The notes under the pieces were generated by a model. The model saw only the letters and a program-made list of their open reading frames with translations. It had not been told where the DNA came from and made no database searches. A stretch of 64,000 bases of DNA from Corynebacterium jeikeium. Its GTDB lineage: Bacteria > Actinomycetota > Actinomycetes > Mycobacteriales > Mycobacteriaceae. The stretch is taken from contig NZ_CP063195.1 of the NCBI RefSeq assembly GCF_028609885.1, positions 2,356,001-2,420,000 of the forward strand. The letters are read 5' to 3'. Positions 1 through 64,000 of this stretch are shown here, piece by piece. Position 1 is the stretch's first letter, and every line of letters starts with the position of its first letter. The position numbers were made by a program, and so were the translations under genes.

Positions 1-51
1 ACACACGGGGGCGTGGTGGGGGACCGGAGGCCGACCAAGAGCCTTTTCGGG

Positions 52-396
52 CTACTTCGTGTTCAGTGCCTTCTCGAAGATTCCGCTCAGCGCCTGTTCC
101 ACGGTGTCCGAGGTTACGACGGTGTACAGCAGTGCTCCGAGAGCAGCTGCCGCCACGCAACCGAGGGCATATTCAATAGTGGACATGCCGCGTTCATCGG
201 TGTAGCGACTATAGATAGCACCGATAATCTGGTTCCACCAACGAGCGATAGGGTGCAGTTCAGAATGTGTTTCTTCTGAGATTCCCGTGCTCGGATCCGT
301 CTTGACCGGCGCGGCCTTGACCTGCACCGGCATCACGGCCGATGGAAGAGCGGTTGGCGTGGGGGTAAGTGGAGCGGTCATGGTTGGAGTGGTCAT
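52..396 (-). CDS. DUF4244-family Flp-pilin-like small membrane protein of the Tad locus
   Basis: The protein is about 114 aa. A Pro/Thr/Val-rich N-terminal half precedes a segment that reads like the processing region of Flp pilins (ERGMSTIEYALG, Gly/Ser then Glu at +5 and Tyr) followed by one hydrophobic helix (AAAALGALLYTVV). This matches the DUF4244 family, which in actinobacteria sits at the pilin position of Tad loci (Rv3656c in M. tuberculosis). I chose the ATG at 396 because AAGGA lies 8 nt upstream; a GTG at 420 would add 8 residues. It is the last gene of the minus-strand operon visible here; TadE/TadF-like genes would be expected just outside the window. Role as pilin subunit is inferred. 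Confidence 0.8.
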   Translation of the reverse strand: MTTPTMTAPLTPTPTALPSAVMPVQVKAAPVKTDPSTGISEETHSELHPIARWWNQIIGAIYSRYTDERGMSTIEYALGCVAAAALGALLYTVVTSDTVEQALSGIFEKALNTK

Positions 397-538
397 GATC
401 AATGTCCTTCCTGGCGACACAACAAACGCACCGCCATGTCGAGTGAGTTGAGTTCGATAGATGTCAGATGTCCGTGTGAACCACTGTGAACTGCTTTCCC
501 CGGGAGTGCCCCTCCCTCTGCGTCGGTACCCATAGCCC

Positions 539-1663
539 TTAGAGCGAGGCCATTCCGATGGCCAGCGGTATCAAGCCGACGAAGACGAAGGCCGGGAGAA
601 AGCAGAGGGTCAGTGGCGCCGCCAAGGCAATCAGCACCTTTTCAGCTCCGGCGGTTGCTTTGTCTGCGGCAACTCGGCGGAGGTGTTCGGCCTGTTGATG
701 CATTCCATCGGCAAGCGATGTTCCGGCGCGGGTTTGCTGCGCCGCTTGGCGGGCGATGGGGCCAAGGAGGGGATGATCGGCCAGCGTAAGCCAAGCATCC
801 TGTCCCCCACCGAGGTTCAGCAGCGCCATGGCGCGGCCGAGTTCCCCCTCCCCATCGTGTTCACCATTCTGGATTAGCTGACCCACCCCCACGTCCCAGG
901 CTGGCAGCAGTGCCTTTCCGGAACGCAACGCAGCTGCGGAGACATCGAGGGCGCGGGCCGCGTCCAGCGGACCCATGAGTGTGGAGCCGGCAGGTCCAGC
1001 CCGCACACCCACTCCACCCAGCGGTGATGTAGTCAACGATTCGCTTAGATGCTCCGTCCACAGGGTGCCGGCACATACCAGGCCCACGCCTACCAGGAAA
1101 AGCAGTACTCCCAGTACATTCGTCAGCAGAAAGGTCAGCGTGCCCAGCCCGCTACTCTGCCCTAATGCCACCGCGCCGACCGGCAATGCCAGCAGCACAG
1201 TAACGGTCAGCCGTGCCCCTGCTGTCGCGGATGTGGATTTGGAGATGTGCGCCAACTGCGCATCAATGTCCGTCACGTGCGCCCGAGCCAGCGTCGCCAG
1301 CCCCACGCCGTGGCGGCGGGAAATGCCCCAAATATGGAATAGGTGGGCAAGGAAGCTAGGGGCGTCACTGCCCGGTGCGGCACCAGCAGCCCCTGCGCCC
1401 GGCGCGGCACCTAGACGCACTCTCACACAAGCGACATCCAACTGGTGGCGCAGAGTTTCAGAATTTAACCCTTCGGCGGCGTGCTCAACGGCCTCCAGTG
1501 GGCGGGCGCCTGCGGCTACCTCGCGGGCGATGGCATCCACAACATCGCGCACCTCGGCCAGGGTTTTCATCTGCCGACGGGTTTTCATCATCCGCCCCAC
1601 CACAATCTTGAGGGTGAAGGCCACCATCAACGCGGCCGCCACCACCGCCAGTACCGGAATCAT
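539..1663 (-). CDS. TadB-TadC-like fused type II secretion F-domain membrane protein
   Basis: The 374-aa inner-membrane platform protein belongs to the Tad/Flp pilus assembly machine. Two tandem type II secretion F (T2SSF) units are visible. The first (about residues 35-210) has a cytoplasmic helical part and hydrophobic helices near 150-205. The second (about 235-372) ends in a helix pair (LIALAAPLTLCFLPAFVFVGLIP). In mycobacteria these are two genes, TadB (Rv3658c) and TadC (Rv3657c); here a single ORF carries both in shortened form. The ATG at 1663 has a strong upstream GGGAGG. The gene follows tadA after 15 nt, so it is in the same operon. The fusion reading rests on internal layout, not on an alignment. 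Confidence 0.82.
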   Translation of the reverse strand: MIPVLAVVAAALMVAFTLKIVVGRMMKTRRQMKTLAEVRDVVDAIAREVAAGARPLEAVEHAAEGLNSETLRHQLDVACVRVRLGAAPGAGAAGAAPGSDAPSFLAHLFHIWGISRRHGVGLATLARAHVTDIDAQLAHISKSTSATAGARLTVTVLLALPVGAVALGQSSGLGTLTFLLTNVLGVLLFLVGVGLVCAGTLWTEHLSESLTTSPLGGVGVRAGPAGSTLMGPLDAARALDVSAAALRSGKALLPAWDVGVGQLIQNGEHDGEGELGRAMALLNLGGGQDAWLTLADHPLLGPIARQAAQQTRAGTSLADGMHQQAEHLRRVAADKATAGAEKVLIALAAPLTLCFLPAFVFVGLIPLAIGMASL

Positions 1664-1678
1664 GATTCTCCCCTCCCT

Positions 1679-2854
1679 TCAGCCCAGCTCATCGCAGAAC
1701 TCCTCGAATCCCCCGCGGGCACCATCGCGCCAATGCCACAGAATCTCGATGTGCGCCCGCTCGTCGCCGACCAGCCGCCCGATGTGCGTCAGCCGTCGCC
1801 CCCGCTCCGTTCGGGAAACGTGCAACACCACGTCTATGCCGTCGATCACCTGGCGGGTCAGGGCAATCCGATCCAGCCCGGCCATCGCACCCAGTGCCTC
1901 CAGCCTCCCCGGCACACTCGCTGGGTCGTTTGCGTGGATGGTGCCCGCACTGCCCGCGTGCCCTGTATTCAGGGCAACCAGCAGGTCCGCCACTTCGGGG
2001 CCTCGGATCTCGCCCACCACGATGCGATCGGGACGCATGCGCAGACTCTGCTTCACCAGCGTCGTCATGGAGATCGCACCCGCCCCCTCCGCATTGCCCT
2101 CGCGGGTAGCCAATGCCACTACGTGCGGATGGTCTATCAGTAATTCCGGGGTGTCCTCCACCACGAGCAGCCGCTGGTCGTAGGCAACCTCCGCCAACAG
2201 CGCAGCCAGCAGGGTGGTCTTCCCCGCGCCCGTCCCGCCGCTAATCAGAATGTTCCGCCGTGCCCGCACAATCCGCCGCAGCACGCCCGCCATCTCTTCA
2301 CTGGCCAGGCCGCCTTGTACCAGCGCATCCAAGGAGTTCTTTTGCCCCCTAATTGCTCGCAGGCTAATGCAGCTGCCGCCCGCTGCCGGCGGAGCTAGCA
2401 GAGTGTGCACACGGATCGCCTGCGCCGACACGTCCGGAGGCAGCTCCCGCAGCACCCCGTCTGCGAAGGGCCGAGCTTCGTCCAGCCGCTCCCCGCACAG
2501 TGTGGCCATCCGCACCGCTAGGTCACGCGCCGCCTCCGTATCGATCTGCACCCCGTCTATTGGCTGCATACCTTCGCCCCGATCCGCCCATACGCTGCCA
2601 TCCCCATTGAGCACAACGTCCGTCACCTGCGAATCCTGTAGAGGTCCGGCAAGCGGCCCCAGCCCACTGAATTCCCTCTGTAGAGTCCGCACGTTCTCCA
2701 CACTCGCCTTCCCGATCAGGTGCAAGCTGCGCGAAAGGTCGTGCTCGTCCGGCCTGCTAATCCCCTGTTCGGCCAGGTCGTCGCGCACTATTGCCAGTAG
2801 TCCGCGCTCCGGTTCCGGCTGGTTGTTCTTGCTCTTTTTTCTTCGTGACGCCAC
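1679..2854 (-). CDS. tadA: TadA/CpaF-type secretion ATPase
   Basis: This 391-aa ATPase is predicted to power Tad pilus assembly from the cytoplasmic face of the membrane. The P-loop GGTGAGKTT is near residue 205, followed by the Asp box (VVEDTPELL), a Walker B region (RPDRIVVGEIRGPE) and the His box (GTIHAND), the usual order in TadA/VirB11-like enzymes. The basic N-terminus (ASRRKKSKNN) is encoded by one of the dispersed GGCGTCA/A-tract motifs. The start is a GTG at 2854 with GGGGGAG upstream. It lies between the Ssd-like gene (27 nt gap) and the TadB-TadC-like gene (15 nt gap), as in the M. tuberculosis Rv3660c-Rv3657c order. Confidence 0.92.
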   Translation of the reverse strand: MASRRKKSKNNQPEPERGLLAIVRDDLAEQGISRPDEHDLSRSLHLIGKASVENVRTLQREFSGLGPLAGPLQDSQVTDVVLNGDGSVWADRGEGMQPIDGVQIDTEAARDLAVRMATLCGERLDEARPFADGVLRELPPDVSAQAIRVHTLLAPPAAGGSCISLRAIRGQKNSLDALVQGGLASEEMAGVLRRIVRARRNILISGGTGAGKTTLLAALLAEVAYDQRLLVVEDTPELLIDHPHVVALATREGNAEGAGAISMTTLVKQSLRMRPDRIVVGEIRGPEVADLLVALNTGHAGSAGTIHANDPASVPGRLEALGAMAGLDRIALTRQVIDGIDVVLHVSRTERGRRLTHIGRLVGDERAHIEILWHWRDGARGGFEEFCDELG

Positions 2855-2881
2855 CTGCGTCTCCCCCGTCCCGTCTATCCC

Positions 2882-4087
2882 CTAGCTCGCGATAGGCAGC
2901 GCGCAGTTGCCGACGATGTGCTGGATTTTCTCCCACACCTCGCGCACCGGCCCGCGGGCGCGGTCGTGCTTCAGCGAGCTTTCAATCCAGTACTCGGCCT
3001 CGCCTCGATCCAGGGCGGCAGTGCACTGGTCGTCGTGGCGAATCACCGCCACCGGAACCTCGTCCATCATCATCGCGGCGACGGCCACAGAGGTGGAAGC
3101 ACCGGGAACTTCCCGCAATACAATCAGCGGCTTGGTTCGGTCGTTCTCCAGCATTCGGTTCCGTAGCGCGCTGGCAGCAGTCGCCCCTTGGATGGTTAGG
3201 GGTGCTACCAGGATGTGCACATCAGGCTCCCCCTCGCCCCATTGCTCCTGCCATCCTGCGCTCGCACTATCGGCCACTGGCAGGCTGCGCCCGCAGTCCA
3301 CCACCAGGTCATCCGCATGCATTAAACCGGCTAGTTGGCCCACATCCAGCCCCCTGCCCCCGCTGGGTGCACCGAATGTTGGATAGCGGTCTGCGTAGAT
3401 CACGGGAACAGCTCCACCATCCGCGCTGATCTTCTTGCCGCCCGCGCTGTCGAAGCCCAACATCAGAAGGTGACTGCGCAGTTGGTCAAAGTCGCAGTCG
3501 GCAGGGATCTGGTTGCGGGTGAGCCCCGGCCGCCGTTCCTTGCCCAGAACCAAGTCCAGGCCGCAGGAGTGCGGGTCAGCATCCACCAACACCGCAGGCC
3601 TTCCCTCGCAGGACATGTAGTAGGCCAGTTGTGCCGCAAACAGGCTGGACCCTGCCCCGCCGACCGCTGAGCTCACCGCGATGCGTACCGCGTCGTTTGT
3701 CCCGATCATCTCCGCTAAGACCATCGCTCCACCGGCATCCAGGGAGGGCTCCAGCTGATCCACGCGGATCGCCCGCACCAGCCGGTGGCAGGTCAGCTCG
3801 CTCTCCCTATCACTCAGCACGATCGCTGAGTTCTGGCAGGTAAACCCCTCTTTCCGTTCCAGCTCGCGGAGGAGGTTCGCTTCGAACTCTTCCGTGCCGT
3901 CATGCATAATCATCGGTCTGCGGGTCACCGCCACGACCATGCGCGCCTCGTTGTTCCACAGCGGATCAGCGATGTCCACGATCACCGGTCGGAGCTGTGC
4001 CGTTCGCTCCTGCAGCTTCTTCTTTGCTGCTGTTCTTGCCTTCTTGGCTGCTGCCTTGCTCTGCTTTGCTGAATGCCCTGCGCCCAT
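2882..4087 (-). CDS. ssd: Ssd/CpaE-like P-loop ATPase of the Tad locus
   Basis: The 401-aa protein starts with a Lys/Ala-rich basic segment (residues 5-30). It then has a receiver-like N-terminal region and a MinD/ParA-type domain with a deviant Walker A (VGGAGSSLFAAQLAY) near residue 140 and the partner strand VLVDADPHSCGLDLVLG. This fits the Rv3660c (Ssd, septum site determining) and CpaE family; CpaE proteins localise the pilus machine, and Ssd overproduction affects septation in mycobacteria. It is the first gene of the Tad operon and diverges from the HAD phosphatase gene. ATG at 4087, with GGGAG 11 nt upstream. Confidence 0.85.
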   Translation of the reverse strand: MGAGHSAKQSKAAAKKARTAAKKKLQERTAQLRPVIVDIADPLWNNEARMVVAVTRRPMIMHDGTEEFEANLLRELERKEGFTCQNSAIVLSDRESELTCHRLVRAIRVDQLEPSLDAGGAMVLAEMIGTNDAVRIAVSSAVGGAGSSLFAAQLAYYMSCEGRPAVLVDADPHSCGLDLVLGKERRPGLTRNQIPADCDFDQLRSHLLMLGFDSAGGKKISADGGAVPVIYADRYPTFGAPSGGRGLDVGQLAGLMHADDLVVDCGRSLPVADSASAGWQEQWGEGEPDVHILVAPLTIQGATAASALRNRMLENDRTKPLIVLREVPGASTSVAVAAMMMDEVPVAVIRHDDQCTAALDRGEAEYWIESSLKHDRARGPVREVWEKIQHIVGNCALPIAS

Positions 4088-4241
4088 GCACCAAAGGCTC
4101 CCAGCTGCGGGCTTGCAAAAGTACCCCTGATTTTTTAGCTGTGGAAAAGTCGGGTTGGCGTCATAAAAAAGGGCCTAGACCCTGTGAATAACCCGAAACG
4201 AAAAAAGATTAGAGTGACATAAGTAGCGCAATGTTACTAGA

Positions 4242-5078
4242 ATGACGCATGTGACTCACCACCAGGACCCACCCCGCGCACAGGGCGCAGAGCGAGTTTT
4301 GGCCATTTTCGACCTCGATAAGACCATCATCGACACGTCGGCATCCCTGGCCTACCGCCGCCCCATGGCCGAACGCGGCCTGCTGAATACCGGTGAAGTG
4401 CTGAAGATGATGGCGATGCTGGGCAACTACATGCTCTCCACCCATTCCGAGGGCAACCTGGAATCCACTAAAGAAGCCCTGACCAGGATCATCAAGGACC
4501 GCGAATCCGAACCCCTGCGCCAGGTCGCCCAAGAGGCCCTGCAGGAGGTCATCACCCCATTCATCTACGCCGAGGCGCGCGAACTGATCGAATGGCATCG
4601 CAAGATGGGCCACCGCATCGCCATCGTGACCGCCTCAGCCTCCGTCATGGTGCAGCCCATCGCCAAGGAACTCGGCGTGGACCACCTCTTCGCCACTGAA
4701 CTGGAGGAAAAAGATGGGCGCTTCACCGGCGCCGTCACGCACTTCAACAAGGGGCATGCAAAGGTCGAGCGGATCCTAGAGCTCGCCCGCAAACACGGAT
4801 ACGACCTGGAGCGAAGCTACGCTTATTCTGACGCCGCCACAGACATCCCCATGCTAAAGCTGGTGGGCAATCCGGTTGCGGTGAACCCGGACCGCCCCCT
4901 GAAGAAGCAGGCTACAGAGGCCGAATGGCCGATCCGCCAATTCGTCCGCCCGGAACCACTATTTCCACAGGCAGCGGTTATCGCCGGCGCCGGCGCCACC
5001 CTGGCTCTGCTTGGCATTGCCGCCACCGGCCTGGCGATGTGGTGGCGCGGACGCGCGGAAGGCTCAGACGAGGCCTAG
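4242..5078 (+). CDS. HAD-IB family phosphatase (SerB-like) with C-terminal membrane helix
   Basis: This 278-aa HAD hydrolase is the positional equivalent of Rv3661. Motif I is IFDLDKTIID (catalytic Asp and acid/base Asp, about residues 24-33), motif II is IVTASASVM, and motif III/IV is YSDAATDIPML. A C-terminal hydrophobic stretch (VIAGAGATLALLGIAATGLAMWW) would anchor it in the membrane. Substrate is unknown; SerB-type enzymes act on phosphoserine, but family members dephosphorylate other metabolites. It is divergent from the Tad operon. Its stop context CCTAGCG is repeated once directly downstream, 10 bp apart. Confidence 0.85.
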   Translation: MTHVTHHQDPPRAQGAERVLAIFDLDKTIIDTSASLAYRRPMAERGLLNTGEVLKMMAMLGNYMLSTHSEGNLESTKEALTRIIKDRESEPLRQVAQEALQEVITPFIYAEARELIEWHRKMGHRIAIVTASASVMVQPIAKELGVDHLFATELEEKDGRFTGAVTHFNKGHAKVERILELARKHGYDLERSYAYSDAATDIPMLKLVGNPVAVNPDRPLKKQATEAEWPIRQFVRPEPLFPQAAVIAGAGATLALLGIAATGLAMWWRGRAEGSDEA

Positions 5079-5097
5079 CGCAGCCTAGCGACAACTT

Positions 5098-5883
5098 CTA
5101 TTTCGCGTCCGCGATCGACTTGCCCTCCAGCGAGCCCTCGGACAGGCCCGTGGCGTGGAAAACAATCCACTCGGCCACGCCCTCCGGGGTGCCACTAGCA
5201 AACCCCTCGGCCTTCGCCTGGTACTCGTCGCGCCGACGGTTCCACCAGACCTCCGGCACACCCAGCCCACGTGGATCCAAGCCGGTGGCGATGGTCGCCA
5301 GTCGGGAGCAAGCGCGGGCCGTCACGCCGGTGGCGTCCGCAAAAGGCTGCAACGTCAGCAACTCGCCGTGGATCACCGCAGACAACACCGTCGCGTTCAC
5401 CTTAGTGCCACCAGTAATGAACTTGCCCAGCAGCTGCAGGCGCGCATCCGTGGAGCGGCGCGGGCGCCCCGGCACCAGAAACTCCGCATCCCCCGCAGCC
5501 TTCTGCCGAAATGCCGGGTCGGACATCTGCGGGCTAGCAACCGAGTTGATGCGCGCGATGATCTGCAGCGGTGCGCGCCGCCAGGTGGTCACCGTTTCCG
5601 TCACACCGTCCGGCGCCAGCAGCTCCGCAGCACGCAGCGCTCCGGCCAGGATTGGGTCCTCCACCTGGCCATCCTCCGGCAAGCGCGGGGAGCCACCGTC
5701 CAACTGCGCCGAGGCACGGGCGCCGCGCAGCACCGATTCTGCACCCGTGACATCCCAGCCGCGCAGGTTGGCGGGGTGGCGGTGCAGACGCGCCAGGTGG
5801 TCGTTGGCTTGGGTCACAGCCTCCGGCACTCCGGGTAGTTCAGCCAGTCCAGCGAGTGGGTCTTGCGCAGAATTGTCAGACAT
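5098..5883 (-). CDS. Fic-like protein with degenerate Fic motif (Rv3662c-type)
   Basis: The protein has about 261 aa, all-helical in appearance. Its core has a region shaped like a Fic motif, but LQPFADATGVTARACSRL replaces the canonical HPFxxGNGRxxR: the catalytic His is Gln, and the GNGR nucleotide loop reads ATGV. Such Fic-fold proteins occur at this position in actinobacteria (Rv3662c). AMPylation is therefore not expected; the function is unknown. I prefer the ATG at 5883. A GTG-type start at 5949 would add 22 residues without homology-like character. There is no clear ribosome binding site before 5883, so the start is uncertain. It converges on the HAD phosphatase gene. Confidence 0.75.
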   Translation of the reverse strand: MSDNSAQDPLAGLAELPGVPEAVTQANDHLARLHRHPANLRGWDVTGAESVLRGARASAQLDGGSPRLPEDGQVEDPILAGALRAAELLAPDGVTETVTTWRRAPLQIIARINSVASPQMSDPAFRQKAAGDAEFLVPGRPRRSTDARLQLLGKFITGGTKVNATVLSAVIHGELLTLQPFADATGVTARACSRLATIATGLDPRGLGVPEVWWNRRRDEYQAKAEGFASGTPEGVAEWIVFHATGLSEGSLEGKSIADAK

Positions 5884-5977
5884 ATTTAAGACAATAATGC
5901 ACCCGCGCGCGCAATCTTCCCCGTGGTCTGGCAAACTAGGGGGAGTCAATTAGGTGTAACCCCCAGGAGTTTTAACA

Positions 5978-6487
5978 GTGAGCAACAACGATCACGATGG
6001 CATGTTCACCGACCGCGATAGCTTTAACCCGAAGGTTAACGCTATTCCGCTGTCGGATGTTGATACCCATGCCAAGGGTCAGGCCAGCATCAGTGACCTG
6101 GTGAAGGATGCCTCTGCGCAGGTTTCCTCCCTGGTTCGTTCCGAGGTCGAGCTGGCAAAGACCGAGATCGCTACTTCCGCCAAGAAGGCCGGCATCGGCG
6201 TGGGCCTGTTCGGCGCTGCCGCCATCATCCTGGCCTACAGCTCCTTCTTCCTCTTCTTTACCATCGCCGAGGCATTGGATACCTTCATGTGGCGTTGGGC
6301 GGCCTTCCTGGTCGTCTTCCTGTTCATGCTGGTTCTGGTTGCCATCCTGGCTCTGGTTGGCCTGAAGCAGGTCAAGGGCGTGAAGAAGCCGGAGAAGACC
6401 ATCGAGTCCGTCGGTGAGCTGAAGACCGTGATCCCGCAGAAGGGCAAGAACTCTTCCTCCGCGCGCCGCCCGGGAATGTACACCTAA
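5978..6487 (+). CDS. phage-holin-superfamily (DUF1469-like) membrane protein
   Basis: The 169-aa protein has an amphipathic N-terminal part (SISDLVKDASAQVSSLVRSEVELAKTEI, about residues 38-65) followed by two hydrophobic helices (about 75-100 and 107-130) and a basic tail. This is the layout of the Phage_holin_3_6 (DUF1469) family, common in actinobacterial chromosomes and not evidence of a prophage. Rv3669 is the positional counterpart. GTG start at 5978 with AGGAG 8 nt upstream. It is followed after 40 nt by the alpha/beta hydrolase on the same strand. Confidence 0.8.
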   Translation: MSNNDHDGMFTDRDSFNPKVNAIPLSDVDTHAKGQASISDLVKDASAQVSSLVRSEVELAKTEIATSAKKAGIGVGLFGAAAIILAYSSFFLFFTIAEALDTFMWRWAAFLVVFLFMLVLVAILALVGLKQVKGVKKPEKTIESVGELKTVIPQKGKNSSSARRPGMYT

Positions 6488-6527
6488 ATCCCCCGTGCGC
6501 CTCAAGATAACTTGAGGATGAATTGAG

Positions 6528-7448
6528 ATGACATTCGAAGATTCTCACGCCGCAGATCCGCACACCCCGCATGCCACTTTCGTGCATTCGCGGGGTGTGC
6601 GTCTTCGCGTGGACGTTCAAGGCCCCCGCAACGCGCCATTGGTGCTTCTCATCCACGGTTTCGGCGGCGGAGCTTTCGACTGGCACCCGCTGATGCGGGA
6701 GCTCGCGGGCGAGGACCTGCGCCTGGCCGCCGTGGATCTTCGGGGCTATGGCCGTTCGGATAAAACCCCGCGCGGATACGACCTCACCACCGCCGCCAGC
6801 GATATGGCCGGGGTTATCCGCGGCCTGGGTCACACGACCGCCACCGTCGTTGGCCACGGTTTTGGAGGCATGGTCGCCTGGACTCTGGTGGCTCACAACC
6901 CGGAGCGGGTTCGCAGCTTCGTCACCCTTTCCGCGATCAATCCGCTACTGCGTTTCCGCAGGATCCTAGCCCAGCCATTCTCTCAGCCGCACTTCGCGCG
7001 CCGTCTACTGTCGGCCCAGCTACCGCGCCTTCCGGAGCGCAAACTGCTAGCCGATAACGCCGCAGCGGCCGAAAAGATCTTTAGGGCAGGTGTGGCCCCG
7101 GGTTTTAGGGATACGGACGCCTACTTCCGCAGCGCCACACTCCGCCGCGAGGCAATGCAGGTAGATAAGGTGGCGCATCTTTCCTGCGAGTACCTGCGCT
7201 GGCCTTTCCGTAGCCGCTTCCGTCCCGAAGCAATGCGCTTCGAGCGGACCTTCCCTGCGACCACACCTGTGCCGCTTTTAGCGGTGGACGGCAACATGGA
7301 TCCGATCTACGACGAATCCCTGGCGCAGAAGTCCGCCCGGAAGGCCGATACCGCCGAGCACAAGGTGCTTTACGGCGTGGGCCACTACCCGCACGTGGAG
7401 GATCCGCCGTGCGTCGCGGAGCTACTCCGCGAGCACCTGCGCGCTTAA
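6528..7448 (+). CDS. alpha/beta hydrolase (EphE-like) lacking a nucleophile at the elbow
   Basis: This 306-aa alpha/beta hydrolase-fold protein is in the position of Rv3670 (EphE). The oxyanion-hole HGFGGGAFDW is near residue 43. The nucleophile elbow reads VVGHGFGGMVAW, where the GxSxG/GxDxG nucleophile is Gly. The other triad positions look present: Asp in AVDGNMDP and His in GVGHYPHVEDP near the C-terminus. The lack of Ser, Asp or Cys at the elbow argues against ordinary hydrolysis, although proteins with a GHGxGG elbow recur in actinobacteria (recollection). ATG at 6528. Confidence 0.85.
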   Translation: MTFEDSHAADPHTPHATFVHSRGVRLRVDVQGPRNAPLVLLIHGFGGGAFDWHPLMRELAGEDLRLAAVDLRGYGRSDKTPRGYDLTTAASDMAGVIRGLGHTTATVVGHGFGGMVAWTLVAHNPERVRSFVTLSAINPLLRFRRILAQPFSQPHFARRLLSAQLPRLPERKLLADNAAAAEKIFRAGVAPGFRDTDAYFRSATLRREAMQVDKVAHLSCEYLRWPFRSRFRPEAMRFERTFPATTPVPLLAVDGNMDPIYDESLAQKSARKADTAEHKVLYGVGHYPHVEDPPCVAELLREHLRA

Positions 7449-7452
7449 GTCG

Positions 7453-8670
7453 CTAATCCGCCACGCAAGCACCCGTCGCCGGGCTGCCCTGGTGGGCGGT
7501 CACGTCCCCGACGTGCTTCATGACCTCTTCCCTGGTCAGCGCGTAACCAGTGTCCTTCTCGTTAACGTCGGCACCGAATACGACCCCCAGCACGTGGCCG
7601 TCCTTGTCGATCAGCGGGCCACCGGAGTTACCCTGCACCACGGAGCCGCGCAGCGAGTACGCCTCACGCTCCACTCGAGCATCTGCATAGATGTTCGGCC
7701 CACTGACCACGAACTTCTCACGGATACGCGCCGGAGTGGCTTTAAATGGCCCGCCGTTGGGGTAGCCCATAACGATCGCGTCCTGCCCTTGCTGCCCCAC
7801 TCCATCGGCCCATTTCATCGGCACTAAGGGGAGGTTTTCGCTACGGAGCAGCGCGATGTCCACCTGCGGGTTGTAATACACCACCCGAGCCTCGCGCGGG
7901 CCATCCTTTGTCATCAGCGTTACCTGGTTGGTTCCGGCCACCACGTGGGCGTTGGTCATCACCGTATCCTCGGCAACCACCCAGCCGGTGCCCTGCAGCA
8001 TGCGGCTGCACTGCTCCGCCTGCCCCACCACGCGCAGCACACTGTCGCGGGTGTTCTGCACCGCCGGGGATCGCATCAGGGCATTATCCGGCGGATCAAC
8101 CTCCGCAGCAGGCAGATTCTCCATCGGGTCGGCGATCATCGGGAAGCCCGAGTCGTTGATCAGCTGCGAGGTCTGCGCCGGCAGTTGTTTGAACCACACG
8201 GGGGCGGCGCTGCCCACGGCACTGAGGATCTTGCTGCCCTTGATGGACTTGCCGAAGCCGCCGACGTTTCCGGTGGCGATTGGCACGAGGATCAGCCACA
8301 CGATCAGCAGCGTTGTAAAGACCTGCACGACGGAGCCAACGGCGGAGTCCGCCCGCAAGGCTTCCCGAGTGCGGATGTTATCCCGCAGTTTCGCGCCTAT
8401 GCCGGAGCCGATGGCGTAACAGATCACCACCACGAGCGTCACGGTGAGAAGTGCCGCAAAAAACCGCGCGCTGTAGCTATCTGGGGCTTTCTCCTCCGCA
8501 AAGTGCACGGCGATCGGCACCAGCTTCACGCCCAGGTAGCCGCCTAGAGCCACTCCGACGAAGCTCAGTGTGGCGCTAAACCCGCCCTGCCGATACCCGG
8601 AGATCGCTGCGCCGAGGCACACCAAAACCAGCACGATGTCGAGGATCACCGACCCTGTCGCTCCGCTCAT
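7453..8670 (-). CDS. marP: MarP-like membrane serine protease
   Basis: This 405-aa periplasmic trypsin-like protease is tethered by an N-terminal CvpA-like membrane part of four hydrophobic helices (residues about 5-140). The protease domain shows the triad: His in TNAHVVAG, Asp in VDIALLRSE and Ser in VVQGNSGGPLID. It corresponds to Rv3671c (MarP), needed for acid and oxidative stress resistance in M. tuberculosis through cleavage of the peptidoglycan hydrolase RipA. The ATG at 8670 overlaps the stop of the nudix gene (ATGA), so it is the last gene of nth-tlpA-nudix-marP. Confidence 0.9.
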   Translation of the reverse strand: MSGATGSVILDIVLVLVCLGAAISGYRQGGFSATLSFVGVALGGYLGVKLVPIAVHFAEEKAPDSYSARFFAALLTVTLVVVICYAIGSGIGAKLRDNIRTREALRADSAVGSVVQVFTTLLIVWLILVPIATGNVGGFGKSIKGSKILSAVGSAAPVWFKQLPAQTSQLINDSGFPMIADPMENLPAAEVDPPDNALMRSPAVQNTRDSVLRVVGQAEQCSRMLQGTGWVVAEDTVMTNAHVVAGTNQVTLMTKDGPREARVVYYNPQVDIALLRSENLPLVPMKWADGVGQQGQDAIVMGYPNGGPFKATPARIREKFVVSGPNIYADARVEREAYSLRGSVVQGNSGGPLIDKDGHVLGVVFGADVNEKDTGYALTREEVMKHVGDVTAHQGSPATGACVAD

Positions 8671-9557
8671 GGTGCGCCTCCGTTTCTGCCCATCTCATTG
8701 GCTCTGTGGAACCCTTCCCGCATTTCGCCGAGCGCCTCGCCATTGGCGGAGCCGGCCAGCGTCTCGAAAAGGTTCCACGGCCCGTCTGCACCGCTATCAC
8801 CGCCACTGGACCAGGGTTCCTCCCAGCCTGCACGGCGCAGCAGGGCGCTGATCACCCCGCCGGTGAAACCCCATAGGACCAGCGGGTTTTCCTCGCCGAT
8901 GTGCAGGTTCCAGGCCGGTCCGCGCCAGCCGGCAAAGCCCACCTCGAAGCGTCGCTCCGGGTTCACCAGCTCGCCCAGGGGGTAGGGCTCAACCCAGTCG
9001 TTTTCGGTTGTAGGGCAGCTTACCGCATGGGGTTGACGCCACCACGCCACCACTGGCACCACTGCAAAATTTGAACGATCAATGTAGATCGGTTGCAGTA
9101 CTGCAAACGGCTCCACCGTGTCCGGGTTCAGCCCCGTTTCCTCCTCGGCCTCCCGCAGGGCGGTCTCCACCGGCCCAGCGTCGGCTTCCTCCAAACGCCC
9201 GCCGGGAAAGGCCACCTGTCCGCTGTGGTTGCGCATGGTTGGCGTGCGGTGGGTCAGAAGCATGGTTGCGTCGGCGGGGATGGCCTGCCTGCCTGTGGCG
9301 CTGGCAGGGCGGGAGAAGGTGGCGTCACCAGAAAGAAGAATCAGCACCGCCGAGTAGCGGGGCGGGCGGCCATGCTCGTCGACCTCCGGCACGATCCGGG
9401 CGGAGTCGTTGAGGTACTGGTGGATGTCCACCTCGCGGCACTCGCGGGCGAAGTCGTGTAGCCATTCGGGCAGGTTGGAAGGCAGTTCTGGCTGTTCTTG
9501 CATACGTGCGAGCCACCGGTCTAGGTGGGTGTTCGGCTGCGAATTCGAGCTGGTCAT
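8667..9557 (-). CDS. NUDIX hydrolase (CoA pyrophosphatase-like)
   Basis: The 296-aa NUDIX protein is the counterpart of Rv3672c. The Nudix box is visible at about residues 118-143 (GGRLEEADAGPVETA then REAEEETGL), with the spacing seen in NudL/NUDT7-like coenzyme A diphosphatases. The substrate is inferred from that subfamily only. Its start overlaps the end of the upstream thioredoxin-like gene (ATGA at 9557-9554), and its end overlaps the marP start in the same way, indicating translational coupling. One dispersed GGCGTCA/A-tract motif (9321) lies inside, antisense to the gene. Confidence 0.87.
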   Translation of the reverse strand: MTSSNSQPNTHLDRWLARMQEQPELPSNLPEWLHDFARECREVDIHQYLNDSARIVPEVDEHGRPPRYSAVLILLSGDATFSRPASATGRQAIPADATMLLTHRTPTMRNHSGQVAFPGGRLEEADAGPVETALREAEEETGLNPDTVEPFAVLQPIYIDRSNFAVVPVVAWWRQPHAVSCPTTENDWVEPYPLGELVNPERRFEVGFAGWRGPAWNLHIGEENPLVLWGFTGGVISALLRRAGWEEPWSSGGDSGADGPWNLFETLAGSANGEALGEMREGFHRANEMGRNGGAP

Positions 9558-10261
9558 AGAACCTCCTGCACCGCCTTTTCCATTTCCTCGGCACTGTGGA
9601 AGGTCTGCGCGTACAGGTGCGCGCGGGTGCCGTCCGGGTTGTAAACCACAGTCAGTGGCACCACCTTCGGTAGATTCGCCGCGGAGTCGAAAATGTGGTT
9701 GGAATCCTGGAAGCTGGGCAGCTTATTCACATCCAGGTCGCGCAGCATGTCCGCCCCGGCCTGCCCCTTGGCATCCAGGTGAACTCCCACGACATTCCAC
9801 TCGGGGTGCTGTTCGGCGAGTTTCTGCACCACCGGCAGTTCCTCACGGCAGGGGGCGCACCACCATGCCCAGACGTTCACGACTGTGGGCTTTCCAGCCA
9901 GACGTTCGGCCAGGGAGGTCTGTGACTTGGCTGTGTCACCCCCTGTCCCACCTTCTGTCAGGCACGGGAGGCGCACGTCCTTCAACTCCGCCTCGGGGCT
10001 CACGGCGGCCCCCCTCTCTCCCCCGCCTTCATCTTCGCCTGCCGGGCAGCGGACCTCGTTCGCAACCTCGACAGGCCCGTCGTCCGCTGGGGCCGAGGGG
10101 GCGTCCTCCTCCATAGAAGACGCGGGCGCACCTGCGTCATCCGCAGAATCATCGCGCAACGCGGCAATCAGCGGCACGCAAAGAATCGCAATGCCAACAA
10201 CCAGCGTGACCGCGATGATGATCGCGCGTGTGCGGGCGGAGTGTTCGACAGGTGCAGACAT
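9554..10261 (-). CDS. membrane-anchored TlpA-like thioredoxin
   Basis: The 235-aa protein has an N-terminal transmembrane helix (about residues 12-35), an acidic low-complexity linker, and a TlpA/ResA-like thioredoxin domain with active site WAWWCAPCREELP near residue 140. It should act outside the membrane in thiol-disulphide exchange. It is the counterpart of Rv3673c. It lies 9 nt after nth and overlaps the nudix gene by ATGA. Confidence 0.88.
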   Translation of the reverse strand: MSAPVEHSARTRAIIIAVTLVVGIAILCVPLIAALRDDSADDAGAPASSMEEDAPSAPADDGPVEVANEVRCPAGEDEGGGERGAAVSPEAELKDVRLPCLTEGGTGGDTAKSQTSLAERLAGKPTVVNVWAWWCAPCREELPVVQKLAEQHPEWNVVGVHLDAKGQAGADMLRDLDVNKLPSFQDSNHIFDSAANLPKVVPLTVVYNPDGTRAHLYAQTFHSAEEMEKAVQEVL

Positions 10262-10270
10262 AACAGGAAA

Positions 10271-11086
10271 TCAGTCTACCTGGCTGCTTGCCTCGAACCC
10301 CGCCATATCTAGTAGGTGGTCGCGGTCGTCCGACTTAATCATTGTTGACGCCACCTCAGGGTCAGCCGGCCCCGCCATCCCGAAGCTTGGGCACTGACGC
10401 GCCAAAAAGCAGGCTCCACAGGCCGCCCGGCGCGAATGGCAGATTCGTCGGCCGTGGAAGATCGCCCGGTGGGAGTACAGAGTCCATTCCTTGCGCTCGA
10501 TTAGCTCCATGAGGTCGCGCTCGACCTGCACGGGGTCTTCGTGTTCCGTGAGCTTCCACCGGCGGGCCAGGCGCCCCAAGTGCGTATCCACGGTGATGCC
10601 CGGCACGCCGAAAGCGTTTCCCAGCACCACATTTGCAGTCTTTCGCCCCACGCCGGGGAGTTTCACCAGTTGCTCGAGCGTGCCGGGCACCTCGCCACCG
10701 TGCCTTTCCACGATCGCTTGGCCAAGCCCCACAATGCTTTTTGCCTTCGAGCGGTAGAAGCCTGTGGACTTGATGAGCTGTTCGACATCCTCGATGTTCG
10801 CCTCCGCGTAGTCGGCAGCGGTGGGATAGCGCCGGAACAGCGCAGGGGTAACGGCGTTGACGCGCTTATCGGTGCACTGTGCGGACAGTACGGTGGCCAC
10901 CAGTAGCTCAAGTGGGTTGCTAAAATCCAGCTCGCAGTGTGCGTCCGGGTATGCCTCCGCGAGCATTCGGTTTATCTTGCGGGCACGGCGCTTGCGGCCC
11001 AGCGGGGTTTCCTCACCCTTCGCAGCGATGTGCGCGCCGATGCGCGGCAGGGTGGGTTGAGCGGACGGGGCGGTGTGGTGAGTCAT
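10271..11086 (-). CDS. nth: endonuclease III (Nth), base-excision repair DNA glycosylase/AP lyase
   Basis: The protein has 271 aa from the ATG at 11086 (GGAAGG 5 nt upstream); an upstream start at 11134 is unlikely. The helix-hairpin-helix [16 protein letters not shown] with the catalytic Lys, the catalytic Asp in [12 protein letters not shown], and the C-terminal [4Fe-4S] motif C-x6-C-x2-C-x5-C ([17 protein letters not shown]) are all present. It excises oxidised pyrimidines and incises abasic sites. It is the first gene of the operon nth-tlpA-nudix-marP and diverges from glxR, as Rv3674c does from Rv3676. Confidence 0.95.
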
Positions 11087-11298
11087 AGAACCTTCCACTT
11101 CGACGAAAAGCAGTTCTGCGAGCAAAAGCGACAACTAATAATATTTTCAAATGTACCTTCACCCCGAATTGCGCTGTGACATAGTTGGGTATGATCTAAC
11201 AAAAGAGACGAACCATACATATATGGCGTGATGTACGCTACACAGGTGAGGTGGTTACCCGAGCCACCGCGATGCCAGAAACGGAAGTGAAACTAAGG

Positions 11299-11982
11299 AT
11301 GGCAGAAGTATCCGAAATACTATCGAGGGCGGGCATTTTCCAGGGTGTTGAACCCAACGCAGTCCGCACCCTCATCGAGCAGCTGGATACCGTCAAATTT
11401 CCTCGTGGCACCACCATCTTCGACGAGGGTGAGCCGGGCGACCGACTGTACATCATTATCAGCGGCAAGGTGAAGCTCGCCCGCCACTCGGTAGATGGGC
11501 GTGAGAACCTGCTGACTGTCATGGGCCCTTCCGACATGTTCGGCGAGCTGTCCATCTTCGACCCTGGTCCCCGCACCTCATCCGCCGTCTGCGTGACGGA
11601 GTTGCAGGCAGCAACGATGGACTCCACGATGCTGCACAACTGGATCAGCGAACACCCGGAGATCGCCGAGCAGCTGCTGCGCGTGCTGGCCCGCCGCCTG
11701 CGCCGCACCAATAATTCTCTGGCAGATCTGATTTTCACGGACGTTCCCGGCCGCGTAGCCAAGGCTCTGCTGCAGCTGGCGAACCGTTTCGGCACCCAGG
11801 AGGGCACCGCATTGCGCGTGCACCACGACCTGACCCAGGAGGAGATCGCCCAGCTGGTCGGCGCCTCCCGTGAGACCGTGAACAAGGCGCTGGCGGAGTT
11901 CGCCCACCGCGGGTGGATCCGACTGGAGGGCAAATCCGTACTCATCTCGGACACCGAGCGCCTAGCCAAGCGCGCTCGCTAG
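11299..11982 (+). CDS. glxR: GlxR, cAMP-responsive CRP-family global regulator
   Basis: From the ATG at 11299 the product is 227 aa, the length I recall for C. glutamicum GlxR, and it looks near-identical to that protein. The cNMP-binding domain (residues 10-125, phosphate-binding cassette [17 protein letters not shown]) and the C-terminal winged HTH ([21 protein letters not shown]) are clear. It should control central carbon metabolism and many other genes in response to cAMP. An in-frame GTG at 11251 would add 16 residues and seems less likely. A TGTGA-N-TA half site at 11174-11182 upstream may be an autoregulatory site but its second half is poor. Confidence 0.95.
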
Positions 11983-12047
11983 GGCTGCTCGCCACTTTTG
12001 GGCAGCGCTTGAGCGGCGCGCTCCGGGTGGAGCTATAGATAACACAC

Positions 12048-12080
12048 AAAAAAGCCCGCACCTTCTGGTGCGGGCTTTTT
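12048..12080. terminator. bidirectional intrinsic terminator between glxR and the MBL gene
   Basis: A perfect 9-bp stem GCCCGCACC/GGTGCGGGC with a TTCT loop is flanked by A6 on the left and T5 on the right. It can serve both convergent genes. Confidence 0.93.
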
Positions 12081-12099
12081 CAGGTGGCAGTAGCCTCCG

Positions 12100-12930
12100 C
12101 TAGTCTTCGTCACCGCGCAGGAAGCGCAGCGTCACACGAGTAGACTGCGCCGCGGCGTTGCGCAGCACCGGATCCACATCCGTGTAGATCTCATCGACGA
12201 TCTCATTCACCGAAGCGTCGTCACCCAGCTTCTTCAGCGCTTCCTTGACCTGCTCCAGGCGCTGCTCACGGCGGTCGATGTACTTCTGTGCAACCTCCGC
12301 CAAGTTCGGCAAATCCGGGCCGTGGCCAGGCAGCAGCGGCTTATCCTGGCCGCGCTCGCGCAGCTTGGAGAGGGTCTCCAGGTAGGCCCCCAGGTCACCA
12401 TCAGTCTCGGAAATCATGGTGGTGTGGCGGCCAGCGAGGGTATCGCCAGTGATGATGCCCTCAACGTCGGAATCGTCGGTGCCACCGTTGGAGTGAATAA
12501 AGAAGGCAACACAGTCGGAGGTATGACCCGGGCAGTGGACGACCTCGATAGTCGGGGTGAGCCCCTCGAAGGAGATGATCTCTCCATCCTTCAACTCGTC
12601 AGCTGCGATGCAGTACTGCTTGTCGAAAGCGCGAACCGCCGCGCCGGAGATCTGACGGAAGCGCTGAGCACCGTTGGCATGATCGGCGTGACGGTGAGTC
12701 AACAACACAACGCCGATCTCTGCACCACCCTCGGTGGCCTTGGTGTTCAACACATTCAGGTGACCCTCGTCCTGTGGACCCGGATCCACCACAACGGATA
12801 CTGTGTCGTTTTCTCCCTTAATCACCCAGGAGTTCGTGCCTTCAAGGGCAGCGTAGCTGGGGTTCGGCGCGAGAACGACGCCGGCGTTCGGGGTTACTGG
12901 ACGTAGTTGGCTATAAGCGGGGTGCTTCAT
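12100..12930 (-). CDS. metallo-beta-lactamase-fold hydrolase (Rv3677c-like)
   Basis: The 276-aa protein has the metal-binding signature LTHRHADHANGA (HxHxDH) near residue 79, a second-shell His in VHCPGHTSDCVAF and Asp in IITGDTLAG. It is most like the glyoxalase II/LACTB2 branch with a C-terminal helical domain. LACTB2 relatives are RNases, others thioesterases; the substrate is not determinable. It converges on glxR. A -10-like TACACT precedes the ATG closely on the minus strand, with GGGAGG between. Confidence 0.85.
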   Translation of the reverse strand: MKHPAYSQLRPVTPNAGVVLAPNPSYAALEGTNSWVIKGENDTVSVVVDPGPQDEGHLNVLNTKATEGGAEIGVVLLTHRHADHANGAQRFRQISGAAVRAFDKQYCIAADELKDGEIISFEGLTPTIEVVHCPGHTSDCVAFFIHSNGGTDDSDVEGIITGDTLAGRHTTMISETDGDLGAYLETLSKLRERGQDKPLLPGHGPDLPNLAEVAQKYIDRREQRLEQVKEALKKLGDDASVNEIVDEIYTDVDPVLRNAAAQSTRVTLRFLRGDED

Positions 12931-12958
12931 GCCTCCCAGTGTAGTTCGAACCGCGATT

Positions 12959-13426
12959 TTATGCGCTGATCTGCGCGACGATTTCTACCTCTACGGGGGC
13001 ATTCAGTGGCAGTGCGGCCACACCGACTGCGGCGCGGGCATGCACACCGGCCTCGCCAAAGATCTCCCCCAAAAGTTCGGAGGCGCCGTTGATCACGCCT
13101 GGCTGTCCACCGAAGTCCGCGGTAGAGGCAACAAATCCGTTGACCTTCACGATCCGTTCGATGTTATCGATACCCACCAGGTCGTCAATGGCGGCAATAG
13201 CGTTCAGCGCGGCGGTACGGGCGGCGTCATAAGCCTGCTCTTCAGTCACCTCAGCACCGACCAAGCCCGTGACGGGCAGCTGGCCGTCCACGAAGGGCAG
13301 CTGGCCAGAGGTGTAGACCATGTTCCCGCTACGCACGGCCGGTACATAAGCCGCGACGGGAGCCGCCACCGGAGGTAGCTGCAGTCCGAGCTCTTCTAAC
13401 TTTTGGCGAAAGTTCTGCTGTGCCAT
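12959..13426 (-). CDS. RidA/YjgF-family protein (Rv3678c-like)
   Basis: The 155-aa protein has the RidA fold: SGNMVYTSGQLPFVDG near residue 32, the central NALNAIAAIDDLVGIDNIERIVKV segment, and a C-terminal VEVEIVAQI strand. Canonical RidA deaminates reactive enamines and imines arising from PLP enzymes; the distant Rv3678c subgroup is not biochemically assigned to my knowledge. The ribosome-binding/start region is part of a perfect 15-bp tandem duplication. Confidence 0.85.
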   Translation of the reverse strand: MAQQNFRQKLEELGLQLPPVAAPVAAYVPAVRSGNMVYTSGQLPFVDGQLPVTGLVGAEVTEEQAYDAARTAALNAIAAIDDLVGIDNIERIVKVNGFVASTADFGGQPGVINGASELLGEIFGEAGVHARAAVGVAALPLNAPVEVEIVAQISA

Positions 13427-13454
13427 ATTTATTACTTCTATATTTATTACTTCT
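13425..13454. repeat. perfect 15-bp tandem duplication at the ridA translation start
   Basis: ATATTTATTACTTCT occurs twice back to back (13425-13439, 13440-13454). On the minus strand each copy supplies AGAAG followed by TAATAAATAT, so the Shine-Dalgarno-like element and start-codon context are duplicated. Only the gene-proximal copy has a G completing ATG. Confidence 0.95.
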
Positions 13455-13469
13455 GTTGCCTCTTTTGCC

Positions 13470-13628
13470 CTACTGCTCCAGCGGGCGCTTCATGTAGGCA
13501 ACGTGCTGCTCACCGGTCGGGCCGGGCAGGACGGAAACGAGCTCCCAGCCATCCTGACCCCAGTTATCCAGGATCTGCTTAGTGGCGTGAGTGAGCAGCG
13601 GTACGGTTACGTATTCCCATTTAGTCAT
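13470..13628 (-). CDS. DUF4177-family 52-aa protein
   Basis: This small ORF translates as a 52-aa protein beginning MTKWEYVTVPLLTHATKQIL and containing QDGWELVSVLPG, the hallmark of DUF4177 proteins. It is the counterpart of Rv3678A between the RidA and WhiB4 genes. ATG at 13628, stop TAG at 13470. No enzymatic residues are evident; function unknown. It lies in the minus-strand run whiB4 - DUF4177 - ridA, 17 nt after whiB4 ends. Confidence 0.88.
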   Translation of the reverse strand: MTKWEYVTVPLLTHATKQILDNWGQDGWELVSVLPGPTGEQHVAYMKRPLEQ

Positions 13629-13645
13629 GGGAACCACTGTAGTGA

Positions 13646-14020
13646 TTACTTCTTCGTAGCGCTGGCAGCTTCGAGCTGGCCGGCGAAGAAGTCCGCCCAG
13701 CTGGTGATCTCGGGGTGCTTGCGCAGCAGCGCACGGCGCTGGCGCTCAGTCATGCCACCCCACACGCCAAACTCCACCTTGTTGTCCAGGGCATCGGCGC
13801 GGCACTGCAGCACGACGGGGCAGTGGCGGCAGATGGCCACAGCCTTACGCTGGGCAGCGCCCTTTACAAAAAGCTCGTCCGGATCCACGTTGCGGCAGTG
13901 CGCCTGAGTGATCCACTCGCCGCGATTATTAAAGGACTCGCGGGTCGTAATCTGTTCAGCAGGCTGGCAGGTCGGCTTGGAGCCGCTGGTCACCTTCGTG
14001 CGGGCAAGCGATGCAGTCAT
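13646..14020 (-). CDS. whiB4: WhiB4-like iron-sulphur regulator
   Basis: The 124-aa product starts at the ATG at 14020, which has GGAGGA 6 nt upstream. Cluster-binding cysteines are visible as AHC, then ICRHCPVVLQC (C-x2-C-x5-C), followed by the GVWGG turn and basic helix (TERQRRALLRKHP) typical of WhiB proteins. In mycobacteria WhiB4 is a redox-sensing DNA-binding protein controlling antioxidant genes. Synteny (Rv3681c next to ponA2) supports the assignment. It diverges from the PBP gene. Confidence 0.92.
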   Translation of the reverse strand: MTASLARTKVTSGSKPTCQPAEQITTRESFNNRGEWITQAHCRNVDPDELFVKGAAQRKAVAICRHCPVVLQCRADALDNKVEFGVWGGMTERQRRALLRKHPEITSWADFFAGQLEAASATKK

Positions 14021-14479
14021 TCTCTTCCTCCGAAACGTGCCTCCAGCAGGGACGGCCCTCGCGCCTTGTGCGTCGGTTGTCGTTTGGTACCGCCAACTGC
14101 CGTAGAGGCTTGCTGTAGTAGTAATTTTATTCACACGTTTTTAGAAGTGTCGAATAGGTCACATTTTGGGGGTAACTGATGCCCACGCGACATTTCTTAA
14201 GTATGGATTCAACCGACCAGCGAAAACTGTAGATCTGCTACCCACCCCGCGACCTTTTCTTTTTGACGCCCATACGATCCCGCTGGTCAGCCCACCAGTA
14301 AACCGTGTCGCACGTCACATCTTGAACTTTTCCCATATCGGCGCCGGAATGAATTTTTTCCACGAGAGATGCATAAAACTGCAAAGGAGGAGATCACCCC
14401 CGACGGTTGGCGTGAGGGCGTCACAAGGAGTCACTAAGGAAAGACCAAAAAGGCCAAAGCGTTGTCCGAGGCGTGGGTT
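14021..14479. other. whiB4-PBP divergent intergenic region
   Basis: This 459-bp gene-free stretch must contain promoters for both whiB4 and the PBP gene. Two dispersed motif copies in opposite orientation (TGACGCC at 14264 preceded by a T-rich tract, GGCGTCA at 14417 followed by AGGAAAG) are the only recognisable structure. No convincing small ORF or RNA was seen. Confidence 0.6.
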
Positions 14480-16735
14480 ATGGTGATAGCCGTGGACGCA
14501 CCGAAGCCATTTCTGAAACTGTTCCTCGCCATCCTGGCCGGTGGCGTGCTGCTGGCCGCTGCCATCCTGCCGTTTGCAGGCGCGGGTGGCTGGGTAGTAA
14601 ACGCCAGTACGGACGCGATGAACTCCAACGTGCAGGACATCTCCGAGAACAACTCGGTGCCACTGCGCTCGCGGATAACTGACAGGGATGGCAAGACAAT
14701 CGCCTGGGTGTACAACCAGAACCGCACAGAGGTGCCGTCAGACAAGATCTCCCAGGCAATGAAAGACAGCATCGTTGCCATCGAGGATCGCCGCTTCTAC
14801 CAGCACAAAGGCGTGGATATCCGCGGCACCCTGCGCGCCGCAGCGGCGAATTTCTCCAGCGGTGGGGTCTCGGAGGGCGCGTCGACGATTAACCAGCAGT
14901 ATGTGAAGAACTACCTGTGGCTAATCGAGGCGGAGAACGAGGACGAGGCTGCTCAGGCCATCGAAACCTCTCTACCCCGCAAGCTGCGCGAAATGAAGAT
15001 GGCTGGCGACTTGGACGACAAGCTGTCCAAAGACGAAATCCTGACGCGCTACCTGAACCTGGTCTCCTTCGGCAACAGCGCCTTCGGCGTTCAAGCCGCG
15101 GCGCAAACCTACTTCGGCGTGAACGCGTCGGACCTGAATGACAATCAGGCGGCCTTCTTGGCTGGAATCGTGCAATCCACCAGCGCACTGGATCCGTACA
15201 CCAACCCAGAGGGCGCGAAGCAGCGGCGAGACGCGGTACTGCAGGCACGTGTGAACGCGGATAGCCTGTCGCAGGCCAAGGCGGACGAGCTCTCGAGCAA
15301 GCCGCTGGGCGTACTAAAAGAGCCGAAGGTTCCCTCCAACGGCTGCATCGGCGCCGGCGGCTCCGGGTTCTTCTGCGATTACGTGCTGGAGTACCTGGAT
15401 AAGAAGGGCATCTCCAAGGACGAGGTGGCTAAGGGCGGTTACACGATCCGCACCACGCTGGACGCACAGGCGCAGAAGCAGGCGGAAACGGCCGCCCGCA
15501 GCAAGGTTTCGCCAGACCAAGAGGGCGTATCGGCCGCCACGAATTACATCGCACCCAAGGATGGCAAGCACCAGGTGGTGGCCATGGCCTCCTCGCGCGA
15601 GTATGGGCTAAGCCAGGACGAGCGGGAGACCGTACTGCCGCTACCGCACTCACTGCAGGGGCACGGCGCCGGCTCCGTGTTCAAGATCTTTGCGGCCGCG
15701 GCTGCGCTGGAAGACGGCATGGGGCTTAACACTAACCTCGCGGTGCCTACCCGCGCCGAGGTTGAAGGCATGGGCGCAGGTGGCGCACCGGGCTGCCCGC
15801 CGAACAAGTACTGCGTGGAAAACGCGGGCTCCTACAAGCCCAACATGACGCTGAAGGAAGCCTTAGCAACCAGTCCGAACACCCCCTTCATCGAGATGGC
15901 GGAGAAGCTGGGCATGAAGCGCATCACGGACATAGCTATCAAGCTAGGCTTGCGCTCCTACAAGAATGAGGGCAGCTTCGACGGCGAACACTCCGTGGAG
16001 GAATACATCAAGGACAACAACCTTGGTTCCTTCGTGCTGGGCCCCACAGCCGTCGACCCACTGGAGCTTTCCAACGTGGCCGCCAGCCTGGCCGACCACG
16101 GCCGCTGGTGCGAACCCACGCCCGTGCTGTCCGTAAAGGACCGCAATGGCAAAAAGGTAAAAATGGAGAAGGCGGACTGCGAGCAGGCCATCGACAAGAA
16201 GATCGCCGATGCGCTGGCAAACGGCCTGGGCAGCGACGTGCAGCAGGGCACTGCCTCTGCTTCCGCCCGCGCGACCGGCTGGAGCGGACCGCTGTCCGCC
16301 AAGACGGGTACGACGGAAACCAGCTTTTCCGCGGCGTTCCTGGGCTTCACCTCCGGTTGGGCTGGATCCTCCTACATCTTTAACGACGGAGGCACGGCGA
16401 AGAACCTGTGCACCGCGCCTGTGCGCCAATGCGGCAACGGCAACCTCTACGGCGGTAACGAGCCCGCACAGATTTTCTTCGAGGCCTCGAAGCCGATGAT
16501 CAAGAAGTACGGTGGCGGCAAGCTGCCCTCCTACGACAAGAAGTACGACGCAGGCACAAACCCCGGCAAGTGGGGAGCGCCCGCATCCACCGGCGAAACG
16601 GGTGGTGGCGCCTCGAGTGGCGGCAACTCCGCACCCGCCCCGCAGGCACCACAGGGCCAAGGGGAGCTGGACCTCCCGCCGGAGATCCGCCGCGGCCTCG
16701 ATGACCTCGATGACTTTCTGAACCAGCTCCGCTAG
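14480..16735 (+). CDS. class A penicillin-binding protein (PonA2-like)
   Basis: This 751-aa bifunctional peptidoglycan synthase starts at the ATG at 14480 (GAGG 8 nt upstream); an in-frame TTG at 14462 adds 6 residues. Order: N-terminal membrane helix (about 8-32), GT51 glycosyltransferase (EDRRFYQHKGVDIRG, STINQQYVKNYL) and transpeptidase with SxxK in GAGSVFKIF, SxN in SPNTPF and KTG in SAKTGTTE. The tail (about 680-751) is Pro/Gly/Ser-rich, with no PASTA domain, unlike mycobacterial PonA2. Rv3682 is the positional equivalent. Confidence 0.92.
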   Translation: MVIAVDAPKPFLKLFLAILAGGVLLAAAILPFAGAGGWVVNASTDAMNSNVQDISENNSVPLRSRITDRDGKTIAWVYNQNRTEVPSDKISQAMKDSIVAIEDRRFYQHKGVDIRGTLRAAAANFSSGGVSEGASTINQQYVKNYLWLIEAENEDEAAQAIETSLPRKLREMKMAGDLDDKLSKDEILTRYLNLVSFGNSAFGVQAAAQTYFGVNASDLNDNQAAFLAGIVQSTSALDPYTNPEGAKQRRDAVLQARVNADSLSQAKADELSSKPLGVLKEPKVPSNGCIGAGGSGFFCDYVLEYLDKKGISKDEVAKGGYTIRTTLDAQAQKQAETAARSKVSPDQEGVSAATNYIAPKDGKHQVVAMASSREYGLSQDERETVLPLPHSLQGHGAGSVFKIFAAAAALEDGMGLNTNLAVPTRAEVEGMGAGGAPGCPPNKYCVENAGSYKPNMTLKEALATSPNTPFIEMAEKLGMKRITDIAIKLGLRSYKNEGSFDGEHSVEEYIKDNNLGSFVLGPTAVDPLELSNVAASLADHGRWCEPTPVLSVKDRNGKKVKMEKADCEQAIDKKIADALANGLGSDVQQGTASASARATGWSGPLSAKTGTTETSFSAAFLGFTSGWAGSSYIFNDGGTAKNLCTAPVRQCGNGNLYGGNEPAQIFFEASKPMIKKYGGGKLPSYDKKYDAGTNPGKWGAPASTGETGGGASSGGNSAPAPQAPQGQGELDLPPEIRRGLDDLDDFLNQLR

Positions 16736-16807
16736 CGCATTAGCTCCGCCGCGCGTGACGCACGGCGGGTATGTCCCGCCCACGGGCGAAACGATACCCT
16801 GGGGAAC

Positions 16808-17812
16808 GTGAAGAACAATCGTCGGAACTCCTCAGCGAACTCGCCAGCCCAGCCCCGCAAACGTCTGCTCACCCCCGCCAACGTGCTGAAAAGCGCGCTC
16901 GGAGTTGGGGCGGCCGGCGCGGCGGTCGCTGCGGCGTCATATAAAGAAACCCTAAAATTCCAGCATCACGAGGTAACAGTGCCGCTGCTTGAGCCCGGCA
17001 CGCTACCCGACGATTGGGATAGCTTCCGACTGCTGCACGTCAGCGACCTGCACATGCTGGACAAGCAGAAGCACAAGCAGGAATGGGTCGCCGCGCTGGA
17101 CCGCCTGGACCCGGACCTGGTGGTCAACACGGGCGACAACCTCGGCGAGGAGGACGGCGTGCCGGGAGTACTCCGCGCGCTCGGGCCACTGCTGGAACGA
17201 CCCGGCGTGTTCGTTTTCGGCAGCAACGACTACTTCGCGCCGCGCCCCGTGAACCCCTTCATCTACCTGCTGGGCAAGAAGCGCAAGCCCTCCCAGGTGC
17301 AGCTGCCATGGAAGGGGATGCGCGCGGCCTTCATCGAACGCGGCTGGCACGACGCCTCGAACGCCACCGTCGAGTTCGCCATCGACCCCGCCGCGACGGG
17401 CTCCCTGACCAGTCCAGAAAAGATCAAGCTGGCCATCGCGGGCGTGGACGACCCTCACCATGAGCTGGACGATTACTCGCGGATCGCGGGGCGCCCTAAT
17501 AGTGACGCCGACCTGGCCATCGGGCTGAGCCACTCCCCGGAACCGCGCGTCCTGGACCGCTTCGCCGCCGATGGATACCAGCTGGTGCTGAGCGGTCACA
17601 CGCACGGCGGGCAGCTATGCCTGCCGGGTGGGCGCGCCATTGTGACGAATTGCGGCATCGACAGGAGCCGGGCGCGCGGGCTTTCCCGCTGGACCGAGCG
17701 CATGTGGCTGCATGTGACCAACGGGCTGGGCAGCTCTAAGTACGTGCCTTTCCGCATTTTCTGCCGCCCGTCGGCGACGTTGATCCACATTGTGGAGAAG
17801 CCGGCGGGCTAA
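16808..17812 (+). CDS. metallophosphoesterase (Rv3683-like)
   Basis: The 334-aa calcineurin-like phosphoesterase has metal-binding motifs in order: HVSDLHMLD, VVNTGDNLGE, FGSNDYF, GLSHSPEP and LSGHTHGGQL. A short hydrophobic N-terminal segment (GVGAAGAAVAAASY) suggests membrane attachment or export. YkuE-like relatives act on envelope substrates; the substrate here is unknown. The start is a GTG at 16808 with a -10-like TACCCT ending 7 nt upstream, compatible with leaderless translation. Confidence 0.88.
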   Translation: MKNNRRNSSANSPAQPRKRLLTPANVLKSALGVGAAGAAVAAASYKETLKFQHHEVTVPLLEPGTLPDDWDSFRLLHVSDLHMLDKQKHKQEWVAALDRLDPDLVVNTGDNLGEEDGVPGVLRALGPLLERPGVFVFGSNDYFAPRPVNPFIYLLGKKRKPSQVQLPWKGMRAAFIERGWHDASNATVEFAIDPAATGSLTSPEKIKLAIAGVDDPHHELDDYSRIAGRPNSDADLAIGLSHSPEPRVLDRFAADGYQLVLSGHTHGGQLCLPGGRAIVTNCGIDRSRARGLSRWTERMWLHVTNGLGSSKYVPFRIFCRPSATLIHIVEKPAG

Positions 17813-17834
17813 AAATGCCCGTTATGCAGCCATT

Positions 17835-17864
17835 TTGAAAATTGCCCCCCTCGGGAGCTATAGT
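17835..17864 (+). promoter_or_regulatory. candidate promoter of tRNA-Pro
   Basis: TTGAAA (17835-17840) and TATAGT (17859-17864) are separated by 18 bp, upstream of the tRNA gene, giving a leader of roughly 90 nt. Confidence 0.5.
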
Positions 17865-17959
17865 TGTTCGAGTTGCAGCCGTTGGCTTTGCTTAGCTCCC
17901 TTTCACAGGGTTGCGTTGTGAATTTTTCGCAGAGGCAGGACTAGCGTGCCGCTCCAGAC

Positions 17960-18036
17960 CGGGATATGGCGCAGCTTGGTAGCGCACCTCGTTCGGGACG
18001 AGGGGGTCGCAGGTTCAAATCCTGTTATCCCGACCA
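17960..18036 (+). tRNA. tRNA-Pro (anticodon CGG)
   Basis: The cloverleaf can be drawn directly: acceptor CGGGATA pairs with TATCCCG, the anticodon stem CCTCG/CGAGG encloses loop TTCGGGA (anticodon CGG), the T arm contains GGTTCAAATCC, and the gene ends with an encoded CCA after discriminator A. It decodes CCG. An accessory iron-regulated gene cluster begins immediately downstream, a common arrangement at integration hot spots. Confidence 0.95.
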
Positions 18037-18041
18037 GATTT

Positions 18042-18085
18042 AGCCCCAGTCAGTGGCCCATACGGGTCACAGGCTGGGGCTTTTT
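18042..18085 (+). terminator. intrinsic terminator after tRNA-Pro
   Basis: Outer stem AGCCCCAG/CTGGGGCT, inner stem GTGGCCC/GGGTCAC (one G-U pair), followed by TTTTTC. Confidence 0.9.
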
Positions 18086-18141
18086 CATATCCTTGCGCTC
18101 CCTATCGCCCACCGTGTAAGAAATTAATAGCCCCCGCGTTA

Positions 18142-18160
18142 GTAGCCTAGCCTTACCTAA
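18142..18160. promoter_or_regulatory. DtxR-like iron box upstream of the metallophore biosynthesis unit
   Basis: GTAGCCTAGCCTTACCTAA matches the corynebacterial DtxR consensus (TTAGGTTAGSCTAACCTAA) at 15 of 19 positions, with an intact right half. It lies 120 bp upstream of the SbnB-like gene. DtxR with Fe2+ represses siderophore genes in corynebacteria, so iron-repressed expression is inferred. Confidence 0.78.
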
Positions 18161-18280
18161 CCTTTCCAAAGGTTTGTTTCCGCAAGGCTCACTACCGCTG
18201 TGGCCACCGGGATTGCATCGCAGGCAGCCCGGGACAATTAGAAACTTCCCCTCACAAGACAAGGCTCAACAAGCGCAACC

Positions 18281-19360
18281 ATGGAACACCTAGCCAATTC
18301 CGGCCCATCGCTACGTGTCCTCACTCGTAGTGATCTCGCAGATATAGAACTCCCTCCCGAACAAGTCATCCGAGCAGTCGAAGATGGCTACCTTGCACTG
18401 GAGTCCGGCGCCTCCCGCTGCCCTACAAAGATGATGATCGACCTCCCCGTAGAGAGTCGCGACTCAATCGCCTTTTCCATGCTCGGTTTCGACGCCGCGC
18501 GAGACCTCGTTGGTTACAAGACCTCATACCGCAAAGGCAGCGACAACCGCGACCAGTACTACACCACAATTACCCTGTACGACGACGAAACCGGTCTGCC
18601 TTACGCCCTCATGGACTGCCAGAAAATCGGCGCCTCCCGCACTCCGGCAACCACCGCGCTCATCGCCCGCGAATGCGCACGCTCCGGCGCCACCTCCGTA
18701 ACGATGCTCGGAACCGGGCTGCAGAGTATGAACACGCTGGCATATCTGCTCACCGTCCTGCCGAATCTCCAGCATCTCCGCTTACACGGCACCCATCCCG
18801 AGGGCGTCAAGGACACACTTGACGTTCTGCAACGCTGGTTCCCGGACCGCTCCGTCGAACTCATCGGAACTGCCAAATCACTGAATAACACGAGCTCAGA
18901 TAGCATTTCTCACGCAGTGACCTCAGCTCGCGAAATCATCGCCGCGGACACCGACGCCGTGCGCGATGCAGTCTCGACCAGCGACATCACCGTGGTGGCG
19001 TCAGGTCGTGCGTGGCACCCAAAGATTCATACCAGCTGGATTCCCGAGGGTGGACTGTTAATCTCCGTAGCCTCGAAGGGTGTAGCCGATGGCGCCGTCG
19101 CGGAAGCCGACCGTGTCATCGCAACCAGCAAAGGGCAGTTCGACCTCGTCGGTCAGAGGCTCCTCCAGGGGCGCAATGTGCAGCTCGACGCCACTCTCCC
19201 AGACATCCTCGCCAGCCAGGTTCCGGGTCGTATCAGCGACTCTGAACGCATCTTCGCTTTCTGCAGCGGAATGATCGTTACGGACATTCCCATCGCTCAC
19301 GAACTCGCCGTACGGGCGTTTTCCGCAGGAAGGGGAAGCGAGGTCACACTGTGGAGCTAG
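18281..19360 (+). CDS. SbnB-like dehydrogenase (ornithine cyclodeaminase/mu-crystallin family)
   Basis: The 359-aa protein has the family layout: N-terminal dimerisation part with KTSYRKGSDN, the conserved SRTPATTALIAREC, and the Rossmann motif MLGTGLQSMNTL near residue 143, then SDITVVASG and ISVASKG. In staphyloferrin B synthesis SbnB uses NAD+ to split N-(1-amino-1-carboxy-2-ethyl)-glutamate into 2-oxoglutarate and L-2,3-diaminopropionate. The adjacent SbnA-like gene supports the same reaction here. ATG at 18281. It overlaps the next gene by 10 nt. An ordinary ornithine cyclodeaminase is the alternative, but the neighbours argue against it. Confidence 0.82.
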   Translation: MEHLANSGPSLRVLTRSDLADIELPPEQVIRAVEDGYLALESGASRCPTKMMIDLPVESRDSIAFSMLGFDAARDLVGYKTSYRKGSDNRDQYYTTITLYDDETGLPYALMDCQKIGASRTPATTALIARECARSGATSVTMLGTGLQSMNTLAYLLTVLPNLQHLRLHGTHPEGVKDTLDVLQRWFPDRSVELIGTAKSLNNTSSDSISHAVTSAREIIAADTDAVRDAVSTSDITVVASGRAWHPKIHTSWIPEGGLLISVASKGVADGAVAEADRVIATSKGQFDLVGQRLLQGRNVQLDATLPDILASQVPGRISDSERIFAFCSGMIVTDIPIAHELAVRAFSAGRGSEVTLWS

Positions 19361-20769
19361 CGCCCAGCCTACCACCGCTCGTACAGGCGTGGGAGGAGGA
19401 ACTGTTCAACCACCCCTGGGCTCTGCCGCAGATGCGGGAGTTGGCGTCGGGTCCCTTCCATGTGCTGTATCCAGCGCAACTGCGCACCAATCTGAGGGAC
19501 TTTGCCACCACGGCACAGGATATGAACGTGGACTGCACTGTGTTCTTCGCACGCAAGGCGAACAAGGCCGAGTGTTGGCTGCAGGAAATCGCCGCTGCAG
19601 ATCAAGGCGTAGATGTAGCCAGCGGACCGGAGCTCGTCGGCGCTCTGGCCGGAGGAATTCGCGGGACAAAACTAGTGATCACCGGCGCGGAAAAAGCAGA
19701 CAATCTGCTGTGGCTGGGTATCCGTCACGGGTGCACAATCGCAGCGGATTCGCCCGGCGAACTGCAAAGAATACTAGACATCACCCGAAGGGAAACGTCT
19801 GCACACCACACCGACGGCCACACACGCGTGCTGCTGCGCATTCTGCCCGCCGAGCAGACTGAGAGCCGCTTCGGCTGTACACCTCAAGAGTGGTCAGCGT
19901 GCATTTCGGGTCTGCCTGAACTCGGGAAACACGTCGATATCGTCGGCTCCTGCTTTCATCTCAACGAATACAGCTCCGAGCAAAGGGGCAAAGAAGCGCA
20001 CCGCAGCCTGGACTTTATGCGTGAGCTGCGCCGCAAAGGGTGGCGAGCGGACACTCTGGACATCGGTGGGGGATTTTCAGTTCGCTACAGCGCCGACGCA
20101 GACTGGGAAGCATTCCAACCCACGTTGACGGACGCGAGCGCTTTCCACGCAGGCCACACTCCCAGCACCTCCTATCCCTATGGCGGGGAAAAGGCAACCG
20201 GACCGGAGATGTTGCGCGCCATTCTGAACACCCCTACCAAACAGGTCGACGGGCAGACCCTCGCAGAGCGATTGCGCACCGAGGGCGTAAAGCTGGCACT
20301 CGAACCTGGAAGAGCGCTCCTAGCTGGCTGCGGACTCACCGTGTTCCCGGTACAAGGAGTCAAAAGCGCAGAGACTGAACGCAAATCCCCAGATCTCAAT
20401 CCGCAAGAGAATTCGCACTACAGGTACCAGATACTCACCGCTGCAGGACTCAGCATGAGCCTGTCCGAGCAATGGAAATCCAGCGAATTCTTGCCCGATC
20501 CCACCCTTTGGCCACAGCGCGAAGGCACCCCTACGCGCGCGTGTGTCGGCGGATCAAGCTGCATGGAATACGACATGCTCACCTGGAGAACCATCTGCTT
20601 TCCCCGCGCACCCAAGCGTGGCGACCTGCTGATTTACCACAACACGGCTGGATACCAGATGGACAAGAACGAAAGCTCTTTCCACCAGCTACCGCTCCCC
20701 AGCCGCTTCGTCTGGGATAGCTCAGTCCCCACCATTCGTCATGATCACCCCCTGCATGTGGAACTCTGA
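19351..20769 (+). CDS. SbnH/Y4yA-like PLP-dependent decarboxylase (fold type III)
   Basis: The 472-aa enzyme is related to diaminopimelate/ornithine decarboxylases. Visible motifs: PLP Lys in VFFARKANKAE (about residue 67), GSCFHLNEYS, DIGGGFSVRYS near 230, the phosphate-binding LALEPGRALLAG near 315, active-site Cys in VGGSSCMEYDMLTWR and C-terminal NTAGYQMDKNESSFHQLPLP. The last two segments recall SbnH and Y4yA rather than LysA. In staphyloferrin B synthesis SbnH decarboxylates a citryl-diaminopropionate intermediate. The GTG start at 19351 lies within the preceding gene, indicating translational coupling. Confidence 0.8.
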   Translation: MELAPSLPPLVQAWEEELFNHPWALPQMRELASGPFHVLYPAQLRTNLRDFATTAQDMNVDCTVFFARKANKAECWLQEIAAADQGVDVASGPELVGALAGGIRGTKLVITGAEKADNLLWLGIRHGCTIAADSPGELQRILDITRRETSAHHTDGHTRVLLRILPAEQTESRFGCTPQEWSACISGLPELGKHVDIVGSCFHLNEYSSEQRGKEAHRSLDFMRELRRKGWRADTLDIGGGFSVRYSADADWEAFQPTLTDASAFHAGHTPSTSYPYGGEKATGPEMLRAILNTPTKQVDGQTLAERLRTEGVKLALEPGRALLAGCGLTVFPVQGVKSAETERKSPDLNPQENSHYRYQILTAAGLSMSLSEQWKSSEFLPDPTLWPQREGTPTRACVGGSSCMEYDMLTWRTICFPRAPKRGDLLIYHNTAGYQMDKNESSFHQLPLPSRFVWDSSVPTIRHDHPLHVEL

Positions 20770-21934
20770 AAGGCTATTGGCACGTTCCATGAAAATCTCA
20801 ACTCGCACTACCCACTCAGCGATGAGCGGCGCGGGCGGCGAGTCGGCGCACCCTGCCGTGTGCACGGTTGCCCCGCCGCGCGTCAGCACCAAAATCTGCG
20901 ACCTGATCGGCAACACACCCGCACTGGAGCTTTGCCGCACAGGCACCGGAAGCCGACTCATCCTCAAATTGGACTGCTTCAATCCCACCGGGAGCGTCAA
21001 AATCCGCATGGCGATGGAAATGGTGCAAGGCGCCGAGCGTGCCGGGCTCTTGCGCCCGGGTAGCCGGATCGTTGAACCCACCTCGGGAAACACAGGACTT
21101 GGCCTGGCTATCGCGGCCTCCCAGCGCGGGTACAGATTTACCGCAGTGGTGGATCATCATGCCGCCAAAGACAAACTCGATGCCATGCGTGCCCTCGGTG
21201 CCGAGCTGATTTTCGTCGGCTCACCGGACACGAGCAAGCCATCCACCGTAGCCCGGCGGAGCATGGCGAAGCACATCGTCGAATCCGACCCGAACGCCTG
21301 GTGGCCCGACCAACACAACAACCCGGACAACCCGGGCGGATATGCACAGCTCGCGCACGAGCTTTCCGCCCAATGTTCGGACGGCGTGGACGTGCTCGTC
21401 GCCGCCGTAGGCACGGGCGGCACCCTCTGCGGAACCACACGTGAACTTCGAAGGATGGGCCACGAGGCAAAAACGGTGGGCGTCGAGCCAGAAGGATCCA
21501 TCATTTTCGGAGGACCGGCTGGCTCCTACAAACAGTCCGGCGCGGGTGCTCCCGGCGGCTTCACTATCGGGCAGAACGTGGATTATGCCCTAATCGATCA
21601 GCAGATCAAGGTAGGCGACGTCAAGGCATTCGCCACCTCGCGCGTACTCGCCCGGCGACACGGACTAATGGTTGGAGGAACTGCCGGGGCAGCAGTCCAT
21701 GAGGGGCTGCAGACCTTGCAGACCTGCGCCGCGAACAGCACTGTTGTAGTGCTTGTTTGCGACGCTGGGGAGAAATACCTGGACACAGTGTTTAACGACG
21801 CATGGTTGGATAGCCACGGGCTGCGCTCCGAGATCGCAGAGCGGCACGTGGAGAACATGCTGCGCGCCTACCGCGATTCGCGTTCCTTGTGCGCCGGCTG
21901 CCAGGCGCCACGATGCAGCGCGGTGCGGAGATGA
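20741..21934 (+). CDS. SbnA-like PLP-dependent synthase (cysteine synthase family)
   Basis: The product has up to 397 aa. The catalytic domain starts near residue 50 (ICDLIGNTPALEL) and has PLP Lys in CFNPTGSVKIRMA, the substrate loop EPTSGNTGLGLA and the phosphate loop VAAVGTGGTLCG. The residue after the PLP Lys is Ile where cysteine synthases have Asp. SbnA condenses O-phosphoserine with glutamate to the precursor that SbnB cleaves to L-diaminopropionate; that role is inferred. The start is uncertain (ATGs at 20741, 20756, 20789 and 20821, none with a good ribosome site). The C-terminus is extended and Cys-rich (SLCAGCQAPRC). It ends at the MATE start by an ATGA overlap. Confidence 0.8.
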   Translation: MITPCMWNSERLLARSMKISTRTTHSAMSGAGGESAHPAVCTVAPPRVSTKICDLIGNTPALELCRTGTGSRLILKLDCFNPTGSVKIRMAMEMVQGAERAGLLRPGSRIVEPTSGNTGLGLAIAASQRGYRFTAVVDHHAAKDKLDAMRALGAELIFVGSPDTSKPSTVARRSMAKHIVESDPNAWWPDQHNNPDNPGGYAQLAHELSAQCSDGVDVLVAAVGTGGTLCGTTRELRRMGHEAKTVGVEPEGSIIFGGPAGSYKQSGAGAPGGFTIGQNVDYALIDQQIKVGDVKAFATSRVLARRHGLMVGGTAGAAVHEGLQTLQTCAANSTVVVLVCDAGEKYLDTVFNDAWLDSHGLRSEIAERHVENMLRAYRDSRSLCAGCQAPRCSAVRR

Positions 21935-23310
21935 GGGTGGCTGCGAGGTTGAACTCCATTCAGAAGTACCGCGAAGTCCTTGGAATTTCCCTTCCCATCG
22001 CCGGGGTGCAGCTCGCCGGGGTGGCGCTGACCACCACGGACGTCCTGATGCTGCAATCCGTGGGGGTGCTGGCGATCGCTGGCGGTGGCTTGGCCATGCA
22101 GCTATACAACCAGATCCGCACGATGTGCGTGGGCATGGTGACGGCCAGCTCAAATCTCGTGGCCGAGGCTGCGGCAGAGATGGAACGGGAAGAAGCCTCT
22201 AGTCAGCCCTCGGAGGAAGGCGCGGAGCGGATCCGGCGAGCCGTGCGATCCTCCTTCGCCGTGGGCACAGGCACTGCGGTCCTCGGCGCGCTACTGGTCA
22301 TCACCTTCGGCGCACTGGTTCTTGCTCTGCCTATCGACGAGCAGGTCGCCCATCTCACCTTCGCCATGACCCTCACATTGGCGCCGGGACTCATCCCCAT
22401 GTTGTGGCTCAACGTCTTGCGCCAGTTCGCGGTGGGCATGCGCAAGCCTGGCTCCCTGCTTGCCATCACGCTGGTATCAATCTTCGTCAACATCGCCCTG
22501 AACTGGTCGTTTATGGCTTGGGCAACGTCGGACACATGGAAGGTGGCGGGCATCGGGCTATCCACGACCACCGTCCAACTTTTCACGTTGCTAGCCTTCC
22601 GCGTGGTCGTGCTGCGTATACCCGAGCTGCAACCCTACTTTCAGGTTCTGCCCCGCGCCGGCGACGGGGAGACTATACGCCACCTCGTGCGCCTCGGAGT
22701 ACCAGTTAGCCTGACCTATGGCTCGGAGGCAGCGATTACGACAATCGCCGGGTTGGCGATGGGAACCCTCAGCCCACAGATGTTGGCAGCGCACAACGTT
22801 GTCAACCAGCTAGCGTACATCGTCTACCAGGTTTGCATCGGCTTCTCCCATGGCGGGTCGGTGCTCATCACGAGGGCACGAGCCGAAGGCGCCAACGCGG
22901 TGCGCGCGGTAACCCGGCGCGTGCTACTCGTCGTGGTCGTGTACCTGGGGATTATGGGCGCACTGTGGCTTCTGCTGGGTCGCTGGATACTGCGCCCGTT
23001 CCTGGGAAGTGCAGACGCCACCACCTTCCACATCGCCGTCCTGCTTCTGTGCCTCGCCGTGCTTCAGCAGTTCTCTAAGGGAATTCAGAACGTGACAGTG
23101 GGTTTGCTGAGGGGGCTCAAGGACACCACTTCCGGGCTGCGCTGCACTCTCATTGGATATTGGCTAGTCGGCGTACCCGGAATTCTGGTGATGGGCAAGC
23201 TCCTTAGGTGGGAGGGCTACGGCGTGTGGTGGGGACTGATCGCGGGCTTCGCAACCACTGCCGTGCTGCTATTGCGGACCTATTCTCGACGCCTCGCTTC
23301 AATTTCCTAA
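21931..23310 (+). CDS. MATE-family exporter, probable metallophore efflux pump
   Basis: The 459-aa polytopic membrane protein has about 12 hydrophobic helices in two halves and a hydrophilic acidic/Ser loop (EMEREEASSQPSEEGAERIRR). Sequences such as LGISLPIAGVQLAGVALTTTDVLML and the second-half LVRLGVPVSLTYGSEAAITTIAG are typical of MATE/NorM transporters. I selected ATG 21931, which overlaps the SbnA-like stop (ATGA). Placement as the last gene of the biosynthetic unit suggests it exports the product. Staphyloferrin B loci use an MFS pump (SbnD) instead. Confidence 0.85.
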   Translation: MRVAARLNSIQKYREVLGISLPIAGVQLAGVALTTTDVLMLQSVGVLAIAGGGLAMQLYNQIRTMCVGMVTASSNLVAEAAAEMEREEASSQPSEEGAERIRRAVRSSFAVGTGTAVLGALLVITFGALVLALPIDEQVAHLTFAMTLTLAPGLIPMLWLNVLRQFAVGMRKPGSLLAITLVSIFVNIALNWSFMAWATSDTWKVAGIGLSTTTVQLFTLLAFRVVVLRIPELQPYFQVLPRAGDGETIRHLVRLGVPVSLTYGSEAAITTIAGLAMGTLSPQMLAAHNVVNQLAYIVYQVCIGFSHGGSVLITRARAEGANAVRAVTRRVLLVVVVYLGIMGALWLLLGRWILRPFLGSADATTFHIAVLLLCLAVLQQFSKGIQNVTVGLLRGLKDTTSGLRCTLIGYWLVGVPGILVMGKLLRWEGYGVWWGLIAGFATTAVLLLRTYSRRLASIS

Positions 23311-23353
23311 TGGGGCGTAAGACGGCTTTTACCTCCAAGCATTGCCTTTGATC

Positions 23354-23372
23354 GAAGGTGTGGCTAACCTAA
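23354..23372. promoter_or_regulatory. DtxR-like iron box upstream of the ABC importer unit
   Basis: GAAGGTGTGGCTAACCTAA matches the DtxR consensus at 15 of 19 positions with a perfect right arm (GGCTAACCTAA). It is 29 bp before the lipoprotein start, a position suited to repression. Confidence 0.78.
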
Positions 23373-23400
23373 GTAAGCCAACCCAAAGAAAGGAACACAG

Positions 23401-24618
23401 TTGTCCCTCACGACACTTAGGGCTCGCAGCCCCCGAACCCCCATGCGCCCTCATCTTCGCATGGCTCGCGCAGTTGTCTCGGCCGTCGCCGCCGCCAGCC
23501 TCTTCATGACCGCCGCCTGCAGCGCCAGCGACGAACCACACTCCACAATCAGCGGAGAAAAACAGCAGATCACCGACATCCTCGGACGCAATGTTGAGGT
23601 TCCGAAGAAGGTCGAGCGGATCCTCATGGGCGGGCAGAGAATGCTCTACACCACCGCTATCCTCAACAAGGAAAACCCGCTCCAGGGGATCGTCGCCTGG
23701 CCCGATGACCTGCAGCAGAACGATCCCGGCACGTACAAAAAGTACCAACAGAAATTCTCGAAGATCGGGGATATCAAGCAGACCGGCGAGGTTTACGACG
23801 GTTCGATGTCCCTCGAGCAGGCCCTGGAGTCCCGCCCAGATGTCTTCATTGTCTCTGCGAACAGTTTCGAGGCAGCCCAAGACGCTGGCATCATCGACGG
23901 CCTTGAAAAGGCTGGAATCCCCACCGTCACCGTCGACTACTTCACCGACCCGGTGAAAAACACCGTGCCGAGCGTGCGCTTGCTCGGCAAAGTGCTCGGG
24001 TACGAAAAGGAGGCGGAGAAGTACGCCCGGTTCTACGAATCCAAGGTGGACATGGTTCACGACCGGTTGGAAAAAGCCAAAGCCACTCCCACCCCAACCT
24101 TCCTCTGGCGAGCTCCCGGCTACTTCGACTGCTGCTCCACTTTCGCCAAGTCCAACCTGGCTCAATTAGTCACCGCAGCGGGTGGCAAGAACCTGGGAGA
24201 CGACATGATTGAAGGTAAGCAAGGCCAGGTCTCCCCCGAAGCGCTGGCTGGAAAAGACCCGGACGTCATCATCGCCACCGGCGCTGACTGGACTGATGCC
24301 AAGCAGCAGCCAAAAAAGACTGGCTTTATCCCCCTCGGTTACGACGAGTCCGCCGATCAGGCAGCCCGGGATTTTCAGCGCGTCGTTAACGGGCAACCTG
24401 TCCTCAAGGAAATGCGAGCCGTCAAGGACAAGAGAGCCTACGCCGCGTGGCATCACTTCTACGACTCTCCGTACAACTACCTGGCCATCGAGTGGTTCGC
24501 CAAGGCCATGCACCCCGACCTGTTTGCCGACATTGACCCGCAGGCTGACATGAAGGAACTGCACGAAAAATTCCTCCCCGTGGAGGCGAGCGGCACCTTC
24601 TGGACTGGTTTGCCATGA
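23401..24618 (+). CDS. metallophore/haem-type ABC substrate-binding lipoprotein
   Basis: The 405-aa lipoprotein has an Arg-rich N-terminus, a hydrophobic segment (VVSAVAAASLFM) and a lipobox ending TAAC (Cys about residue 40). The mature part is a periplasmic-binding-protein-2 (FecB/BtuF) domain beginning ITDILGRNVEVPKKVERI. A Cys-Cys pair (YFDCCSTF) is notable. The TTG start at 23401 has AAAGGA 7 nt upstream. It likely captures the secreted metallophore complex, given the DtxR box and neighbours, but haem or a xenosiderophore is possible. Confidence 0.88.
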   Translation: MSLTTLRARSPRTPMRPHLRMARAVVSAVAAASLFMTAACSASDEPHSTISGEKQQITDILGRNVEVPKKVERILMGGQRMLYTTAILNKENPLQGIVAWPDDLQQNDPGTYKKYQQKFSKIGDIKQTGEVYDGSMSLEQALESRPDVFIVSANSFEAAQDAGIIDGLEKAGIPTVTVDYFTDPVKNTVPSVRLLGKVLGYEKEAEKYARFYESKVDMVHDRLEKAKATPTPTFLWRAPGYFDCCSTFAKSNLAQLVTAAGGKNLGDDMIEGKQGQVSPEALAGKDPDVIIATGADWTDAKQQPKKTGFIPLGYDESADQAARDFQRVVNGQPVLKEMRAVKDKRAYAAWHHFYDSPYNYLAIEWFAKAMHPDLFADIDPQADMKELHEKFLPVEASGTFWTGLP

Positions 24619-25742
24619 GCCACGTCGCCCCGACACGGTCAACCCCTGCCGTAAACGGGAAGGATCACAAAGACAGCATCCCGCAACGTCAACGCCCCGG
24701 CGTGAGCTGGTACCGAGCAGCCAGCAGGCGCAAGGTGGCAATCATCGCCGGGCTCGCGGCTCTGCTATGTGCAGTCACCGCCACAGATTTCCTCATCGGC
24801 AGCAGCATGCCTGCTAATGAGGCGATATATGTGCTATTTCACCCCAGCGATTCCCGCCCTGTTGACCGACAGATCATCTTTGATATTCGCCTGCCAATGA
24901 CCATCACGGCGGTCCTCATCGGCGCTGCCCTCGCTGCCGCTGGCGCAGAGATGCAAACCATCCTGGGCAACCCCCTCGCAGAGCCCTATACACTGGGTAT
25001 TTCCGCTGCCTCCAGCTTCGGCGCCGCCTTCGCCACCGTCTCCGGATTCACCGCGGCAGGAATTGGAGCAACGCTGGGGATGGCCGGCAGCGCGTGGGTG
25101 TTCGGCATCGCAGCCTGCGCGGTGATCGTCCTCTTCTCCCGGTCAAAGAGCGCCGGCACGGAGGGAATGATCTTGCTAGGCATTGCAATCGTGTTCCTTT
25201 TCGACGCTCTCCTGGCACTGATGCAATACCTCGCCTCGCAGACCCAGCTAGAGCAGGTGGTCTTCTGGACGATGGGCAGTCTCACGCGCGCCAAGTGGCC
25301 CCAGATCTGCCTCCTGGCACTCGTCTCGCTGATCGTCATCGCATTCTTCTACCGCAACGCGTGGACACTGACGGCGTTTCGAATGGGAGACGACCGCGCC
25401 AGGTCCATGGGAATCAACGTCAACAGGCTGCGCACGCTCACACTGGTGGGCGTCTCCCTCATGGCTGCGACTGCCGTTTCGATGGCCGGGACGATTGGCT
25501 TTATCGGCCTCGTCGGCCCACACATCGCCAGGATGCTCGTCGGCGAGGATCAGCGATTTTTCCTCACTACATCCATCTTCTCCGGTGCGCTCTTGCTTAC
25601 CTCAGCCTCCGTGGTCTCCAAGCTGATCCAGCCCGGCGCGATCCTGCCCGTCGGCATCATCACGGCGATTGTGGGCGTGCCAGCGTTCGTCGTCCTCATC
25701 GTTCTGCGCCGCCGGCCCCGAACCGTCTCCTCGCCCACCTAA
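24615..25742 (+). CDS. FecCD-family ABC permease
   Basis: This 375-aa membrane protein has a basic hydrophilic N-terminus (about 45 residues) and then 8-10 helices of the BtuC/FecCD type (RLPMTITAVLIGAALAAAGAEMQTILGNPLAEPYTLGIS; GFIGLVGPHIARMLVG). It is the only permease gene in the unit, so a homodimeric channel is likely. The ATG overlaps the lipoprotein stop (ATGA). Confidence 0.92.
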   Translation: MSHVAPTRSTPAVNGKDHKDSIPQRQRPGVSWYRAASRRKVAIIAGLAALLCAVTATDFLIGSSMPANEAIYVLFHPSDSRPVDRQIIFDIRLPMTITAVLIGAALAAAGAEMQTILGNPLAEPYTLGISAASSFGAAFATVSGFTAAGIGATLGMAGSAWVFGIAACAVIVLFSRSKSAGTEGMILLGIAIVFLFDALLALMQYLASQTQLEQVVFWTMGSLTRAKWPQICLLALVSLIVIAFFYRNAWTLTAFRMGDDRARSMGINVNRLRTLTLVGVSLMAATAVSMAGTIGFIGLVGPHIARMLVGEDQRFFLTTSIFSGALLLTSASVVSKLIQPGAILPVGIITAIVGVPAFVVLIVLRRRPRTVSSPT

Positions 25743-25808
25743 AACTCCGTCGCCGCGCCCACTTCTTCTCGCTCCAGACCCCTCCCTCACCCCAGAAAGG
25801 ACAACCTC

Positions 25809-26579
25809 GTGGAACAGCCCACCACGGTTCCGTCAGCCCCCGCACTGCAGGTCACCGACCTGAGCTTTTCCCACGGAGCAGCGCAGATCCTGAATGGCGT
25901 TTCTCTTCCGGGGATCGACGCCGGGACCGTCACCGCCCTTGTAGGCCCCAATGGAGCTGGTAAATCCACCCTGCTGCGCTGCATGGCTCAGCTGTGCCGA
26001 TTCAGCGGCAGTGTCACCGGACCCGACGCGGTGTATTTGCCACAGGATCCCCCGCCGGAAAGCACCCTTACAGTGTTTGAATCGGTGCTACTGGCGCTCC
26101 AGCACTCACGCACGGGATTCAGTGGGCTGCGCGTGGCCACATCCACCCAGGATAGAGTCAGCGCGGTACTCACACGACTGGGTCTGAAAGAATTCGAGTC
26201 TCGCACGATGTCCCAGCTCTCCGGCGGCCAGCGCCAGCTGGTGAGCTTCGCTCAGGCGATCGTACGCCGCCCCCGGGCTCTTCTGTTGGACGAGCCAACC
26301 AGTGCTCTCGACCTGCGCAATCAGCTGACCCTCATGGAGCACATTTGCACCTACGCCGTTGAAGCACCCGCGGCAGTGGTGGTCACGATGCACGATCTCT
26401 CGCACGCGGCACGCTTCGCCGATCGCATCGCAGTGCTTCACAACGGCGCCGTTTACGCGCATGGAGCCGTGGAGGATGTGCTCACCGAAGAAATGTTGCG
26501 CGAGGTCTACCGAGTCGATGGAACGATTACGCCCACCGGTGATGGAAATGTAGCGATCACCACGTCAAGGGCAATATGA
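25809..26579 (+). CDS. FecE-like ABC transporter ATPase
   Basis: The 256-aa ATPase has Walker A GPNGAGKSTLL near residue 42, signature LSGGQRQLVSFAQAI, Walker B ALLLDEPTSALD and the switch His in VVTMHDLSHAARF. The GTG start at 25809 has AAAGGA upstream. It completes the binding protein-permease-ATPase unit. After its stop there are 217 bp without a gene before the Mrp operon. Confidence 0.92.
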   Translation: MEQPTTVPSAPALQVTDLSFSHGAAQILNGVSLPGIDAGTVTALVGPNGAGKSTLLRCMAQLCRFSGSVTGPDAVYLPQDPPPESTLTVFESVLLALQHSRTGFSGLRVATSTQDRVSAVLTRLGLKEFESRTMSQLSGGQRQLVSFAQAIVRRPRALLLDEPTSALDLRNQLTLMEHICTYAVEAPAAVVVTMHDLSHAARFADRIAVLHNGAVYAHGAVEDVLTEEMLREVYRVDGTITPTGDGNVAITTSRAI

Positions 26580-26796
26580 GGGTCTGCTAAACTTTGGCGA
26601 GTCGCATAAAATATTTCCGTTCATGTTCCGACGTGACGGACCGCCCAATTTTTTCTAGCCCTCCGAGGTCACCCTCCCGCGCATCTTGGAGACACTAGGA
26701 GCGATCGATCGGCTCCGCAGTTCGGGACGTTGAAGGCGATTGTGCGTTTGCCTAAGATATCGTCGTCGAACTCATTGGTTAGGGTGTTTTAGACAC

Positions 26797-29700
26797 GTGG
26801 CAGTGCTGGCCATCCCCGTCACCGTCGCGGTGGCGCTCATCCTCGTCCCCTTACTGGTCAAAACACTTGATCGTAAAGCCGGTTGGCCTTTAGGCGTGAC
26901 CTTCCTGGCACTCGCGGGGTACGTGATCAAGCATGCGGATCCGATACTCAACGGCAAGACAGTCACCTGGTCCGTGACGTGGATCCAAGGTTTCCTCACG
27001 GGCGCGGGCGGTGCAGGCGACGCAAACTCAGGCGCCCTCAACTTGGCCCTGAAAATGGACTCCCTGGGACTGTTCTTCACCCTCCTGGCGCTGCTCATCG
27101 GCGCCGTCGTGTTCATCTACTCCGCCGCCTACCTGCACAAGGGCGACAAGATCATGAGCTTCTACGTGCTCATGACCTCCTTCATGCTGGCAGTCCTCCT
27201 GCTAGTCCTGGCCGACGACGTGGCCCTGCTGTTCATCGGCTGGGAGCTGGTCTCCCTGGCCTCCTTCTTCCTCATCGCCCGCTCGGGCTCCGGCGGCGAG
27301 GCCGGTTCCATCCGCACCCTCCTGCTGACTTTCATCGGCGGCCTGTTCCTGCTGGCTGCCCTGGGCATCGGCGTGATCACCACGGGCACCACCAACCTTT
27401 CGGCCATGCTGCACTCCCCCGCCTGGGAGGGCCAGGACGTGCGCCTGGCCATCGTCGCGGTTCTTATCGCCCTGGCGGCGTTCTCGAAGGCCGCGCAGAT
27501 CCCCTTCCACTTCTGGCTGCCGGAGGCGATGGCCGCGGACACCCCGGTTTCCGCCTTCCTGCACGCCGCCGCCGTGGTCAAGGCTGGCGTGTACCTGTTG
27601 CTGCGCTTCTCCGGCCTGTTCGAGGGTGTGATGGCCTGGCACATCCTGCTGATCGTCATCGGCATGACCACCGCCATCATGGGTGCCGTGTTTGCCATCC
27701 AGAAGACGGATCTGAAGAAACTCACGGCCTATTCCACGGTCTCCCAGCTGGGCTGGATCGTCGCCACCATTGGTGTGGGCACTCCTTTTGCCATCAGTGC
27801 CGCGCTGGTTCACACGGCCGCCCACGCGCTGTTCAAGTCCTCGCTGTTCATGATCGCCGGCGTGGTGGACCACCAGGCCGGATCGCGTGACATTCGTCGC
27901 CTAGGGCCGCTGTGGCGCCAGATGCCCTTTACTTTTGTGTCCGCTGTGATCGCGGCGGCGTCAATGGCTGCTATTCCCCCGACCTTCGGCTTTGTGTCGA
28001 AGGAGGGCATGCTTACCGCGTTCGAGGAGGCGCCGTTTAACAACGCCGGCGTGATCGCCTTGCTGGTCGCGGCGGGGCTCGGCGCGTTGGCCACCTTCGT
28101 GTACTCCGCGCGCTACGTCTTGGGCGCATTCATCGACGGTCCGAAGGATATGTCACACGTGAAGGAGGCTCCGGCCAATCTGTGGATTCCCGCGGTGCTG
28201 CCGGGCGTGCTTTCCCTGCCGGGTGTCGCGTTCCTGGGCTTCTTCGACGAGACTCTCGACCAGGTCGTCGATGCCACGGGTCTGGGCCACGCTCACACAC
28301 ACTTGGCGCTCTGGCACGGCCTGACTGTGGCGCTCTGGATCTCTCTCGCGGTGCTGGTCGCGGGCGTCATTGTTGTTATTTATCGACGCCCTCTGCTCCA
28401 GCCGCTCGAGGGCAAGCGTCTCGGGGTGGCAACGGGCGCGGAGATGATCTCCGCATTCATCGAACGCTCGACCAAGGTGGGCCGTGCGTTTGGCCGCCTG
28501 GCGAACTCTGTGAACCCCAACCGGCACGTGGTGTGGATCTTCGCCTCGCTGATTGTGCTGGCGGGCTTCTCCCTGCTGGGGCCGGGTCGCCTGGAGAGGC
28601 TGGCGGATCTGCCGCCGCGTGTCGAGGGGATCGACAGCATCGTGGACCTCGTTGGCCTGGTGATTATCGGCTTGAGTGTGCTCGTGATGATTGGTACTCG
28701 CTCGCGCCTGGCTTCCGTGGTGCTGGTCGGTGTGGTCGGCGTGGGCGTTTCCTGGGTCATGCTGACACTAGGCGCACCGGACGTCGCCACCACCCAGTTG
28801 TTGGTCGAGTTCTGCGTGGTCGTCATCATGATGCTGGTGATCCGCCACCAGCCGCGCCTGTACCTGCGCGAGGGCGCAAACCGTACCCGCTTCGCCACAG
28901 TTCTGGCGGTGCTGGTCGGTGTGATTACCTTCCTGGGCGTGTGGCTGCTTATCGGCCGTCACGAGAAGCCCGCGATCGCGCAGTGGTACTTGGAGAACAC
29001 CCCGGAGATCTCCGGCGGCAACAACGTGGTCGCGGTCATCCTGGTGGAGTTCCGTGCCTTCGATACCTTGGGCGAGCTGACGGTGCTGGGCATGGCGGGC
29101 ATCGTCATCGCCGCGCTGATCAAGTCCATCCCCCGCTCCCCGGTTCCGGGCTACGGTCCGGGTTCCACCGCGGAGCTGTTCCGCGCTCCGGGTTCCACCC
29201 GCTTCCCGGATGTGCACAAAGTTCCGGAGCTGGCGCCGTTCTACTCCAAGTACCTGCGCTCCACGCACCTGAACTCCATCAACTCGCGGATGACGATGTA
29301 CCCGCTGATCCCGATTCTTGCGCTGCTGTCCGCCGCCACATTCTGGCGCGGCCACCAGGCTCCCGGCGGCGGGTTCGTCGCCGCCCTGATCGCGGCCTGC
29401 GGCATCTTCATGTACTACCTGGCGCAGTCCCGAGCCAAGAAGATGTTCACCGACCAGGTGGCCTACACCTTCGTCGGCGCGGGCATGGCGATGGCGCTGA
29501 TCACCGGCCTGATCGGCTACTTGCATGGCGGATTCCTGGCGCCAATCCACGGGGAGATTCTGGGGCAGCACATGACCACCTCGCTGATCTTCGACGGCGG
29601 CGTGTACCTGGCAGTGCTCGGCCTGGTGGTCATCGTCATCAACCAGATGGGTGGCCGCGAGCGCCCGGGTACCGACCCGGCAACGCTGAAGTCCAAGTTC

Positions 29701-30024
29701 CGCGCCCAGACTGCGACGCAGAAGATGGGTCCGAACTCCAAGGGCAAGCGTCCCACGCCCATCGAGGGCAAGGCGGATCCCGCCAAGCAGCCCTCGCCTG
29801 TGGCTGTGACTGTCGGCGGCAGCAACATTCCGCTCAACCCCTCCCAAGTCTCCGCTGCCGCGAAGGCTGCGGAGGAGGCCCACCGGGCCGAGCGCGAAGC
29901 GGCCCGCGCGCCGGTGAAGGCTGTCAAGGACGGGGCTGAGGCCAAGGCCGCGGAGCCTGATGGCGTCGCTAAGAAAAACACCGAACAGCAAGAACAGCAC
30001 GAGAAGAAGGGAGAGAACCAGTGA
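26797..30024 (+). CDS. mrpA: MrpA/MnhA cation:proton antiporter subunit A with fused MrpB domain
   Basis: The product has about 1075 aa. The NuoL/MrpA-like core (about residues 1-750) carries the proton-channel signatures FHFWLPEAMAADTPVSAFLHAA and LKKLTAYSTVSQLGW. A C-terminal MnhB-like domain (about 820-960) begins RMTMYPLIPILALL and contains FWRGHQAPGGGFVAALI. A charged tail of about 120 residues follows, ending EQQEQHEKKGENQ. The complex exchanges cytoplasmic Na+ for H+. I prefer the GTG at 26797; the ORF is open from 26740. The stop overlaps mrpC (GTGA). C. glutamicum has the same A-B fusion as I recall. Confidence 0.9.
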   Translation: MAVLAIPVTVAVALILVPLLVKTLDRKAGWPLGVTFLALAGYVIKHADPILNGKTVTWSVTWIQGFLTGAGGAGDANSGALNLALKMDSLGLFFTLLALLIGAVVFIYSAAYLHKGDKIMSFYVLMTSFMLAVLLLVLADDVALLFIGWELVSLASFFLIARSGSGGEAGSIRTLLLTFIGGLFLLAALGIGVITTGTTNLSAMLHSPAWEGQDVRLAIVAVLIALAAFSKAAQIPFHFWLPEAMAADTPVSAFLHAAAVVKAGVYLLLRFSGLFEGVMAWHILLIVIGMTTAIMGAVFAIQKTDLKKLTAYSTVSQLGWIVATIGVGTPFAISAALVHTAAHALFKSSLFMIAGVVDHQAGSRDIRRLGPLWRQMPFTFVSAVIAAASMAAIPPTFGFVSKEGMLTAFEEAPFNNAGVIALLVAAGLGALATFVYSARYVLGAFIDGPKDMSHVKEAPANLWIPAVLPGVLSLPGVAFLGFFDETLDQVVDATGLGHAHTHLALWHGLTVALWISLAVLVAGVIVVIYRRPLLQPLEGKRLGVATGAEMISAFIERSTKVGRAFGRLANSVNPNRHVVWIFASLIVLAGFSLLGPGRLERLADLPPRVEGIDSIVDLVGLVIIGLSVLVMIGTRSRLASVVLVGVVGVGVSWVMLTLGAPDVATTQLLVEFCVVVIMMLVIRHQPRLYLREGANRTRFATVLAVLVGVITFLGVWLLIGRHEKPAIAQWYLENTPEISGGNNVVAVILVEFRAFDTLGELTVLGMAGIVIAALIKSIPRSPVPGYGPGSTAELFRAPGSTRFPDVHKVPELAPFYSKYLRSTHLNSINSRMTMYPLIPILALLSAATFWRGHQAPGGGFVAALIAACGIFMYYLAQSRAKKMFTDQVAYTFVGAGMAMALITGLIGYLHGGFLAPIHGEILGQHMTTSLIFDGGVYLAVLGLVVIVINQMGGRERPGTDPATLKSKFRAQTATQKMGPNSKGKRPTPIEGKADPAKQPSPVAVTVGGSNIPLNPSQVSAAAKAAEEAHRAEREAARAPVKAVKDGAEAKAAEPDGVAKKNTEQQEQHEKKGENQ

Positions 30025-30593
30025 TCATCGCAGCTATCATCGCCATCCTGATGGGCGGCGGCGTGTACCTGGTGATGCAGCGCGGAATGCTGCGCATCAT
30101 CATGGGAATCACGCTGATGAGCCACGCGGTTAACCTCCTGATCCTCGCTGCGGGCATCGGCGCGTGGCGCATGGATCCGCTGATGGATCGCGCGACCCCC
30201 GAGCAGGCAGCCGACCCGCTACCCCAGGCGTTCGTGCTGACAGCAATCGTGATCTCCATGGCCTCCACCGCCGTGATGCTGGCCATGGCCGCGCTCGGCC
30301 GCGACGACGACACGTTCGGCAGCGACGACGTGGAGACCGCCTCCCGCCGCCTGCGCACCCTGCAGACGATGGGCTGGAAGAACTACGAGGAAGCCAAGGC
30401 CCACGGCGGAGTGGTCAAGGAGCACGAGGATAAGAAGCTCGGCGCCAACGACTACACGGAAGTCCACTCCACCACCGACGAGGACGGCCCGGGCGAAGCC
30501 GCCGCACAGCCAGCCGATGCAGCCAAACCTGCCGGCGCAGCCAGCACCAGCGACAAGGCGCGCGCTAACGATCAGAAGGGAGCGCAGAAGTAA
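30021..30593 (+). CDS. mrpC: MrpC/MnhC antiporter subunit C with long hydrophilic tail
   Basis: The 190-aa protein is NuoK-like in its first about 95 residues (three helices: IIAAIIAILMGGGVYLVMQ, LMSHAVNLLILAAGI, TAIVISMASTAVMLAMAAL). The remaining about 95 residues are hydrophilic, acidic then Ala/Lys-rich, roughly doubling the usual subunit length (about 115 aa). It overlaps mrpA and mrpD (TAATG). Confidence 0.92.
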   Translation: MIIAAIIAILMGGGVYLVMQRGMLRIIMGITLMSHAVNLLILAAGIGAWRMDPLMDRATPEQAADPLPQAFVLTAIVISMASTAVMLAMAALGRDDDTFGSDDVETASRRLRTLQTMGWKNYEEAKAHGGVVKEHEDKKLGANDYTEVHSTTDEDGPGEAAAQPADAAKPAGAASTSDKARANDQKGAQK

Positions 30594-32338
30594 TGACCGA
30601 AGGTTCCCTCCTCAGCTTGTTTATCGCCGTCCCGCTGCTGGCTGCGGCCGTTGCCGCGATGGCTCCGTGGATGAGCCTCCGCCGCGCGCTGGGCCTGCTA
30701 GTGCCGGCATTCGGCATCGTCGGCGGCGTCTGGGTACTGGTGAAGGTCAACGAGCCGAACACGGTGCTGGTCGATAACGTCGGTGGGTTCGTCGGCGGTA
30801 TCTCCATCCCGCTGGTCGCCGACAACCTGGCGGGCATTATGATCCTGACGACCTCCGTCGTCGCCCTGATCGCCAACTGGTTTGCCGACGTTGTCGGGGA
30901 GACGCGCACCCGCTTCTACCCCGCCCTCACGCTCATGCTGATCGGCGGCGTATGGGGTGCGCTGCTGACCGCGGACTTGTTCAACCTGTTCGTGTTCATC
31001 GAAGTCATGCTGATGCCTTCCTTCGGTCTGCTGGCGATGACCGGCACGTGGGCTCGCCTGGCGGCGGGCAGGATGTTCATCATCGTGAACCTGGTGACCT
31101 CCCTGGTGCTGCTGAGCGGCGTGGTACTGATCTACAGCGTGGTGGGCACCACCAACCTCGCAGCTTTGGCGGGCGCGGCTGGACCCCGCGGCACTGAGTT
31201 TGCCGAGGGGGTCTACGGCAACCAGTGGCAGCTGGTGATCCCGCTGGGTGTGGTTCTGCTGGCGCTGGCTGTGAAGGCGGGCGCGGCACCCGTTCACACC
31301 TGGCTGCCGCGTGCCTACCCGTCTACCTCCCCGGCCGTGATGGCGCTGTTCTCCGGCCTGCACACCAAGGTCGGCATCTACGCGATTTTCCGCGTGTACC
31401 TGACCATCTTCGAAGGCGACCCCACCTGGTCCTGGGCAATCCTGGTGATCGTGGTGCTGGGCATGCTGATCGGTGGTTTCGCCGGCCTGGGAGAAACCAC
31501 GATGCGCAGCGTGATCGCCTACCAGATGGTCAACGGCATCCCATTCATGCTGATTGGACTGGCTTTCCTCAGCGACGATGCCCGTCTCATGCTCAGCGCA
31601 GCACTGTTCTACATGCTGCACCACATGATCGTCGCCGGATCCCTCATCATGGCCTCCGGCGCGATCGAGGAGACCTACGGTTCGGGCCGCGTGCGCAAGC
31701 TCTCCGGCCTGATGCGCCGCGACCGCTTCGTCGCCGTAGTCTTCGCGGCGGGTGCGCTGGCTATCGTCGGCCTACCGCCGTTCTCCGGACTGTGGGGCAA
31801 GCTGGCGCTGGTCTTCGGTGTGGCCCAGGACGGCACGTGGAAGACCTGGCTGGCCATCGGCGCGATCATTGTCTCCTCCATCGGCGCCTTGGTCTCCATG
31901 ATCTACGTGTGGCGCGAGGTGTTCTGGGGGCGCCAGATGAACGCCAACGAGGCCGACCCGGAGCTGCGCGTACCGCGCCGCTACGTGTGGCCGTCGGCAG
32001 TCATGATGCTGATCTCCGTAGGCATGTTCATCGGCGCCGGGCCGATCTTCCAGCAAGTCAACAAGGCCGCCGATAACCTGACCGACACGACCGCTTATGT
32101 CGAGGCAGTCCTCGGCGATCCGGATGACGCCGTCGGTGCGGTCCTGCCACCCGGCCCGAGCGGATTGGATAATGTTCCTGCCGGTGCGCGTAGTACTACG
32201 AACGATGACGCCCACACCGAGCGTGCTGAGCGTGCCGAACGCGAAGGCCGCGGAGGCCACGAGAACCGCGAAGACCGCGAAAGCCGCGAAGACCGTAAAG
32301 ACACGGAGCAGCAGGCTCAGAACCGGGAGGAGCGCTAA
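30593..32338 (+). CDS. mrpD: MrpD/MnhD antiporter subunit D
   Basis: The 581-aa NuoM/N-like proton-translocating subunit has 14-helix character and the signature KAGAAPVHTWLPRAYPSTSPAVMALFSGL near residue 225. The C-terminal about 80 residues are hydrophilic and strikingly repetitive in Glu/Arg (ERAERAEREGRGG, REDRESREDRKD), likely helical/coiled. ATG overlaps the mrpC stop. Confidence 0.93.
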   Translation: MTEGSLLSLFIAVPLLAAAVAAMAPWMSLRRALGLLVPAFGIVGGVWVLVKVNEPNTVLVDNVGGFVGGISIPLVADNLAGIMILTTSVVALIANWFADVVGETRTRFYPALTLMLIGGVWGALLTADLFNLFVFIEVMLMPSFGLLAMTGTWARLAAGRMFIIVNLVTSLVLLSGVVLIYSVVGTTNLAALAGAAGPRGTEFAEGVYGNQWQLVIPLGVVLLALAVKAGAAPVHTWLPRAYPSTSPAVMALFSGLHTKVGIYAIFRVYLTIFEGDPTWSWAILVIVVLGMLIGGFAGLGETTMRSVIAYQMVNGIPFMLIGLAFLSDDARLMLSAALFYMLHHMIVAGSLIMASGAIEETYGSGRVRKLSGLMRRDRFVAVVFAAGALAIVGLPPFSGLWGKLALVFGVAQDGTWKTWLAIGAIIVSSIGALVSMIYVWREVFWGRQMNANEADPELRVPRRYVWPSAVMMLISVGMFIGAGPIFQQVNKAADNLTDTTAYVEAVLGDPDDAVGAVLPPGPSGLDNVPAGARSTTNDDAHTERAERAEREGRGGHENREDRESREDRKDTEQQAQNREER

Positions 32339-32341
32339 GCC

Positions 32342-33199
32342 ATGGCAAAGTTCAGCATTGTCCAAGCAATAAGGTCCACCGGCCACGCGCTGAAGTACGC
32401 CGTGTGGCTCACCGGGCAGATCATCAAGGAATCGGTCGTCATGGCGGCCGATACCCTCGGCACCGGCCGCAATATCGCGCCGGTAGTGATCTACTACCCG
32501 CTGCGCGTGACCAGCGAGCGGGACATCGCGGCCCTCATCGCCTCGATCACCATGACCCCCGGCACGCTCTCTCTGGGCGTGACTGGCCCGAAGGAGGTCG
32601 ACTACGACGCAGCCGCCGGCGAGCGCAGTTCTAAGGACGCCTTCGCCGTGGCCCGCTCGGAGTTCAACACCCACGGCCTAGACCACGTCCAGCGCTTCCT
32701 CGCGGTCCACGCCATGTACGGCGCCGACCCCGAAGAGCTGTTAGCCAGCCTGGCGGACATGGAGGAGCACCTCGCCCCATCGGTGAAGGAAAAGCCGCTG
32801 CACTTCGACGTGCAGTATCTGGTGGAGAAGGGCCGCCCCGGCCCGCGTGGCTTCCGCGGTTCACGCGGCGGTCGTGCCTCCGATGAGACGGTCTTCGACG
32901 TAGAGAAGGTGGATTCCACTCCACACGCCGCCGCCTTCGTCGCCGCGATCCTCCAGTCCGACGAGGAGGAAAAGAACCCCTCCGACGTACGCGACATGGA
33001 TCGCAAGGAACGCTACGAGATCGCCCGCCGGAACGCTGAGCGCGCCAAGGCCCGGATCTCCAATGCAACCCCCGATATTGATACTTTCCGCGGGGACAAC
33101 CTGGGGGCGTCCAAACCCGACCAGGAAGGCCGCACCAAACCGGGAGAGACCTTGTACGACCCGTTGTATCCGAAGAACAACCCAAAGGAAGGCAAGTAG
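32342..33199 (+). CDS. mrpE: MrpE/MnhE antiporter subunit E with extended C-terminus
   Basis: The 285-aa protein has an MrpE domain in the first about 180 residues (WLTGQIIKESVVMAADTL; MTPGTLSLGVTG), then a hydrophilic extension of about 110 residues beyond the usual family length, rich in charged residues (DMDRKERYEIARRNAERAKAR). ATG 3 nt after mrpD; it abuts mrpF. Confidence 0.85.
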   Translation: MAKFSIVQAIRSTGHALKYAVWLTGQIIKESVVMAADTLGTGRNIAPVVIYYPLRVTSERDIAALIASITMTPGTLSLGVTGPKEVDYDAAAGERSSKDAFAVARSEFNTHGLDHVQRFLAVHAMYGADPEELLASLADMEEHLAPSVKEKPLHFDVQYLVEKGRPGPRGFRGSRGGRASDETVFDVEKVDSTPHAAAFVAAILQSDEEEKNPSDVRDMDRKERYEIARRNAERAKARISNATPDIDTFRGDNLGASKPDQEGRTKPGETLYDPLYPKNNPKEGK

Positions 33200-33478
33200 A
33201 TGGAGCCCAGGGACTTACTAAATATCCTGGTGGGCATCGCCGCCGCCATTGTTGTTATCGCGCTGTTTACGGTGTTGTGGCGCGCAGTGTCTACGCATAA
33301 TGACGCCCGCCGCGCCGTCCTTTCCGACATGGTGTTTATGGCGATGGCAGGCCTGTTTTTGTGTTATTCGATCTTCCACCGCACGTCGATCACCTACGAG
33401 GTCGCACTGTTCGCCGGCCTGTTCGGCGCGCTGTCGACGATCTCCTATGCCCGCATCATTTCTCGAGGGAGGCGCTAA
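33200..33478 (+). CDS. mrpF: MrpF/MnhF antiporter subunit F
   Basis: The 92-aa protein has three hydrophobic helices (NILVGIAAAIVVIALFTVLW; MVFMAMAGLFLCYSIF; ALFAGLFGALSTISYARI), the length and layout of MrpF. It directly abuts mrpE and mrpG. Confidence 0.9.
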   Translation: MEPRDLLNILVGIAAAIVVIALFTVLWRAVSTHNDARRAVLSDMVFMAMAGLFLCYSIFHRTSITYEVALFAGLFGALSTISYARIISRGRR

Positions 33479-33880
33479 ATGTCCACAACAGTCCTCGCCG
33501 CTGCCGGCGAAATGGTCGAATTCAGCGAACCTGGTTGGCTTGGCGCGATTACCGCGGGTGTGCTCGCCATTCTCGGGGCGATCTTTATCTTTGTTTCTGC
33601 CCGCGCAATGTACCTTGCTCCGGACGCCCTCAGTCAGGTCAACATGGTCGGTCCAGCTGTCGGCGTGGGGCTTCCCCTGCTGATCAGCGCCAACCTGGTT
33701 TACTCCTGGTCGACGGAAGGGTTTGTGCTGGGCGAATTGATCCGCGCGATCGTCGCGATCGTTGCGTTGCTGGTGATCGGCGCCGTCGGTTCATACGTAA
33801 TGGGCCGTGCGCTGCATGCGACGCACTGGGATCACACCGTGCCGCTGTCTGGTGGTCAGCGGGCGAAGGAGCCCAAGTAG
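33479..33880 (+). CDS. mrpG: MrpG/MnhG antiporter subunit G
   Basis: The 133-aa protein has three helices and the MrpG-typical AGVLAILGAIFIFVSARAMYLAPDALSQVNMVG. It ends the Mrp operon. Its stop context AGTAGCGCCA is repeated 30 bp downstream, giving a second in-frame TAG. Confidence 0.9.
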   Translation: MSTTVLAAAGEMVEFSEPGWLGAITAGVLAILGAIFIFVSARAMYLAPDALSQVNMVGPAVGVGLPLLISANLVYSWSTEGFVLGELIRAIVAIVALLVIGAVGSYVMGRALHATHWDHTVPLSGGQRAKEPK

Positions 33881-33919
33881 CGCCAGCGGGCGCAACCTTA
33901 AGACCAGTAGCGCCATTAG

Positions 33920-33966
33920 AAAACGAGTCCGCCCACCACTTCCTTGGTGGGGGCGGACTCGTTTTT
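33920..33966. terminator. bidirectional terminator between mrpG and ohr
   Basis: A long stem AAACGAGTCCGCCC-ACCA / TGGT-GGGGGCGGACTCGTTT with a short loop is followed by TTTTT on the plus strand. It can also end the convergent ohr transcript. Confidence 0.92.
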
Positions 33967-33984
33967 ACTTTTTGCGGGGCGGAA

Positions 33985-34410
33985 CTAGCCGACGACGGCC
34001 ACAGCCTCAACGTCGATTTCGCCACGCATCGCCTTGGAGTAAGGGCAGAACGCGTGTGCATCCGCAACCAGCTCGTCGGCCTTAGCCTGGTCCACGCCGA
34101 AGACGGTGGCGGTGATCTTCGCGGACAGGCGGAAGCCTTCCGGAACCTTGTTCAGGGTGGTCTCAACGGTAACCTCCGGGGACTGGGTCATTTCCACGCC
34201 AGCCTCCTTGATGGTCTTCTGCAGAGCGCCGTTGAAGCAGGCGGCCCAGCCTGCGGAGACCAGCTGCTCCGGGTTCGTGCCCTCGCCGGAGCCGCCCATT
34301 GCCTTTGGCGGGCGAACGTCCAGGTCGATCTGGCGGTCGTCGGTGGCTACGTGGCCGTCACGGCCGCCGCCGGTAGAAAGTGCCTTTGCTGTGTACAGTG
34401 CCTCGCTCAT
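33985..34410 (-). CDS. ohr: Ohr-type organic hydroperoxide resistance protein (OsmC family)
   Basis: The 141-aa thiol peroxidase has both redox cysteines in context: AACFNGAL (about residue 59) and AFCPYSKA (about 122). N-terminal YTAKALSTGGGRDGHV matches Ohr. It detoxifies organic hydroperoxides. It is adjacent to catalase on the same strand, 116 nt downstream of it. Confidence 0.93.
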   Translation of the reverse strand: MSEALYTAKALSTGGGRDGHVATDDRQIDLDVRPPKAMGGSGEGTNPEQLVSAGWAACFNGALQKTIKEAGVEMTQSPEVTVETTLNKVPEGFRLSAKITATVFGVDQAKADELVADAHAFCPYSKAMRGEIDVEAVAVVG

Positions 34411-34526
34411 GAGTGAACCAATCCTTTCGCCAAAACTGTCTGTTGGTCGTCGTTAGTTGCTGTTTGATTCTTTTGCGGCGCCCAGCCTACGTGAACCGGC
34501 GGGCGCCGCGCTGTGGCCAGTGGCGG

Positions 34527-36158
34527 CTACTTGCCGGTGAAGATTTCCTTCACCCGGTCGCGCAGGTTCTCGTCGACCTTGCCCCAGTAGGTCCAGCACT
34601 GCTCGGCCACCTGGTCAGACACACCGTCCATCGCGCCTGCGATGTTGTTTGCCAAGCGCTCCCGGGCGGCGTCATCCAGAACCTCGCGCACCAGCTGGCC
34701 CGCCTGGATGAAGTCATCGTCCTCCGGGTGGCGGACGTATGCCCCGCGGGTCAGGTCAGTGCCGTGCAGGTCGTCGAACAGGCCCAGCTCCTCCGCGGCG
34801 GTCACGGCGGATTCCTGGCCGCGGCCAAAGCCGTACTGGGATTCACCGGCGGCCACGCCCTGCTCGACGGCACCGGAGCCATCGTTGACGTCGTTTACGC
34901 CCTCGCCGCGCTCGAAGCGATTCGGGGAGTACACCGGGGTGCCGGCCGGCGGGAACTCCTGGTTACCCGCGCCGTCCTTGGCGGTGTAGTAGTTCTTCTC
35001 CGCCACAATGGAACGGTTGGAAGGCAGCTGGTGGAAGTTCACGCCCAGGCGGTAACGCTGCGTGTCTGCGTAGGCGAAGGAGCGAGCCAGCAGCATCTTG
35101 TCCGGAGACAGCCCAATGCCCGGCACCAGGTTCGACGGCGCGAAAGCGGCCTGCTCGATCTGGGCGAAGAAGTTCTGCGGGTTCTCGTTCAGCGTGAAGT
35201 GGCCGACCGGAATCAGCGGGTAATCCTTCTGGGACCAGGTCTTCGTCAGGTCAAACGGGTTCCAGCGGTAATCTTCCGCCTCGGCGACAGGCATGATCTG
35301 CACCTTCACATCCCACGTCGGGTAATCGCCGCGTTCGATGGCGTCATAAAGATCCTGGCGGGAGGAATCGAAGTTGCCCGAGGCAATGACCTTGGCGGCT
35401 TCCTCCTCGGTGTAGAAGTCCCAGCCCTGGCGGGTCTTGAAGTGGTACTTCACCCAGAAACGCTCGCCGGCGTCGTTGATCCACTGATAGGTGTGAGAGC
35501 CGAAGCCATCCATGTGGCGGAAGTCCGTCGGGATACCGCGATCGCCCATCAGGTAAGTCACCTGGTGTGCGGTCTCCGGGGAGCGGGTCCAGAAATCCCA
35601 CTGCATGTCCGCAGAGCGCAGGCCGGAATCCGCCAGACGCTTCTGGGAACGGATGAAGTCCGGGAACTTAATGCCGTCGCGCAGGAAGAACACCGGGGTG
35701 TTGTTGCCCACGATGTCGTAGTTGCCCTGCTGGGTGTAGAACTTCAGCGAGAATCCGCGCACGTCGCGCACCGCGTCGGGGAAGCCCTGCTCGCCCGCGA
35801 CGGTGGAGAAACGGGCCAGCATCGGGGTCACACGCCCCGGCTGGAACAGGTCCGCCTTGGTGTACTTGGAGACGTCCTCGGTGATGGTCAGCTCACCGAA
35901 GGCGCCGGAGCCCTTGGCGTGCACGTTGCGCTCCGGGATGCGTTCGCGGTTGAAGTGCGCGTGCTTTTCCACCAGGTGTACGTCGGAAAGCAGCAGCGGA
36001 CCCTGCTGGCCCACGGTCGCGGAGTGCTCCTCGGTGCTGACCGGGGAGCCGTTCACGTTCGTCGAGGCCCCGGAGTAGGGGCACACGCCGCGGGAGGCGA
36101 CGCCCTTGGCCGTGGTGATTGGGTCGTTATTGGTGCCGTCATTATTCGTAGCAGTCAT
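34527..36158 (-). CDS. katA: catalase (clade 3-type monofunctional haem catalase)
   Basis: The 543-aa product starts at the ATG at 36158, with GGAGG 5 nt upstream. The distal His is in ERNVHAKGSGAFG near residue 70, the essential Asn region in GNNTPVFFLRDGIKFPDF, and the proximal Tyr in FAYADTQRYRLG near 355. It decomposes H2O2. It diverges from the ECF sigma gene, the katA-sigC pairing known from C. glutamicum. Confidence 0.95.
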   Translation of the reverse strand: MTATNNDGTNNDPITTAKGVASRGVCPYSGASTNVNGSPVSTEEHSATVGQQGPLLLSDVHLVEKHAHFNRERIPERNVHAKGSGAFGELTITEDVSKYTKADLFQPGRVTPMLARFSTVAGEQGFPDAVRDVRGFSLKFYTQQGNYDIVGNNTPVFFLRDGIKFPDFIRSQKRLADSGLRSADMQWDFWTRSPETAHQVTYLMGDRGIPTDFRHMDGFGSHTYQWINDAGERFWVKYHFKTRQGWDFYTEEEAAKVIASGNFDSSRQDLYDAIERGDYPTWDVKVQIMPVAEAEDYRWNPFDLTKTWSQKDYPLIPVGHFTLNENPQNFFAQIEQAAFAPSNLVPGIGLSPDKMLLARSFAYADTQRYRLGVNFHQLPSNRSIVAEKNYYTAKDGAGNQEFPPAGTPVYSPNRFERGEGVNDVNDGSGAVEQGVAAGESQYGFGRGQESAVTAAEELGLFDDLHGTDLTRGAYVRHPEDDDFIQAGQLVREVLDDAARERLANNIAGAMDGVSDQVAEQCWTYWGKVDENLRDRVKEIFTGK

Positions 36159-36239
36159 GGGTACCTCCAGATACCTAATAGCTTTGGCTATGCAATCCAC
36201 CTTGCCAGAATTTCCGCACCCGCGTGTTAGGCTTTGTCC

Positions 36240-36860
36240 ATGACCAGCCAGGCAACCAGCAGTCAGGCGCACGATGCCGCTGTGACCGACCTCGCCCTGC
36301 GCGCCGCCAGCGGCGACCGCCAGGCGTTGACCGAGTTCATTTCCGCCACGCACGACGACGTGTGGCGCCTGCTGGCCCACCTGGCCGATACCGACCGTGC
36401 GGACGACCTCACGCAGGAGACCTACCTGCGCGTACTAAGCGCCCTGCCGCGCTTCGCCGCCCGTTCCACGGCCCGCACCTGGATCCTCTCCCTCGCCCGC
36501 CGCGTGTGGGTCGATAGCGTACGCCACGACATGGCCCGCCCGCGCAGCTCCGCCACGGAGATTGAGGACGCCACCAGCGCCACCCCCGCCGCCGAAACCA
36601 CTGGCGGGCAAAGCTGGGCCGAGTGGGTGGACACTCGCGCCCTCATCGACCAGCTGGAGGAGGAACGCCGCGAGGCTCTGATCCTCACGCAGGTGCTGGG
36701 CTACACCTACGCCGAGGCTGCGAAGATCGCTAACGTCCGCGTGGGCACGATCCGCTCCCGCGTTGCCCGCGCCCGCGCCGACCTGGTTGAGATGGCTGGC
36801 AAGGGACGCGGTGGCGTCACCAAGAAAGAAAAGAACAAGCGCCGCTTCGGCGTAGCCTAA
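36240..36860 (+). CDS. sigC: ECF sigma factor, SigC-like
   Basis: The 206-aa sigma-70-family factor has region 2 (DDVWRLLAHLADTDRADDLTQETYLRVLSALPRF, then TWILSLARRVWVDSVR) and region 4 (RREALILTQVLGYTYAEAAKIANVRVGTIRSRVARAR). In C. glutamicum SigC responds to defects in haem-aa3 respiration and activates the cytochrome bd branch. The ATG at 36240 follows TAGGCT by 6 nt, suggesting leaderless translation; TTG 36234 is the longer alternative. The basic tail is encoded by a dispersed GGCGTCA/A-tract motif (36813). The next gene is ferrochelatase. Confidence 0.88.
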   Translation: MTSQATSSQAHDAAVTDLALRAASGDRQALTEFISATHDDVWRLLAHLADTDRADDLTQETYLRVLSALPRFAARSTARTWILSLARRVWVDSVRHDMARPRSSATEIEDATSATPAAETTGGQSWAEWVDTRALIDQLEEERREALILTQVLGYTYAEAAKIANVRVGTIRSRVARARADLVEMAGKGRGGVTKKEKNKRRFGVA

Positions 36861-36927
36861 CCCTGGTACAACCACTCGCGACGGCGCATTTAAGGAACAG
36901 CGGGGTCAACGGGCTAGGCTGGTGAAT

Positions 36928-38202
36928 ATGAGCACGAGCCCCAGCAACCCGTCCATCGCTGCCAACTCCGCACTACTGCTGCTGTCTTTCGGCGGCCCGG
37001 AGAAGGCCGAAGACGTGGTGCCTTTCTTGGAGAATGTCACGCGCGGCCGCGGCATCCCCCGCAAGCGTTTGGAGAAGGTGGGCGAGCACTACTTCGCGCT
37101 CGGCGGTCGCTCCCCCATCAACGATCAAAACAAGCAGTTGATCAGCAATATCGAGGCCGAGCTTGCCCGGCGCGACATCGACCTGCCTGTGTACTTCGGC
37201 AACCGCAACTGGGAGCCCTATGTGGAGGACGCACTGCAGCAGATGGTCCGCGATGGCATCCGCCACGTGTACGTCTTCGCTACCAGCGCCTGGGGCGGCT
37301 ACTCAGGCTGCTCGCAGTATCAGGAGGACCTGCGCCGCGCCATCGCCGCGTGCGAGGAGGCTGGCCTGGAGCCGCCGAAGGTGGAGCGTCTGCCGCAGTT
37401 CCACCGCCACCCGACGTTCATCGCGGAGTTTGCCCAGGCAGTGGATGCCGCCCGCGAGCAGCTGCGTGCTGAGCACGGCGAGGAGACCGCGGCACAGGCC
37501 GACCTGGTTTTCACCGCGCATTCCGTGCCGACGGTGGCGGATAAGACCGCGGGCCCGCACAAATTCGGCGGAAATCTGTACTCTCAGCAGGTGCTTGATG
37601 CCTCGCGTTTGATCCAGCAGACCAGCAGCTTCGCTAACAACCCTGGTAGCGGTGCGGATTACGGATGGACTGGTCGACTGGCCCGCCACGAAAATGTCGG
37701 AGGCCGCGGCGACGGACCCGCCCACACGGGTGAGACGGTGGGGGTTGATGTTGGCGTCGCCACCGCACTCGACGTCGAGCTCGTGTGGCAGTCACGGTCG
37801 GGCTCCCCGCATGTGCCGTGGCTAGAGCCGGACGTGTGCGACCACATCGAGGCGCGCGCGGAGGCCGGCAATAAGCGCGCAATTGTCCTGTGCCCGGTCG
37901 GCTTCATCACCGATCACATGGAGGTCAAGTGGGATCTGGATACTGAGGCCCGCGATGCCGCCGCAAAGGCAGGTATCCCCTTCGTGCGCGTTGCCACCCC
38001 GGGTTTGACCGCCGGTTTCGCAGGGATGGTGGTTGATCTTGTTGTTGGTAGTGACGCCCCCAGCGCCAACCTCTCCGAAGATCAGCAGGCCGCGCGCGCT
38101 TTGGCGGCGAAGGTTACCGGCGAGCTGGCGACAGTTCCAGACTTCGGCCGCACCTTCAACGGCAAGCCGTGCGCGCCGGGATGCTGCGGCAGCGAGGCCT
38201 AG
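36928..38202 (+). CDS. hemH: ferrochelatase (coproporphyrin III type, CpfC/HemH)
   Basis: The product has 424 aa from ATG 36928, which lies 7 nt after a TAGGCT -10-like element; GTG 36922 is an alternative. Ferrochelatase motifs: LLSFGGPEKAEDVVPFLENVTRGRGIP at the N-terminus, FTAHSVPTVA with the metal-inserting His, and CPVGFITDHMEVKWDLD. Cysteines in YSGCSQY and the C-terminal CAPGCCG correspond to the [2Fe-2S] ligands of mycobacterial ferrochelatase. Actinobacteria insert iron into coproporphyrin III. Confidence 0.93.
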   Translation: MSTSPSNPSIAANSALLLLSFGGPEKAEDVVPFLENVTRGRGIPRKRLEKVGEHYFALGGRSPINDQNKQLISNIEAELARRDIDLPVYFGNRNWEPYVEDALQQMVRDGIRHVYVFATSAWGGYSGCSQYQEDLRRAIAACEEAGLEPPKVERLPQFHRHPTFIAEFAQAVDAAREQLRAEHGEETAAQADLVFTAHSVPTVADKTAGPHKFGGNLYSQQVLDASRLIQQTSSFANNPGSGADYGWTGRLARHENVGGRGDGPAHTGETVGVDVGVATALDVELVWQSRSGSPHVPWLEPDVCDHIEARAEAGNKRAIVLCPVGFITDHMEVKWDLDTEARDAAAKAGIPFVRVATPGLTAGFAGMVVDLVVGSDAPSANLSEDQQAARALAAKVTGELATVPDFGRTFNGKPCAPGCCGSEA

Positions 38203-38239
38203 AGGCCGGGCGAGCTACCCGGCGCGACGCGGCGCAACG

Positions 38240-40617
<2,378 letters not shown>

Positions 40618-40924
40618 TGGTTGTTGCCACCTTCCGGGTCTAGTCTTAATCAAACTTTAGACTACTTTGTCTGTTTCCCTGGGGCTAGGGTTCGAGTAAC
40701 TCTTTTTTACTTTATGACGCCACCTCTCCAGCAAACCACATTCGTCACATACGTAACACGCGCATCGCGGGCCAATATCCGACACAACCCCTGGCGTCCG
40801 ATAAAGTACCCAAGGAACAAAGCACCCGAATAGCACGCAAGTTCGGTGCATCAGCGTAAGCGCGCCCACCCGGCGCAGCACAGCACGACCAACCAAGAAG
40901 ATAACCACGAGGTGAGGGGCCACG
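40618..40924. other. lysC-DMT transporter divergent intergenic region
   Basis: This 307-bp stretch holds promoters of two divergent genes and one strong dispersed motif copy (T-rich tract then TGACGCC at 40715-40721, followed by ACC). A TAAAGT element at 40803 could be the -10 of the transporter gene. Nothing else recognised. Confidence 0.55.
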
Positions 40925-41845
40925 ATGCTCGAAAACAACGCGCTCGCAGTTGTTTTCGCCTTGGGCTCCGCTCTCACCATCGCCTGGGGGACGGTGGTGC
41001 GCCACCGCATCGCCGTCGCTTCGGGAGAGAACCGCAGCGGCGCTATCTGGGATGCCATCAAACAGCCCATGTGGTGGGTTGGCGTGGCCAGCGCCCTGTT
41101 CGGATACCTTCTGCAGATCGTGGCGCTGGCGTTCGGAACACTTCTGGTGGTGCAGCCGATCCTCGTACTTTCCTTGATGTTCACACTGCCACTTTCGGCA
41201 AAATACGACGGGCGGCGAATATCGGCGTCCGAAACAGCATGGGCGGGGCTTTTGACGGCCGCAGTGGCCATCCTCGTTGTGCGCGGCAATCCGGCGCCTG
41301 GGCACCGCGAGCCAGACCTGAGCGTGTGGCTAGTGTGCCTGAGCATCGGCGCAGTGATCCTGCTGGCGTTCTTTGTGTATGCGCTGGAGCAGGCAGCCGC
41401 GCTGCGCGCGTTGGTGCTGGGGTCCATCACCGGCGCGATCATGGGATATGTCGCCGTGCTTTCGAAAGCCGTGGTGGACGTTTTCAGCGATGCCGGGACT
41501 GCCGCGCTTCTGGCTTCGTGGGAGCTGTGGACTTTGATCGCCTTCGCGGCGATCGGCACGGCGGTGCAGCAGGCCTCATTTAACGCCGGGCCACTGAAGA
41601 ACTCCTTGCCCGCGATGACAGTGGTGGAGCCACTTGTGGCGTTCGTTCTGGGCTACATCGTTCTGGGCGAGAAGTTCCAGATTGACGGCTGGGAGTACGC
41701 CTACATGGCAGCCGCCATTGCAGTGATGACGATCTCGACGGTGATTCTGAGCCGCAAGTCGATCGACGAAGGCGGCAGCAATGAGGCACCCACTGAGACA
41801 GCCCCAGCCGCAGGCGCGGGCGTATCCAAGCATCAAATCAACTGA
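40925..41845 (+). CDS. DMT-superfamily transporter
   Basis: The 306-aa protein has nine to ten hydrophobic helices in a duplicated arrangement of the DMT/EamA or NIPA-like type (VVFALGSALTIAWGTVVRHRIA; ILLAFFVYALEQAAALRALVLGSITGAIMGYVAVLSK; VVEPLVAFVLGYIVLGEKF). ATG has GAGG upstream. The substrate is not inferable. Confidence 0.82.
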   Translation: MLENNALAVVFALGSALTIAWGTVVRHRIAVASGENRSGAIWDAIKQPMWWVGVASALFGYLLQIVALAFGTLLVVQPILVLSLMFTLPLSAKYDGRRISASETAWAGLLTAAVAILVVRGNPAPGHREPDLSVWLVCLSIGAVILLAFFVYALEQAAALRALVLGSITGAIMGYVAVLSKAVVDVFSDAGTAALLASWELWTLIAFAAIGTAVQQASFNAGPLKNSLPAMTVVEPLVAFVLGYIVLGEKFQIDGWEYAYMAAAIAVMTISTVILSRKSIDEGGSNEAPTETAPAAGAGVSKHQIN

Positions 41846-41860
41846 TCAAATCTCATCCTA

Positions 41861-41890
41861 TTGACAGTTTTCAGTTAGCTCTGATTAACT
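41861..41890 (+). promoter_or_regulatory. candidate promoter of the first Ig-like surface protein
   Basis: TTGACA (41861-41866) and TTAACT (41885-41890) are spaced 18 bp, 68 bp before the start codon. Confidence 0.5.
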
Positions 41891-41957
41891 ACCCTCTAAG
41901 TTTTCAGCACCCTGCAGAAAGCCTCTACTCACCTTTCTAGAACTCATAAGGAGTGGG

Positions 41958-44414
41958 ATGAAAAAGATCATCTCCACGACCGCCGTGCTTGGACTAGTCA
42001 CGGGCGGTCTGCTCTTAACCTCTGCCGCATCCACTGCCGAGACCACCAGCGCCGGTATCTCACTCAGCTGCCAAGCAACCCCTTCCACAAGCCTGGCGGG
42101 GCCACAGGAATTCAGCACAGAAAATGTCACCGTCAACATTGATGCCCCAAAGAGTGTCCGGATCGGCGAGGAGTTCCGCACCGCATTCTCCATCGACCCG
42201 GTAGAGGTCGAACTGCCGGCACTTCCGATGGGCGCAAAGATGGAGAGCGCGAGCCGGTTGAAGCTGGATCTCGCTCTGCCGGCAGGCGTGGAGTTCCTCG
42301 GCGCGGATATCGACGACTCGAAGTCCAACTTGAAGGGCATGAAGGTCATCCAGGTGGATGATGCGGGTCGCCCCAGCGCCACCGGCCAGTTCCTCCGCGT
42401 AACCAGTGCAGACAATGCCACCATCGGCAATGGCCCGAACTCTGCCCGCAACCGCGAGGGCGGAATCAAGTACACGATGAATGGCTCCAAGATCGATCTA
42501 CGCTTCCCTGAGATCACACTTCGCCTCAAGGCGAAGACCGCTGGGGAAAAGTCGCTGGGAGTGCGCGCCCAGGGCGCGGCGGGCACCTTCGCTAAGGACG
42601 AGAACTTCCTGACGATGCTGGGCAAGGTATCCGCTCCGATTGTCGGCACCATCTGGGCCCCGGTGCAGTGCTCGCCACGCGCGAACAGTAAGGCTCCTCT
42701 GGACCCTCGGGCCTCGAAGCTGGCGAGCGTAGACGTCGCTGAGGCTTCCGAGGTGGCTCTGAATCTCGAGGCCAGCGACACTCCAGTAGCCGGTAAGCCC
42801 ACCGAACTGACCGCAATCCTCGAGCCAACCGCTGAGGGAACCGTGGAATTCACCTCCGGCGGCCTGAAAGCAAGCGCTCCGGTGGTCGATGGCAAGGCCA
42901 CTGCAGAGCTGACGTTCCCAACCACTGGCGAGCACGAGGTCACGGCACGCTTCCAGCCGAAGAATTCCGGCGAGTTCAAGGAGGCTACGGCCACCACTAC
43001 CGTGACGGTCGAGGGCCAGGACGCGGCCCTGAGCGTCGAGGCTCCTGAAAACGCCCCGGCGCGTTCGCGCGTAGAGGTGAAGGCCACCGTGGCGGAGGGC
43101 GCCGAGGGTACTGTGCGCTTCCGCCTGGGTGATGCGACGGTGACGGCGAAGGTAGGCGCTGGGGCCGCCGTCGCTGAGCTGCCCACCGGCTCGACCCCCG
43201 GGGATCAGCAGATCACCGCAGAGTTCATTCCCGCCCCGCGCAGCGCATTCGCAGCAGGCACGGCTAGCGCACCGATCACGATCGATGCCGTCACCGGAAC
43301 GACGATCGAGCTAGGCGCGGACCCCACCGGCCCGGTTCGCCCCGGGCAGCCGGTAAGCATTAGCGCCACCGTCACCCCTGCAGAGAACACGGAGCAGGCA
43401 GAAGGCAAGGTGGAGTTCCTCATCGATGGCGAGCGGGTCACCCGCACGCTGGAGGAGCACCGCGCGACCGTGGAGTTCACCCCAGACCGCGCTGGCGAGT
43501 TCCGGGTGGAAGCCAAGTTCATCCCGGCAGATGAAACCCAAACTCCAGCCGAGGATGTACTGACCGTACAGGTCCAGGGATCCTCTGAGACCCAGCTTGA
43601 AGTCAACGCGCCGACGGACGTCCAGCCGCTGGTTGAGGCGCCAACCACCGTAACCGTTAACCCGGCTGCAGCTGGCACCGTGACTGCCGTGATTGACGGA
43701 CGCCGTATTTCCGCAGAGTTTCAGGAAGACTCAGGAACCGTCACTCTGCCACTGGTGTTCCCACGCGAGGGAGACTTCGAAGTCCCAGTCACCTTCGCCC
43801 CTGCGAACCCGGCTGACGCGCAGCGCGCGGAAACCACAATCAACGTCAAGGTCGCCGCTCCTGCAGTAAGCGGCGTCGATATCGCTCTCACCGGACCCAA
43901 TACCGCCGTAAAGGGCGAGAAGACGAACTACACTGCGACCCTCACCCCAGATGCAGGTGACCGTCACGGCGTGACGGGCTTCCTGGAGGTCCTTATCGAC
44001 GGCAAGAAGGTCACCAAGGACGGCGAGCCGATCCGCATCCCAGTCGTTGAAGGCATCGCAGAGTTTGACGTGCTGTGGAACCGCGCCGGCGCCCAAGAAC
44101 TCACCACGGTGTTCCACAACACCGAAGGCAAGGAAGTCTCCCGCGCCGCAACAACCGTGACTGTAGCGAGCGGCGACGACAAGCCAGATGAGACCGATAA
44201 GCCGGGCGACAATGACAAGCCTGACGAGACTGGCAATTCCAGCGGTAGCTCTAACGGCGGCTCCAACAGTATTACCCCGAGCGGCTCCAACACCACAGCG
44301 ACTGATCCCTTCGCTCCATTGGTCGAATTCTTCCGCATGTTGTGGGAGTGGCTGACTTCGCTGTTCTCCGGTGGTGGCTCCTCTACTGGTAACTCCACCG
44401 CTCCCCGCAACTAA
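41958..44414 (+). CDS. secreted Ig-like repeat surface protein 1
   Basis: The 818-aa protein has a signal peptide (MKKIISTTAVLGLVTGGLLL, cleavage near STAET) and an N-terminal domain (about 35-240) with two Cys (LSCQAT; APVQCSP) that could form a disulphide. About five Ig-like beta units of 85-100 residues follow, each showing TVEF, G.ATAEL and VTVEG-type strands. Then come a DKPDET-type repeat, an Asn/Ser/Gly linker and a short hydrophobic Trp-rich segment (LVEFFRMLWEWLTSLFSGG). There is no LPxTG signal. An adhesin or envelope scaffold is inferred. It is paralogous to the next gene in the N-terminal domain. Confidence 0.8.
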   Translation: MKKIISTTAVLGLVTGGLLLTSAASTAETTSAGISLSCQATPSTSLAGPQEFSTENVTVNIDAPKSVRIGEEFRTAFSIDPVEVELPALPMGAKMESASRLKLDLALPAGVEFLGADIDDSKSNLKGMKVIQVDDAGRPSATGQFLRVTSADNATIGNGPNSARNREGGIKYTMNGSKIDLRFPEITLRLKAKTAGEKSLGVRAQGAAGTFAKDENFLTMLGKVSAPIVGTIWAPVQCSPRANSKAPLDPRASKLASVDVAEASEVALNLEASDTPVAGKPTELTAILEPTAEGTVEFTSGGLKASAPVVDGKATAELTFPTTGEHEVTARFQPKNSGEFKEATATTTVTVEGQDAALSVEAPENAPARSRVEVKATVAEGAEGTVRFRLGDATVTAKVGAGAAVAELPTGSTPGDQQITAEFIPAPRSAFAAGTASAPITIDAVTGTTIELGADPTGPVRPGQPVSISATVTPAENTEQAEGKVEFLIDGERVTRTLEEHRATVEFTPDRAGEFRVEAKFIPADETQTPAEDVLTVQVQGSSETQLEVNAPTDVQPLVEAPTTVTVNPAAAGTVTAVIDGRRISAEFQEDSGTVTLPLVFPREGDFEVPVTFAPANPADAQRAETTINVKVAAPAVSGVDIALTGPNTAVKGEKTNYTATLTPDAGDRHGVTGFLEVLIDGKKVTKDGEPIRIPVVEGIAEFDVLWNRAGAQELTTVFHNTEGKEVSRAATTVTVASGDDKPDETDKPGDNDKPDETGNSSGSSNGGSNSITPSGSNTTATDPFAPLVEFFRMLWEWLTSLFSGGGSSTGNSTAPRN

Positions 44415-44450
44415 TTCCTTCCCACCTCTTACTCCCACAAGGACTGTTCC

Positions 44451-46784
44451 ATGACCCTAATGCCCTCCCGCCGCTTGGGCCGTATCGCTCTGGGCGCGAT
44501 CACTTCCCTATCCCTAAGCTTCACACTCATTTCAGCGGCTCCCTCCAGCCTTGCCAACCCCCTTGCCACTGCAGCTCCGACGAGCAAGTCGGTACTGGTG
44601 AATCACCTGTGCGTTGAGGATAAGGGGTGGTTTTCCAATGGCTCCGACCTGACACTTTCGCCCGACGATGTCGCCGTCGAGTACCCGGAAACTGTTCTTC
44701 CGGGGCAGACATTCACCGTCAAGATCCAGCCGGGCGAGATGCGCACCGGTGGAAAGGATACGGGGCGGATGAAGTACGATATCGCGCTGCCGCAGGGGGT
44801 GAAGATCAGCAACCTACGTCTCGATGGTGGTGCGTCCGGCCTCAATGCCAACCCGGCTGCCGTGGTGCAGCGCGTTGACGCCGCGGGCAAGCCGAATGCC
44901 AACGGCGCGTTCGCCCGCATCTGGGATGGCGCGAACTCCGTAAATAACGGCGGCAATGAAAACGACAGCTGGGGATGGGGGACTGGCCGCGCTGGCCTGG
45001 CAGTAGACAAGAACAAGTCCTTCCGCCTGCCACGCATCGCCTTCGACGTCACCGCCCCGACCGAGGTGGGCGCAAAGATCGTGACCGGCCTGCGCGCAGC
45101 CGGCAGCGGTGTTGGCCCCACCAGCAAGGAGAACAGGGATAACACCCTGTCGATGCTAGCCAAGGCGAACGTTGCTGATGCGGTGTACTGCACCGCGGAT
45201 GCCGCCGGCAAGACTCTCACCAGCACCACGGTGGCCCTGCGCGATACACAGACCGAATTCGCCGAAACCTCCACCGACCTTGAGGTCTTCAGCGGCGCAG
45301 GCGACGTCACCCTGAAGGCTCTCGTCAAGGGTACGGATGGCCAGCCCATCACCGAAGGCAAGGTCGAGTTCGACCTAGGCGATGGCCAGCGTCGCACGGT
45401 GGATGTCCGCGATGGCGTCGCGGAGCTGCGCTACACCTACACCGAGCTGGAGGACCGCGAGTCCGTCAAGCACAAGGTTGTGGCTCGCTACCTGGGTGTC
45501 GAGGGGCGCACGAGTGCCTCTGAGGCAACCACGACTGTGACGGTCAACCCCGTGCCGCGCACTGCCTTGAAGGCCACCGTTGACCTCAAGGGCGAGGTCG
45601 ACGCGACAGCCCCCGCGGAGGGCAAGCTGCCGATGACTCTGCAGGCGACGGTTGGCGCTGAGCTGGCTGATCCGGAAACAGATCCCGATGCTGATGCCGC
45701 CCTCGAGGACGGCGTAGAAGTGGTGTTCTTCAACGGCGACGAGGAGATCGGTCGCGCGAAGACCGCGAACGGCGTGGCGGAACTGCAGACCACCGTGCCG
45801 GATGAGCCAGCCACGCTGCAACTGCGCGCTGTCGTCGAGGACTTCGAGAACGACACCCAGGAGGTCTCCGGCGCCGAGGACACGCTTGAGCTGAAGGTGG
45901 CTCCGGTGGCGAAGACCACCCTGAAGTTGGACGAGGTTGAACCGGCGCTGGTGGGCGAAAAGCGAAAGCTGAGCGCTCAGTACACTGCAACCCCCGGCTC
46001 CCCAGAAGGGGCCGAGGTGATCTTCCGCGCCAACGGCATCCGTATCGGCACCGCGCAGACCGATGCCGAGGGCAACGCGAGCGTGGAGCACACCTTCGAC
46101 CAGGCTGGTCTGCAAACGATCACCGCGGAGGTTCGCGAGCGTGAGGTGTCTGGACGCACGTTCGCCAAGGCAGTGGCCGAGCCGGTGAAGTTTGAGGTGC
46201 TCAGCCCGGGGAAGGTGGAGACCGGAACCACCCTGAGCCGCGATGAGGTGAATGTCGACCTGGACGCCCAGACGCTTACGGGCGATACTGTGGCCTTCAC
46301 TGCGAAGGTGACCGTCCAAGGGGATGAAAAGATCACAGAAGGTGCAACCGTTTCCTTCTTCAACGGCGAGCAGTTCCTCGGCACCGCGCCGGTCGATCCA
46401 AACACCGGCGAGGCACGTTTTGAGTACCGCTTCCCGACTCGGGGTGAACACCAGATGCGGGCAGTCTTCAACGGCCAGGAAGTCGTCAATGCCGATGGCG
46501 CGGTCACAGCGCTGTTGGAGCCCTCTACCTCCGAGGAGCTGACCGTGGAGGTAAAAGCTCACGAGATTGTGGTCGAAGACACGGGCACAGGCAATGATGG
46601 CGGCAATGACGGCGACGGAAATGAAAACCCGGACAACGGAAACCCCGGAGATAACGAGCCTGGTAAGGGCTCTTCCCAGGGGTCTCTGGAGAATCCGACC
46701 CTCCGCACCATTTTGATCACGCTGGGCTCCCTCGGAATCATCAGCGCGATCATCGCAGCCGCGATGCACTTCCTCAATCGCTAG
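44451..46784 (+). CDS. secreted Ig-like repeat surface protein 2 with C-terminal membrane helix
   Basis: The 777-aa paralogue of the preceding gene has a signal peptide (residues 1-36), an N-terminal domain with Cys in VNHLCVEDKG and AVYCTADAA, then about four Ig-like units. An Asp/Asn/Gly-rich linker leads to a C-terminal transmembrane helix (TILITLGSLGIISAIIAAAM) and HFLNR tail. No LPxTG motif. It has ATG at 44451 with AAGGA 9 nt upstream, 36 bp after the first gene, so probably co-transcribed. The stop context is reiterated twice downstream. Confidence 0.8.
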   Translation: MTLMPSRRLGRIALGAITSLSLSFTLISAAPSSLANPLATAAPTSKSVLVNHLCVEDKGWFSNGSDLTLSPDDVAVEYPETVLPGQTFTVKIQPGEMRTGGKDTGRMKYDIALPQGVKISNLRLDGGASGLNANPAAVVQRVDAAGKPNANGAFARIWDGANSVNNGGNENDSWGWGTGRAGLAVDKNKSFRLPRIAFDVTAPTEVGAKIVTGLRAAGSGVGPTSKENRDNTLSMLAKANVADAVYCTADAAGKTLTSTTVALRDTQTEFAETSTDLEVFSGAGDVTLKALVKGTDGQPITEGKVEFDLGDGQRRTVDVRDGVAELRYTYTELEDRESVKHKVVARYLGVEGRTSASEATTTVTVNPVPRTALKATVDLKGEVDATAPAEGKLPMTLQATVGAELADPETDPDADAALEDGVEVVFFNGDEEIGRAKTANGVAELQTTVPDEPATLQLRAVVEDFENDTQEVSGAEDTLELKVAPVAKTTLKLDEVEPALVGEKRKLSAQYTATPGSPEGAEVIFRANGIRIGTAQTDAEGNASVEHTFDQAGLQTITAEVREREVSGRTFAKAVAEPVKFEVLSPGKVETGTTLSRDEVNVDLDAQTLTGDTVAFTAKVTVQGDEKITEGATVSFFNGEQFLGTAPVDPNTGEARFEYRFPTRGEHQMRAVFNGQEVVNADGAVTALLEPSTSEELTVEVKAHEIVVEDTGTGNDGGNDGDGNENPDNGNPGDNEPGKGSSQGSLENPTLRTILITLGSLGIISAIIAAAMHFLNR

Positions 46785-46829
46785 CGTCCCCCATGGGCCG
46801 CTAGTGCCCTATCAGGTCGCTAGCGCCCT
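46779..46829. repeat. three degenerate 12-bp repeats starting at the stop codon
   Basis: CGCTAGCGTCCC (46779), CGCTAGTGCCCT (46799) and CGCTAGCGCCCT (46818) recur with 19-20 bp spacing; the first contains the stop codon of the preceding gene, and the third places a TAG back in the same frame. Confidence 0.8.
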
Positions 46830-46877
46830 AATGAGTGCCGAGACGGCGGCGTCATAAAGAAAGAACAAGAAGAAAGA

Positions 46878-46942
46878 ACCGCATCAAACACCCCACATTG
46901 AGGGACAGATTTCCCGCAATGTGGGATTTGGGGCGGTTTTTT
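46878..46942 (+). terminator. terminator after the surface-protein genes
   Basis: CCCACATTG (46892-46900) pairs with CAATGTGGG (46917-46925); an outer AACCGC/GCGGTT stem extends it, followed by TTTTTT at the end. A dispersed motif copy (GGCGTCA at 46848 then AAAGAAAGAAC) lies just before. Confidence 0.85.
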
Positions 46943-46963
46943 ATCTGTTTTGGAAGCTCTTCC

Positions 46964-49008
<2,045 letters not shown>

Positions 49009-49070
49009 GGTCCCGGGAACCGCGCAGGCTGCCAGCGGGGCGCGGTTCCCCGCTGGGTAGTATGTAGTCC

Positions 49071-50864
49071 ATGAACGAGAACGATCACTCGGCCGCCCCC
49101 GGCCCCGAGCACACCGGCGCGCGCCGCCCAAGGCGCCCGCGCCGCAGGGTGACTCGCCCTGCAGGTTCTCTCGCTGTTTCTTTTTCTGACGCTAGTACTT
49201 CGGACGCCCACTCCCCCGCCCAGAACCACTCCCCCGCAGGAGCCGAGAGGCACTCCGAGCCAGTAGCAACCCCCGAGTTCCAAGCTGCCACGGATTCCCA
49301 CGGCGGCGACGGGAGCGCAAGCGCTTCCGGCGGGAACTCCAGCGAGGGCAACGACCACTCGAGCCCCCGAGAGGAGCTCGAGTCCGCTCTGCATGACCTC
49401 CCCTCCAAGGAGGAGGCCCCCTTTGCGGCCGTGAGCATCTCCACCTCCGGCATTCACCCGAAAACCTCCCGGCTGGTGGCGCTTTCCGTAGTCTTCTTCG
49501 GCCCCGGCGCGGAAGCCCCCGGCGACGTTGCAAACGCCGATGAACTGCCGACTATCAACATCGGCCAGGAAGTCGGCGCCCTGACCCGCCACCTCAACCC
49601 CGGCGAGGACGCCGGCCCCTGGCACCTCCACGGCTACCAGGTCAACGAGCTCTCCCAGGCACTGGGCTTCAATTCCAGCGCGCAGCTGATCCACCAGGCC
49701 TTGGACGGACGCACGCTCATCATGCATGAGTCCGATTACGTGTGGGGCTTCATCACCCACGAGTTCAAACTGTCGCAGCGCTCCGCGAACCGCGGCCGGC
49801 GCAGCCGCGGGCGCGGTCGCGGCGGTCGGCGCCAGCCAACCCCCGCACCGGTCTCCATCATCGACACACTCGCCACCGCACGACGCCAAGCGATCGACTC
49901 TACCGACCCCCGCCTGCGCGCCATCGTCACCAGCTACAACCGCGCCGCCGACACGACTGCCGGCGACCCTGCCGCCGGCGACGCTCCCGCAAACGCCAGC
50001 CGGTCCGCCGTGCTGGCCCCTGCGGCGGCGCTGCCAGAGGTGGGGGCTGCGGCGTCACTAAGTAAAAAAGACATCGACCCCGACGAGCTGCTCGAGGCGA
50101 ACGCGCGCCTCACCGCCGCCCTCGCCCTCGCGCAGCAGCGCAACGGCGAGCTGACCGTGCTGGACCCCGAGGATCTTGCGGCCGATCAATTTGGGCTGCG
50201 GCGTAGTGGCCTTCGTATTGACGCCGCCAACTCTCCCCGCCCATACGTAAACCCCGGGGCGTGGAAGCGCGGGGAGCCGCTGGTCGAAGGTATGGAATTT
50301 GTGGTCAGCCCGGATGTGGAGGTCGACCCGGACGTGCTGATCGGCCAGGGTGTTGCTGCGGGGCTGGCATATAGCGAGAAGCTGAATCGTCGCAGCTCGC
50401 TGGTGGTGTGTAATGAAAACTACGAGCTGCGGGGCAAGGCGATGCACGCCGACCGGAAGAACATTCCCCTGATTCGGGATGAGGACTTCCTGGCTCTGCT
50501 GAATAACGTGCAGCCCGGCGAGAAGGAGGCCGTTCCGACGAAGCCGGGTGCGGACGCGCGCCCGCGGACCAGCGGCTTGGCCGGCCCGCGTGGCGAGTCT
50601 GGCTCTGGCGGACACGGCTCTAGCGGCTCTGGCTCTGGCGGCTCTGGCAGGTCAGATGGGCGCGGCTCTGGCTCGGGCAAATCCGGCAAGTCTAAGAAGT
50701 CGAACAAGAACGGTCGCTCCAACAACTCCGCCCACAAGGGCAATGCAAACCCCGGCGGCCACGAGGGGAAGATCCCGGGGCCCAGTGGCAAGCGAAATCG
50801 TCGGAGGCGTCGGCGCCGCAAGAGTTCCGGGGGCTCCAGGGGCTCCACCAACGGCGGAAACTAG
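49071..50864 (+). CDS. DnaQ-like fold plus BRCT protein with lost exonuclease residues
   Basis: The 597-aa protein sits at the position of the DnaQ-like Rv3711c. Residues about 115-235 follow the DnaQ pattern, but Exo I reads FAAVSISTSGIHPKTSRLVAL, with Ser in place of the DxE acids. The later segment reads TLIMHESDYVWGFITHEF where exonucleases have HNxxFDxxFL. After a basic linker, residues about 370-480 resemble a BRCT domain (SLVVCN, GKAMHADRKNIPLIRDEDFLALL). The tail is Gly/Ser then Lys/Arg-rich, likely binding nucleic acid. ATG 49071 lies close after a TAGTAT element. Confidence 0.72.
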   Translation: MNENDHSAAPGPEHTGARRPRRPRRRVTRPAGSLAVSFSDASTSDAHSPAQNHSPAGAERHSEPVATPEFQAATDSHGGDGSASASGGNSSEGNDHSSPREELESALHDLPSKEEAPFAAVSISTSGIHPKTSRLVALSVVFFGPGAEAPGDVANADELPTINIGQEVGALTRHLNPGEDAGPWHLHGYQVNELSQALGFNSSAQLIHQALDGRTLIMHESDYVWGFITHEFKLSQRSANRGRRSRGRGRGGRRQPTPAPVSIIDTLATARRQAIDSTDPRLRAIVTSYNRAADTTAGDPAAGDAPANASRSAVLAPAAALPEVGAAASLSKKDIDPDELLEANARLTAALALAQQRNGELTVLDPEDLAADQFGLRRSGLRIDAANSPRPYVNPGAWKRGEPLVEGMEFVVSPDVEVDPDVLIGQGVAAGLAYSEKLNRRSSLVVCNENYELRGKAMHADRKNIPLIRDEDFLALLNNVQPGEKEAVPTKPGADARPRTSGLAGPRGESGSGGHGSSGSGSGGSGRSDGRGSGSGKSGKSKKSNKNGRSNNSAHKGNANPGGHEGKIPGPSGKRNRRRRRRRKSSGGSRGSTNGGN

Positions 50865-51142
50865 CCCGGCGTACCTCGCCCCCCCTTCGAAGGCGCCGGA
50901 GCTGGGAGGCGGCAGAGCGTCAATGTCCAAAATCTACGAGTTATTAAAAGTAGCTCATCTGCAGCTAAAAAACGCAACCCTCTGACCTGCAGGAATAGAT
51001 TAGTTATATTTTAAGACGTGGAATTTTGGACATCGCCCCTAATAGCCAGCAGACTGGCCGGCGTTTGCTAGCCAGCAGGCGGCCCAGTGGTGACTAGCCA
51101 GCAGGCAGGTCGGTGTCGGTTAGTCACCCAGGTCGATGCCGG
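50865..51142. other. AT-rich gap and decayed repeats downstream of arsC
   Basis: This 278-bp gene-free stretch between two convergent genes has AT-rich left-centre sequence (about 50935-51030) and then a short tandem array (51043 onward, listed separately). No hairpin with a clear T-run was found. Confidence 0.6.
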
Positions 51143-51149
51143 TTAGTCG
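51043..51149. repeat. imperfect tandem repeats (26-bp and about 22-bp periods) ending in arsC
   Basis: TAGCCAGCAG recurs at exactly 26-bp spacing (51043, 51069, 51095). It grades into a second pair, AGGTCGGTGTCGGTTAGTCA (51108) and AGGTCGATGCCGGTTAGTCG (51130), the last of which contains the arsC stop codon. Confidence 0.8.
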
Positions 51150-51562
51150 CCCTTCAGCTCGGTGATAAGTGCGCGCACGCGGGCGTCAATGTCATCACGC
51201 ACCAGGCGCATGCGCTCCATGCCCTCAATACCGCGCTCGGAGGGCTCGTCGGTAACCCACCGCTCGAGGGTTCCCTGCGCGTCGGCGGGTAGCTCCAACT
51301 GGGCGTCCTTGCCGAGGATGACCACCCGGTCAGCCTCCCGCAGCAACTGCGGATCTACAGCCTTTGGGCGGCCACCGGACATGTCCGCACCGACCTCGCT
51401 GATGGATTCCACCGACTCCGTGTTGAGCTTCGTCGCCGGTTTGGTGCCAGCGGAATGAATCTCGATGGCCTCGCCAGCATGCTTGTCCGCCAAGGCGGCC
51501 GCCATTTGCGACTTGCCGCCGTTGCCTACGCAGACGAAAAGTACCTTGGGTTTATTGCTCAT
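51143..51562 (-). CDS. arsC: mycothiol-type arsenate reductase (low-Mr phosphatase fold)
   Basis: The 139-aa protein has the signature [16 protein letters not shown] near residue 10 (nucleophile Cys; Lys replaces the usual Arg) and the acid loop VTDEPSERG near 103. The CVGNGGKS form matches the mycothiol/mycoredoxin-dependent ArsC of C. glutamicum as I recall. It reduces arsenate to arsenite for Acr3 export. It is 3 nt after the acr3 stop. Confidence 0.9.
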
Positions 51563-51565
51563 GGT

Positions 51566-52672
51566 TTAATCCTCCCCCATCGAGACGGAATGTGCTGGAC
51601 TGCTGTGCCGCACGGGCAGTGTCGGGTCGCCAGCGAAGAGCTTCGGCCCCACCCACAGCATGACGTAGACCAGACCGACTAGCACCGGAATCTCGATCAG
51701 CGGGCCGACCGTTCCAGCCAGTGCCTGCGCAGAGGTCGCACCAAAAGTACCGATAGACACGGCGATGGCAAGCTCGAAATTGTTGCCCGCAGCGGTAAAA
51801 GACACAGAAGCAGACTGAGCGTAGTTCAACCCCGCAGCCTTGGACACAGCCAGCGCCAGGGCGAACATTCCAGCGAAGTAGGCCACCAACGGAACCGCCG
51901 TCCGAGCCACCGCCCACGGGTTGTCCGTAATCTGCTCTCCCTGCAGCGCAAACAGAAGCACGATCGTATAAAGCAGACCAATCAACGCGAGGGGAGAGAT
52001 CGCGGGCAAGAACTTTTCCTCGTACCATTGCTGCCCCTTCAACCTCTCCCCGAGCACGCGGGAAGCCAAGCCAGCCGCCAACGGGATACCCAGGAAAACC
52101 AGGACAGATACCACGATCGACCAGAAGGAAAAGTCTGCCGAGGTTGTAGGAAGCCCCAGCCAGCCGGGGAGAATCTGCAGATAAAACCAGCCCAGCACTC
52201 CAAACATGAGCACTTGGAAAACAGAGTTGACCGCCACCAGGACGGCGGTCAACTCCCTATCCCCGCAGGACAGCTCCGACCACACCAGAACCATCGCGAT
52301 GCATCGGGCCAGGCCGACGATGATCAGCCCGGTGCGCAGCTCAGGCTCGTCGGGCAAACATACCCAGGCCAGGATGAACATCAACGCTGGCCCAACGACC
52401 CAGTTGAGGGCAAGGGAAACCGCCATCAGGCGCTTATCCGCCGCAATCTGCCGGGTTTTGTCGTAGCGAACCTTCGCCAGCGGCGGATACATCATGACCA
52501 GCAGGCCGAGCGCGATCGGAAGCGAGATCCCTCCCACCTCCAGCTCCCCGAGCTTCGCTCCGATTTCTGGCACCACCCGATTAACGAGCAGTCCAGCAAT
52601 CATCGCGAGGATAATCCACACGGGCAGGAACCTATCCAAAAAGGACATCTGCGGGCGCTGTGAAGCTGTCAT
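51566..52672 (-). CDS. acr3: Acr3-type arsenite efflux permease
   Basis: The 368-aa product starts at ATG 52672 (GGAAGG 4 nt upstream). Ten hydrophobic helices with family segments MVLVWSELSCGDRELTAVLVAVNSVFQV (conserved Cys) and SFTAAGNNFELAIAVSIGTFG. It exports arsenite. First gene of the minus-strand ars unit, divergent from arsR across the operator cluster. Confidence 0.93.
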   Translation of the reverse strand: MTASQRPQMSFLDRFLPVWIILAMIAGLLVNRVVPEIGAKLGELEVGGISLPIALGLLVMMYPPLAKVRYDKTRQIAADKRLMAVSLALNWVVGPALMFILAWVCLPDEPELRTGLIIVGLARCIAMVLVWSELSCGDRELTAVLVAVNSVFQVLMFGVLGWFYLQILPGWLGLPTTSADFSFWSIVVSVLVFLGIPLAAGLASRVLGERLKGQQWYEEKFLPAISPLALIGLLYTIVLLFALQGEQITDNPWAVARTAVPLVAYFAGMFALALAVSKAAGLNYAQSASVSFTAAGNNFELAIAVSIGTFGATSAQALAGTVGPLIEIPVLVGLVYVMLWVGPKLFAGDPTLPVRHSSPAHSVSMGED

Positions 52673-52686
52673 GCAACCTTCCTTAG

Positions 52687-52766
52687 ACATTGACACAAGT
52701 CGATATAAAACCAAATGACATATTGATGCCTGTCAATATAAATGGCATATTGATATCTGTCAATAT
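52687..52766. promoter_or_regulatory. ArsR operator cluster (three palindromes)
   Basis: Two perfect palindromes ATATTGA-N6-TCAATAT (52720-52739, 52747-52766; centres 27 bp apart) and one degenerate copy ACATTGA-N6-TCGATAT (52687-52706, centre 33 bp before the next) fill the acr3-arsR intergenic region. They are probable ArsR binding sites controlling both directions. Confidence 0.85.
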
Positions 52767-52778
52767 AAGATGCTCCGT

Positions 52779-53126
52779 ATGGCCACTCCGCAAATTTTTC
52801 CGCTCGCAGACATCTCTACATGCTGCTCCTTGAGCAAAGGACCGCTATCGGATCCTGAGGCCACCCGTTATGCCACCTTGTTCAAGGTCCTATCCGACCC
52901 CGCCCGCTTGCAAATACTCTCCCACCTGGCAGCCAAAGGCTGCGAACCAATCAGCGTAAACCAGCTAACAGACATCACGGGACTAAGCCAGCCCACGGTC
53001 TCACACCACCTAAAGCGGCTTACCGATGCAGGTCTGCTCCGCAAAGCCCGAACAGGTCGCACTGTCACTCACCTAGTAAAGCCCGAACTCTTCGCTGAAC
53101 TTCGCGCTGTTCTGCAAATGGACTAA
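52779..53126 (+). CDS. arsR: ArsR-family arsenite-responsive repressor
   Basis: The 115-aa product from ATG 52779 has a winged HTH (VNQLTDITGLSQPTVSHHLKRLTDAGLL). With this start, Cys fall at 15, 16 and 55, exactly the As(III) site described for C. glutamicum ArsR (C15, C16, C55), distinct from the alpha3 CxC site of E. coli ArsR. ORF extension to 52770 is therefore rejected. Confidence 0.93.
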   Translation: MATPQIFPLADISTCCSLSKGPLSDPEATRYATLFKVLSDPARLQILSHLAAKGCEPISVNQLTDITGLSQPTVSHHLKRLTDAGLLRKARTGRTVTHLVKPELFAELRAVLQMD

Positions 53127-53192
53127 CGCTCGCCATCTCCGGCGCGCCAGCCTCCAAATTCCAGCACGCCCCTGCGGGTACACTTAATCCCC

Positions 53193-54623
53193 ATGGATAA
53201 CTCTGATCGAACCGGCGTACAGCCTGCGGGCACGCAGCACTCCGGGCCGCAGGGCGCCCAGAACACCGGGCAGCAGGGCACCCAAGCTGCCGGCGCTCAG
53301 CCCGCCGGCGCACGCCGCTCCGCGCTGCAGCGGTTCCGCAGTTCCGTTGCGATTCGCATGGCGCAGCTGGCTACGTGGGCGTCAAGAAAGGCAGGGCGAG
53401 GGGCCGGCGGCATGATCGGCGGCCTCGTCGGCGGGGCAATCGACCCGCAGCTGATGGCAAGCCTCGGCGCCGGCAAAGATGGCAAGAAGCGTCCAACGGT
53501 GCTGGTCACGGGCACAAATGGCAAGTCCACAACCACTCGCATGTTGGCTAGTGCCGTCCGCACGGCTGCGACCGTCTGCACCAATGAGGGTGGCGACAAC
53601 ATGGACGCGGGCGTCATCAGTGCGCTGCTCGCCGGCCGCGACGCTGACGCAGTCGTGCTGGAAGTCGATGAGCTTCACGTCCCCAAGATCGCCGAGAAAC
53701 TCGACGCGGACGTGCTGGTGCTGCTGAACCTCTCGCGCGACCAGCTGGATCGTGTAGGCGAGATCAACAAGATCGAGCGCGCCCTGCGTGCGTGCGTGGA
53801 GGCGCGACCGAACATGCAGGTCATCGCCAACTGCGATGACGTTTCCATCACCTCCGTCGCCTGGGATTCCCCGAACGTCCAGTGGGTCAGCGCCGGTTTC
53901 GGCTGGGCCGGCGATTCCACTAGCTGCCCGCGCACGGAAGGCGCAATCATCCACCGCACGGGCGAGGATGGCGTGGTGGACTGGTTCGCAGCGAAGAAGC
54001 TCCCGGACGGCCGCGAATTCCGCAGGCCACAGCCCGATTGGCGCATCACTGAAGAGGGGCTGATCGACCGCGAGGGCAAGCTCCACCCGATGAACCTCAC
54101 GCTCCCGGGCAACGCAAACCGCGGCAATGCCACCCAAGCCGTCGCCGCCGCCGTGGCTTTGAGCGAGCTGCTCCCCGAGCGCATCTCTACCGAACAGGCA
54201 ATCGCCGCCGCGGAGAAGGTGGATAACGTCGCAGGCCGCTACTCCGTGGTGCACTTCGGTAACCACGAGGTGCGCCTGATGCTGGCGAAGAATCCAGCCG
54301 GCTGGCAGGAGGCCCTGTCGATGGTGGACCGCACCGCCGATAGCCTCGTGATCAGCGTAAATGGCCAGGTTGCCGACGGCCAGGACCTGTCGTGGCTGTG
54401 GGACGTGCGCTTCGAAAACTTCGAAGGCGTGCACGTGGTGGCCGCAGGCGAGCGCGGCACAGATCTGGCGGTCCGCCTCGGATACGCAGCAGTCGAGCAC
54501 AATCTGATTAAGGACACGGTCGAGGCGATCCGTTCCTGCCCGCCGGGCCGCGTGGAGGTTCTGGCGAATTACACGGCTTTCCGCGATCTGAAGCGGGTGC
54601 TGGACAAGGAAGGGGAAGCGTAA
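53193..54623 (+). CDS. murT: MurT, lipid II isoglutaminyl synthase subunit (Mur ligase)
   Basis: The 476-aa protein has a Gln/Gly/Ala-rich N-terminal extension (about 45 residues), P-loop VTGTNGKSTTTRML near residue 110, EVDELHVPKI, and the C-terminal DUF1727 domain. With GatD it amidates the D-Glu of lipid II. The zinc-ribbon insert seems to have lost three of four Cys (CPRT where CPxC is expected; WFAAKK where WxCxxC is expected). TACACT shortly before the ATG suggests a near-leaderless transcript. Confidence 0.9.
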   Translation: MDNSDRTGVQPAGTQHSGPQGAQNTGQQGTQAAGAQPAGARRSALQRFRSSVAIRMAQLATWASRKAGRGAGGMIGGLVGGAIDPQLMASLGAGKDGKKRPTVLVTGTNGKSTTTRMLASAVRTAATVCTNEGGDNMDAGVISALLAGRDADAVVLEVDELHVPKIAEKLDADVLVLLNLSRDQLDRVGEINKIERALRACVEARPNMQVIANCDDVSITSVAWDSPNVQWVSAGFGWAGDSTSCPRTEGAIIHRTGEDGVVDWFAAKKLPDGREFRRPQPDWRITEEGLIDREGKLHPMNLTLPGNANRGNATQAVAAAVALSELLPERISTEQAIAAAEKVDNVAGRYSVVHFGNHEVRLMLAKNPAGWQEALSMVDRTADSLVISVNGQVADGQDLSWLWDVRFENFEGVHVVAAGERGTDLAVRLGYAAVEHNLIKDTVEAIRSCPPGRVEVLANYTAFRDLKRVLDKEGEA

Positions 54624-55472
54624 ATGAGCACTGAGCTGAACATCGGCCTGATCCTGCCGGACGTGCTGGGCACGTATGGCGACGATGGCAACGCCCTGGT
54701 GCTGCGCCAGCGCGCCCGGATGCGTGGCGTCTCGGCGGAGATCCACCCCATCCACCTGGGTGAGGCAGTCCCGGAGTCCCTGGACGTTTACACCGTCGGC
54801 GGCGGCGAGGATACCGCGCAGGTTCTGGCTGCGGAGCACCTGATCAGCGACGGCGGCATTGCCCGCGCAGTCGCCGCCGGCCGCCCGGTTCTGGCTATTT
54901 GCGCAGGTCTACAGGTGTTTGGCCGATCTTTCACCAGCCATGGTCGCACGGTCGAGGGGTTGGGTCTTATTGACGCCACCACATCCCAACTCGCCGAGCG
55001 CATGATCGGCGAGATCGCTTCCACCCCGGCAGCCTCCGCTGTGACCGGTGGGGCGGCGGCAGCTCAGGCTGGCGCTGGTGGCGGGGCAAACGCAGCGAGC
55101 ACCGGCGGGGCAGGCCTGACCGAGCCGCTGACGGGGTTCGCTAACCACATGGGTGCGACGATCCTGGGCGAGGATGCGGAGCCGTTGGGCCGCCTGACTC
55201 GCGGCACGGGCAACACCGATGTCCACGGAGCGGAGGCCGCTGGGCTTTCCGGTGAGGATGCTCACCGGCAGACGCGCGCCGAAGGCGCGGTCCAGGGCTC
55301 CGTCGTGGCGACGTACATGCACGGCCCCGTGCTGGCCAGGAATCCGCAGTTGGCGGACTGGCTGCTAGCCCGCGCGATGGGGGTTGCACTCAACGAACTG
55401 CCCGAGTTCCAGGGTGAGCTGGCGGAGCAGTTGGAGCGCGAGGTGGCGTCGCTAAGAAAGGAACGCCTCTAA
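54624..55472 (+). CDS. gatD: GatD, glutamine amidotransferase partner of MurT
   Basis: The 282-aa class I amidotransferase-like glutaminase has the nucleophile Cys in LAICAGLQVFG near residue 94 and the C-terminal His in ATYMHGPVLARNP. A low-complexity Ala/Gly insertion (about 138-165) interrupts the usual sequence before LTGFANH. The ATG directly follows the murT stop. Its stop overlaps the convergent DoxX-like gene by 4 nt. Confidence 0.92.
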   Translation: MSTELNIGLILPDVLGTYGDDGNALVLRQRARMRGVSAEIHPIHLGEAVPESLDVYTVGGGEDTAQVLAAEHLISDGGIARAVAAGRPVLAICAGLQVFGRSFTSHGRTVEGLGLIDATTSQLAERMIGEIASTPAASAVTGGAAAAQAGAGGGANAASTGGAGLTEPLTGFANHMGATILGEDAEPLGRLTRGTGNTDVHGAEAAGLSGEDAHRQTRAEGAVQGSVVATYMHGPVLARNPQLADWLLARAMGVALNELPEFQGELAEQLEREVASLRKERL

Positions 55473-55909
55473 GCGCCGAGCTTGGCCACGCTAAGGATCA
55501 TCGGCAGCTGAAGGGGGACCCGCGCGAAGGCGATGGCGCGCGCAGGCTGCGGTTTGGCACGCCAGTCCCAGGCCATCTTGATGTTGCCGGGGAGCACGCC
55601 GACTAGGAAGAGTGCGGCGGCGGGGGCGATTGTACTGCGCAGCGCGCCGCGCCATTCGTGCTTCAGGCTACATGCCGCGATGCTGGTGGCCAGGGCGATT
55701 TCCATGGCTCCGGAGCCGAGCGTCCAGGCGCGCGGGGTGCCGGGGAGTTCCTCCGGAACGATTCTGTCGAAGCCCTCCGGCTTAACAAAGTGCAGCACGC
55801 CTGCGGTGCCGAAGACGGTTCCCCATACGGCGGAGCGAATTCCGGCCGCGCGGGACAGGCGGTGCGGACGGAAGGCGTTGTGCAAAGGGTTTTTACTCAT
55901 GGGCGCCAC
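55469..55909 (-). CDS. DoxX-like membrane protein
   Basis: The 146-aa protein has about four hydrophobic helices and the segment TAGVLHFVKPEGFDRIVPEELPG typical of DoxX-like proteins. GTG at 55909 has CAGGA 7 nt upstream; ATG 55900 is the alternative. Function unknown. Confidence 0.72.
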   Translation of the reverse strand: MAPMSKNPLHNAFRPHRLSRAAGIRSAVWGTVFGTAGVLHFVKPEGFDRIVPEELPGTPRAWTLGSGAMEIALATSIAACSLKHEWRGALRSTIAPAAALFLVGVLPGNIKMAWDWRAKPQPARAIAFARVPLQLPMILSVAKLGA

Positions 55910-55984
55910 TGTAGTCCTGCCGTGCGACAGCGGCGCTCTGTGCCGTCGCTACCACGGCTAGAGAGGCTCCAGCGACTACAGAAA

Positions 55985-56737
55985 CTACAGCGCGGTGCGG
56001 CCGGCGAACGCGCGGGACAGGGTGAGCTCGTCGACGAACTCCAAGTCCCCGCCCATCGGGATGCCCGAGGCCAGGCGCGTGACCGTTAGCCCGGGGAAGT
56101 CTCGCAGCAGTCGGCCGAGGTAGGAGGCCGTCGCCTCGCCTTCCGTGTTCGGGTCGGTGGCGATGATGACCTCGGTGATCTCGGGGGCTTCGTCGTACTC
56201 GACGTCGGTTTCGACGGCAGCCGTTTTGGCGTTGCCCGTTTCCGCTGCGTCCGCGCCGCTGGATTCGCCATCGGCGGGGGTGTCGGCGTCGCCAAGAGAA
56301 GCCCCGCCACCCTTCGCGCCGAGCGCAACGTCCGGCAGCGCCCCGCCGATGCGCTGCACCAGGGGCGTGACATTCAGTTCCTTCGGCCCGATGCCGTTCA
56401 GCGGGTCGAGTGCCCCGCCGAGCACGTGGTAGCGCCCGCGGTATTCTGCGGTGCGCTCGATCACCTGGATGTCTTTGGACTCCTCGACCACGCAGATGAT
56501 GCTTTTATCGCGGTTGGAGTCCGCGCAGATCCGGCACACATCTTCTTGGGAGATGTTGTGGCAGATACGGCAGAACGTCACGCCGCGCTGCAGGCGGCCG
56601 AGTGCGCTTTGGAAACGCTCGATGTCCTCCGGCTCTTCGTTCAGCAGGTGCAGTGCGATGCGTTGCGCACTTTTCGGCCCGATGCCCGGCAGCCGGGAGA
56701 ATTCGTCGATGACGTCCTGTAGGGGTCCTTCGAACAA
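55985..56737 (-). CDS. recR: RecR recombination mediator with a Toprim insertion
   Basis: The 250-aa protein has N-terminal HhH ([20 protein letters not shown]), a Cys4 zinc finger ([17 protein letters not shown]) and a Toprim domain ([16 protein letters not shown]). The usual RecR is about 200 aa; the extra about 45 residues form an acidic Ala/Gly/Asp segment between the LNPLNGIGP region and [16 protein letters not shown]. RecR loads RecA with RecO/RecF. In the unit dnaX - ebfC - recR. Confidence 0.93.
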
Positions 56738-56766
56738 CTAGGTCTCGCTTTGGAGTCTTAGAAGGC

Positions 56767-57081
56767 TTAGAAGCCCAGGCCGCTCATGCCCTGGGACAGC
56801 GGGCCCATCTTCTCCTCGGCGAGGGTCTGCAGCTTCTGGTTTGCGTCCTTGAACGCGCCGAGCAACAGGTCCTTCAGGGTGTCGATGTCTTCGGGGTCGA
56901 CGATCTTCGGGTCGATCTCCATGTCGGTGACCTCGCCGGAGCCTGCGACGGAGATGGTGACCAGGCCGTTGCCTGCTTCGCCCTTGACGGTGGAAGCGGC
57001 GATTTCGCGCTGTGCTTCCTGCAGCTGCGCCTGCATCTGCTGGGCCTGCTGCATCAGCTGGTTCATGTCTGGCTGGCTCAT
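56767..57081 (-). CDS. ebfC: YbaB/EbfC nucleoid-associated protein
   Basis: The 104-aa protein has an N-terminal Gln-rich helix (NQLMQQAQQMQAQLQEAQREI) and MEIDPKIVDPEDIDTLKDLLLGAFKDAN, typical of the family, which binds DNA as a dimer. ATG with AAAGG upstream. It follows dnaX and precedes recR, as usual. Confidence 0.92.
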   Translation of the reverse strand: MSQPDMNQLMQQAQQMQAQLQEAQREIAASTVKGEAGNGLVTISVAGSGEVTDMEIDPKIVDPEDIDTLKDLLLGAFKDANQKLQTLAEEKMGPLSQGMSGLGF

Positions 57082-57198
57082 TTTGCTTACCTTTCGTCGG
57101 GTTTTTTCGTGCTTGTTTTTAGTACTTCCACAACTGTACCGGTCGGCCCGGACAGGCGTGTTAGGCGCCGTCGCGTGTGCGGGTGGTTGTGTTCACGC

Positions 57199-60102
57199 TT
57201 AGCGAACTCTCTCCGCACCCAGACTCTTTTCGATCAGTTCACCTGCGATTTCCAGCGGCGTGCGGTGGTCGCGCTGGCCGGGTGCGCGCTCTAGGTCGGC
57301 GAGTAGTTCGTCGCGTTCGTTTTGTTCTGTTCTTTGTGACGCCCCCTCGTTTCCGGCAGAGCCCACCCCAGCGCGGGGCTGGTGGCTAGCCGCTCGGGGC
57401 GAGGCTTCTCCCGTCCGTGCGGAAGGTCCAGATGCCGCAGGCGGCACGGCGGGGCCAGGCTGTCCAGACTGATCGGAAGGCGCCGACAGGTCGGTGGGGT
57501 CGGAGGGTTCAGGCGGGAGCGGCGCGTCGGCAGCTGGGTTGGCACCTGGGTTGGCAGCGGCGCTAGCGGCCGTGCTGCCGTCCCAGGTATCAACGGGTGC
57601 GTCTCCGTAGGCATCAACTGGCGGCTCGTCGGGCAGGGGGACGCCGTTGAAGCCGTTTTCCATGTTGTACTTCTTGCGGGCCTTGGCTCGTTCGGCGCGG
57701 GCGCGCCACCCGGAGTTCGGGTCCTCCTGCGCGGCGGATTCACTCGAATTGGCTACTGTTCCGGCCCCTGCAGCGGCACCCGCTGCACCCGTGCCCGCAG
57801 CTGCGCCTGCGTTGCGGTGGGAGTGCGAGGCCTTGCGCATCGCTTCCTCCATCGCGCGGGCACGCTCCAGGGCGCTGCTGGCTGCGCTGCGGGAGGCCGT
57901 TGCGTCCATCGGGGTTTCCGCTGGCACAGGGTTCACTGGTGTGGAAGCTGGCGTTTGTCCCTCACCGGCGGAGGGCTGTGCCGCCGCCGGTTCAGATTTT
58001 CCCGGCTCATCGCCTCCCGCAGGTTCGGCTCCTTCAGAGCCCCTGGCCGATCCGGCCGACCCGGTCGATTCGGTGGCACCGGCACCAATAGCCTCGTCGC
58101 CGACGTAGACGACGATGCGGGCGGGGCTACCTGTGACGTCCTGGATAGCCTGTGAATACACCTCCGCATTTTTCGGCCCGCTGACTAGCCGCGCTAGTGA
58201 ACCGGTGTGGTGGTCAACGTGAACCTCGCCTGGAATGGGCTGGGCTGCGCGCGGGGAAGCGCCCCGCAGGGCGATCCAAGCGCTGAGGTCCAGGCCGTGG
58301 ACGGCGTCCATGATGCGCGCCCAGGAGTCCGAATCAATCGTGGCGGCTGCTTCCGCAGAAGCTTCCATCGAAGCTTCCGTCGAAGCCTCTGCCGAAACCT
58401 CTACCGGTTCGGAGCCTGCCGGTGATGCCTCCGAGCTTGCTTTGGCAGTATCCGCTGGTGTGGGCTCTTCCGTTGCAGCGGCAGACTCCGCGGCGCTGGC
58501 CTGGCGGTGACGCTGCATGATGTCGCGGGCCCGGCGCGCCTCGGCAATGGCCGGGGACTCCTCTGCCGTCTCTTGCGCAGTCTCGGGCTCCGTCCCCCGC
58601 TCCGTACCTTGCGCAGTCCCCGGCGAGACTTCCTGTGCGGTTTCCTTCGCCGGGGAATTCTCCGCAACCGCCTCGGGGGGCTCAACGGACCGAGCCGGAG
58701 GCTGCTCCGCGGCTGGCTCCTGTCCTGCTGTCAGATTTTGCTCCGGCGCATTTTCTACACGCTGTGCCGGTTCAGCTTGAGCTGGCTCAGGCTGCGCCGA
58801 TGCAGACTGCTGCGCTGCGTCCTGCGCGGCCTTCCTGCGGCGGGCAAACATCTCCGCTCGGCTGCCGCGCACGCCCGTACCAGCGCGCGTGCCAGCACCG
58901 CTGCCGCCCGCGCCGGAGCCTGCCCTTCCGGCCCCCGTTCCGACAGCACCGCCATTCCCCTTCTCCAGGGCCTCCACGCGCTGCGCCAGCGCCTCCACCG
59001 TCATGCCAGCGGCAGGCAGCGCCATGCGTGCGCACAGGATCTCCAGCAACAGTCGCGGAGCCGTGGCGCCGCGCATCTGCGCCAACCCCTCGTTCACCAG
59101 AGATGCGCAGCGCGTCAGCGTCGCCTGGCCCATCTTCTCCGCCTGCTCGCGCAGCACGTCGCGAGATTCCTCCGGTGCGTTCACCAGACCGCGCTCGAAA
59201 GCATCCGGCACCGCCTGCACCACCAGCAGATCGCGGAAGCGGTCCAGCAGGTCCTCGCTGAAGCGGCGCGGGTCGTACCCCGCATCAATCACCTCGTCGA
59301 CCACTGCGAACAGTGCGGCGGAATCGTGCTCCGCCAGCGCATCCACAGCACGGTCGATCAGGGTGGAATCCGTCACGCCCAGCAGAGCCAGCGCGCGGTT
59401 GTACGTCACGCCCTCCGGCCCAGCACCGGCCAGCAGCTGGTCCATAATCGACAGCGAGTCACGCGGCGAACCGCCACCCGCGCGGATGACCAGCGGATAC
59501 ACCGCATCCTCCACAGGCACGCCCTCGCCGGACACCACCGACTCCAACAGTCCGCGCATATCCGGCGGCGCCAGCAGGCGGAATGGGTAGTTGTGGGTTC
59601 GGGAGCGAATCGTCTGCAGCAGCTTCTCTGGCTCCGTCGTGGCGAAGATGAAGATCAGGTGCTCCGGCGGCTCCTCCACGATCTTCAGCAGGGCGTTGAA
59701 GCCCGCCGTGGAGATCATGTGCGCCTCGTCAATAATGAACACCCGGTAGCGCGATTCCGCAGGTGCGTAGAAGGCACGTTCGCGCAGTTCGCGCATGTCG
59801 TCCACGCCGTTGTGCGTGGCGGCGTCCAGCTCCGTGACGTCCAAGTTCCCCGGCCCGCCGGGCGCCAGCGATACACAAGATTCGCACTTTCCGCAGGGCG
59901 TGGACGTCGGCCCTTCCACACAGTTCAGCGAGCGGGCCAGGATGCGCGCCGACGACGTCTTGCCGCAGCCACGCGGCCCGGAAAACAGGTATGCGTGGTT
60001 GATCCGCCCGCTATCCAGCGCCACCGACAACGGCTCAGTCACATGGGATTGCCCCACGACCTCGGCAAACGTCGCCGGACGATATTTCCTATAAAGTGCC
60101 AC
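57199..60102 (-). CDS. dnaX: DNA polymerase III gamma/tau subunit, very long
   Basis: The 967-aa clamp-loader ATPase has Walker A FSGPRGCGKTSSARIL near residue 45, a zinc site (CVEGPTSTPCGKCESC), Walker B IIDEAHM and the SRC-like arginine region, ending by about residue 370. The rest is Ala/Pro/Glu/Ser-rich low-complexity with a short folded stretch (about 600-680, IMDAVHGLDLSAWIALRGASP) likely the tau domain. GTG start at 60102 follows TAGGCT by 6 nt, suggesting leaderless translation. A dispersed motif copy lies at 57337. Confidence 0.93.
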   Translation of the reverse strand: MALYRKYRPATFAEVVGQSHVTEPLSVALDSGRINHAYLFSGPRGCGKTSSARILARSLNCVEGPTSTPCGKCESCVSLAPGGPGNLDVTELDAATHNGVDDMRELRERAFYAPAESRYRVFIIDEAHMISTAGFNALLKIVEEPPEHLIFIFATTEPEKLLQTIRSRTHNYPFRLLAPPDMRGLLESVVSGEGVPVEDAVYPLVIRAGGGSPRDSLSIMDQLLAGAGPEGVTYNRALALLGVTDSTLIDRAVDALAEHDSAALFAVVDEVIDAGYDPRRFSEDLLDRFRDLLVVQAVPDAFERGLVNAPEESRDVLREQAEKMGQATLTRCASLVNEGLAQMRGATAPRLLLEILCARMALPAAGMTVEALAQRVEALEKGNGGAVGTGAGRAGSGAGGSGAGTRAGTGVRGSRAEMFARRRKAAQDAAQQSASAQPEPAQAEPAQRVENAPEQNLTAGQEPAAEQPPARSVEPPEAVAENSPAKETAQEVSPGTAQGTERGTEPETAQETAEESPAIAEARRARDIMQRHRQASAAESAAATEEPTPADTAKASSEASPAGSEPVEVSAEASTEASMEASAEAAATIDSDSWARIMDAVHGLDLSAWIALRGASPRAAQPIPGEVHVDHHTGSLARLVSGPKNAEVYSQAIQDVTGSPARIVVYVGDEAIGAGATESTGSAGSARGSEGAEPAGGDEPGKSEPAAAQPSAGEGQTPASTPVNPVPAETPMDATASRSAASSALERARAMEEAMRKASHSHRNAGAAAGTGAAGAAAGAGTVANSSESAAQEDPNSGWRARAERAKARKKYNMENGFNGVPLPDEPPVDAYGDAPVDTWDGSTAASAAANPGANPAADAPLPPEPSDPTDLSAPSDQSGQPGPAVPPAASGPSARTGEASPRAASHQPRAGVGSAGNEGASQRTEQNERDELLADLERAPGQRDHRTPLEIAGELIEKSLGAERVR

Positions 60103-60145
60103 GAACCTAGCCTACATTCCGCCTAAGACGACCCGTTACGGTCGC

Positions 60146-60874
60146 CTAGCGCCATATGTCGTTGATATTGACGCCCTCACGCACCAACCGCTCCTGCACC
60201 GCGGCCACACCGGCCGTCTGCGCGAGCTCAAGCTCCTCGTCTGTCAGCATCACCAGCTGCGCGACGATGGTCAGCCGGCCCGGGTGGGTGAACTCCACGT
60301 CGGTCTCGCCTTCCTTCGAGTGGCGGCCCGCGCCCCCGGAGGTGACCTCGTGGACGTGCGGCACGCCCTCGTCCCACACATAGGGAACCACCAGCAGGCC
60401 GTTGCGGGCGGTGATCTTCCGCTCCGAATCTGCATCCATCTGCTGCACCACGTTCGGCAGCATCGTGCCGGGCTGCGGGGGCCAGTGACCAGGGTCCTGG
60501 GAGATCATCGTCGCAGCGTGGGCCAGCAGGTCGGCGGCGGTATCGTCGTGCCCACTGACTACTGTCAACAGCTCCACGCGCAGGTCGGAGCCGTCTTCCG
60601 TCTCCAGGCCGGTTTCCATGCGCCCCGCGTCGATGGTCATTGCAACCGTCTCGGCCAGCACGGGCTCGTCATCGCCCTCCTGGGGTACGCCTTCACCGTC
60701 CAGGGGTGCCTCGTAACCCTCCTGGGGTGTGCCGTTCTGGGACGAAGGGGCGTCACCAAGAAACACCTCGGCGACAGCGAACTCAGGGAAGGAATCGGCG
60801 ACCTTGCGGCGCGCGACGGTCGGCTCGCCGGGGAGTAGCCCCTGGACCCAGACCAGTGTTTCGTCGGTGTTGAT
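60146..60874 (-). CDS. SUFU-domain-like protein, probable ATC start
   Basis: The first conventional start is GTG 60766 (206 aa), with no good ribosome site. The frame stays open to 60907, and AGGAGG (60885-60880) lies 5 nt before an ATC at 60874 that adds 36 residues of protein-like sequence (TDETLVWVQGLLPGEPTVAR). I annotate 242 aa from ATC. The body resembles suppressor-of-fused domain proteins (VELLTVVSG, LLVVPYVWDEGVPHVHEV, VMLTDEELELAQTAGVAAVQERL). Function unknown. Confidence 0.62.
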   Translation of the reverse strand: MNTDETLVWVQGLLPGEPTVARRKVADSFPEFAVAEVFLGDAPSSQNGTPQEGYEAPLDGEGVPQEGDDEPVLAETVAMTIDAGRMETGLETEDGSDLRVELLTVVSGHDDTAADLLAHAATMISQDPGHWPPQPGTMLPNVVQQMDADSERKITARNGLLVVPYVWDEGVPHVHEVTSGGAGRHSKEGETDVEFTHPGRLTIVAQLVMLTDEELELAQTAGVAAVQERLVREGVNINDIWR

Positions 60875-60918
60875 GGTGGCCTCCTGCTTGCTGTTTGAAG
60901 GTGTGGGTTAGGTGCCGG

Positions 60919-62202
60919 TTAGCGCTGGCCTGCGTCGTGCTCGACCATTTCGATTGCGGCGTAAAGCACGCAGGTGGCGAAGCCCTCCATGGCGACCTCC
61001 AGCTGCTCGATCGTCGGCATGGAAGGCGCCAGGCGCAGGTTGCGGTCGTTCGGATCCTGCTTCAGCGGGTAGGTCGAACCCGCAGCGGTCAGGGCCACGC
61101 CAGCCTTCTTCGCCAGCTCCACCACGCGGCCAGCGGTGCCGTCCAGCAGGTTCACGGAGATGAAGTAACCGCCCTCTGGAACGGTCCACTCGGCAACGTT
61201 GAGGTCGCCCAGGCGGCGCTGCAGGATCTCCACCACGCGGGTGAACTTCGGCCCCAGGGAGCCCGCGTGCTTACGCATGAGGTCACGCACGCCCTCGGCA
61301 TCCTTCAGGTACTGCAGGTGAGCCAACTGGTTGACCTTGTTCGGGCCAATGCCACGCACGTTGGCGATCTTCTTGTACCACTCCAGGTTCTCCGTGGAGG
61401 AAGCGAAGAAAGCCAGGCCAGCGCCCGCGAAAGTGATCTTGGAGGTAGAGGACATGGCCCAGAAACGGTTCGGGTTGCCCGCCTTCTCGGCGACGTCCAG
61501 GATGTTGATGATCTCCGGGAACTCGTCGGTCAGGGTGTGGACGGCGTAGGCGTTATCCCACACGATGCGGAAATCCGGAGCGCCGGTTTCCATCGCAGCC
61601 AGAGCCTCGGCGGTCTGCTGCGAGTAGGTAACGCCCGTCGGGTTGGCGAACATCGGCACGGCCCACATGCCCTTCACTGCCGGGTCCTTCGCCAGCTCGC
61701 GTACCTGGTCCATGTCCGGGCCTTCGTCAGTCATGTCGACAGTCAGCATCTCGAAGCCGAACAGCTCGGTGATGGAGTGGTGGCGGTCGTAACCCGGCAC
61801 GGGGCAGATCCACTTCAGCTTCTCCTCCGCTGACCAGGGACGCTCAGAATCGTTGGTGCCGAAGGTGTAGGCCCAGCTGATCAGGTCGAACATGATGTTC
61901 AGGCTGGAGGCGTCTCCGGCGATGACGTTATCCACCGGCAGCCCCAGGACATCCGCCCACAGCTGGCGGACCTCCGTGAGGCCAACTCCGCCGCCATAGT
62001 TGCGCACGTCCACTCCGGAGGGCGAGGTGAAGTTCTCGCCCGGCAGGCTCAGCAGATCTACCGAGAAATCCAGCTGCTCTGCCGAAGGCTTGCCGCGAGT
62101 GAGGTCCAGGTTGAGCCCCTTGGAGTGCAGCTCTTCATAGGCCTGGCGGACGTCCTCCTTCATGCTGAGGAGGAGCTCTGCGTTTACGTTTTCGATCTTC
62201 AT
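60919..62202 (-). CDS. aspT: aspartate aminotransferase AspT (subgroup Ic-like)
   Basis: The 427-aa product starts at ATG 62202 (GGGAGAG upstream); the ORF extension to 62343 is not supported. PLP Lys in SSTSKITFAGAG near residue 250, with GDASSLNIMFDL and VWDNAYAVHTL earlier. It corresponds to Rv3722c and C. glutamicum AspT, which supply aspartate from glutamate. Adjacent to the SUFU-like gene and dnaX on the same strand. Confidence 0.92.
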   Translation of the reverse strand: MKIENVNAELLLSMKEDVRQAYEELHSKGLNLDLTRGKPSAEQLDFSVDLLSLPGENFTSPSGVDVRNYGGGVGLTEVRQLWADVLGLPVDNVIAGDASSLNIMFDLISWAYTFGTNDSERPWSAEEKLKWICPVPGYDRHHSITELFGFEMLTVDMTDEGPDMDQVRELAKDPAVKGMWAVPMFANPTGVTYSQQTAEALAAMETGAPDFRIVWDNAYAVHTLTDEFPEIINILDVAEKAGNPNRFWAMSSTSKITFAGAGLAFFASSTENLEWYKKIANVRGIGPNKVNQLAHLQYLKDAEGVRDLMRKHAGSLGPKFTRVVEILQRRLGDLNVAEWTVPEGGYFISVNLLDGTAGRVVELAKKAGVALTAAGSTYPLKQDPNDRNLRLAPSMPTIEQLEVAMEGFATCVLYAAIEMVEHDAGQR

Positions 62203-62413
62203 GTAAATTCTCTCCCGCTTATGGCGTGCTGGGGGGTTACCCTCGGTGTGACTTACCTTTGCCAGTCTAACGGACTTGCCGGACACCGCCCCCGCCAGAG
62301 CGCACCCGGGCAGCTTGTCGCACGCTGACAGGCTATGGTGCATAGAGTTTGCATAGAGTTACCGTGTGTCATATCTCGCCGGATGTAGCTGAAATAGGCG
62401 GAAAGGATCCACT

Positions 62414-63457
62414 ATGGCTAAAACCGAATCCAACCGAGTCCGGGTTCCCGTCGAACGCGCCATCCGGGAGTGCCGCCTTTACGTCGAGGGCAAGCAAACC
62501 CCCGGGCAGGCGAACTACGCCACGGCGCTGAAGGAAATCGGGGAGCTGGCGACTCCAGCCAGGAACAACTTTGTACTGGTCACCTTGGAGGAACCCTCGG
62601 AAGAGCAGATGATGAAGGTGGCGCAGCGCTACGACGTCGACGAGCTCATCGTCGAGGATGCTGTGACCGCCCATCAGCGAGCCAAGCTGGAGCGCTACGA
62701 AAACCAGCTATTCACGGTTGTCCGCTCCGTGCAGTACGCGGGAAACAAAGACCTCATTGACCGGCGCGACCTCATCCAAACCGGCGAGGTGCAGATGGTC
62801 ATCAGCCAGAAGTTCATCATCGTTATTGCCCACGATACGGATCTTCCTGATCCGGAAGCTCACCTACACCAGGCACCAGAGCTGCGCAGCGCCGGCCCGC
62901 TGGCCATCGCGTGGGCCATCACGGACTACCTGGTCGACGAGTACACCCGCATCGCTGAAGCTCTGGAAGACCGCGTGGACAACCTGGAGGAAGAGGTCTT
63001 CACCCTCCGCGCCGAGACGAACATCGAGAACATCTACACCCTCAAGCGCGAGATCCTGGAGATGCGCCACGCCATCGGCCCGCTGATCCCGGCACTGCGC
63101 GCGCTGATCGAAAACCACAAGGATCTGACGACTAAGCAGATCAGGGCGTTTTTCCGTGATGTCTTGGACCACGCCATGCTGGCCAAGGACAAGATCGACT
63201 CTTTCGATGAGCGCCTGAGTTCCCTTATTCAGGCCAGCTCGGCGATCATTTCGCTGCGTCAGAACCAGGACATGCGCACGATCTCGTCCATCATCGGCAT
63301 GGCCGCGCCTCCGACGATGATCGCGGGTTTGTACGGTATGAACTTCGACAACATACCGGAGCTGCACTGGGAGTACGGCTACTACTACTGCCTGCTGTTG
63401 AACCTGGCGGTGATTCTGCTGATGTGGTGGTGGTTTAAGCGTAAGAACTGGCTGTAG
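62414..63457 (+). CDS. corA: CorA-type Mg2+/divalent cation channel
   Basis: The 347-aa protein has a long cytoplasmic domain, a stalk helix (DHAMLAKDKIDSFDERLSSLIQASSAII) and two C-terminal helices separated by the CorA signature YGMNF. A basic C-terminus KRKNWL follows. It is a homopentameric Mg2+ (Co2+, Ni2+) channel. ATG has AAAGGA 8 nt upstream. Confidence 0.94.
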   Translation: MAKTESNRVRVPVERAIRECRLYVEGKQTPGQANYATALKEIGELATPARNNFVLVTLEEPSEEQMMKVAQRYDVDELIVEDAVTAHQRAKLERYENQLFTVVRSVQYAGNKDLIDRRDLIQTGEVQMVISQKFIIVIAHDTDLPDPEAHLHQAPELRSAGPLAIAWAITDYLVDEYTRIAEALEDRVDNLEEEVFTLRAETNIENIYTLKREILEMRHAIGPLIPALRALIENHKDLTTKQIRAFFRDVLDHAMLAKDKIDSFDERLSSLIQASSAIISLRQNQDMRTISSIIGMAAPPTMIAGLYGMNFDNIPELHWEYGYYYCLLLNLAVILLMWWWFKRKNWL

Positions 63458-63502
63458 CCCCGCACACCCCTACCCCGGCCCCGCGTGTTTGGGCATAAAA
63501 AA

Positions 63503-63591
63503 GGGGACCCCGCGCACCCGTCAGAGCTCGTTGACCCTTGCTGCATTCCTGCCCTGGGGGAGTTCACAAGATACACGCCGCGCGGAATCCG
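63503..63591 (-). ncRNA. ffs: signal recognition particle 4.5S-type RNA
   Basis: The minus strand contains the conserved SRP Alu-less hairpin: CCCCCAGGGCAGGAATGCAGCAAGGGT, whose GGAA..GCAGCA core is the Ffh-binding element, and 3' GGGTGCGCGGGGTCCCC pairing region ending in TTTTTT. A TAGTAT -10 element lies at 63603-63598 (minus), placing the start near 63591. Exact ends are approximate. Confidence 0.87.
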
Positions 63592-63762
63592 TTGCCCATA
63601 CTAGCCCACGCGCGCTCGTTGTTCCAAAGGCTCGTTCTTTCTTTCTTATTGACGCCCGCTTTCCAACCCCTAGCACCGGATTTGGAATCTAAAGGCGGCG
63701 TTGTGTACCCTTTCATGAGTACGTCGAAGCCACGGTTTTCCGTGTGTTTTGCCGTTCGACAT

Positions 63763-63851
63763 GGAGGATTCGACTAGCGGCCTATGTCACACGCCTGGAA
63801 CGCGTGCGGGAGTCACATCCCTCGTGGGTTCAAATCCCACATCCTCCGCCA
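63763..63851 (+). tRNA. tRNA-Ser (anticodon GGA)
   Basis: Acceptor GGAGGAT pairs with ATCCTCC, the anticodon loop CTGGAAC gives GGA, the long variable arm is class II, the T arm is GGGTTCAAATCCC, and an encoded CCA follows discriminator G. Decodes UCC/UCU. Confidence 0.95.
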
Positions 63852-63869
63852 AATCTCACATAGTGAGCA

Positions 63870-63911
63870 ACCGGCGCTCGGTGATCTGAAAAGATCCCGG
63901 CGCCGGTTTTG
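63870..63911 (+). terminator. terminator after tRNA-Ser
   Basis: ACCGGCGC (63870-63877) pairs with GCGCCGGT (63900-63907) followed by TTTT; an inner GATCTGAAAAGATC hairpin occupies the loop. Confidence 0.82.
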
Positions 63912-63962
63912 CGTTTCCCTAATCTCACCCCACACAGTCCGCCGTGCCTTAGGTTGAAAGGC

Positions 63963-64000
63963 ATGACTGAAAGCAGCACCCCCACCGCGCCCAGCACCTC
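63963..64000 (+). CDS. start of a gene cut by the window end
   Basis: ATG at 63963 with GAAAGG 3 nt upstream opens a frame MTESSTPTAPST that runs to the window edge. Too short for identification. Confidence 0.45.
   Translation, partial: MTESSTPTAPST

Follow-up and report, generated by a model that had tools for sequence, protein, structure and literature searches.

A probable EDDS-type aminopolycarboxylate siderophore locus with predicted DtxR boxes in Corynebacterium jeikeium

Gene content and predicted operators

The window, by which we mean the whole 64-kb stretch of Corynebacterium jeikeium DNA that was analysed (genome positions 2356001-2420000), contains seven genes in two units, all on one strand (Table 1), and the Pfam assignments placed them where the sequence-only reading had. 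The true start of the SbnA-like enzyme is probably downstream of 20741. At the left edge, an mrpA-like gene is found shortly after the tRNA-Pro in three relatives.

Table 1. Features of the locus, in window coordinates.
Feature	Position	Strand	Family or basis
tRNA-Pro(CGG), left edge of insertion site	17960-18036	+	ARAGORN
DtxR-type box, 5' of biosynthetic operon	18142-18160	+	3 mismatches to presumed consensus
SbnB-like OCD/mu-crystallin family dehydrogenase	18281-19360	+	PF02423
SbnH/DAP-decarboxylase-like PLP enzyme (Orn/DAP-decarboxylase)	19351-20769	+	PF02784
SbnA/cysteine-synthase-like PLP enzyme (PALP family)	20741-21934	+	PF00291
MATE efflux pump (MatE)	21889-23310	+	PF01554
Second DtxR-type box, 5' of importer operon	23354-23372	+	3 mismatches
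YiuA-like (FecB-like) substrate-binding lipoprotein	23401-24618	+	Peripla_BP_2
FecCD-type permease, single gene	24615-25742	+	PF01032, 261.6 bits
FecE-type ATPase (ABC ATPase)	25809-26579	+	PF00005

Gene content and box-like sites are direct observations. The boxes were scored against TWAGGTWAGSCTWACCTWA, which we take to be the DtxR box consensus. Two sites were found in the window versus 0.01 expected, none of 100 shuffles had two, and the predicted sites lie 5' of both units, in agreement with the iron boxes of the earlier reading. The degenerate form of the consensus gave ten sites in the whole 2.52-Mb genome and one for the reversed control, while a strict palindromic consensus at 3 mismatches gave a single site. 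Some of the further sites lie beside HtaA, a siderophore-interacting protein and an NRPS/ABC-exporter cluster. The first box has counterparts at the equivalent place in loci L047, L050 and L051 (4, 3 and 4 mismatches), and for the second no comparable site was found 5' of FecB in these three loci (best 6-8 mismatches). The C. parakroppenstedtii-type pair, L048 and L049, had no DtxR box at up to 4 mismatches and one DtxR-like site at 5 mismatches only, matching one half. No Zur-like site (up to 3 mismatches) was detected near the operon when window positions 9001-34000 were scanned; the nearest is ~6.8 kb upstream, and Zur control in the window was rejected on this basis.

Enzymes, pump and importer

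The sequence-only reading had named two of the enzymes after SbnA and SbnB. Their families held and their equivalog status did not, with 78.6 bits for the SbnB-like protein against the NCBIfam cut-off of 326.9 for SbnB (TIGR03944) and 244.4 bits for the SbnA-like protein against 349.95 for SbnA (TIGR03945); the names are therefore loose. The AlphaFold model of the SbnB-like protein (pLDDT 89.6) had four tied nearest relatives, pyrroline-2-carboxylate reductase, SbnB, alanine dehydrogenase and iminosuccinate reductase, and an NAD(P)H-dependent C-N coupling step (imine reduction) is proposed for this enzyme. The profile of the SbnH-like enzyme matched DAP decarboxylases, with SbnH (6knh) lower, and GGG, EPGR, SLSEQW and YQMDxNES stretches were conserved across nine homologues; we propose that it carries out a decarboxylation creating an ethylenediamine bridge. 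The SbnA-like enzyme, for which nine homologues were likewise aligned, is proposed to replace the beta substituent of phospho- or acetylserine with an amino acid, and the MATE pump is the proposed exporter of the chelator.

Fold relatives were also observed directly for the binding protein, among whose nearest solved structures are those of YiuA bound to Fe and to Fe-nitrilotriacetate. The YiuA structures (Yersinia ruckeri 9hrj, 9hrp, 9if3, 9ht5; Y. pestis 6b2x, 6b2y) share its fold at 37-38% identity. YiuA is a Gram-negative periplasmic protein, whereas its counterpart at the locus is a lipoprotein, and the published YiuA triad is not fully kept, its second Arg being replaced by Phe in 12 of 12 homologues. 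The family is not specific for aminopolycarboxylates, because one YiuA structure contains a catecholate fragment (DHB-L-Arg-L-Ser, 9if3). We propose the YiuA-like lipoprotein as the receptor of the ferric chelate.

Recurrence of the core and known clusters

The cassette of SbnB-, SbnH- and SbnA-like enzymes plus MATE pump recurs across actinobacteria and proteobacteria, a direct observation from the scan of genome contigs. The core was in order, with the pump as its fourth gene, in 78 of 80 named loci, the best-scoring 80 of 199; the two exceptions were L102, with another gene order, and L131, cut by a contig end. All four families of an Aes-type core (OCD-family dehydrogenase, PLP decarboxylase, cysteine-synthase-like enzyme and MATE pump) are present in the window, and in our reading they would correspond to AesA-D, judging by citing papers and synteny. 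The iron-responsive EDHA cluster is reported as a four-gene AesA-D operon (PMC10702961), found in Streptomyces and cited for C. pseudotuberculosis, C. ulcerans and Nocardia brasiliensis. For EDDS, published reports describe Zur control in A. japonicum (PMC9252823) and a biosynthesis unlike NRPS or NIS (PMC4993170).

A. japonica itself was absent from the loci compared, and its EDDS (aes) cluster was judged from Amycolatopsis keratiniphila, the only species that shares a species group with A. japonica. The A. keratiniphila locus (L090) carries the same four-gene core, apparently that of the EDDS cluster, with a Zur-like site (2 mismatches) ~60 bp upstream. The enzymes and pump of the window are 45-55% identical to this set, and the enzymes could accept other amino or keto acids. 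Like the window, the 19-kb A. keratiniphila locus has no hydroxylase. The two differ in importer and in control: FecB/FecCD/FecE adjoins the core in the window, whereas the 19-kb locus gave no match to a Fec-type importer, and EDDS is under Zur and zinc control, whereas the window has two predicted DtxR-type boxes instead.

Across 88 loci, DtxR-like boxes accompanied either the hydroxylase type or a FecB/FecCD/FecE importer, and Zur-like boxes were mostly found with an Opp-type importer or none. A Fisher test (11/15 vs 0/40) took no account of shared ancestry. The box count left out L055 (a different locus) and L056 (a duplicate of L048); L071 and L072, which are scaffolds from a single species and have the same arrangement, both entered it. 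In the Zur permutation control (n = 30), 29 permutations scored 0-2, and one, which had redrawn the unpermuted pattern, scored 18.

The class itself is already known, and iron boxes and a Fec importer without a hydroxylase make the locus a variant of it. antiSMASH 7 includes an aminopolycarboxylate metallophore class, and the C. striatum pangenome is reported to have an EDDS-like cluster (PMC10486106), which shares genus and antiSMASH class with the window locus; it is called zinc-dependent by similarity, and the accessible text describes neither boxes nor importer for it. Novelty is lower than the sequence-only reading had claimed. Staphyloferrin B (sbn) is iron-linked and has distant homologues of all three enzymes; the window locus differs by the lack of an NIS synthetase, the MATE pump and the single FecCD permease, the last two being differences drawn earlier that we keep. 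A staphyloferrin B assignment was rejected, as the SbnA and SbnB cut-offs were not reached.

Corynebacterium carriers, alternatives and proposed pathway

All seven genes occur in six of 242 Corynebacterium genomes, C. jeikeium's own included; G148, with broken matches, was not counted. At E <= 0.001, NIS domains were detected in one of the six, NRPS in three and neither in two; the seven genes recur in genomes where neither was detected. The lack of an NIS synthetase and of an NRPS in 64 kb, claimed earlier, was borne out: a search of the whole genome gave no IucA/IucC domain (E <= 0.001), and its only condensation domains lie outside the window, at 2155865-2162953. An NIS synthetase always co-occurring with the locus was not seen, and a split NIS pathway was rejected (none in the own genome; not general among carriers), as was a split NRPS pathway, which lacked consistent co-occurrence. 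It is very unlikely that the three enzymes supply an iron-boxed NRPS elsewhere in the genome with Dap or one of its derivatives. The genome does have an NRPS, one 3629-aa reading frame surrounded by DtxR-type sites, but the cluster it belongs to includes an ornithine/lysine monooxygenase, ABC exporters, a binding protein, FecCD and FecE of its own, the locus has an exporter and an importer of its own, and no condensation domain was detected in three of the six carriers. The building-block alternative of the sequence-only reading is not supported, because the locus has no consistent NIS or NRPS partner and the NRPS has its own boxes and transport.

An EDHA-type product (with hydroxyarginine) would draw on the shared four-gene core and iron control, and three other Corynebacterium genomes do carry a hydroxylase-type cluster. 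The loci taken as EDHA type encode a TauD-family hydroxylase, and any importer seen in them was of the Opp type; from these loci and from the compound's name we infer that EDHA clusters require the hydroxylase. No homologue of it was found in any of the six Fec-type carrier genomes (E <= 0.001), in a search in which the query's source genome, run alongside, matched itself, and on the core tree the window and the other carriers group with hydroxylase-free clusters. The hydroxylase being absent, EDHA was rejected as the product, and its synthesis with a hydroxylase encoded elsewhere is highly improbable. EDDS binds many metals, and an EDDS-like compound serving zinc or several metals, iron among them, is an unlikely reading. 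In its favour, several loci of Amycolatopsis and Nocardia combine the same core with Zur-like sites, and four of the five other carriers have the core flanked by both Fec and Opp-type importers, with OppA 46-52% identical to OppA of nine Zur-boxed loci. Against it stand the two DtxR-type boxes without a Zur-like site near the operon, and the absence of an Opp importer beside the window locus. An Opp importer in trans was rejected, the best OppA match elsewhere in the genome (at 218 kb) being 41% identical, with no Zur-like site of the genome within 30 kb.

The locus is likely a self-contained EDDS-type aminopolycarboxylate siderophore system, whose product, metal and in vivo regulation we infer, and the best reading is an EDDS-like siderophore that would be assigned to iron by its putative repressor and importer. 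No assembly enzyme need be missing, because EDDS biosynthesis is reported to be unlike the NRPS and NIS routes. Of the two alternatives left by the sequence-only reading, the simple chelator made by three enzymes is supported: the recurrent core fits EDDS/EDHA, and the same importer is present in the two NIS/NRPS-free genomes. In its details, the diaminopropionate framing probably does not hold, as free Dap need not be an intermediate and the cut-offs were missed.

In the proposed pathway, the SbnA-like enzyme would convert phospho- or acetylserine to aminoacrylate, to which aspartate (or glutamate) would add through its amino group. The SbnH-like enzyme would remove the seryl carboxylate to give an N-(2-aminoethyl)-amino acid, and the SbnB-like enzyme would join the free amine to oxaloacetate (or 2-oxoglutarate) and reduce the resulting imine to yield EDDS or a closely analogous compound. 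The chelator would leave the cell via the MATE pump, the ferric chelate would be re-imported by the YiuA-like lipoprotein with FecCD/FecE, and DtxR would repress both units when iron is sufficient.

More tentatively, and with rather less than even confidence, we suggest one promiscuous chelator pathway in which iron or zinc is set by a joint swap of box and importer, the enzymes staying unchanged; some corynebacteria have both importers around one core, an Opp type resembling that of Zur-boxed cores and the Fec type found with DtxR-boxed ones, and these would use a single molecule to take up two metals, and the window would be the iron-only version. If the proposed reading holds, three enzymes suffice, with no ligase, to make an EDTA-like chelator that acts as an iron siderophore, and regulation and import, not the chelator, would determine which metal is served. 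The metal choice of a broad-range chelator would then be testable across DtxR/Fec and Zur/Opp clusters, and annotators would have no missing NIS or NRPS enzyme to seek in such loci.

Organisation and insertion site of the locus

All seven genes proposed by the sequence-only reading were present, in the families it named and in the same two-unit layout. Two DtxR-type boxes also proved to exceed chance, as 0.01 sites were expected in the window and none of 100 shuffles contained two. With the same consensus, the whole 2.52-Mb genome gave 10 sites and the reversed control 1. Further sites adjoin HtaA, a siderophore-interacting protein and an NRPS/ABC-exporter cluster, the pattern expected of an iron regulon; one of the ten adjoins a sugar-nucleotide dehydratase/epimerase gene.

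Features of the locus and its neighbours (window positions)
Feature	Position	Strand	Basis or place
tRNA-Pro(CGG)	17960-18036		left neighbour of locus
DtxR-type box	18142-18160		match to DtxR consensus
First unit (core: SbnB-, SbnH-, SbnA-like, MATE)	18281-23310	+	gene calls and family assignment
DtxR-type box	23354-23372		match to DtxR consensus
Second unit (importer FecB/FecCD/FecE)	23401-26579	+	gene calls and family assignment
mrpA-like antiporter gene	26740		right neighbour of locus

The phosphoesterase/tRNA-Pro pair is conserved, with the tRNA found in 23 of 25 loci, the window's included. Flanks of at most 1.5 kb were fetched from relatives, and three (L147, L148, L150) were informative on the mrpA-like gene, whose match starts ~180-440 bp past the tRNA. 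The two genes are close in these relatives and split by the locus in the window, which marks their junction as the site where it was gained or lost. The GC content of the locus was 60.7%, versus a mean of 63.0% for equal-sized windows.

Recurrence and the assembly enzyme

A genus-wide SbnB profile search of 242 genomes, including the window's own, gave matches at 1e-40 in 10, nine long and one a fragment. The fragment belongs to a core copy (G148:C8:305504-307556) that is apparently decayed, with a partial SbnB-like frame and an interrupted SbnH-like frame. All seven genes were found in six Corynebacterium genomes, with the core preceding the importer in four (window, L047, L050, L051) and following it in two (L048, L049). 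Loci L052-L054 form a second type, with a TauD-family hydroxylase, a more distant core (SbnB 31-33%) and a different Opp-type importer.

In a scan of named genomes, 199 proteins were confirmed as related to the SbnB-like one, and the top-scoring 80 were retained. These span Nocardia, Amycolatopsis, Sciscionella, Kribbella, Gordonia, Tsukamurella, Rhizobium, Methylobacterium and Erwinia, among others. The SbnB-SbnH-SbnA-MATE order was complete in 78 of these 80 loci; L102 is ordered differently and L131 is truncated by a contig end. Amycolatopsis keratiniphila (L090), also among the best 80 of 199, is the sole other species of the NCBI species group of A. japonica, the EDDS producer (PMC9252823).

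An assembly enzyme encoded elsewhere had been considered as a partner. Domain searches of the six carriers detected IucA/IucC in one (G142) and condensation domains in three (the window's genome, G125, G202). The seven genes recur with neither domain detected in G082 and G194, both drafts listed as 100% complete. No IucA/IucC was detected in the window's genome; its iron-boxed NRPS cluster has a dedicated ornithine/lysine monooxygenase as well as dedicated ABC exporters and importer genes (binding protein, FecCD, FecE). These results argue against such a partner. The NRPS cluster (L045/L046, G000:C1:2148001-2176000) has a 3629-aa frame and adjoins a mutator-type transposase gene.

The structure of EDDS is described as pointing to a biosynthesis unlike NRPS and NIS (PMC4993170). 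The related EDHA operon has four genes, AesA-D, and is iron-responsive; species for which it is cited include C. pseudotuberculosis, C. ulcerans and Nocardia brasiliensis (PMC10702961). SbnA of S. aureus converts phosphoserine and glutamate to ACEGA (PMC12414870). The product of the window locus would be made by beta-substitution, decarboxylation and reductive coupling to a keto acid, a route for which three enzymes would be enough and no ligase needed. Some ethylenediamine-bridged aminopolycarboxylate is the probable product; that it is exactly EDDS has slightly less than an even chance.

DtxR-like and Zur-like boxes among related loci

We classed 88 loci (79 from the named-genome scan, 8 further, and the window). 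The box scan covered ~520 bp preceding the core and, where an importer was co-directional, the stretch in front of it too. DtxR-like boxes were found in 28 of 33 hydroxylase-type loci (Zur-like only, 1; none, 4) and in 11 of 15 FecB/FecCD/FecE loci without hydroxylase (Zur-like only, 1; none, 3). The Zur-only locus of the latter class is that of G194, its site lying upstream of the Opp operon. The remaining 40 hydroxylase-free loci had no DtxR-like box; 15 had a Zur-like box and 25 had neither, these including proteobacteria, where actinobacterial patterns need not apply. Of 30 permuted DtxR patterns, 27 matched no locus and 3 matched one; among 30 Zur draws, one equalled the unpermuted pattern (18 loci) and the other 29 matched 0-2.

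In a midpoint-rooted FastTree of 86 concatenated cores, reported without supports, the window falls in a Corynebacterium Fec clade inside the hydroxylase-free side. Fec loci with DtxR-like boxes are scattered over the tree, with separate occurrences in Corynebacterium, in Nocardia together with Arthrobacter, in Sciscionella and in Tsukamurella. The Tsukamurella sp. 1534 locus (L095), one of the 11, has a core that groups with Zur-boxed cores, an adjacent Fec importer, and upstream both a Zur-like site and a DtxR-like site, the latter at the gene start; an importer swap is possible. In seven proteobacterial loci (L064, L068, L070, L076, L078, L080, L096) this core is accompanied by FecCD-type importer genes, and neither of the two actinobacterial patterns, DtxR-like or Zur-like, matched in the upstream regions scanned.

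A known class and its dual-importer members

The cluster class is already in antiSMASH 7 (PMC10320115). An EDDS-like cluster is reported from C. striatum (PMC10486106), and from Nocardia mangyaensis an aminopolycarboxylate cluster that is iron-boxed and includes MATE (PMC10920908). The DtxR/Fec/no-hydroxylase combination is a variant of this known class. Neither that combination nor the dual-importer loci were found described as such in the open-access texts covered.

No Opp-type importer lies beside the window locus, and the closest OppA elsewhere in that genome shares 41% identity; the OppA picture in G142 is similar. In four carriers (genomes G194, G082, G125 and G202; loci L047-L050 as a set), an Opp-type importer additionally flanks the core. 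Its OppA is 46-52% identical to that of nine Zur-boxed loci and 46-63% to that of all twelve hydroxylase-free loci compared; an unboxed locus of Rhizobiales gave the highest values. We infer that this importer would carry the zinc chelate, and the arrangement suggests that one chelator is used for two metals in these four loci.
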